From a virus: DNA of 28,780 bases. A program made the translations under genes and the position numbers. Location: the IMG/VR virus record IMGVR_UViG_3300032282_002641, positions 1 to 28,780 of that record; one strand, written 5' to 3'. Below are positions 1 to 28,780 of this stretch, in pieces. A model generated the notes under the pieces. The model did not search any database. It had not been told where the DNA came from and saw only the letters and a list, made by a program, of their open reading frames with translations. Each line of letters starts with the position of its first letter. Positions within the stretch are counted from its first letter, which is position 1.

Positions 1-1
1 G

Positions 2-154
2 ACCCGAGGTCAGGTGCAGGGCCCGTCGTATCTGAGGGCGATCTGCTCACGACGTCGAGGACCAGTACCCGAGCAGCCGTCTCGACCCGCATTCAAGCCA
101 CCGAAGCAAGCCGTCAGCTCCGAGGAGCTCGACGACATCATGGGAGACCTATGA
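2..154 (+). CDS. C-terminal end of an upstream gene (partial)
   Basis: An open frame runs from the window edge to a TGA at 152-154 that overlaps the helicase start as ATGA. About 50 residues are visible. They are rich in Pro, Arg and Gln (a CSRRRGPVPEQPSRP stretch) and end in the acidic tail SSEELDDIMGDL. An acidic C-terminus on a gene directly before a replicative helicase is reminiscent of single-stranded DNA-binding or recombination proteins, whose acidic tails recruit partners, but the conserved SSB end (DDDIPF-like) is absent. The function is not identified. Support is the open frame, the coupled overlap and the matching codon style. Confidence 0.55.
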   Translation, partial: TRGQVQGPSYLRAICSRRRGPVPEQPSRPAFKPPKQAVSSEELDDIMGDL

Positions 155-1488
155 GCATAGACCGTACCCAAGTCGCGGAAATCGAGGTCATCGCTGCCTG
201 TCTGGCGGATGGAGCACACGCCATCGACGCGGCGTCCGACTACTGTGACGAGACCGATTTCGCCCACCCAGATGCAGCTGCGGCCATGCGTGCCATGCGC
301 CAGCTCGTCGCACGAGGTGAGCCTGTGGACGTCGTTACCGTCTCGTGTGCCGTCGGTGGCGGCACATGGAACCTGGAGTCCGGCATGACGCACCTAGACC
401 AGCGCATCATGGCGTGGCTGGCCGATCTGCAGTCGTCGGCATGGGGCGCCAGGGATGTGGTGCATCACGCGAAGCGGGTCAGGACTGCGTCGAGGCTGCG
501 CCGCCTCGCGTCAGCATGCCGGGTCGGTCTGGACAGGTGCCAGGAGGTCGACGACGTACCGGACGCCGCTGGCCAGGTTGCCGATACCATCATCGAGGAC
601 GTGCTTCGGGTCGGAGATGCCGCCAAGGGCGCAACATCCATCGCCATCACGAGCGCCATCCGGTCAATGCTCGACGAGTTCAAGGCCAGGAAGTCGACGC
701 CCATCGAGCAGCAGTACGCTCGGACCGGTATCGCTGCACTCGACGAGATCATCGAGGGTCTCAGGCCTGGGCACCTGTACCTGGTCGGTGGCGCGAGCGG
801 CCATGGCAAGACGGCGTGGCTCACATATCTCGCAGCTCAGGCTGCCGACCGTGGTGGAGCTGTGCTCTATGCAACGGCTGAGGTTCCCGCCGAGGCCATC
901 GCTCAGCGCATCACCGCATGCCTCGCTGACGTTGACGGTCGAGCCCTGGAGCGCATGGATCTCGACCGAGACGAGACGGTCCGAGTCGTTGCAGTCGCCC
1001 ATCGAATCAAGAGCTGGCAGATGAGCATCCTCGACGCACCTGCCATTACCATCGGTCTACTTGACCGAGAGGTCCGTAGACGTCTCCAGCGTGAGCAGGG
1101 TCAGGTCGGAGTCCTCGTCGTCGACTACCTGCAGCTCGTCCGCGCGAGCCAGCGTCACGGCAATCGAGAGCAGGAGGTGGCCGAGGTCGCCGACGGGCTG
1201 CTCGAGCTGACGAAGCGGCACAAGATCGCAGTCGTCGTCGGAGCTCAGCTCAACCGCGCCAGCGGACAGCGCACCGACAAGCGGCCAGTCTCTGCCGACC
1301 TCCGGGAGAGCAGCAGAGCAGAGCACAACGCCAGCGTCGTGATGATGCTCTACAGGCCGAGCCTGCATGGAGAGGACGGCCAGGACGACGACGCCGAGAT
1401 CATCGTCCGCAAGAATAGACTCGGTCCGCTGGGTCTCGCTCGTGCGAGCTACCACGCGCCGCACAACACCTGGAGGGATAGAACGTGA
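151..1488 (+). CDS. DnaB-type replicative DNA helicase
   Basis: Ring-forming helicase that would unwind phage DNA ahead of the fork. The 445-residue protein has the DnaB layout. An N-terminal helical domain (about residues 5-140) carries the family pattern of dF...H..A..AMR.L...GEPVDVVTV. The RecA-like ATPase domain starts near residue 190. Walker A is GASGHGKT at 214-221. Walker B is VLVVDYLQL at 321-329, matching the DnaB VIDYLQL motif. They are followed by GAQLNR, a DLRESS motif like DnaB LRESG, and a KNR segment near the end where DnaB proteins have KNRxGP (here KNRLGPLG). The length is close to usual DnaB (about 450). The start ATG overlaps the upstream stop (ATGA), and the stop overlaps the next GTG start, so translation is coupled on both sides. 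Family assignment is firm. Whether it needs a phage or host loader is not visible. Confidence 0.93.
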   Translation: MSIDRTQVAEIEVIAACLADGAHAIDAASDYCDETDFAHPDAAAAMRAMRQLVARGEPVDVVTVSCAVGGGTWNLESGMTHLDQRIMAWLADLQSSAWGARDVVHHAKRVRTASRLRRLASACRVGLDRCQEVDDVPDAAGQVADTIIEDVLRVGDAAKGATSIAITSAIRSMLDEFKARKSTPIEQQYARTGIAALDEIIEGLRPGHLYLVGGASGHGKTAWLTYLAAQAADRGGAVLYATAEVPAEAIAQRITACLADVDGRALERMDLDRDETVRVVAVAHRIKSWQMSILDAPAITIGLLDREVRRRLQREQGQVGVLVVDYLQLVRASQRHGNREQEVAEVADGLLELTKRHKIAVVVGAQLNRASGQRTDKRPVSADLRESSRAEHNASVVMMLYRPSLHGEDGQDDDAEIIVRKNRLGPLGLARASYHAPHNTWRDRT

Positions 1489-2102
1489 AGAAGCGCGCAA
1501 GCCGGACAGGCAGAGTAGTGGTCAAGCTCTGTAGCTGGACGCTCATGATCGTGTCTCGTCACGCTCAGCGGGCTGTGTGGTCGTTCACCTGGTCAGTGCG
1601 GACTGCCATCCAGGCAGAGGCGATGATCGAGGGTATTGAGCTACCAGACATCAGCCACCGCATCCCCCGGGAACTATACGTCGCAGCAGGGTGGCAATCG
1701 GCTTGGAGCGCCTCGACGCGGACTCGCGTCACCTCTCACCGTGTGGAAATCGACTATGTGGAATCATGGGCTCAGCGCTGCGAAGAGGCAGCCGCACAGG
1801 ATGGATGGGCATCCGTCGGCGCGTGGTGGTCGATGCTGCTCGCACGCTGGGCTACCCGGCATAGATTGCCGTCAGATGGTATGCCTACGTTGCCAGTGCC
1901 GGAACGACGCGATGGACGTCAGCCGAGTGTATCCATGCCCAAGCCCAAGCCCGTGCGACGGACGATGCCTCGGGTAGAGCCACTGTACCGACATGCAACT
2001 TTCTTGGCGCAATCACGGTCCATGAGCCGATGGCCTGAAGGTCGTAGCCTCATCCGAGGGAGCATCACCGGCTGGCAGTACGTCAGTGCTGTGCAGCCAT
2101 GA
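1485..2102 (+). CDS. Hypothetical protein, Arg/Trp-rich
   Basis: A 205-residue protein starting at a GTG that overlaps the helicase stop (GTGA) and ending in a TGA that overlaps the next ATG (ATGA). Coupling on both sides and mostly G/C third codon positions support a real gene. The N-terminus is basic (MKKRASRTGR), then a helical region with several Trp residues (about 20-130, including VESWAQRCEEAAAQDGW and WWSMLLARW), then a basic Pro-rich linker (KPKPVRRTMPRVEP, about 150-165) and a basic tail. There is no recognisable domain. Its place between helicase and RecU-like nuclease suggests a replication or recombination accessory role, but that is inference from position only. A shorter overlapping frame at 1636-1977 is judged a shadow. 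Confidence 0.6.
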   Translation: MKKRASRTGRVVVKLCSWTLMIVSRHAQRAVWSFTWSVRTAIQAEAMIEGIELPDISHRIPRELYVAAGWQSAWSASTRTRVTSHRVEIDYVESWAQRCEEAAAQDGWASVGAWWSMLLARWATRHRLPSDGMPTLPVPERRDGRQPSVSMPKPKPVRRTMPRVEPLYRHATFLAQSRSMSRWPEGRSLIRGSITGWQYVSAVQP

Positions 2103-2644
2103 GCATCTCGACCAGAGCAGCCGCAGGACGAGCAGCCAGAGCGGATGGCGAGAGTCTTGAGGAGTGGCTCGACAGCTACCACACGAGGCTGGCTAGAGCT
2201 GGTATCGCCTGGGTGCGCCGCGTCGGGACGCCGGTATCTGTCCTCGGTCCTGTGAGCGTGGATCGTCGAGGGCGGCACATCTTCCGCGCAGCGTTCGTTG
2301 GCTATCAGGGAGTGGACTTCACGGGCTTCAGCTCGGAGGGGCGGCACATCGTCCTCGAGGCGAAGCATCACGGAGCTGATGGGTCCTGGGACTGCGGCAT
2401 CTCTCCAGACGGTCGAGCCGTGGACGGCGGGGCACTCAACGTCCGCCAGTGGGACGAACTGGTCAGAGCGCATGCTCAGCAGTGCTTGTCCCTGGTCATC
2501 CTGCGGGCATGGGATTCGTGCTGGGCCCTGAGCGTGGAGAACATTGAGGGCCACGTCCGTCGAGCCCAACGACGAACCATCCAGCCTGGCGAGATCGCGC
2601 ACATCGGCAGACGCCTACGTGGCGTCGAGTGGTGGCCGTCATGA
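2099..2644 (+). CDS. RecU-like Holliday junction resolvase (PD-(D/E)xK nuclease)
   Basis: Likely cleaves four-way DNA junctions, resolving branched phage DNA before packaging. The 181-residue protein shows the RecU/PD-(D/E)xK core: GVDFTGF at 71-77 with D73, then VLEAKHH at 85-91 giving the ExK pair E87 and K89. A Q-W-D-E-L segment follows at 117-121, where RecU proteins have a conserved Gln (hQ..hL). The region between IFRAAFVGYQ and EAK matches the RecU order of strand, PDF/VDF, strand, E-A-K. It sits two genes after the helicase and shortly before terminase, which fits a resolvase. The start ATG overlaps the upstream stop. Family-level recognition is from motif order, not a search. A generic VRR-NUC or Hjc-like nuclease is the alternative. 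Confidence 0.72.
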   Translation: MSISTRAAAGRAARADGESLEEWLDSYHTRLARAGIAWVRRVGTPVSVLGPVSVDRRGRHIFRAAFVGYQGVDFTGFSSEGRHIVLEAKHHGADGSWDCGISPDGRAVDGGALNVRQWDELVRAHAQQCLSLVILRAWDSCWALSVENIEGHVRRAQRRTIQPGEIAHIGRRLRGVEWWPS

Positions 2645-2703
2645 CGCCGGCTATCATCTTCGCCGCTGCAGCCCTGGTGCTGCTGTACAGAGGGCTGACA
2701 TGA
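2641..2703 (+). CDS. Tiny 20-residue membrane peptide
   Basis: A 20-codon frame whose ATG overlaps the RecU-like gene stop (ATGA at 2641-2644) and whose TGA overlaps the next gene's ATG (2700-2703). The product is almost entirely one hydrophobic segment (AIIFAAAALVLLY) followed by a short basic turn (RGLT), as expected for a single membrane span with a cytoplasmic Arg. There is no good Shine-Dalgarno site, so expression would rely on translational coupling. Because it lies directly before a cell-wall hydrolase, a holin-like or export-helper role is possible. The double overlap is the main evidence that it is a gene rather than a linker. Confidence 0.5.
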   Translation: MTPAIIFAAAALVLLYRGLT

Positions 2704-3095
2704 CCGCGCTCTCGATGGTGCACTGGCTGCTCCTCGTCATGGGTGCCGCCGACACCGCCTGCGCTGAGTCGGGCCGTGACTACCGCGACGGGGCGGCCGT
2801 GCTCCAGGTGGTACGCAATAGGGCGCAGCTCGATCGCAAGGGATGGGCGCGCTACGACGGCACGCTCTCGACCGCGCTGTGGTCGCCAGGGCAGCATGCG
2901 CACGGCTGCCGATGGCCACTGACCATCGGGCATATCACGCTCGGCGTCGGGTTCATCGGGGACGCACTTCCGGCCCCGGACTGGAGCCGCCGAGCGCTGT
3001 GGTACTGTGGGAGATACGATCATCCTGGCTCATGCGTTGCCCGTGGTGGGCGCCGCATCGTCGGCCAGGTGCTACATACATACTGGGGGCGATGA
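2700..3095 (+). CDS. SleB-like cell wall hydrolase
   Basis: A 131-residue protein resembling the catalytic domain of SleB/Hydrolase_2 enzymes, which cleave peptidoglycan glycan strands. The family pattern EA.g....g..AV..VvlNR is recognisable as AESGRDYRDGAAVLQVVRNRA at about 22-42. E23 is the likely catalytic Glu, and the later WSPGQHAHGC at 61-70 corresponds to the usual qpgQFs segment. The hydrophobic start (LSMVHWLLLVMGAA) could be a signal-anchor, but it also aligns with the first helix of the domain, so export is uncertain. The ATG overlaps the tiny membrane ORF, and the stop overlaps the terminase small subunit start. It may be an endolysin or a virion-associated hydrolase. It lies far from the other lysis-type genes at 23364-27849. 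Confidence 0.66.
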   Translation: MTALSMVHWLLLVMGAADTACAESGRDYRDGAAVLQVVRNRAQLDRKGWARYDGTLSTALWSPGQHAHGCRWPLTIGHITLGVGFIGDALPAPDWSRRALWYCGRYDHPGSCVARGGRRIVGQVLHTYWGR

Positions 3096-3496
3096 TGGCC
3101 CGTCCGACTGACTGTACTCCAGATACCATCGCTAGGGTCTGCGAGGCCCTCGAACTGGGCGTATCATGGGCGGCGGCGGCAGCTCATGCCGGTCTCGCTG
3201 AGCAGACTCTGATTACATGGCGGAAACGCGGGCAAACCGGAAAAAAGCCGTTTGCTGAGTTTCTGGAGCGCGCGACGCGCGCCCGTGATGCTGCAGAGAC
3301 TCGTATGGCGGCAATCGTCATGCAGAGCGCGCAGGAAGGCAACGTTGGGGCGGCCATGTGGTGGCTCGAGCGACGGCGCCGAGAGACCTGGGGCAAGACC
3401 CAGGACGTTCAGATCCAGACGAGCGCGGATGATGGGGTGAAGCGCCTGCTGGAACGGCTCGCAAGCTCTGGAGGTGGTGACCATGGCCAGCAGTGA
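3092..3496 (+). CDS. Terminase small subunit
   Basis: DNA-recognition subunit of the packaging motor. The 134-residue protein begins MMARPTDCTPDTIARVCEALELG, the usual phage TerS opening. A helix-turn-helix follows at about 12-45 (VSWAAAAAHAGLAEQTLITWRKRG). Next come a helical oligomerisation region with many Ala and Arg (FLERATRARDAAETRMAAIVMQ) and the typical GNVGAAMWWLERRRRETWGK segment near 90-110, where TerS proteins have W.aA.W.LERR.P..yG. ATG 3092 overlaps the previous TGA. An in-frame ATG directly follows at 3095 and could be used instead. It lies 350 bp before the large subunit with one small gene between. Confidence 0.85.
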   Translation: MMARPTDCTPDTIARVCEALELGVSWAAAAAHAGLAEQTLITWRKRGQTGKKPFAEFLERATRARDAAETRMAAIVMQSAQEGNVGAAMWWLERRRRETWGKTQDVQIQTSADDGVKRLLERLASSGGGDHGQQ

Positions 3497-3848
3497 CGAT
3501 CTGCGGTCGATGGCCGAGAGGGCAGCTCAGTATGAACCGGCGCCGCAGCCTGGCGCATCCAGCGTCATCGATGAGCTGCTGTACGTCGTCGAATGCCTGT
3601 CGCTGCCGCAAGAGCAGCGGACACAGCTGCGGCAGATGCTGCACGCTCGGCGAGAGATGGGCCGGGCGAAGTACGGATGCGAACTGCAGACGTACAACGG
3701 CCGCAACGCCTGGAACGACTGTCTGCAGGAACTGCTCGACGCAGCCGTCTACATCACCCAGGCGAAGATGGAGGGTCGCTCAGTCCCGAGTGAGATCCGG
3801 ACAGTCCTGCACCTGGTATCGACTCTCATCGAGGACGTCCCTCGGTGA
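3483..3848 (+). CDS. Small helical protein, possibly MazG-like
   Basis: A 121-residue mostly helical protein. The start is ATG 3483 because a GGAGGT at 3470-3475 lies 7 nt upstream. It overlaps the end of the terminase small subunit by 14 bp. The core reads R.MGRAKYG..LQ.YNGRNAW.D..QELLDAAVYI.QA (about 55-95), a pattern I associate with small phage proteins related to nucleotide pyrophosphohydrolases of the all-alpha MazG type, with ELLD as a candidate ExxD half-motif. The preceding ExxE half is not clearly present, so enzyme activity is unproven. Its stop overlaps the terminase large subunit GTG (GTGA). The position between the terminase genes suggests either a metabolic passenger or a packaging accessory. 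Confidence 0.6.
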   Translation: MASSDDLRSMAERAAQYEPAPQPGASSVIDELLYVVECLSLPQEQRTQLRQMLHARREMGRAKYGCELQTYNGRNAWNDCLQELLDAAVYITQAKMEGRSVPSEIRTVLHLVSTLIEDVPR

Positions 3849-5254
3849 GTCTGAGCCTTGCAGACCTGATCCCGTTGCCGTGGCAGGATAACGCACTCCG
3901 GGCCATTCTGAGACCATGCGGTGGGTACTACGCATGGGCAGGCGGCAAGGGGTCAGGTAAGTCGGTGCTGGTCGGCGCGACAGCGTGCATGCTGGCAGCG
4001 ACCAGGCCAGGTGCCGAGATTGCACTCGTCATGGACTCGTATCCGAGCCTGAGGGACATCCATCTGCCCATCATCTCAGCTCTGGCCAGGAGCGCTGGAG
4101 GCGAGTGGAGAGCCACGGACACGGAGTTCCGCTGGCCGACTGGCTCGGTCATCCGGCTCAGGCATCTCGACACGACAGGAGACCCGCGCATTGGTGGCAG
4201 CCCCATCGAGGGCATGAATCTGCACGCCATCATCGCGGACGAGTGTCAGCAGATCGATGCCAGGTACTGGGCCGTCTGGGCTGAGCGTACTCGCGTCACG
4301 GCCGTCGATGCGGCTGGACATACGTGCTCTCCGATTGTCGTCGCCTCGGGCCTGCCAGTCTCTACGTGGTGGTGCACCCAGGCAGCGCAGGCGGGCGGAA
4401 AAGTCTGGAGACCACGCACACGCGACAACACGAACAACGACCCAGGATATGAGGCCCGCGTCAGGGCTACCATGACCGAGCGCCATGCTCGGGCCATGCT
4501 CGATGGGGAGGAGTACCTACCAGAGGGCCAGATCGTCGAGGAGTATCGAGCGCAGCTCGAACCCGATGGCGTGCTCGTAGACTGGACGCCCGACTGGGAG
4601 CGCACTAGGACAGTGCTGTCAATGGACCTCGGAGCCAGAGACCCACACGCGCTCCTCCTGGCCGAGGATGTCGCCAGGGGACGATGGGTCGTCATGCGCG
4701 AGTGGTACAGCACCGGGCGCCACATCACGATCGGCGAGTTTTGCGCCCGCATCGCTCGGGACGCTGCTCCTCGTCGCATGGCTGCAGGCCGCATCCCCAT
4801 TGACGAGGTGATCGCAGATCCAGCAGGAGCGGCAACGTCCGCCCAGACTGGACATTCTGACCTTGACCTCATCTCGCTGCATCCTCCCGAGGGCATCGGA
4901 CTGCGGCCCATTGTCGAGACCATCCCAGAGCGCCGATCCGTCGCCGGGTCGCTGAATCGCATGCGTCTGGCCATCGAGCGACGGCGTTTGATGTTCGCCC
5001 GCTCGCTGGCGGAGTCTGGCATGGCCGACCAGTCGGAACGGTCGCTGCACCGGTCGCTGCTCGGCTATCGATGGGACCCACGAGGTCGAGAGGAGCCGCT
5101 GAAGGATGGCGTGCATGATCACGCCGTCGACGCGCTGAGGTATGGAGCCAGGCGCGTGCTCTGGCACCTGTCGGAGCTGACTGGAGCCGACATCATCGCT
5201 CCACCCAGGACGCTACATCGGAGAGCACCACGACATGAGCAGGATGCTCGGTGA
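3845..5254 (+). CDS. Terminase large subunit
   Basis: ATPase/nuclease motor that cuts concatemeric DNA and pumps it through the portal. The 469-residue length is typical. The ATPase domain has Walker A GGKGSGKS at 33-40 and Walker B AIIADE at 128-133 (D132, E133), with a likely coupling motif SGLP near 168-171. The RNase H-like nuclease domain supplies three acidic positions: D261 in LSMDLGARDP, D325 in VIADPAG and D429 in DHAVDALRYG. The last is the usual terminal H-A-x-D-A-x-R-Y motif of TerL proteins. The start is a GTG overlapping the previous stop. Arg codons include many CGA, AGA and AGG, unlike the capsid gene. This is one of the firmest calls in the window. Confidence 0.95.
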   Translation: MSLSLADLIPLPWQDNALRAILRPCGGYYAWAGGKGSGKSVLVGATACMLAATRPGAEIALVMDSYPSLRDIHLPIISALARSAGGEWRATDTEFRWPTGSVIRLRHLDTTGDPRIGGSPIEGMNLHAIIADECQQIDARYWAVWAERTRVTAVDAAGHTCSPIVVASGLPVSTWWCTQAAQAGGKVWRPRTRDNTNNDPGYEARVRATMTERHARAMLDGEEYLPEGQIVEEYRAQLEPDGVLVDWTPDWERTRTVLSMDLGARDPHALLLAEDVARGRWVVMREWYSTGRHITIGEFCARIARDAAPRRMAAGRIPIDEVIADPAGAATSAQTGHSDLDLISLHPPEGIGLRPIVETIPERRSVAGSLNRMRLAIERRRLMFARSLAESGMADQSERSLHRSLLGYRWDPRGREEPLKDGVHDHAVDALRYGARRVLWHLSELTGADIIAPPRTLHRRAPRHEQDAR

Positions 5255-5280
5255 TGCTGCGAGTAGAACGATGCTCTTAC

Positions 5281-5309
5281 TTGTGGCATCGGCTCCATCC
5301 GGGTAACGT
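5281..5309 (+). promoter_or_regulatory. Possible promoter in the gap before the portal gene
   Basis: The 61-bp gap between terminase and portal is among the largest + strand gaps. It contains TTGTGG (5281-5286), a 17-bp spacer and TAACGT (5304-5309). Each hexamer matches half of the sigma-70 consensus. The portal ATG lies only 6 nt after TAACGT and has no Shine-Dalgarno site, as would fit a leaderless transcript. This is weak, hand-read evidence. Confidence 0.22.
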
Positions 5310-5315
5310 GCGCCC

Positions 5316-6689
5316 ATGGTCGGAGTCGTCAGCAATGCAGAATCAGCCCGGCTGAGAGACGCCAGTGAGCGCCCCGGAGCCGATCTGGGCGTGGGCGGTG
5401 GCCGCTCGACTGGTGGGATCTACGGGTCTGCCTACGAGCACAACCGACGGCTCCAGGCCAATGCTGATCGGATCTCCGCATTCCGCCAGTGCATGACGCA
5501 TTGGAGCGTCCAGAGCGGCGTGACCGCCTGGCGCGGCCTCTGCGAGATTGCGACATGGTCTATCGAGCCCGCCGACGACTCGCCTCAGGCGCTGCAGTAT
5601 GCCGACCATATCCGGTCATGCCTGGGGGTCGGCACCGTCAGCCCCATCGGTACGGAGTGGCAGCTCGTTTTGCGGCAGCTCCTGAAAGCTCATCTCGAGG
5701 GCTTCGCCGTCTGGGAGATGGTCCCGGTGCAGGTCGGTGGTGTGTGGTACACGCCGCTGATGCCTCGTGACGCTGCGTCCGTGGCCAGGTGGATTGTCGA
5801 TGAGGACGGTCGCCTTGCGGCGATCGAGCAACGTCCCCCCGTGGGCTACGGGACATTTCGGGTCATTCCGGCGTCGCAGCTGCTCGTCTACGTCTGTGGT
5901 GCTGTTGCACACGACGACTACTCAGGCGAGGGCATGCTGCGCTCGGTCGAGCCGCTCTACCGGGACGTAATCACGCTGCAGCAGCAGCTCGTCGCCGGCA
6001 TCCGTCGATGGGCGACGCCGACTCCAGTCGCTCGTATTTTGCCCGAGGTAAGTCGCCAGTTCGGCAACCCAGAGACTCCGGCATTCGTCCAGCAGGAGCT
6101 CGCTCGCTACGAGGAGACCCTGCAGCTCTATATCGCACACGACCAGAGTTATCTCATGGTCGCTCCGTGGATCGAGCTGGATACGTTCGGCGGCGAGCTG
6201 GCGCACATGGGCGACGTGCAGGCCATCATCGATGCCCGGGATCGCCAGATTCTGAGCATCTCGTCGGCTCAGTGGATGATGCTAGGGACGACCAACAGTT
6301 CTGGGTCGTACTCGCTGTCAGAGACGCAAATGGCCGCTGCTCACGATGCGGCCCAGGCCGTGGACGACGACATCTGTCGAGGGATGCAGAGCTACATCGG
6401 TCGAGCCGTACGATGGGAGTTCGGGCCCGATGTGCCTGATGCGCTGCTACCGCGTATGAGAGCCGCTGGCCTGGCCAGTGAGGCATTCGTGCGTTACCTG
6501 TCGGTGCTGCCCAGCCTGGTGGCGGCCGATCTGCTGCGGCCTGATGATGCAGTCCGAGACGCCATCCGAGCTGCTGTCGAGGTGCCCGCCGAGGACCGCA
6601 ACGCGCGTCCCAGGGGAGCCCGGGTCCGACCGTCAGCGACTCCAGCAGCTGGCATCCTGCCTCCTGCTGCAATCGTGGGGCAGGGCTGA
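5316..6689 (+). CDS. Portal protein (DUF935, Mu gp29-like)
   Basis: Forms the dodecameric ring at the capsid vertex through which DNA enters. The 457-residue protein follows terminase and has portal-type features: an N-terminal arm, an alpha/beta stem region, IPASQLLVYV...DYSGEGMLRSV at about 188-212 (the conserved R/K-x-L-V-Y/H...G.g.LR segment of DUF935 portals), RRWATPTPVARI near 230 (like E.fG.P in DUF935) and an Ala/Arg-rich C-terminal tail. A long acidic-polar helix region LSETQMAAAHDAAQAVDDDI follows. ATG 5316 is the first possible start, because an in-frame TAA lies at 5304. No ribosome-binding site precedes it. The stop overlaps the protease gene start by 1 bp. Portal role is strongly supported by order and motifs; the exact family is from memory. 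Confidence 0.86.
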   Translation: MVGVVSNAESARLRDASERPGADLGVGGGRSTGGIYGSAYEHNRRLQANADRISAFRQCMTHWSVQSGVTAWRGLCEIATWSIEPADDSPQALQYADHIRSCLGVGTVSPIGTEWQLVLRQLLKAHLEGFAVWEMVPVQVGGVWYTPLMPRDAASVARWIVDEDGRLAAIEQRPPVGYGTFRVIPASQLLVYVCGAVAHDDYSGEGMLRSVEPLYRDVITLQQQLVAGIRRWATPTPVARILPEVSRQFGNPETPAFVQQELARYEETLQLYIAHDQSYLMVAPWIELDTFGGELAHMGDVQAIIDARDRQILSISSAQWMMLGTTNSSGSYSLSETQMAAAHDAAQAVDDDICRGMQSYIGRAVRWEFGPDVPDALLPRMRAAGLASEAFVRYLSVLPSLVAADLLRPDDAVRDAIRAAVEVPAEDRNARPRGARVRPSATPAAGILPPAAIVGQG

Positions 6690-8293
6690 TGCCGATCCGA
6701 CGCTCGCCTCCGCGTGATGTGCGCTCGGCAGTTCGCCGTGGGCTCCGCCTATACGACCAGGGGAACGGCGGCGACGGCCTGAAACCGGAGACAATTCGCC
6801 GCGCCCGCAGCATCGCCGAGGGCGCAGAGCAGAGCATCCAGTGGATCACGGTCGAGGCTCCAGCATGGTTCGCTCGGCACACCGCTACGCGCCCCGAGGG
6901 CGACGTATCGGGTACGCCCTGGGAGGCCGCGTGGCTCCTATGGGGTGGCGACGCTGGTAGAGCCTGGACCCAGAGAGAGCAGGACAGACGGGCCCGCATG
7001 GAGGCCGAAGGAGAGACCGTCATGGCCATGACGATTCCGACCGTCGAGGGGCAGACCCTTGGCGATTTCCTGGAGGAGCTGCGTGCCGCAGCTGCTCAGC
7101 GACTGCTCGGCATGGCTGGAGACTCGCCGCTCAGCCTGTACATCGAGGACGACAGCGTCACCGAGACCGATGTTATCGTCGAGGTCTGCGGCATGCCGGA
7201 TGGCGATAAATACTATCGCCTGCAGTACTCGCGCGACCCGAACGGGCGCCTCATCGTGTCCGAGCCCGCCGAGGTGACCGAGGTGACGACGTTCCAGCCC
7301 GTCTCGGCGACGCTGGCTCGTGGCCTGGTGCTGGAGTCGCTGCGAGTCCACGCACCTCCTGCCGTCGGACTGACTCGCGGTCGACGGGTGCAGCTCCTCC
7401 GAGTCGGGCCTCTGTACGATGCCTACACCGGATCGTCGCTACTCGACATCACGGACAGCCTGTGCTCGCAGATCGCGTCCAGCGCTGCAGCGCTCGGGTA
7501 CGGTATCCCAATCGACATGGGGCATAGCCTCTATCACGCTGCAGCGGACGAGGCTCCCGTGCTCTATGGGCGCATCGTCGAGCTGGAGGCTGTCCCTGGC
7601 GCTGGCCTGTATGGAGTCCCCGAGTGGACTGATGCAGGCCGCGCCCTGCTGGCCAGTCAGCCGGGCCTGTACTACCTGAGCCCGACGATGCTCGGCACTC
7701 CTCGTGATCCTCGTACGGGAGCCGAGATGCCTGGCCGCATCCTGCACAGCGTAAGTCTGACGGCTACGCCTCGACAGGACTCGCTCGAATCACTGGCGCT
7801 GTCACGCGCCGTTTCGGGGGCTAACGCCCCTAGAGGAGATGCCATCATGGCACAGCCGCAGTCCCCCACTGGGGGCGACCTGCTGACGCTGACCCGGGAG
7901 CGTGACACGCTGCTGGGACAGGTCGACACCCTGACGCGAGAGCGAGACGCCATCGCGCTGGAGCGGGACACGTACCGCGCCCAGGTCGAGCAGAGCGAGC
8001 AGCTTACGCACACCCTGACCGCTCGAGTCGAGTCGCTCGAAACCGCAGCTGCTCGCGCGAAGGCCGCAGCCGAGGTCGATGCCGCCGAGCTGGCCGGAAA
8101 GGTGATCACCCCCGACGCCCGCGTGGCACTGCTGTCGATGGCCGCCGAGCATCGGACGATGGTGCTCTCGCACATCCCGGTTACCCGGCCCGTGCGAGTC
8201 ATTGGCCATGCCGCCAGCGTCGACACCGACCCCAAGGCCGCCGAAGCTGCGGCCGTCAACGACAAACTCAGCACCCTGCGAAAGGTGAAGTGA
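6689..8293 (+). CDS. Mu I-like prohead protease with C-terminal scaffold domain
   Basis: Capsid maturation protease fused to a scaffold, 534 residues. The protease part resembles Mu protein I: IDMGHS at 275-280 (H279), a VELEAVPGAGLYGVPEWTDAGRALL segment like the Mu I L.g.veWT..a...i, and YYLSPT near 328-333 (S331) like EYRYLSP. H279 and S331 are candidate active-site residues. The last 150 residues form a coiled coil with repeated LTRERDTLLGQ/LTRERDAIALERD units and an Ala-rich linker, as expected of a scaffold. The first 110 residues look like a separate domain (GLKPETIRRARSIA..., WITVEAPAWFARHTA). An internal ATG at 7847 has a strong Shine-Dalgarno site and would give a scaffold-only product. 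The gene overlaps portal by 1 bp and the next gene at its stop. Confidence 0.82.
   Translation: MPIRRSPPRDVRSAVRRGLRLYDQGNGGDGLKPETIRRARSIAEGAEQSIQWITVEAPAWFARHTATRPEGDVSGTPWEAAWLLWGGDAGRAWTQREQDRRARMEAEGETVMAMTIPTVEGQTLGDFLEELRAAAAQRLLGMAGDSPLSLYIEDDSVTETDVIVEVCGMPDGDKYYRLQYSRDPNGRLIVSEPAEVTEVTTFQPVSATLARGLVLESLRVHAPPAVGLTRGRRVQLLRVGPLYDAYTGSSLLDITDSLCSQIASSAAALGYGIPIDMGHSLYHAAADEAPVLYGRIVELEAVPGAGLYGVPEWTDAGRALLASQPGLYYLSPTMLGTPRDPRTGAEMPGRILHSVSLTATPRQDSLESLALSRAVSGANAPRGDAIMAQPQSPTGGDLLTLTRERDTLLGQVDTLTRERDAIALERDTYRAQVEQSEQLTHTLTARVESLETAAARAKAAAEVDAAELAGKVITPDARVALLSMAAEHRTMVLSHIPVTRPVRVIGHAASVDTDPKAAEAAAVNDKLSTLRKVK
7816..7875 (+). promoter_or_regulatory. Ribosome-binding site and flanking GC hairpins at scaffold start
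   Basis: Two short stems flank the internal start at 7847. The first pairs GGGGC (7817-7821) with GCCCC (7826-7830) around a TAAC loop, ending 1 nt before the Shine-Dalgarno AGAGGAG (7832-7838). The second pairs CCCCC (7863-7867) with GGGGG (7871-7875) around an ACT loop, 13 nt after the ATG. G-runs and C-runs of the two stems could also pair with each other. They may tune the ratio of scaffold to protease. Confidence 0.5.
7847..8293 (+). CDS. Nested capsid scaffold protein (internal in-frame start)
   Basis: In-frame reading from ATG 7847 (residue 387 of the protease) would give a 148-residue scaffold protein beginning MAQPQSPTGGDLLTLTRER. It contains the coiled coil and the C-terminal segment expected to bind coat protein. 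The start has AGAGGAG at 7832-7838 with an 8-nt spacer, one of the best ribosome-binding sites in the window and hard to explain inside a coding region otherwise. Lambda C/Nu3 and Mu I/Z use the same arrangement of a protease with a nested scaffold sharing its C-terminus. Expression is inferred, not shown. Confidence 0.68.
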   Translation: MAQPQSPTGGDLLTLTRERDTLLGQVDTLTRERDAIALERDTYRAQVEQSEQLTHTLTARVESLETAAARAKAAAEVDAAELAGKVITPDARVALLSMAAEHRTMVLSHIPVTRPVRVIGHAASVDTDPKAAEAAAVNDKLSTLRKVK

Positions 8294-8697
8294 TGAGCAG
8301 CTTGAAGGGCAACAATCCCAGCTTCCTGGCGGCCTCCTCCGTGTCTGCGGGCCTCAGCGTCAAGATCACCGGCATCTCTGGTGGCCTGACTCAGGTGGCC
8401 CAGTCCGATGACGGGACGACCGCCACCGGCGACGCCAACATCGGCACCGCGCTCGAGAGCGTCTCCGCTGGCGAGGTGGTCGCCGTGCAGGTCGACGGTC
8501 TCGTCGAGTTTGCGATCGCCGGTGGCGTGATTCCTCCTGGGTCGCGCGTCACCTGCAACGCCTCCGGTGAGTACGTGGCGGCGGCGTCTGGTGATCGGTC
8601 GGTCGGTATTCTCATCGGTGGCAAGAGCTCCACTGGCGCCACGGCGGCTGGGGCTCAGTGCACCATCCTCCTCAATGGCCCCCTGGACGTCGCGTAA
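8293..8697 (+). CDS. Capsid decoration protein (DUF2190-like)
   Basis: Likely sits on the outside of the capsid and stabilises it. The 134-residue protein is rich in Gly, Ala, Ser and Val with a beta-strand pattern: VSAGLSVKITG..., TALESVSAGEVVAVQVDG, VEFAIAGGVIPPGSRVTCNASGEYV, DRSVGILIGG. This resembles the DUF2190/capsid cement proteins found directly before the major capsid gene in many phages. ATG 8293 is preferred because AAAGGTG at 8281-8287 lies 5 nt upstream; GTG 8290 is the other candidate. The stop is followed after 9 bp by the capsid gene. The assignment rests on position plus fold-like pattern. Confidence 0.7.
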   Translation: MSSLKGNNPSFLAASSVSAGLSVKITGISGGLTQVAQSDDGTTATGDANIGTALESVSAGEVVAVQVDGLVEFAIAGGVIPPGSRVTCNASGEYVAAASGDRSVGILIGGKSSTGATAAGAQCTILLNGPLDVA

Positions 8698-8706
8698 GGA
8701 ACCACA

Positions 8707-9747
8707 ATGCCTTCTCTCAATAGCGTCAACGTCGTCTCCCCGCTGCTGTCCGGTGCTGCCATCGGCGCCGCTCAGCAGCTGTCTCTCGTGGCGTCTGGCC
8801 TGCCGCAGGCCCGCGTCCCGGCGCAGAGCTACCACGGCCAGGTGTTCATCGAGTCGTCTGGCAGCTACATGGGCTCCCCCCAGAACCTGAAGACGAGTCT
8901 CTCCGCCGACTACCCGCTGACCCAGGCGGGTGACCCGACGGTCGTCAGCTTCTCCTGTGAGGAGTACAAGCTCGCGAGCGCCATCGTCCCCGACAAGCTC
9001 CTGGAGCGCTCCCAGTTCCCGGCCGACCTCCTGTCTCGTGAGGCTGCGGCCATCGGCCGGAAGCTGGCTCTCGACATGGAGAGCCGTGTTGCGAGCCTGT
9101 TTTTCAACACCGGGAACTGGGCTGACTCGGCGCTGGCGGCACTGGGCGGTGGCGGCATCCAGTGGAGCAACTACACCACGGCGAAGCCGGACCTCGACAT
9201 CGACGTGGCGATGGTCCTCGCTCGCGAGAGCGCCTATGGGCGCAACCCGGACACCATCATTCTGGGCCAGCAGGTCATCGACGCCTATCGTCGGTGTCTC
9301 CAGGCTCAGGGCGTCGCGGTGGTCGGCAGTGGTGCGGCTCGCGCCGACCTCCTGACCGAGTCTGACGCGATCTCGCGCATCGAAAGCTTGTTCGGTCTGA
9401 AGGTGCTGATCGGCTCGGCTCGGGCCAACGTGAGCGCTCCCGGGCTCGCCGTCTCCGGCGCGTACATCTGGGGCAAGTCGTTCTGGATCGGCTGCCTCCA
9501 GGATACCGACGCTGCCGTCGCTGGTTCCGACGTGATGGTCCGGCCTGTTGCGGGCCTCCTGATCGTCGAGGATCGCGTCGGCGCCGCCGGCATCAACATG
9601 GACGGCCTGACCCTGCCGATCGCAGTCAGCGAGCACATCTCCGAGCCGCCGAAGGCCAAGGGCAAGCTGGTGGCGGGTGAGTGCTACACGGACGAAATCG
9701 TCTGTGACACCAATCTCGGCTATCTCGTGACCTCCGTGGCCGCCTGA
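8707..9747 (+). CDS. Major capsid protein
   Basis: Main shell protein, 346 residues, placed after protease, scaffold and decoration genes as usual. Features that fit an HK97-fold coat include an N-terminal arm (MPSLNSVNVVSPLLSGAAIG), an E-loop-like strand region (QVFIESSGSYMG), a long spine helix (LLSREAAAIGRKLALDMESRVASLFF, about 113-138), a P-domain helix (DIDVAMVLARESAYGRNPDTIILG) and terminal strands (DGLTLPIAVSEHISEPPKAKGKLVAGECYTDEIVCDTNLGYLV). AAGGA at 8697-8701 precedes the ATG by 5 nt. Its Arg codons are CGC, CGT or CGG, avoiding the CGA, AGA and AGG common in neighbours, consistent with very high expression. Confidence 0.88.
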   Translation: MPSLNSVNVVSPLLSGAAIGAAQQLSLVASGLPQARVPAQSYHGQVFIESSGSYMGSPQNLKTSLSADYPLTQAGDPTVVSFSCEEYKLASAIVPDKLLERSQFPADLLSREAAAIGRKLALDMESRVASLFFNTGNWADSALAALGGGGIQWSNYTTAKPDLDIDVAMVLARESAYGRNPDTIILGQQVIDAYRRCLQAQGVAVVGSGAARADLLTESDAISRIESLFGLKVLIGSARANVSAPGLAVSGAYIWGKSFWIGCLQDTDAAVAGSDVMVRPVAGLLIVEDRVGAAGINMDGLTLPIAVSEHISEPPKAKGKLVAGECYTDEIVCDTNLGYLVTSVAA

Positions 9748-10040
9748 TGCTCTACCGTTACCAGCCACTCAACCCCAGGGAGGTCATCCCCGTCCTGGGC
9801 ATCTTCGGTCCTGGGGTCTACGACCTCAGCGCCGAGGACGCTGCACGCTTCGGCGCGCTGGTCAGTGGCGTCGGTGGCGGTCCCTCTCTCGTGCCTGAGT
9901 ACGTCGTACCAGATTCAGTCTCTCAGGCCGTGGCCGACTTCATGGCGGCCGTATGTCTCCCGACCGACGCCAACCCCGAGACGACACCACAGGTCGTGTC
10001 GAGCCGCCCCAAGCGGAGCCGCTCGCGCTCGGAGGCATGA
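9747..10040 (+). CDS. Small head-region protein of unknown function
   Basis: A 97-residue protein whose ATG shares one base with the capsid stop (TGATG). It starts MLYRYQPLNPREVIPVLGIFGPGVYDLSAEDAARFGALV, has a Gly-rich middle, and ends in a very basic tail (SSRPKRSRSRSEA) that could touch DNA or acidic protein surfaces. Its place between the coat and minor head genes matches where small head-closure or head-fibre genes usually lie, but no family is recognised. Its last codons carry the GGAGG (10031-10035) that serves the next gene. Confidence 0.65.
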   Translation: MLYRYQPLNPREVIPVLGIFGPGVYDLSAEDAARFGALVSGVGGGPSLVPEYVVPDSVSQAVADFMAAVCLPTDANPETTPQVVSSRPKRSRSRSEA

Positions 10041-11008
10041 TGCACTGGGGCCCCGCCTCGGAGTCCCATGCTCCACCCTCCACCGAGGTGGGGCCCCAGG
10101 CTCATGTGTGCGTCCGAGGTCCGATACTGCTCGCGTCTGAGCCAGTACCGGCATCCATCGAGGCGCTAATCGACCGCCGATCTGCCATCGCGGACTCGGC
10201 TGGTGCTGACGTGGCTGCCTCTCTACGAGCAATCGCTCAGCGTCTAGGACCAGCACTCGAGGATTACGTCGGTGGCGGCTCGCTCGACTCGGTGCGGGCG
10301 CGTATCTACGCACTGCAGGTCGAGGACATCATCGCCATCCTGGGAGACATCACAGATCAGGATGGAGTACCGCTCATCGATCTCGCGCAAGAGCAGTGGA
10401 TCGTATCTCTCGAGCAGGTCGCAGCGGAGGCGCTCAGGACCGCCAGCGCTGCAGGCCTGGACGTCACTGGAGAGACGTTCGATGCTGAGGGCTACGTTGC
10501 TGCCCTGGAAAGTCGGTACGCCAATGCTGCCGATCTCTGGGAAACGGTGGTCGAGCGACCGACGGCCATGAGAATTCTCCAGTCTTTCGATGCTGCGCTC
10601 TTCGCTGACAACTGGGCATCGGCGTCGAGCATCCTGCGGGACTCCATCGAGAGCAGCATGGGCAGCATCGAGACCGATGTCAGGACGGAGACCGCGTCAT
10701 TCGATCGCTACGTCGCGGCGACCACTGCACGCTCAGCAGACCCGAGCGGTGAGGAGCTGGCGTGGGTCTACGCTGGTCCGGTCGATGGCCTACAGCGGCA
10801 GTTCTGTCGAGAGGTCTACGACCTCGCGTGGACTCGTGAGCAGGTTGCACAGCTCCGCAATGGGCAGGCAGGGATGCCACCTATCTTCTTCGGTGGCGGC
10901 TATAACTGTCGGCATCAGTGGGTGCAGATGTCCTGGGCTGCGGCACAGAGACGCGGTATCCCTCAGGCGACGGCGGCCGATGTCGACCGCGTCAACGCCC
11001 TGTATTAG
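10040..11008 (+). CDS. Minor head / head morphogenesis protein (Mu F / SPP1 gp7-like)
   Basis: Minor virion protein associated with the portal, involved in head assembly or DNA ejection. The 322-residue protein is mostly helical. It ends with the family signature: WVYAGPVDGLQRQFCREVYDLAWTREQVAQL near 237-267, then FFGGGYNCRHQWVQMS near 281-296. This C.....yD/g..t....l.ng...GGGyNCRHrw pattern with Cys and His is typical of the C-terminal part of Mu F/SPP1 gp7 proteins. Two adjacent starts exist: ATG 10037, overlapping the previous stop, and ATG 10040, which has a better 4-nt spacing from GGAGG. A longer frame back to 9953 would overlap the previous gene heavily and is not preferred. Confidence 0.78.
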   Translation: MHWGPASESHAPPSTEVGPQAHVCVRGPILLASEPVPASIEALIDRRSAIADSAGADVAASLRAIAQRLGPALEDYVGGGSLDSVRARIYALQVEDIIAILGDITDQDGVPLIDLAQEQWIVSLEQVAAEALRTASAAGLDVTGETFDAEGYVAALESRYANAADLWETVVERPTAMRILQSFDAALFADNWASASSILRDSIESSMGSIETDVRTETASFDRYVAATTARSADPSGEELAWVYAGPVDGLQRQFCREVYDLAWTREQVAQLRNGQAGMPPIFFGGGYNCRHQWVQMSWAAAQRRGIPQATAADVDRVNALY

Positions 11009-11015
11009 GAGCCAC

Positions 11016-12002
11016 ATGCGAAAAGCGACCATCGGCCACCCGCTCGTCCTCATCTACCAGCCCAGCGCAGCCTCGATCGTCCCGACATCGGTGACTGCTA
11101 CTGTCCACTGGCCAGCTGGTGCCCAGGCATACGTAATGGCACGCCAACAGGGGGCGACCATCTCGGGGATCGACGACAGCCGCACTCGGCTCACTACAAC
11201 GTGGACATCTGGTGAGCCAAGGATGCAGGCAGGCGTGCCCGAGGCCGCCTGGATCGGCGAGAAGTCTTACGGGCAGGTGGCGGTCCGTATCATCAGAGTC
11301 GATGCCACGTACACCTATCTCTCTGAGCCGCTGCCGACCGATGTCGACGCCGTCCAATGCGGGATCTACCTGCTGACCTGGCAGGCGACCATCCCGGCTC
11401 TCCATTTTCCCGCAGCTCCGGTCCGTCCAATCCTAGTGCAGTACTCGTACTCGGCGACCGTCAGCGGTGAGACGACGATCCAGGGCGTAGAGAGCGACTC
11501 GATGGCCGTAGTCTGGGCCGAGTTCTCGACGGGCCTGACCGACCAGGAACTACTCAGGGGCGCAAACTGGGCTCGGACTCTGTACCAGCCTGGAACCAAC
11601 GGTTATGCAGACGCGATCTCGACAGCTCTGACGTCGCTCATCGGTCGCATCCGGCCTGAGCTGCCCGATGGAGCCTGGGAGGATCAGCTCGCCGGGGCCC
11701 AGTTCCGCCGAGCGCATCTCCTGGCAACGCAGCTGGTCCTGCTCGACGACATGGCCGGACGTGGCCAGCCCCGACCAGAACTGCGGACGACCGTCGCCGC
11801 TGAATACGAGGCAGAGGTAGCTCGGTGCTTTAATCGCCTCGAACTGCTCGACCTCAATGACGACAACATCATTCAGCCAGGAGAGGCATCATCGATCGCA
11901 GTCTCTCCGCTCTCCCATGTGACGAACCAGCATCTGGTCGAGTTCGCTCGACAGCCGCTCCCGACTATCGTCCACCGGCCTAGGATGGATGATCCTCGAT
12001 GA
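11016..12002 (+). CDS. Neck / head-tail connector-like protein with EF-hand-like loop
   Basis: A 328-residue protein between the minor head gene and a tail-completion gene, where head-tail adaptors usually lie. AGGAG at 11007-11011 is 4 nt before ATG 11016. The N-terminal half is beta-rich (VTATVHWPAGAQAYVMARQQGATISG; VRIIRVDATYTYLSEPL). The C-terminal half is helical with TNGYADAISTALTSLIGRIRPELPDGAWEDQLAGAQFRRAHLLATQLVL, resembling gp6/gp15-type connector helices. Residues 279-290 (DLNDDNIIQPGE) fit the EF-hand calcium loop: Asp1, Asn3, Asp5, Ile8, Glu12. The stop overlaps the next ATG. The connector role is inferred from position; the N-terminal domain could also contact DNA or the decoration lattice. 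Confidence 0.6.
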   Translation: MRKATIGHPLVLIYQPSAASIVPTSVTATVHWPAGAQAYVMARQQGATISGIDDSRTRLTTTWTSGEPRMQAGVPEAAWIGEKSYGQVAVRIIRVDATYTYLSEPLPTDVDAVQCGIYLLTWQATIPALHFPAAPVRPILVQYSYSATVSGETTIQGVESDSMAVVWAEFSTGLTDQELLRGANWARTLYQPGTNGYADAISTALTSLIGRIRPELPDGAWEDQLAGAQFRRAHLLATQLVLLDDMAGRGQPRPELRTTVAAEYEAEVARCFNRLELLDLNDDNIIQPGEASSIAVSPLSHVTNQHLVEFARQPLPTIVHRPRMDDPR

Positions 12003-12616
12003 GCCTCCAGGTGAAGACCACCGGCAGCATTCCGACGCGGGTCTGGGATGAGCAAGCGATGCAGCAGCTCGCGGTCCGCATCCGTGGCGACATCGTCTAT
12101 CGCTCCCAGGTCGAGGGACTCGATGTGCGTGATGCACCCTTCTCGGCCTACTCCGATCAGCCGATCACGGTCAGCTTCGGATCTGAAACGGCGCGTCGAC
12201 TGGCGCCGAAAGGTGGCTCGCCTGCCTATGGTCGCGGTCATCCTCGACGTCTAATCAAGAATGGTCGAGCGCCTATCGGTCGAGGCTGGACCATCACCGG
12301 GCGCCACTATGCTGACGGCTATGGTCAGTACAAGTCGGAGAGCCGTCGAGGCCTGGTGTCCAAGTCAGGCCGATCTGGCACGCTGGTCGACCTGACGCTG
12401 TCCGGCGACATGTTCCGCTCTTTCCGGGTGCTGCGTCATAGCCGCTACTCTGCGGTGATTGGGCTGACTGGCGCTCCACGAGTCTATGGCCCCGAGGTCG
12501 ATCAGCGGCGTCAGTGGATCGGCCTCAGTCCCGGCAATCTGGCCATGGCCCAGGATGAGGCGTCGTCGCTAGTCGTCGAGGTAATGGAGAGGAGCGCCAG
12601 CCGTGTCACTCGCTGA
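11999..12616 (+). CDS. Tail completion / virion morphogenesis protein
   Basis: A 205-residue protein with features of HK97 gp10/Mu G-like neck proteins. It has an N-terminal helix (DEQAMQQLAVRIRGDIVYRSQ), a basic Gly-rich middle (SETARRLAPKGGSPAYGRGHPRRLIKNGRAP, about 60-92), then LVDLTLSGDMFRSFRVLR near 128-146 (the L..sG.m..s...k/r element of tail-completion proteins) and RQWIGLSP near 169-176, where this family has R.w.Gls. ATGA overlap with the connector gene. The stop lies inside the next gene, whose GTG is 14 bp upstream. The usual role is to attach or close the tail at the neck. Confidence 0.65.
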   Translation: MSLQVKTTGSIPTRVWDEQAMQQLAVRIRGDIVYRSQVEGLDVRDAPFSAYSDQPITVSFGSETARRLAPKGGSPAYGRGHPRRLIKNGRAPIGRGWTITGRHYADGYGQYKSESRRGLVSKSGRSGTLVDLTLSGDMFRSFRVLRHSRYSAVIGLTGAPRVYGPEVDQRRQWIGLSPGNLAMAQDEASSLVVEVMERSASRVTR

Positions 12617-13064
12617 TGTGATCTCGACTATCACCAGCGTCATCTCGGGACTGGCTCCGACGAGCGAGCCGTCTAGGACGTTTGTGCCGGTACAGGTCGA
12701 GGACTGGATGCCCTTGGAAGATGTCGCGGCAGTCAGGAGCCGAGCGTTCCGAGTGGACGCAATCGGCTCCGTGCTGCAGGACAGATACGTTGGGCTGACC
12801 GTGCACTATCCTGCACACGACCTGGTCGTGAGGGTCTGCTATGCGAGAGGCGACTATCGGTCACCGCACCTGATGGCGTCCATCATGGCCGAGGATGCCG
12901 CAACTATCATCTCTGCCCTGATGCCTGCCTCGGCGTGGGGGAGCTACGCAACCAATCTGTATGCCCTGCCTCCTGTCGAGCGGCAGGAAGTACCAGCCGC
13001 CGACGGTGGTATCCTCGGCACCATCATCAACATCCGCCTGCGGGCAGAGTGGGAGAGACCATGA
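12603..13064 (+). CDS. Tail terminator-like protein
   Basis: A 153-residue protein from GTG 12603, overlapping the previous gene by 14 bp and the tail tube gene by 4 bp (ATGA). It has an N-terminal helix (LADVISTITSVISGLAP), a strand-rich core (RAFRVDAIGSVLQDRYVGLTVHYPAHDLVVRVCYARG), a helix (SIMAEDAATIISALMP) and a final strand (GTIINIRLRAEWERP). This alpha-beta plan, the size and the place immediately before the tail tube match lambda U/HK97 gp-like tail terminators, which cap the growing tail. No signature motif is available, so the call depends on position and fold-like pattern. Confidence 0.55.
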   Translation: MSLADVISTITSVISGLAPTSEPSRTFVPVQVEDWMPLEDVAAVRSRAFRVDAIGSVLQDRYVGLTVHYPAHDLVVRVCYARGDYRSPHLMASIMAEDAATIISALMPASAWGSYATNLYALPPVERQEVPAADGGILGTIINIRLRAEWERP

Positions 13065-14392
13065 GCACCGGCATGAACAATGGAGCGACCACGATGGTCG
13101 CCGAGGAGTCCAGTTATGGCAGCGTCGATCCGACCGATGCCCGCGCCCTGGATACGACAGCTCTCCAGGCACTGACCTGGTATAGCCTCCGGGTTACGCA
13201 GGATTCATTCGCGGCTGGAGCTGGCAGCCTGAAGATGCCCACTGACGAGCGAGCCGATGTGACGCTGGCTGGCGGTCGTCAGCCGCTGCGGGTCCTCACT
13301 GCTGTCGACGCCAGTGGCCCGGTGCGCTCCATCTCGGGTGATGTACCGCTCTCGATGGAAGCGCGTGGTATGGGCGCGAACCTGCCCTCAGCTACGGGTC
13401 TCGGTGTGCTGCTGGCCTCTGGGCTCGGCCTCATCCAGCAGGCCGCCGGGGCTGCAGTCACTGGCACCTACGTCACGCTCAACACGTTCTCGGTCCCGAG
13501 CGCTGGCGTGATCTACCCGGGAGACATCGTCGCCGTCACGCAGCCGGATGGAACGCTGCGAGCCGTCAAGGCTTCGGACGTCTCAGGGCTCAACGTGGTC
13601 ACGACGGTCGAGCCGCACGGCATCCCCGCTGCTGGTACTGCGACGGTCCGACTCTGCCATCAGTACTACATCGCCTCCGATGCTGTGCCCTCGGGCGGCA
13701 GTGTGGCGGCTCAGTACGCTCCCCGGGACGGGTACGATACGATCTTGGCAGTCGGTGGGCGGGTCGCGAAAGTGGACATCACCGCTGGCGGGACGGGCGC
13801 GGTGGACATCGTGGTCACGGTCCGATTCGGGGATGGCCAGTACCAGATGAGTACGACCATCGCTCCCACAGAGCCGCTGCTCATCGGCGCGGCTGGCTCT
13901 ACCGCCATGCGGACGCGGGTCGCCCCTGTCCTGGTCACGGCCGATCATAGCTCCGACTCTGCGCCGTACAGCGGGACCGCCACGGCATTCCCCGTGCGAG
14001 AGTGGTCGGTGAGCATCGAGCTCGACCTGGTGCCGGTGTCCGATCAGGGCACTCGGAGCCGGATGAGCGACATGCGGGTCAGCTCGGCGACCCTGTCCGG
14101 TTCGATGACGGTCGACTCGCCCAACTCATTCGCGGCAGACCTGCGCGAGTGGCTGCGGAGCAGCCAAAAGCGGGGGATTGGTTTCGCTGCCGCTGGCGCC
14201 AACGCCGCTGGAAACGGCTGCGGCATCTGGGTGGGCTCGGTCGAGCCGTCGGAAGATCCCGGGTACACGTTCGCTCCGAACGACCGGACTCAGGTCGTAT
14301 CCTTTCGCGCTGGTGACTACGCTGGCGACGGCAGCTCGACGACCCCGACCGATGCGGCTAATACCCCATGGGTGCTCTGGTTCGTCGCCTGA
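13061..14392 (+). CDS. Tail tube protein (major tail protein)
   Basis: Likely builds the tail tube. The 443-residue, Gly/Ala/Val/Thr-rich protein is almost wholly beta in pattern. It opens with MSTGMNNGATTMVAEESSYGSVDPTDA, the kind of start seen in large major tail proteins (a...ES.yG). Strand motifs include LRVLTAVDASGPVRSISGDVPLSMEARGMGANL near 72-104 and VREWSVSIELDLVPVSDQGTRSRMSDMRVSSATLSGSMTVDSPN near 311-354. The middle (about 135-255) may be an added domain exposed on the tail surface, which would explain a length above the usual 200-350. ATG 13061 has GGGAGAG upstream and overlaps the preceding stop. It lies before the chaperone frameshift gene pair, as major tail genes normally do. 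Confidence 0.75.
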   Translation: MSTGMNNGATTMVAEESSYGSVDPTDARALDTTALQALTWYSLRVTQDSFAAGAGSLKMPTDERADVTLAGGRQPLRVLTAVDASGPVRSISGDVPLSMEARGMGANLPSATGLGVLLASGLGLIQQAAGAAVTGTYVTLNTFSVPSAGVIYPGDIVAVTQPDGTLRAVKASDVSGLNVVTTVEPHGIPAAGTATVRLCHQYYIASDAVPSGGSVAAQYAPRDGYDTILAVGGRVAKVDITAGGTGAVDIVVTVRFGDGQYQMSTTIAPTEPLLIGAAGSTAMRTRVAPVLVTADHSSDSAPYSGTATAFPVREWSVSIELDLVPVSDQGTRSRMSDMRVSSATLSGSMTVDSPNSFAADLREWLRSSQKRGIGFAAAGANAAGNGCGIWVGSVEPSEDPGYTFAPNDRTQVVSFRAGDYAGDGSSTTPTDAANTPWVLWFVA

Positions 14393-14422
14393 TACCGGTG
14401 TAGTCTCCGCCTCGGAGGTGAC

Positions 14423-15025
14423 ATGGGATTCCACCGAGCTACGCGAGCTAACGAGACCAAACGGCTGCCACTGCTCTGCGACCCTGAGCTGCGGGACAGG
14501 GTCGCACGATACATCCTGAGAGTCGGTCCGGAGCGAGAAGCCCAAGAGGCCGAGGCCGATAGGGTTCGGTCCGTGTTCCGGCTATTCGGCGAGACTCTCG
14601 ATCCGAGTGTGCTGCACCAGCTCGGAGACGACATCCTCGACGGCGTGACGCACGTTACGATCCGAGGTCTGAGCGGTGAGCAGTTTGCTGCAGCTACTGA
14701 CGCCGCAGCACTGGCACACGACGAGCAGCCGGCAGTTCCACTGCGGACCTTGGTTGAGGCGGAGTACATCCGAGCTGGCCTGGTAAGCATCGACTCATTC
14801 GATGAGACGCGGGGTCCGACTGGGTACCCAGTCAGGGTGCTCTATGCAGCTGGCGGCATCGGCAGGCAGTGGCCACAGGTACGAGCCGAGGTCGCAGCCC
14901 GGATTGACGCATGGAGCCACCTGGGAAAACCGGCGGGCTCGTCATCCGCGCCCTCGTCAGGCGAGCCAATGCCGAGCGACGCGGGGCACACGTACCCATC
15001 TGTGACGGCTCCTGCCGAGGAGTAG
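14423..15025 (+). CDS. Tail assembly chaperone, short form (gpG-like)
   Basis: A 200-residue protein made when ribosomes do not shift frame. GGAGG at 14414-14418 precedes ATG 14423. It is largely helical and charged (RATRANETKRLPLLCDPELRDRVARYILRVGPEREAQEAEADRVRSVFRLFG), has no export signal, and ends in a Ser/Pro-rich tail after the frameshift point (GSSSAPSSGEPMPSDAG). It sits between the tail tube and the tape measure, the fixed place of gpG/gpGT chaperones that coat the tape measure during tail assembly and are absent from the mature particle. The slippery site at 14923 lies in its codons 168-169. Confidence 0.85.
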   Translation: MGFHRATRANETKRLPLLCDPELRDRVARYILRVGPEREAQEAEADRVRSVFRLFGETLDPSVLHQLGDDILDGVTHVTIRGLSGEQFAAATDAAALAHDEQPAVPLRTLVEAEYIRAGLVSIDSFDETRGPTGYPVRVLYAAGGIGRQWPQVRAEVAARIDAWSHLGKPAGSSSAPSSGEPMPSDAGHTYPSVTAPAEE

Positions 15026-15318
15026 TCAGCGCTCATCCGGCGGACTGGCTCACGCCCGTGGACGTGGCTCCTGATTCTGAGGCGGGAGAGTGGGTGGACG
15101 GACTGTCCTGCTGGCCAGGAGGCGAGCGCGCTCCGTGGTGCCTGGACTGGATGGCCAGGTCTGCGGCTGTGCAGTACATCCTTAGGGCTCGAAGGTGGTG
15201 CGAGGCTGGCCAGCCCATAGGCAACATGTCTGACCTGCCACCTGTGGTGGTCGACGGTGTGCTGACAGTCGGAGCAGAGTGGGATACCATCACGGCCGAG
15301 GAGTCGCGCCACCGATGA
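14423..15318 (+). CDS. Tail assembly chaperone, frameshift product (gpGT-like), join 14423-14929 and 14929-15318
   Basis: Fusion made by a -1 ribosomal frameshift. Reading to AAA at 14927-14929, then slipping back one base and continuing at 14929, joins 169 residues of the G frame to 129 residues of the T frame, giving 298 residues. The T part (TGGLVIRALVRRANAERRG...) has five cysteines and many Trp (DGLSCWPGGERAPWCLDWMARSAAVQYILRARRWCEAG), ending in SRHR. Its only early ATG (14911) lacks a ribosome-binding site and lies upstream of the slippery site in overlapping sequence, so a separate T gene is unlikely. The stop overlaps the tape measure ATG (ATGA). The known lambda GT role is bridging the tape measure and tube subunits. 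Confidence 0.82.
14923..14967 (+). promoter_or_regulatory. Programmed -1 frameshift signal: GGGAAAA slippery site plus hairpin
   Basis: The heptamer GGGAAAA occupies 14923-14929 in the phase G GGA AAA relative to the G frame (codons GGA 14924-14926 and AAA 14927-14929), as needed for -1 slippage. Lambda uses GGGAAAG at the same gene pair. After a 6-nt spacer, GGCTCGTC (14936-14943) pairs with GGCGAGCC (14960-14967): 8 bp with one G-U, 16-nt loop. CCGCG in the loop (14946-14950) can also pair with CGCGG at 14980-14984, which would make a pseudoknot. Confidence 0.85.
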
Positions 15319-17171
15319 TTGCACGCACTGAGATTGAGGTCAGCATCACCGGAGCGATAGAGGCTGAGCAGCAGCTGCAGTCCGTCGCAAATGCCGAGCG
15401 AGAGGTCGGCACCGGCGGAGCCAGGGCGTCGACTGGTGTCGATAAGCTGGCATCGTCGATGCGGGCAATCGAGCACGAGGGTCGGTCCGTCAGCACGGGC
15501 CTCGGGTCCGTAAGCTCCAGTCTCGATGGAGCGAGAGACAGGCTCGGATCTACGCTCTCGGCTTTCAACGACTTGGGAGACGCCTTTCGGCTCGTCGGCG
15601 CCGGGCTGGCTGGTGGTGCGCTGTTCGGCGGATTCGCTGACATCGCAGAAGTCGTGGGCCTCATGGGCGACAAGTTCGGACTAACAGCGTTGCGCGTCGA
15701 CCAGATGGTCGCATCCCAACGCACGCTATCCGCCGAGCTGGTCGCGCGTAAGTTCGAGGTAGAGGACCTCGGCGACGCCGTAGACAGATATGCTCACAGC
15801 CTCGGACTCGCGAGCCAGGCGCAGCTGACATTCCGTGAGCGTCAGGAGGCTCTCCGCAAGATCGCAGCCGGAGAGGTCACCTCGATGGAGATGCAGGACG
15901 CCCAGGCCGCTAAGCTGGCAGACGCTCTTGCTGCCGCTAACCAGCGGCTGGAGTCGTTCCGCCGTGATCGAGTCTCCTTCATGTATGAGGTGACTGCGGC
16001 AGGCGGTGAACGCCAGTTCGAGGCGGCGCTGCAGGGGCGGATCGACAGGCTCAAAGCAGACCTGGATCAGATTAACCGGACTCAGCTCGGTCTACTCGGG
16101 CGCAAGGGCGCTGACCCGATGATGGATGCGGTGAGGGACTACGGCAGCGCCATTTTGGAGCGAGCCAAGGTCACTGTTGCGGTCACAAAGGTAGGGCTGC
16201 AGCAGCAGGCGCAGCAGTGGTCCAGGTTCCTGGCCGACACCGTGGCCAAGATGCAGCAGTCCCCCGCTGGCGCACAGGCCAATACCGCTCGCGCTGGCGC
16301 GGCTAAGCCTGAGCAGACGCTCGGCGACATCATCTCAGGCATTAGCGGTCAGGAGTCTCCGCTGCGCCAGATGGAGACGGCGGCTCTCAGCGGTATCTCC
16401 GAGGCGGGCGGTCGAGAGGACGTCCTGAGCAGGCTGTTCGGGCCTAGCCAGGAGGAGCAGGATGCACTGCGAGACTCGCTGGTGGGGCCGCTGCAAGGCG
16501 GCCTCGAGCAGGCGCTGTCCATCGCAGAGACGCTCTACAGCAATATCTCGGACATTCTCGCGGCAGAGCCTGAGGAGTCTCCGTTCTCTGGCCTGCTGGA
16601 GGGGATGCGTACGTCGGTCTCTCAGATGGCGGCCGAGGCGCAGAACGTAGGCGGCATCATGTCCAGTGTGGTCTCGACGTTCACCTCTGGCGTCGGAACG
16701 ATGGTCACAAATCTCATCGTGGCTGGAGAAGCTGGAGCGAAGTCGGTCCGAAAGACCATCGGACAGGCACTCGGCGGCATCTCTGCCCAGGCGTTCGGAT
16801 ATGCGACCCTGCTCACCGCGCTCGGCGTTGCGGCATCTCTGGGCCTAGTCGGCCTGCCTGCAGCCCCCGGCCTATTCTCCGCCGCTGGCGTGATGGCTGC
16901 TGCGGGTACTGCTCTCGCGCTCAGTGCACGGGCCATGGGTGCGAGCGGTGTGGGAGCCTCATCTGGTGGCAGTCGCGGTGGCGGTGCGCGTGGTGGCGAG
17001 AGCACGCCATCGGCTGCCAGTACAGCCCCAAGATCCGATCGGCAGTCTGGCCCTCAGCCGGTTATCGTCTACATCGGAGAGGACGTGGTGACGAGAGGTG
17101 TCACCAGTTCGGCTAGGCGCCAAGATATGCGAGGCGGCATCGCTGAGCCTCGGCTAGCAGTGGTGGGATAA
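15315..17171 (+). CDS. Tape measure protein
   Basis: Sets tail length and is ejected with the DNA. The 618-residue protein starts at an ATG overlapping the chaperone stop. It is helical and Ala/Gly/Ser-rich with long heptad-like stretches (about 15-105, 180-290). Hydrophobic segments lie at about 90-105 (LVGAGLAGGALFGGFA) and 495-545 (FGYATLLTALGVAASLGLVGLPAAPGLFSAAGVMAAAGTALAL), which fit the membrane-inserting part of tape measures. The C-terminus has a Gly/Ser/Arg-rich flexible region (about 555-590). It is the longest gene between the chaperones and the tip genes, though shorter than many. By the usual rule of about 0.15 nm per residue the tail would be roughly 90 nm. No lytic domain is seen. 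Confidence 0.83.
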   Translation: MIARTEIEVSITGAIEAEQQLQSVANAEREVGTGGARASTGVDKLASSMRAIEHEGRSVSTGLGSVSSSLDGARDRLGSTLSAFNDLGDAFRLVGAGLAGGALFGGFADIAEVVGLMGDKFGLTALRVDQMVASQRTLSAELVARKFEVEDLGDAVDRYAHSLGLASQAQLTFRERQEALRKIAAGEVTSMEMQDAQAAKLADALAAANQRLESFRRDRVSFMYEVTAAGGERQFEAALQGRIDRLKADLDQINRTQLGLLGRKGADPMMDAVRDYGSAILERAKVTVAVTKVGLQQQAQQWSRFLADTVAKMQQSPAGAQANTARAGAAKPEQTLGDIISGISGQESPLRQMETAALSGISEAGGREDVLSRLFGPSQEEQDALRDSLVGPLQGGLEQALSIAETLYSNISDILAAEPEESPFSGLLEGMRTSVSQMAAEAQNVGGIMSSVVSTFTSGVGTMVTNLIVAGEAGAKSVRKTIGQALGGISAQAFGYATLLTALGVAASLGLVGLPAAPGLFSAAGVMAAAGTALALSARAMGASGVGASSGGSRGGGARGGESTPSAASTAPRSDRQSGPQPVIVYIGEDVVTRGVTSSARRQDMRGGIAEPRLAVVG

Positions 17172-17173
17172 GC

Positions 17174-18427
17174 ATGACGGTCGCAGCGCTCCTGGCCGGT
17201 GTCGATGCTGCTCGATGGGCGGGCATCACGCTCCTGACTCGCTCCGGAGCATCTACCATCATCCCAGCGGTGACGGCGATGCACGATGGTGGCCACTATC
17301 CTGATGCCGTGTCGTTTTTGACCGGGTGGTCTGCAGCTCGGTCGCTGGAGAGCCAGATGACGGCACAGTGGACCGCTGCCGGTGGCGCTGGCACGCTGAC
17401 AGCAGGCATCGATGCCGGAGGTCGGGTCTACGTCAGTCTTTCGGGCGGCGGATCTGGAGCATTTACCGTCACTCCTGGCACGTCAGACCCATGGGGCTGG
17501 GGTGGCGTCGTTACCAGCTCTCCATCGGGCACGTCACAACGGGCGACCGCCACGGGCCTCTGGCTACGTGGTACGGCATACCTCGACAGCTCGACACGGT
17601 TCGTCGTCGCCAAGGGAGCTGTCTCGATCCAGGCGGCCATCTATGGTGGCACGCACCAAGGCATCCCAACGGTATTCATCCCGCCAGGTGAGGCCGATGC
17701 GGACGAGGTCACCAGCTGCCTTGAGGACTGGGACAATGACGCACGAGACAGCGTCAGCCGCCGCATCAGATGGTGCATCGACGGTAATGGTCGCGTCGTC
17801 AACTCCTGGCCATCCGCGACCGGATGGTCGCCGACGTGGACCGATGTGGACATGATGCGGTGGCTCGGGTTCACTGGCTTTGAGCTACCGGTTACCGCCA
17901 ATCAGGTCACCAGCATCACGGCCACGTACTCCGCTCCATGCAGTCTGGTGATTCGGTCTGGTGTCGAGGTCGCAGATCGGTCCACCGAGTCGACGGGATC
18001 AGCCCTGGACCTGGCATCAGGTCGAGTCTCCGGTCGTCGCGTCTCCAGCTGGCGGGAGCTGACCATCTCGGCACAGCTATCAGGCGGTGTCGGAGTGCGA
18101 GAGTCTGAGAGCGGGTATGCAGACGAGGAGATGGTCTATCAGGCTCGCGTCGCTCCTCATCTCTGGCCTGGTGCTCGAGTAACGCTCCTGCCCCAGTGGG
18201 GCGATCCGCGCATCGGCTATGCGCTGGCAGAGCAGGTCGAGGCGGGCGTTCAGCCCGAGGTACAGAACGAGCTCATCCGCTCGGATGTGGGTGGCATCAT
18301 TGGGCGGCAGCGCTGCCAGATGTCCACCGGGGCAGATCGGCGCACAGCGACCGCCTACGCCATGGGATCGCCGCGCGTGGTCACTCGGATCGGTGCGGTA
18401 CTGCGGAGGCTACCCAGTGGCCAATAA
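17174..18427 (+). CDS. Tail tip protein, first of four (unknown family)
   Basis: A 417-residue protein starting 2 bp after the tape measure stop, where distal tail proteins lie. It is beta-rich, with many short Gly/Ser/Thr strands (GGAGTLTAGIDAGGRVYVSLSGGGSGAFTVTPG, about 72-104) and aromatic patches (DPWGWGGVV; VDMMRWLGFTGFELP; EDWDND). Near the C-terminus a charged strand-turn region reads VYQARVAPHLWPGARVTLLPQWGDPRIGYALAEQVEAGVQPEVQNE, and the last residues are LRRLPSGQ. No motif assigns it to a known Dit/Tal family. Position suggests it starts the tip complex on the tape measure. Confidence 0.6.
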   Translation: MTVAALLAGVDAARWAGITLLTRSGASTIIPAVTAMHDGGHYPDAVSFLTGWSAARSLESQMTAQWTAAGGAGTLTAGIDAGGRVYVSLSGGGSGAFTVTPGTSDPWGWGGVVTSSPSGTSQRATATGLWLRGTAYLDSSTRFVVAKGAVSIQAAIYGGTHQGIPTVFIPPGEADADEVTSCLEDWDNDARDSVSRRIRWCIDGNGRVVNSWPSATGWSPTWTDVDMMRWLGFTGFELPVTANQVTSITATYSAPCSLVIRSGVEVADRSTESTGSALDLASGRVSGRRVSSWRELTISAQLSGGVGVRESESGYADEEMVYQARVAPHLWPGARVTLLPQWGDPRIGYALAEQVEAGVQPEVQNELIRSDVGGIIGRQRCQMSTGADRRTATAYAMGSPRVVTRIGAVLRRLPSGQ

Positions 18428-19505
18428 CGTCCCTCTTTCGATGCCGGTGCCCGACATCGGGCTACTCCTGGCAGGGCAGTCACTCGACTCGCAATCCATC
18501 GAGCCGCTCGGCCAGGCCGTAAACTGGCTCGCGGCTCATCTTGGGTCGGCGACGCCTCGTGTGCTGCAGCTGTATCCGTCCGAGGGCACGTCCCGGCCTG
18601 GTACCAGCCTGTGCCGCTATACGTCACTCGTCCAGCAACAGGTGTCCGAGTGGCGCATCCCGGCGACCCGTGGTGCGTCGTCCGTGGAGTGCTATCTGTA
18701 CTGCATCTCGACCTCGTCAACCTCGACTGTCCGGTGGGACTCGGTGGCGCAGGGCGATTCAGTGACCACGTTCCTCTCGACGTCCTGGACCCTAGTACAC
18801 GCGACGCTCGACATCGACACAGCGGCCGGATACGAGACGATCCGCATGTACCTCGATGCCGGCGCAGCTCCTGCCACCATCCAGGTTGGAGCGGTAATGG
18901 TCATGGTTGACCCTGCCGCATCGCTCCCATCGACATCCTGGGTGGTCCCGTTCGATGAGGACGAGCTGGCTGTCAATCAGTCGCTCAATGCAGAGCAGGG
19001 CGTCAGGATCTGTAACGACCTGGCGACGATGCGGGTCGAAGCGCCGCACGTATACTGGTCGTGGTCGAGCTTCGCTCACGAGGCTACAACTCACCCAGAG
19101 TCACGCTACATGGTCGCCTGGCCACACTGCATGACCGCGCTGGTCTGGGCAGATACGCAGCGTGAGGAGTGGAACCTGACCATTCATGCCAGAGTCCAGC
19201 AGGGCACGTACGACCAGACTCTGACTATCCACGCTCACGTCGGAGCATCGGGCCCGTATCAGCGCAGCGTCACGCTGCAGGTGCCAGCCGGGGCATCTGA
19301 GATATGGGTGACAGGTAGCATCAGGCTCCCGAACCACCGGAGGGTCGCACGCAACATGCCCGCCGGGTGGGAGACGATCATGCTAATCATCTGGCCAGAG
19401 CCCTCGGCTGCTGACGCCGTGAACGAGTGGACTCAGCTGCAGGGAGAGCCACCGTCTGCTCTCTCGAGTCGGTCGCTAATGTCCCTCTGCGTCTGGGGTG
19501 CCTGA
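18417..19505 (+). CDS. Tail tip protein, second of four (unknown family)
   Basis: A 362-residue protein. The start is GTG 18417, chosen because GGAGG at 18405-18409 lies 7 nt upstream and the overlap with the previous gene is then only 11 bp; the open frame extends further upstream without support. It begins VANNVPLSMPVPDIGLLLAGQSLDSQSIEPLGQAVNWLAAHLG, probably an assembly segment, then continues as beta-rich sequence with a likely jelly-roll or carbohydrate-binding-like core (STVRWDSVAQGDSV...TIRMYLDAGAAPATIQVGAVMVMVD; EEWNLTIHARVQQGTYDQTLTIHAHVG; TLQVPAGASEIWVTGSIRL). The stop overlaps the next ATG by 1 bp. It may be an upper-baseplate or side-fibre protein. Confidence 0.6.
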   Translation: MANNVPLSMPVPDIGLLLAGQSLDSQSIEPLGQAVNWLAAHLGSATPRVLQLYPSEGTSRPGTSLCRYTSLVQQQVSEWRIPATRGASSVECYLYCISTSSTSTVRWDSVAQGDSVTTFLSTSWTLVHATLDIDTAAGYETIRMYLDAGAAPATIQVGAVMVMVDPAASLPSTSWVVPFDEDELAVNQSLNAEQGVRICNDLATMRVEAPHVYWSWSSFAHEATTHPESRYMVAWPHCMTALVWADTQREEWNLTIHARVQQGTYDQTLTIHAHVGASGPYQRSVTLQVPAGASEIWVTGSIRLPNHRRVARNMPAGWETIMLIIWPEPSAADAVNEWTQLQGEPPSALSSRSLMSLCVWGA

Positions 19506-20140
19506 TGGGCTCACCAGTCTCACCGCTCTGGAATCCTCCATCACCGTCGTCGGTAGTCGCATGGCAGCCAGTGACAGCCCGACAGCTGGTCACGATGGCC
19601 AGCGCCGAGAATCATCTCTCTGGCATCCAGGCCAGAGGCTTCGCCCCTGCATCGGTATATCAACGCGCCTCGTATGCGTCTGCGGCGTCGAGCGATGTCG
19701 GCTATCGACTATCAGAGCCGCCGAACGTCGTAGATTGCGTATGCCCGTACTGGGTGCCGCCTGGCGTCGAGCTGCTACACATCGTCCTCATCGTGCTCTC
19801 AGACCCTGAGCCTGACTCGCCAAACAACACGTCGATTACGGTAACCATCGAGGACCAGAGCGGCTCGTCAGTCGATGATGGGTGCACCTGGCAATTCTCG
19901 GCAGGTACGCTGCCGGGCAGCGCGGTCCAGACGATCGGAGAGCGAGTGCTGCGCCCATACGTCATCGAGAGTGGCACGCGATTCAGCTCGCTGGACCCTA
20001 CGTCCGGCAGCCCGACGCCACCTCGCCGGCTCTCCGTCTCGGGTAAGGGGTCGTCTATCGTGCTCGTGCGAGTCGGGGGCAACAACGCTGCAGTCGTCGG
20101 CCTGCACATCATCCCACTGCCGCCGGAGTCCATCGCATGA
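19505..20140 (+). CDS. Tail tip protein, third of four (unknown family)
   Basis: A 211-residue protein whose ATG shares a base with the previous stop (TGATG) and whose stop overlaps the next start (ATGA). It is Ser/Pro-rich at the N-terminus (SPVSPLWNPPSPSSVVAWQPVTARQLV) and beta-rich after about residue 75, with HIVLIVLSDPEPDSPNNTSITVTIEDQSGSS near 91-121 and SIVLVRVGGNNAAVVGLHIIPLPPESIA at the end. No conserved domain is recognised. Tight coupling with its neighbours implies a part of the same tip complex. Confidence 0.6.
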   Translation: MGSPVSPLWNPPSPSSVVAWQPVTARQLVTMASAENHLSGIQARGFAPASVYQRASYASAASSDVGYRLSEPPNVVDCVCPYWVPPGVELLHIVLIVLSDPEPDSPNNTSITVTIEDQSGSSVDDGCTWQFSAGTLPGSAVQTIGERVLRPYVIESGTRFSSLDPTSGSPTPPRRLSVSGKGSSIVLVRVGGNNAAVVGLHIIPLPPESIA

Positions 20141-23124
20141 CCTGGGGATTGCTCGACCGCCGACCGCTAGCATGGTGCATCCAGATTGCTGGGGTCCCGT
20201 ACCGGTTCTGCTCGACCGTCGGCCCAGGTACTGACGTGCTGGATGGCCGACTGTACGACTACACCGGGGCATTGGCTCAGTCACCGATTGACCTGCTCGA
20301 CGCCGTGCTCGACGTCGGGCCCATCGACGGGCAGCTCGACGACGTGGCTCCCGTCGCGTCGCAGAGTCCGGTCGAGATCAGGATCGTTGCGCGAGATGCA
20401 CGCAGAGCTGATACCGGTGCGCGTGTGCATCCGCTCGAGTCGTTGCTGCGGGTGGCGGGTCACTCCTCTGCGACACGGTCCGTCCGGTTGCTCGTTCCAG
20501 TGGATCACGCTACAGCTGGCTCGGGGCCTGAGGATATTCAGGTAGATCGAGACGTCTCCTCGTGGACGATGCCAGGACCGATCCACGTCGGGCAGGAGGT
20601 CCTCTGGGCGATCTCGACCAGCTCCGTCGGTGGGTACTGGTTCGTGGGCTGCACTCGAGGTGCTGACCTGTGGTCGACCCAGGCCCACGACGTTGATGCT
20701 GTGTACGGCGAACAACCGTGGGTCACGAGCGAGGTGACCACCTGGCGCGGTAGAGCGGCGTCTATCTGGGTATCCGCGCTCGGCAGCGATGGTCAGCCAC
20801 TGGGCTGGGTGCAGTACTGGCGCGGGCTGGTGGACTCGGCGCCGGCCTACGATGGTCGGACCATCACGCTACGCCTGTCGGCTCTGACAGCGGCCATGAG
20901 CTATCGTCTCGGAGTCGGGGCGATGGCAAGGACGACGACGAGCGTCCTGGGTTGCCACCGACTTGATCGAGGGACTGCTGACGTACTCGACTGGCAGGTC
21001 TCAGCCGACCGACGCATCGTCCTCAGGGCGACTGCGGCCAATGCAGTCACAGGCGCTGTGACGCTCGATGCACAGTCGCAGGCCTATATGGTTGGAGTCA
21101 CGGGCGTGCGGCAGACGGTCGTGGCCTATGACGCTGGCAGCCGCACTCAGGTACAGCCAGTCGGATATACGGCTCCAAACCTACTGCTGCCAGTCGGATC
21201 TCAGGTGCTCGCTGATATTGTCGCCAACGTGGCCACGACGGACGAGCTGCGGCTGATCGGTGAGGTCTCGTACCGGTCGCCTCTGCGTCTCTTCGATCCG
21301 TCGGCGGATCACGAGATCGTGGCGTGGCCTGATCGGCTGCTCGACACGATCAACCAGCCTCAGGCGTGGCAGGAGGTAGTGGCCTGCTGGGCTGATCCAT
21401 CAGCTGGCGGTCTGCAGCCTCGACCGTATGAGGCGCAGCTCGCTAGGTCGGTCGAGGCATGGGACCTATGGGCATACGCCCTCGACGACTCCGACTTGCA
21501 ACGGGCCTGGATCACCTGGGTCCGGGGTGGTCGTTCATGCCGCGCTGGCTGGCTCATCGGAGAGACAGCTGACCAGGTACGCCAGGACCGAGATCCACGT
21601 ACGAGGCTCATCAGAGATCCCAACGCCTTCACGGTGCGTGGGGTGCGTAATGCCGCGCCAGCACAGAACCACTACGCTCACGACGGTCCGGCCTGGTGGT
21701 GGTATCAGAACGGAGAGCCCTACATCGGACCATTCGCGGCGGACGTGTACAGCGGCAGCGGGACACCGCAGCTGCTCGAACTGACTGGCAGCGGAGATCC
21801 GAAGCGCATCTGGATCATCGGCTCTTCGTCTGCAGTGAATCCCGTAACCGGAGAGCTAGTCTACTGGTACGAGGTCCGAGACCCCGAGAGCGCTCCCAAC
21901 ATCCTGCTCCTCGAGGACGACCCGCCGCTGTCGGCTCAGGTGGTAGCAGCTGCATACGGTGCCGATCCGATGGAGTACCTGCTCTCTCTACTCCTGAGCG
22001 GCGTAGGCAACGGAGACAATGGCCTGCTCGATACGCTGCCCATCGGCGCCAACCTGCCAGGAGTCGCTGTCGATGGTATATCGTTCCAGTCGTTGGCCGC
22101 TCCGGCGCCGCTCCTGGGGCAGAGGTATGAGGCGGTCCGAGGCAAGAGCATCACGGACCAGACAGCGGGGCTCGTGCTCTCCTGTGGGGCTCAGGTGGCG
22201 CAGGTCTATCACCACACGGGCACATGGCGCATCGGTCTGATCACGATGGCGGCAGCAGACGCGACTCAGGTGGCGCTCGACATCTCGGATGCTGACATGG
22301 TCGTCTCTGCGGGTCGGGAGCCAGTCCAGACCATCTACGATGGGCGCACGGTCCGTGCCTATGTCGTGAGATTGAACTACCGCGCCAACGTGCAATCGGA
22401 TCAGCCAGAGGAGATCCAGATCAACACGAGCACAGAGCGCAACGACTCTGGTGCTGACTCTGGCCAGCCGCTCATGTTGGATCTGCCAGGCGTCCAGATC
22501 GCATCAGCAGGAGGTCGAGCAGCGGCAGCGGCCGAGCTGGTCAGCGACATCCGCTCGCGCGTCGGTGCGCCTCGTCTGCGCTGGGTACTGACCATCCGAG
22601 CAGACCTCGACGGCGCAATGACGATCAGCCTCGGCTCCACGGTGCGCCTGACGTCCGAGTATGCGCTCGGCATCGACCCGACGACGACGGCCAGCAATAC
22701 CCTATGCCGGGTCGTAGGTATGCGCCGAGATTTGCAAGAGGGCACGCTCCGGCTAGAGCTACGGCCATACTCCGGCATCGCTGGTGGCTGGGCACAGTCG
22801 GCCACCGTGCTCTCGGCTCCTACCCTGACCCAGGTCGTCATTCAACCAGACGACTACAGCGCAGCGGACGTCGAGTTGTTCTCGATTGGTGACGTGGTAA
22901 CCGTGTTTACTCCTGGGGCCTGGTCAGCGCGGACACAGCTGACCATCACGAGCATGATCAAGGCGAGCAACATCATTGGCTTCGGGGCTCCCCATGGTGC
23001 TGCACCTGGGGACATCATCCATGCGGCCAGCTACTCAGCGTCAGCAGTGGCGCAGCGTGGACAGGCCTACCTGGCTGACGATGGCATCCTCGGCGCAGCA
23101 GACGATGGGCAGATCATCGCCTGA
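20137..23124 (+). CDS. Large tail tip / central baseplate protein
   Basis: At 995 residues this is the biggest protein here and the likely central hub of the tail tip. The first third (MTWGLLDRRPLAWCIQIAGVPYRFCS...) contains strand-rich domains with WxxG/Y patterns. A middle part (about 395-470) reads PDRLLDTINQPQAWQEVVACWADPSAGG...SVEAWDLWAYALDDSDLQRAWITWVRGGRSCRAGW. The C-terminal third has phage-tip features: GKSITDQTAGLVLSCGAQVAQVYHHTGTWRIGLI, LDISDADMVVSAGREPVQTIYDGRTVRAYVVRLNYRANVQSD, then LRLELRPYSG and a closing oligosaccharide-fold-like stretch (DDYSAADVELFSIGDVVTVFTPG). No peptidase motif is seen. It follows the three smaller tip genes and ends 18 bp before the next start. The hub role is inferred from size and position. 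Confidence 0.65.
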   Translation: MTWGLLDRRPLAWCIQIAGVPYRFCSTVGPGTDVLDGRLYDYTGALAQSPIDLLDAVLDVGPIDGQLDDVAPVASQSPVEIRIVARDARRADTGARVHPLESLLRVAGHSSATRSVRLLVPVDHATAGSGPEDIQVDRDVSSWTMPGPIHVGQEVLWAISTSSVGGYWFVGCTRGADLWSTQAHDVDAVYGEQPWVTSEVTTWRGRAASIWVSALGSDGQPLGWVQYWRGLVDSAPAYDGRTITLRLSALTAAMSYRLGVGAMARTTTSVLGCHRLDRGTADVLDWQVSADRRIVLRATAANAVTGAVTLDAQSQAYMVGVTGVRQTVVAYDAGSRTQVQPVGYTAPNLLLPVGSQVLADIVANVATTDELRLIGEVSYRSPLRLFDPSADHEIVAWPDRLLDTINQPQAWQEVVACWADPSAGGLQPRPYEAQLARSVEAWDLWAYALDDSDLQRAWITWVRGGRSCRAGWLIGETADQVRQDRDPRTRLIRDPNAFTVRGVRNAAPAQNHYAHDGPAWWWYQNGEPYIGPFAADVYSGSGTPQLLELTGSGDPKRIWIIGSSSAVNPVTGELVYWYEVRDPESAPNILLLEDDPPLSAQVVAAAYGADPMEYLLSLLLSGVGNGDNGLLDTLPIGANLPGVAVDGISFQSLAAPAPLLGQRYEAVRGKSITDQTAGLVLSCGAQVAQVYHHTGTWRIGLITMAAADATQVALDISDADMVVSAGREPVQTIYDGRTVRAYVVRLNYRANVQSDQPEEIQINTSTERNDSGADSGQPLMLDLPGVQIASAGGRAAAAAELVSDIRSRVGAPRLRWVLTIRADLDGAMTISLGSTVRLTSEYALGIDPTTTASNTLCRVVGMRRDLQEGTLRLELRPYSGIAGGWAQSATVLSAPTLTQVVIQPDDYSAADVELFSIGDVVTVFTPGAWSARTQLTITSMIKASNIIGFGAPHGAAPGDIIHAASYSASAVAQRGQAYLADDGILGAADDGQIIA

Positions 23125-23142
23125 TGCGCGTGAGGAAATCGC

Positions 23143-23364
23143 GTGGTACGGTGGGCCATGCACAAGGATGCAAACGCCACATGGACAGCATTGGGACTGC
23201 CCGCACGGCACGCGCTCTGGCGACTCTTTGCGACCCATGAGCCGCCAGGTCTGACGGTCTCGGACGTGCTCGTGCGTCATGGGTGCATCCAGGTCGTCGG
23301 CGCTAGGTGGGAGCTGACCTCGTGGGGTCGTGAGGTGGTCGAGCATGCCCTGGAGTCGTGCTGA
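23143..23364 (+). CDS. Small winged-helix-like protein
   Basis: A 73-residue protein. GTG 23143 is preferred because GAGGAAA at 23132-23138 lies upstream with suitable spacing; ATG 23158 would give 68 residues. The pattern ALWRLFATHEPPGLTVSDVLVRHGCIQVVGARWELTSWGREVVEHAL has helix-helix-strand-turn-strand character (recognition-like helix, then VVGARWELTSWG as a wing), reminiscent of small winged-helix proteins. There is no partner or operator evidence. Its place before the M15 peptidase suggests either a minor structural or a late regulatory role. Its stop shares one base with the next ATG (TGATG). Confidence 0.5.
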   Translation: MVRWAMHKDANATWTALGLPARHALWRLFATHEPPGLTVSDVLVRHGCIQVVGARWELTSWGREVVEHALESC

Positions 23365-23843
23365 TGCTAGTCACACCACACTTCAGCGTGGCGGAGCTCA
23401 CGCACGGCCGAGGCTGGTGGAGCGTCGACCCTGCTGGAGAACTGGCCAGGTATGAGCGTCTGGCTGTCGAGACACTGGAGCCGATCCGGCTGCTGCTAGG
23501 TGTGCCGCTGCAGGTACTATCCGGCGCGCGTCCAGCCGAGCACAACGACGGCGGCCGGGCCTCGTCGATGCACTTACCACCCGTACAGCGAGCTGCTCCT
23601 CAGCTGCGCTATATGGCACGGCCACCAGCTGATCGAGGGGCTGCCTGTGACTTCGTGGCTGTCGGGCTGCAGTGCGATGCCGTCTATCACGCCATCGACG
23701 CAGCGATGAAGTCTGGCCGCCTACCGCATGGCGGTTTGTTCTGGTATGCCTCGACGCCTGGCCAGCCACCCGGCGGTCGATTCGTGCACGTAGACAACCG
23801 TGGCACGCTGGCCAGAGAGCGTGCTCTCACTCCTCCGAGGTAA
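23364..23843 (+). CDS. M15-type peptidase, candidate endolysin
   Basis: Zinc D-Ala-D-Ala/L-Ala-D-Glu type peptidase that would cut peptidoglycan peptides. The 159-residue protein has the M15A order: HFSVAELTHG near the start, LEPIRLLLGVPLQVLSGARPAEHN at 38-61 (family L.piR..lg.P..v.SG.R...N), GGRASSMH at 63-70 with zinc ligand H70, GAACDF at 92-97 with ligand D96, and FVHVDNRG at 140-147 with H142 and D144. In canonical members SxHxxGxAxD is contiguous. Here about 20 residues separate the SMH and GAACD halves. It lacks a signal peptide, so it would need a holin or be virion-bound. A tail-associated hydrolase is the alternative, since it directly follows tail genes. Confidence 0.75.
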   Translation: MLVTPHFSVAELTHGRGWWSVDPAGELARYERLAVETLEPIRLLLGVPLQVLSGARPAEHNDGGRASSMHLPPVQRAAPQLRYMARPPADRGAACDFVAVGLQCDAVYHAIDAAMKSGRLPHGGLFWYASTPGQPPGGRFVHVDNRGTLARERALTPPR

Positions 23844-23846
23844 CAT

Positions 23847-24215
23847 ATGCCGTCGTCGATTCCTGACATTTCCGGGTCGGAGTGCGCTTCACTCCCGCCG
23901 ATTACGCTCGCCACCACAGACTGGACGACCCGCCCATCGTCCGACTTCATGAGCTTTTCTTCGGGCGAGTCGATCGCAGCTGACCGTCATCTGGTCTCGC
24001 TCATCGTCCGCAATTCGTCCGAGTCTGGCTCCGTCTGGATCTCGGGTCGCTCGGACCTCACCACGGAGTCTCCTGAGACCGTCGGCGGAGCGATTGAGGT
24101 GCCCTACGGAGAGCAACTCACCATCGGCCTGTACGGGTCACAGGCTTCGGCTATCGCCTATTGCGGCGACGTCGGTAGTACCGTCAGCATCATCGCCACT
24201 TTCTTTCCGTACTGA
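23847..24215 (+). CDS. Small beta-rich protein before the fibre (unknown)
   Basis: A 122-residue protein; GAGG at 23837-23840 precedes ATG 23847 by 6 nt. It is Ser/Thr-rich and beta-like, with [30 protein letters not shown] in the middle and [39 protein letters not shown] at the end, a typical small beta-sandwich alternation. No family is recognised. Placed 8 bp before the fibre gene, it could be a fibre-attachment or head/tail decoration protein. Codons are mostly G/C-ending, like the fibre. Confidence 0.6.
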
Positions 24216-24223
24216 GAGGCAAC

Positions 24224-26863
24224 ATGAGCGTCTCCCCAGGATTTTCGGTTCTCCGCGGCGGAGTGGGTCCGGCTGGTCCGGCTGGACCGCAGGGCATCCA
24301 GGGCATCCAGGGCGTGCAAGGTCCGCAGGGTGACCAGGGTGTTCAGGGCGTGCAGGGTCCGCAGGGAGACCAGGGCATCCAGGGCGTGCAAGGCGACCAG
24401 GGTGACCAGGGCATCCAGGGTATTCAGGGTGTGCAGGGTATCCAGGGCGTGCAAGGCGACCAGGGTGACCCCGGCACGCCCGGTGCCGATGGCGACCGAT
24501 ACGCGACGACGAGCACCACATCCCTGACCATCGGCAATGGGGTTCGCTCGTTCACCGTCGAGACCGGCCTCGACTACACGGTGGCTCAGCCCATCATCAT
24601 CGCCCACGATACCGGCACGCACATGCACGGTACGCTCACGAGCTATAGCGCGATCACCGGCGCCATGGTCGTGGACGTGTCGCGGCACACCGGCTCCGGC
24701 ACGTTCAGCACCTGGAGCGTAAACCTGGAGGGCGTGGCTGGCGTGCAGGGGCCTGCCGGTCCGCAGGGTGAGCAGGGCCTGCAAGGCATTCAGGGCGAGC
24801 AGGGCATCCAGGGCGAGCAGGGTATCCAGGGAGCACAGGGCGACCAGGGTATCCAGGGCGTGCAGGGTGTTCAGGGCGTGCAGGGTGACCAGGGTGACCA
24901 GGGTCCGCAGGGTGACCAGGGCGTTCAGGGCGTGCAGGGTCCGCAGGGAGACCAGGGTCCGCAGGGTCCGCAGGGTCCGCAGGGCGACCCAGGCGCCCCG
25001 GGCGCGACAACCGTCACTGGGCTGACTGACCGCTACGAGGAGCTGCCGTCGCAGACCTTCAGCGACTTCGCTCACGGCGGCCTCGTGCCTGCGTCGCCCA
25101 CGCGGGACATCCAGACTGCAATCGACGCGACCCCGGTCGGCCCGGCCTGCCAGGTCATCGTTGGACCCGGCTCCTACGCTGGGGCGACGGTCACCATCCC
25201 GACCGGCCGCAACAACATCGCCATCATCGGACCGAGCGCGGGCGACTTCGGCGGGACCATCGCGAGCCTCACCTCCGGTCGAGCACTCACCATCGGGAAC
25301 AACGCCGTTCGGGTGCGCCTGGTTAACATCCAGATTGAGGGCCTGACGACCATCTCGACGACGGGCGCGGGCATCCATCGTATCGAGCGATGCCAGCTCG
25401 AGGGCGGCCTGACCGTGGGCGCCATCTCGTCCGATATCTATCTCGTCGGGTGCACGCTCGGGTCCGTCACCGTCAACGCTGGATTTACCGGCCTGCTGTT
25501 GATCGACCGTTGCCTGTTCAACGCCGGGGCGGTTTTCACAAACAACGCGATCCAGACCCGAGTGCTCATCTCGGACACTGCTGGTCTAGCCAGTGCTCCG
25601 TCGACGACTGCGTACCTCAACGGTCGCTTCCAGCTCGCGTCAGGCGCGACGCAGTTCTTCCAGGACGGCGGCTTGCTCCTGAAGGCACCGCTCACGGCGG
25701 TCAACGGCCTGACGCCGGCAGCAGACCGCATCGCCTACTACACGAGCGCCAGCGCGGCGGCGATGACCGCGCTCAGCGCGTTCGGGCGCTCGCTCATCGA
25801 CGATGCGGATGCGAGCGCAGCTCGTACTACCCTCGGCCTCGGGACCGCTGCGACGCAGGCGTCTGGTGCGTTCCAAACGGCCGACGCGACGCTGACTGCC
25901 CTCGCTGGACTGACGACGGCGGCCGACAAGCTGCCGTACTTCACGGGTGTCGATACGTCGGCTGTCACGACCCTGACGACGTTTGGGCGCTCGCTCATCG
26001 ACGATGCGGACGCATCAGCCGCGCGTACAACGCTCGGGCTCGGGACGGCGGCCACCGCCAACACCGGCACTGGGGCGGGCAACATCGTGGTTCTCGACGG
26101 GCTATCTCGGCTGCCCGCTGTCGATGGCTCGCAGCTCACTGGCATCGCTGGTGGAGCTCCCTATGCCTCCGATGTCTGGGACTACGAGTGGAACGCGTCG
26201 GCCGGCACCACGATGGAGACCGACGGCTGGACGAAGACCGGGGTCATCACTGACACCTCGACGACCATCGGCGCGTACACCGCGCGGCTCCTGACGCCCA
26301 CTGCCAACTCCGGCGCGGCGTACATGAGCAAGGTCATTTCGAGCACCGCGCCGGTCACCGGACTCAGCATCTACGGGTCGTTCGAGCTCCGAGTGCTCTG
26401 CGTTCTGCCAGCGTCGACGTCAGCGAACATCGTTCACGCCCTGGCGTTCTGCATGCAGGCTGGCGGAAACCAGTTCATCCCTGCCGTCACGTCGACCGCA
26501 ATCTGGGCGTCGAGCGGCGCTGGCACGCTGACGTCCCTCACCCTGACCGCCGGGCTCCCGAACCGCTCCATCTGGATCACCATCCGGTGTGCCAACGGCC
26601 TGACCTCCGGGTCTGTCGCCGGTACGAGCTACACCGAGGTCTGGGTCGGAGGAATCCGGATCTGGACCGGCATCAGCACGACGCCGTGGGCAACGTTCAC
26701 GGCCGGCTCTGAGGGCCTGCTTCGCATCGGACGCATCGTCGGGCCCGGCAGCGGCGGCAACGTCGAAGCGGTCAAGGTCGCGTCGATCAAGTGGCGCGCC
26801 GGATGGAACGCGGCGCCTGTCGACTACACCCTGCGTGCGCTGTATGGAGCACCCGGGCCGTGA
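24224..26863 (+). CDS. Collagen-like tail fibre with beta-helix domain
   Basis: Host-recognition fibre, 879 residues. In order: two Gly-X-Y collagen-like stalks (15-91 and 173-261), almost always Gly-X-Gln; between them a small domain (about 92-172, [19 protein letters not shown]...) of a kind often seen between phage fibre collagen stalks; then a beta-helix-like repeat region (about 285-480, [39 protein letters not shown]) resembling pectate-lyase folds; then two copies of a 67-residue unit with [17 protein letters not shown], a repeat common in phage fibres; then a C-terminal domain (about 640-879) likely for receptor binding or trimerisation. GAGAGG lies upstream of ATG 24224. Enzymatic residues in the helix cannot be assigned. 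The stop overlaps the next GTG. Confidence 0.85.
24266..24493 (+). repeat. 9-nt minisatellite coding collagen stalk 1
   Basis: About 25 Gly-X-Y units from tandem 9-nt repeats of the form G-S-NNN-CAGG. The Y position is nearly always Gln; X is Ile, Val, Pro or Asp. A 54-nt block at 24321-24374 recurs at 24903-24956 in the second array with one mismatch by eye. Confidence 0.88.
24740..25006 (+). repeat. 9-nt minisatellite coding collagen stalk 2
   Basis: About 29 Gly-X-Y units built from the same 9-nt repeat as stalk 1, with added Glu and Leu at X and a run of Pro-Gln units near the end. The repetition is expected to promote slippage and recombination, changing stalk length. Confidence 0.88.
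25781..26056 (+). repeat. Two 67-residue direct repeats in the fibre
   Basis: The segment beginning [17 protein letters not shown] is encoded at 25781-25855 and again at 25982-26056, 201 nt apart, with synonymous differences. The preceding 20 residues (AADRIAYYT and AADKLPYFT versions) are also similar, so the unit is a full tandem duplication of about 67 residues. Confidence 0.85.
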
Positions 26864-27099
26864 CAGCAGAGCACGAACCAGTGCCGCACTCGCGGCCTGT
26901 GAGGATCATGAGTCGCGATAGGTGGTCGAGGACCGTGCTCGTGGGCCTGGCTGGCATCGCTGGCCTGACCCTGCTCGGCATCGTCGCGCTCATCGTGGGC
27001 AGTGCAGACGGGGCGACCCTGGGCGCCATCGTGGCTGGTATCTCTGGGTGCGTCGGTGCCGTATCGGGTCGATCTGCATCGACTGGATCGTCACCGTGA
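26860..27099 (+). CDS. Small two-helix membrane protein, holin-like
   Basis: A 79-residue protein from GTG 26860 overlapping the fibre stop (GTGA). After a short charged N-terminus ([21 protein letters not shown]) it has two hydrophobic helices: [23 protein letters not shown] (about 24-46) and [20 protein letters not shown] (about 51-70), with a short polar end. This fits a class II holin plan and the gene lies in the likely lysis cassette. Being a holin is inference; other small membrane proteins share this plan. The stop overlaps the next GTG. Confidence 0.6.
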
Positions 27100-27278
27100 G
27101 TCCGTTCGACTTGGCCAGGTCTCTCTGGCTCATCGTGACCGCCGCTGACTCAGAGCACGAGGCTCGTCGCCAGCGAGCTGCAGCCGCTGAAAAACGCCTC
27201 AATCAGGCGCTGCAGGCTGTGGAGCGTGCGCGTGAGCAGCTCTCCACGTACGAGCGCAGGAAAGGTCTCAGACCATGA
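27096..27278 (+). CDS. Small coiled-coil protein
   Basis: A 60-residue protein from GTG 27096, overlapping the previous stop (GTGA) and followed by an ATGA overlap. After a short hydrophobic start (FDLARSLWLIVTAAD) it is one long charged helix (HEARRQRAAAAEKRLNQALQAVERAREQLSTYERR), a coiled-coil pattern. Its role is unknown. Sitting among membrane proteins, it may be an antiholin or spanin partner, but nothing in it proves this. Confidence 0.55.
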   Translation: MSPFDLARSLWLIVTAADSEHEARRQRAAAAEKRLNQALQAVERAREQLSTYERRKGLRP

Positions 27279-27580
27279 CCCTATCGGTACTGCTCGCATC
27301 GGCAGTCTATGCCTGCCCGATGTACACCCAGGGAGAGCCTTTGCCGGTCTCTGCTATGGTCGGATGTCCGGTCCCCGTCTCTGGACTGATATATCCAGAC
27401 TCTCACGCGCATGACGACCAGCAGGCCATCGAGGCTCTAGCGCTGGCAGGTCGTGAGCTGACTGCGGCCCGGTCTGAGGTCGAGTCCATGCGATCAGCTC
27501 CTGGGCCGGCAACTTGGGCCACCATCGGCGCCATCGTAGGTGCTCTGCTCACCTATGGGGTTATCGCGGGAGTCGAATGA
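27275..27580 (+). CDS. Spanin-like membrane protein (tentative)
   Basis: A 101-residue protein with a short hydrophobic N-terminus (MTLSVLLASAVYACPM), a Cys-containing loop with GEPLPVSAMVGCPVPVSGLIYP, a helical charged stretch (about 48-75, DDQQAIEALALAGRELTAARSEVESMRS) and a C-terminal hydrophobic helix (WATIGAIVGALLTYGVIAGV). Coiled coil plus terminal membrane segments, and the PVSGLIYP-type motif, resemble small Gram-negative phage proteins found beside endolysin genes, some with spanin roles. The lipobox is not convincing (VYAC). The gene is coupled at both ends. Treat the function as unproven. Confidence 0.5.
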   Translation: MTLSVLLASAVYACPMYTQGEPLPVSAMVGCPVPVSGLIYPDSHAHDDQQAIEALALAGRELTAARSEVESMRSAPGPATWATIGAIVGALLTYGVIAGVE

Positions 27581-27849
27581 TGGATGCGGCCGAATTCATC
27601 CGCACTGCGTCGGTCGTCCTCGGGATGTTGTCGATCCTAGCAGGGGTGTTCATCTGGGTCATGCGTGTGCAGATCCAGTCCGCGCTGAGCCCCGTCATGC
27701 TCGCCCTTCAGGCGGCGCACCATCGACTCGAGGACCACGGCCGCCGGATCGATGCTGTCGAGAAGAGCGTCAGCGATAAGGCGAGCCGGTCAGATGTCGA
27801 GCTGCTGGTGACGGTCGGCCTGGCCAAACACAACGGGCATCACGAATGA
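27577..27849 (+). CDS. Membrane-anchored coiled-coil protein (DUF2730-like)
   Basis: A 90-residue protein with one N-terminal membrane helix (RTASVVLGMLSILAGVFIWVM, about 9-29) followed by a coiled coil (about 36-70, PVMLALQAAHHRLEDHGRRIDAVEKSVSD) and a His-rich end (KHNGHHE). The plan matches small Mu gp25/DUF2730-type phage proteins. Two adjacent ATGs exist, 27577 (overlapping the previous TGA) and 27580. It is the last + strand gene; its stop lies inside the 3' end of the opposite-strand gene, overlapping by 10 bp. Confidence 0.6.
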   Translation: MMDAAEFIRTASVVLGMLSILAGVFIWVMRVQIQSALSPVMLALQAAHHRLEDHGRRIDAVEKSVSDKASRSDVELLVTVGLAKHNGHHE

Positions 27850-28196
27850 CGCTGGCCAGGTTGCCTCGTCTCCAGTCGTCCCCAGGAGAGGCCATGGCCT
27901 CGTAACGTCAGAGTCGGATCACGCGGCTCACGCCGTACATCGATTCGGGCGCGCAGGGCATCGGCGCCGAGCATCGCGGTTCGCTGCTGGATCGCCAGAT
28001 AGGCCTTAGCGTACTGACTGTCGTCCTCGAAGGTGTCGGCCTCGGCAAGTGCGAGGTGCAGCGGATCAGCGTCGGCACACAGCATGCACCACCGGAGATA
28101 TACGGACGACCCTCCTGGCTCAGAGATCCGTAGCACAAAGACCGATGGGCCGTCGTAGGCCACGGAAGCGCCACAGTAGAGACAGGCGCGCATCAT
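27840..28196 (-). CDS. Zinc-ribbon-like protein on the opposite strand
   Basis: A 118-residue protein. The N-terminal part has two Cys pairs, CLYCG at 5-9 and CMLC at 37-40, the spacing of a treble-clef or zinc-ribbon finger. A charged helical tail follows. The start ATG (reverse 28196) overlaps the stop of the upstream gene (ATGA on the - strand). A longer frame extends to 28313 without support. It converges with the + strand late operon, overlapping 10 bp at the ends. A role in regulation or DNA binding is possible; no family is recognised. Confidence 0.65.
   Translation of the reverse strand: MMRACLYCGASVAYDGPSVFVLRISEPGGSSVYLRWCMLCADADPLHLALAEADTFEDDSQYAKAYLAIQQRTAMLGADALRARIDVRREPRDPTLTLRGHGLSWGRLETRQPGQRHS
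27888..27901. repeat. 14-bp perfect palindrome
   Basis: GAGGCCATGGCCTC reads the same on both strands and lies 39 bp past the end of the + operon, inside the 3' part of the - gene. It could fold as a 5-bp stem with a CATG loop or bind a dimeric protein. No T-tract follows, so a terminator is not supported. Confidence 0.5.
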
Positions 28197-28702
28197 GATG
28201 ACGTTCCTCGGAGGGCCCGCATGGCCGCGACCAGGGCGGCGCCGCGAGTCGGGCCGCAACCAAGCGATTCCTCGTCGCGCGAGTCTACGCCGTGCACGGT
28301 GCCACGAGCCCATGTGTCGACGTGCCCGCCCGCCATCGCATCGACCTGCGCGAGCATCACGCCCACGGTCGCGGGGTCGTCAGTGTCGATGGCGAACACG
28401 TCAGGCAGCATTCCGCCGCTTTCGACTGACGTGCTCCCCTTGACCGCCGCTCGCCGTCGAGGCTTCCACCGCCGCGTCTCGTCGACAAGTCGAACGGCCC
28501 GCGTGTGCATAACCGTTGCCACAACCTTGCCGCCTGCGTCGACGATGTTCGCAATGGGGTGCTCATCTTCGGCGCCGACCCACCCGGCAACCCGGAACCA
28601 TCGCGCGTCGTCCCTGGGAAAGCTGCACAGCACTCGCACCCCGCTCTTTGGGTGGAACAGCCGCGCGGCCTCACGGTCAAGGTCGGTCGGTTCGGTCTTC
28701 AT
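28193..28702 (-). CDS. Hypothetical protein on the opposite strand
   Basis: A 169-residue protein coupled by ATGA overlaps to the gene before and after it on the - strand. It opens MKTEPTDLDREAARLFHPKSGVRVLCSFPRDDARWFRVAGWVGAEDEHP with strand-helix character, has a basic segment (TRRWKPRRRAAVKG) near 76-90 and an acidic, Gly-containing C-terminal part (DDPATVGVMLAQVDAMAGGHVDTW). No domain is recognised. The tight coupling and typical codon use support a real gene, and the opposite strand suggests it belongs to a different (early or regulatory) transcription unit. Confidence 0.6.
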   Translation of the reverse strand: MKTEPTDLDREAARLFHPKSGVRVLCSFPRDDARWFRVAGWVGAEDEHPIANIVDAGGKVVATVMHTRAVRLVDETRRWKPRRRAAVKGSTSVESGGMLPDVFAIDTDDPATVGVMLAQVDAMAGGHVDTWARGTVHGVDSRDEESLGCGPTRGAALVAAMRALRGTSS

Positions 28703-28780
28703 GGCTCGCCCCCGTTCATCATCTCGGCGATGGCCCGGCGCTGCATCTCTGCGGCCTCGAACGGGCGCAGCCGCTCGACC
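28699..28780 (-). CDS. C-terminal end of another - strand gene (partial)
   Basis: On the reverse strand an open frame from the window edge ends in a TGA at 28701-28699 that overlaps the next gene's ATG. The visible residues VERLRPFEAAEMQRRAIAEM followed by MNGGEP look like the helical end of a longer protein. The rest lies outside the window. Function is unknown. Confidence 0.5.
   Translation of the reverse strand, partial: VERLRPFEAAEMQRRAIAEMMNGGEP

Follow-up and report, generated by a model that had tools for sequence, protein, structure and literature searches.

A conserved GGGAAAA site very probably joins two putative tail-assembly reading frames by −1 frameshifting in an uncultured phage group

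In the tail region of an uncultured phage, two overlapping reading frames lie between a tail-tube candidate and a tape-measure-like gene, and the locus raises the question of how the second frame is translated. The DNA that we examined, referred to here as the window, consists of positions 1 to 28,780 of the IMG/VR record IMGVR_UViG_3300032282_002641, a metagenomic virus record from an uncultured tailed phage. In long-tailed dsDNA phages, frameshifting between genes G and T at sites of the kind found here is well known (PMC5009743). In lambda, gpG and gpGT are chaperones in which the tape measure protein is bound by the G part and the tube protein by the T part; −1 slippage at a low rate fixes the gpG/gpGT ratio (PMC5009743). 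A reading of the window made from the sequence alone had proposed the same arrangement here.

The first, G-like frame (14423..15025) codes for 200 amino acids and has an SD-like sequence, ggaggtga, just upstream. The second, T-like frame is the −1 frame, which is open between TGA 14905 and TGA 15316–15318, so its end is where the sequence-only reading had placed it. The part read after a slip (14929..15318) is an open frame conserved as a protein; it would add 129 amino acids, including a cysteine-containing domain, for a predicted GT fusion of about 298 amino acids. The putative junction is the slippery heptamer GGGAAAA at 14923..14929. As that reading had stated, the heptamer is in exact G_GGA_AAA phase with the first frame: the codons CTG, GGA and AAA begin at 14921, 14924 and 14927, in the frame of ATG 14423. 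All of these features, and those described below for this region, are on the plus strand. No other strong slippery heptamer is in phase at any of the 8183 codon positions checked in the main ORFs, and the plus strand of the window has no further copy of GGGAAAA; shuffling gives an expectation of 0.2 copies per window for both strands combined. AAA is the minor lysine codon (11 of 77) in the window, whose GC content is 65%. Just 5' of the heptamer there is an SD-like GGAG in the three closest lineages, which are too few sites to judge.

Relatives came from several searches of IMG/VR. An initial protein search gave two loci, and later searches raised the number of close contigs to four, in which G is 89% (L010) or about 50% (L011, L012 and L013) identical to that of the window. 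Searching with aligned major capsid protein sequences gave 37 more loci, with capsids 50–61% identical. The G/T region is held by 17 further contigs, made up of the four close ones and more distant ones, and some of the 17 are near-identical to one another. In all 17 a slippery heptamer is in phase at the same position: it is GGGAAAA in 16, including all four close contigs, and CCCAAAA in the other (L034). The heptamer closes a conserved segment, 'VSTLGK' or 'WSHLGK', in every contig that reaches the region. In L034 a triple change from GGG to CCC replaces Gly by Pro and retains the XXXAAAA pattern, as selection for slipping predicts. Because identity over the pre-slip part of G falls from 89% through 50% to about 33%, and that of T drops to 20–31% in distant relatives, the site has outlived much of the protein sequence. 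An in-phase heptamer and its retention in relatives are both features of programmed −1 ribosomal frameshifts of the X_XXY_YYZ type. The L030-type relatives also have a second GGGAAAA, encoding DGKIG, 385 nt past the slip site and close to where the tape-measure gene begins (L030:15359-15365, L037:16121-16127, L046:10101-10107 and L059:7013-7019).

The −1 frame past the heptamer is constrained as a protein. Its protein-level conservation in close relatives is 88% and 62%. Between the window and L010, differences 5' of the heptamer are distributed over the three frame-0 codon positions as 3/0/9, mostly third, and in the T-only stretch beyond the end of G they are distributed over the T codon positions as 1/1/8. 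In the dual-coded overlap (14930..15025), where the tail of G is read in frame 0 and T in frame −1, substitutions are fewer than in the flanks, with 6 replacements in T versus 10 in G between the window and L011, and 0 in T versus 2 in G between L011 and L012. Where frame 0 ends past the heptamer varies among relatives (+22, +100, +103 or +151), the shortest distance of 22 nt being that in L030, L037, L046, L059 and L032. T and its relatives share conserved cysteines, in the form CDGxC or CxxCADGDC followed by a later Cys, and these residues suggest a metal-binding domain; this part of T had no family match.

If T were instead a separate gene, started by internal initiation or translational coupling, the heptamer would be incidental. 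The sole candidate T start in the window before the conserved block is an ATG in the −1 frame at 14911..14913, which is also present in L011–L013. However, this ATG has no Shine-Dalgarno sequence, L010 has ACCTGG in its place, and the heptamer is retained everywhere, including through the GGG to CCC swap. Between −54 and +135, the three close lineages have no T start in common. More distantly, L030, L037, L046, L059 and L032 have no ATG, GTG or TTG in the −1 frame from the upstream stop (−75) to +138, and L039 has no T start codon from −57 to +150, so translation of T's conserved N-terminal part can come from G only in these genomes. Homologues with separately started genes would have argued against the sequence-only reading, and we found the opposite. 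With no conserved start codon, and none at all in the L030-type span, we reject a separate T start and regard a separate gene as very improbable. A −1 frame that is conserved as a protein but has no start of its own is a further feature of programmed −1 frameshifting, and since this is the state of T, frameshifting is its best-supported route of expression, with strong support. Two findings thus uphold the proposal that a −1 frameshift joins the two frames: conservation in divergent relatives, and a second frame that has no usable starts.

Two other explanations accept the split frame and differ on its origin. The record is metagenomic, and a one-base indel would look the same, so the split could in principle reflect faulty sequencing or a broken gene and not be programmed. 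The relatives contradict this, because 17 other contigs repeat the arrangement, the heptamer being conserved and the end of frame 0 varying, and we consider the probability of such an artefact or broken gene close to negligible. Slippage by RNA polymerase, and not by the ribosome, might occur at the run of four A in the heptamer. Four A is a short run for such slippage, and what is conserved is the whole XXXAAAA pattern, including a GGG to CCC replacement that is coordinated. Re-pairing of tRNAs accounts for this and polymerase slippage does not; we find the latter explanation scarcely credible. The heptamer, its phase and conservation, the constraint on the −1 frame, the lack of alternative starts and the gene order were all computed here.

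A hairpin or pseudoknot downstream is common at −1 frameshift sites, although it is not obligatory. The hairpin that had been described 6 nt after the heptamer is present, pairing 14936–14943 with 14960–14967 in a stem of 8 bp with one G-U. It is not unusually stable. Its z-scores against shuffles of the region are +0.28 and +1.14, and an equally good hairpin occurs at about 14% of random window positions (8% by a second figure), or at about 2% when uninterrupted stem stacking alone is scored; when the span is lengthened slightly, 3–24% of random positions match it, depending on the locus. We therefore reject the hairpin as a significantly stable structure: the heptamer is beyond chance, and the hairpin is not. 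Among relatives, the stem is in register in three of four lineages (window/L010, L031 and the L030 group), with a spacer of 5–6 nt, but it is broken by an A-A mismatch in L011 and does not form in this register in the fourth lineage, the L039/L041/L035/L034 group. Across lineages its pairs show one compensatory change from G-C to C-G and one change from U-G to C-G. The covariation score over ten sequences is above those of shuffles (2 of 500 reach it) and of slid versions, a result weakened by the relatedness of the sequences and by dual coding. The hairpin is a plausible stimulator of the slip. As for the pseudoknot that had been proposed, the segments CCGCG (14946–14950) and CGCGG (14980–14984) exist, but their pairing is not conserved: it is intact in the window and L010 only, retains 4 of 5 pairs in L011 and L031, is mostly lost in L030 and L046, and is absent from the L039/L041/L035/L034 clade. 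We do not accept it.

The label 'tail chaperone' comes from gene order and anatomy, not from homology. Upstream of G is the tail-tube candidate (13061..14392, 443 amino acids), and downstream is the tape-measure-like gene (15315..17171), with its start codon and the T stop overlapping in ATGA. Synteny with relatives extends over the tube candidate, G and the tape measure, and G/T lies between the other two in every relative that reaches the region. The order claimed in the sequence-only reading therefore stands, with the qualification that the tube is named by position and synteny, and the tape measure by a match to Tape_meas_lam_C that narrowly misses the curated cut-off (E = 1e-4). The order and anatomy likewise fit tail chaperone frames, but G and T had no match to a tail-chaperone family in Pfam, PHROGs or NCBIfam and no relevant match in PDB. 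Family and PDB searches with the tube candidate gave no useful match, and AlphaFold models of G and the tube candidate were of low confidence (pLDDT 40 and 27) and were not used. Elsewhere in the window, a DnaB-like helicase ORF (151-1488, Walker A GGASGHGKT) is situated near the left end, upstream of the terminase. A long, tail-fibre-like ORF (24224-26863) has two collagen-like stretches of GPQGxQG repeats, and the long antisense ORFs opposite it (24158-25378 and 24705-25010) seem to be a side effect of the repeats.

Searches of cultured phages with G, T, the tube candidate, the tape measure and the capsid of one relative found no match in the deposited phage records searched. The terminase matches cultured phages at about 24–29% identity only, and a scan of genome contigs with the tube candidate gave zero matches. 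The searches of this analysis identified no cultured relative of the group to which the phage belongs.

The lambda G/GT slip site is GGGAAAG. The locus described here resembles lambda in having its −1 slip on a heptamer of the G_GGA_AAN type, close to where the first frame ends, and in the placement of the pair, with the tube candidate on one side and the tape measure on the other, the end of T meeting the start of the latter. It differs from lambda in a post-slip overlap of about 96 nt (relatives have their frame-0 stop at +22 to +151), in the hairpin at a spacer of 5–6 nt in three of four lineages, in the conserved cysteines of T and, as it also does from other long-tailed phages, in the lack of detectable protein homology to catalogued chaperones. 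Among actinobacteriophage tail-chaperone frameshifts, GGGAAAA has been reported for phage Bush (PMC11749239), an identical heptamer in the same kind of pair; Bush belongs to a different phage group, and G, T, the tube and the tape measure here had no match in the deposited phage records searched.

We propose that the gene pair would yield a short chaperone, G, and a longer form, GT. A minority of ribosomes would slip one base back on G_GGA_AAA, with tRNA-Gly and tRNA-Lys re-pairing with GGG and AAA, and would then read the −1 frame through T until the TGA that overlaps the start of the tape-measure gene. By analogy with lambda, the tape measure would be bound by G and GT, tube subunits would be recruited by T, and the G:GT ratio would be set by the slip rate. 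Slippage in cells, its rate, the chaperone function and any part that the hairpin may play are what we infer. For the model as a whole, in which a −1 slip at G_GGA_AAA gives the longer tail-assembly protein GT beside G as chaperones, we estimate a probability of about 0.93. A more specific version is doubtful, in which a conserved hairpin 5–6 nt past the heptamer stimulates the slip and has been kept in register by compensation despite divergence of the protein that it encodes, and in which G and GT are unrelated in sequence to catalogued chaperones and so represent an independent or extremely diverged case.

It is thus very probable that the phage uses a one-base slip at GGGAAAA to produce a second helper protein for tail assembly, longer than the first. 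The mechanism is the already known G/GT frameshift, and the general picture of frameshifting is unchanged; what is new is a clear further example in an uncultured phage group. A consequence for annotation is that the two frames should be joined. The example extends the G/GT frameshift to a group with neither a cultured relative found nor a sequence match to catalogued tail chaperones, and its naturally diverged sites, which carry GGGAAAA or CCCAAAA and either have or lack the hairpin, are a test set for stimulators of bacterial −1 slippage.
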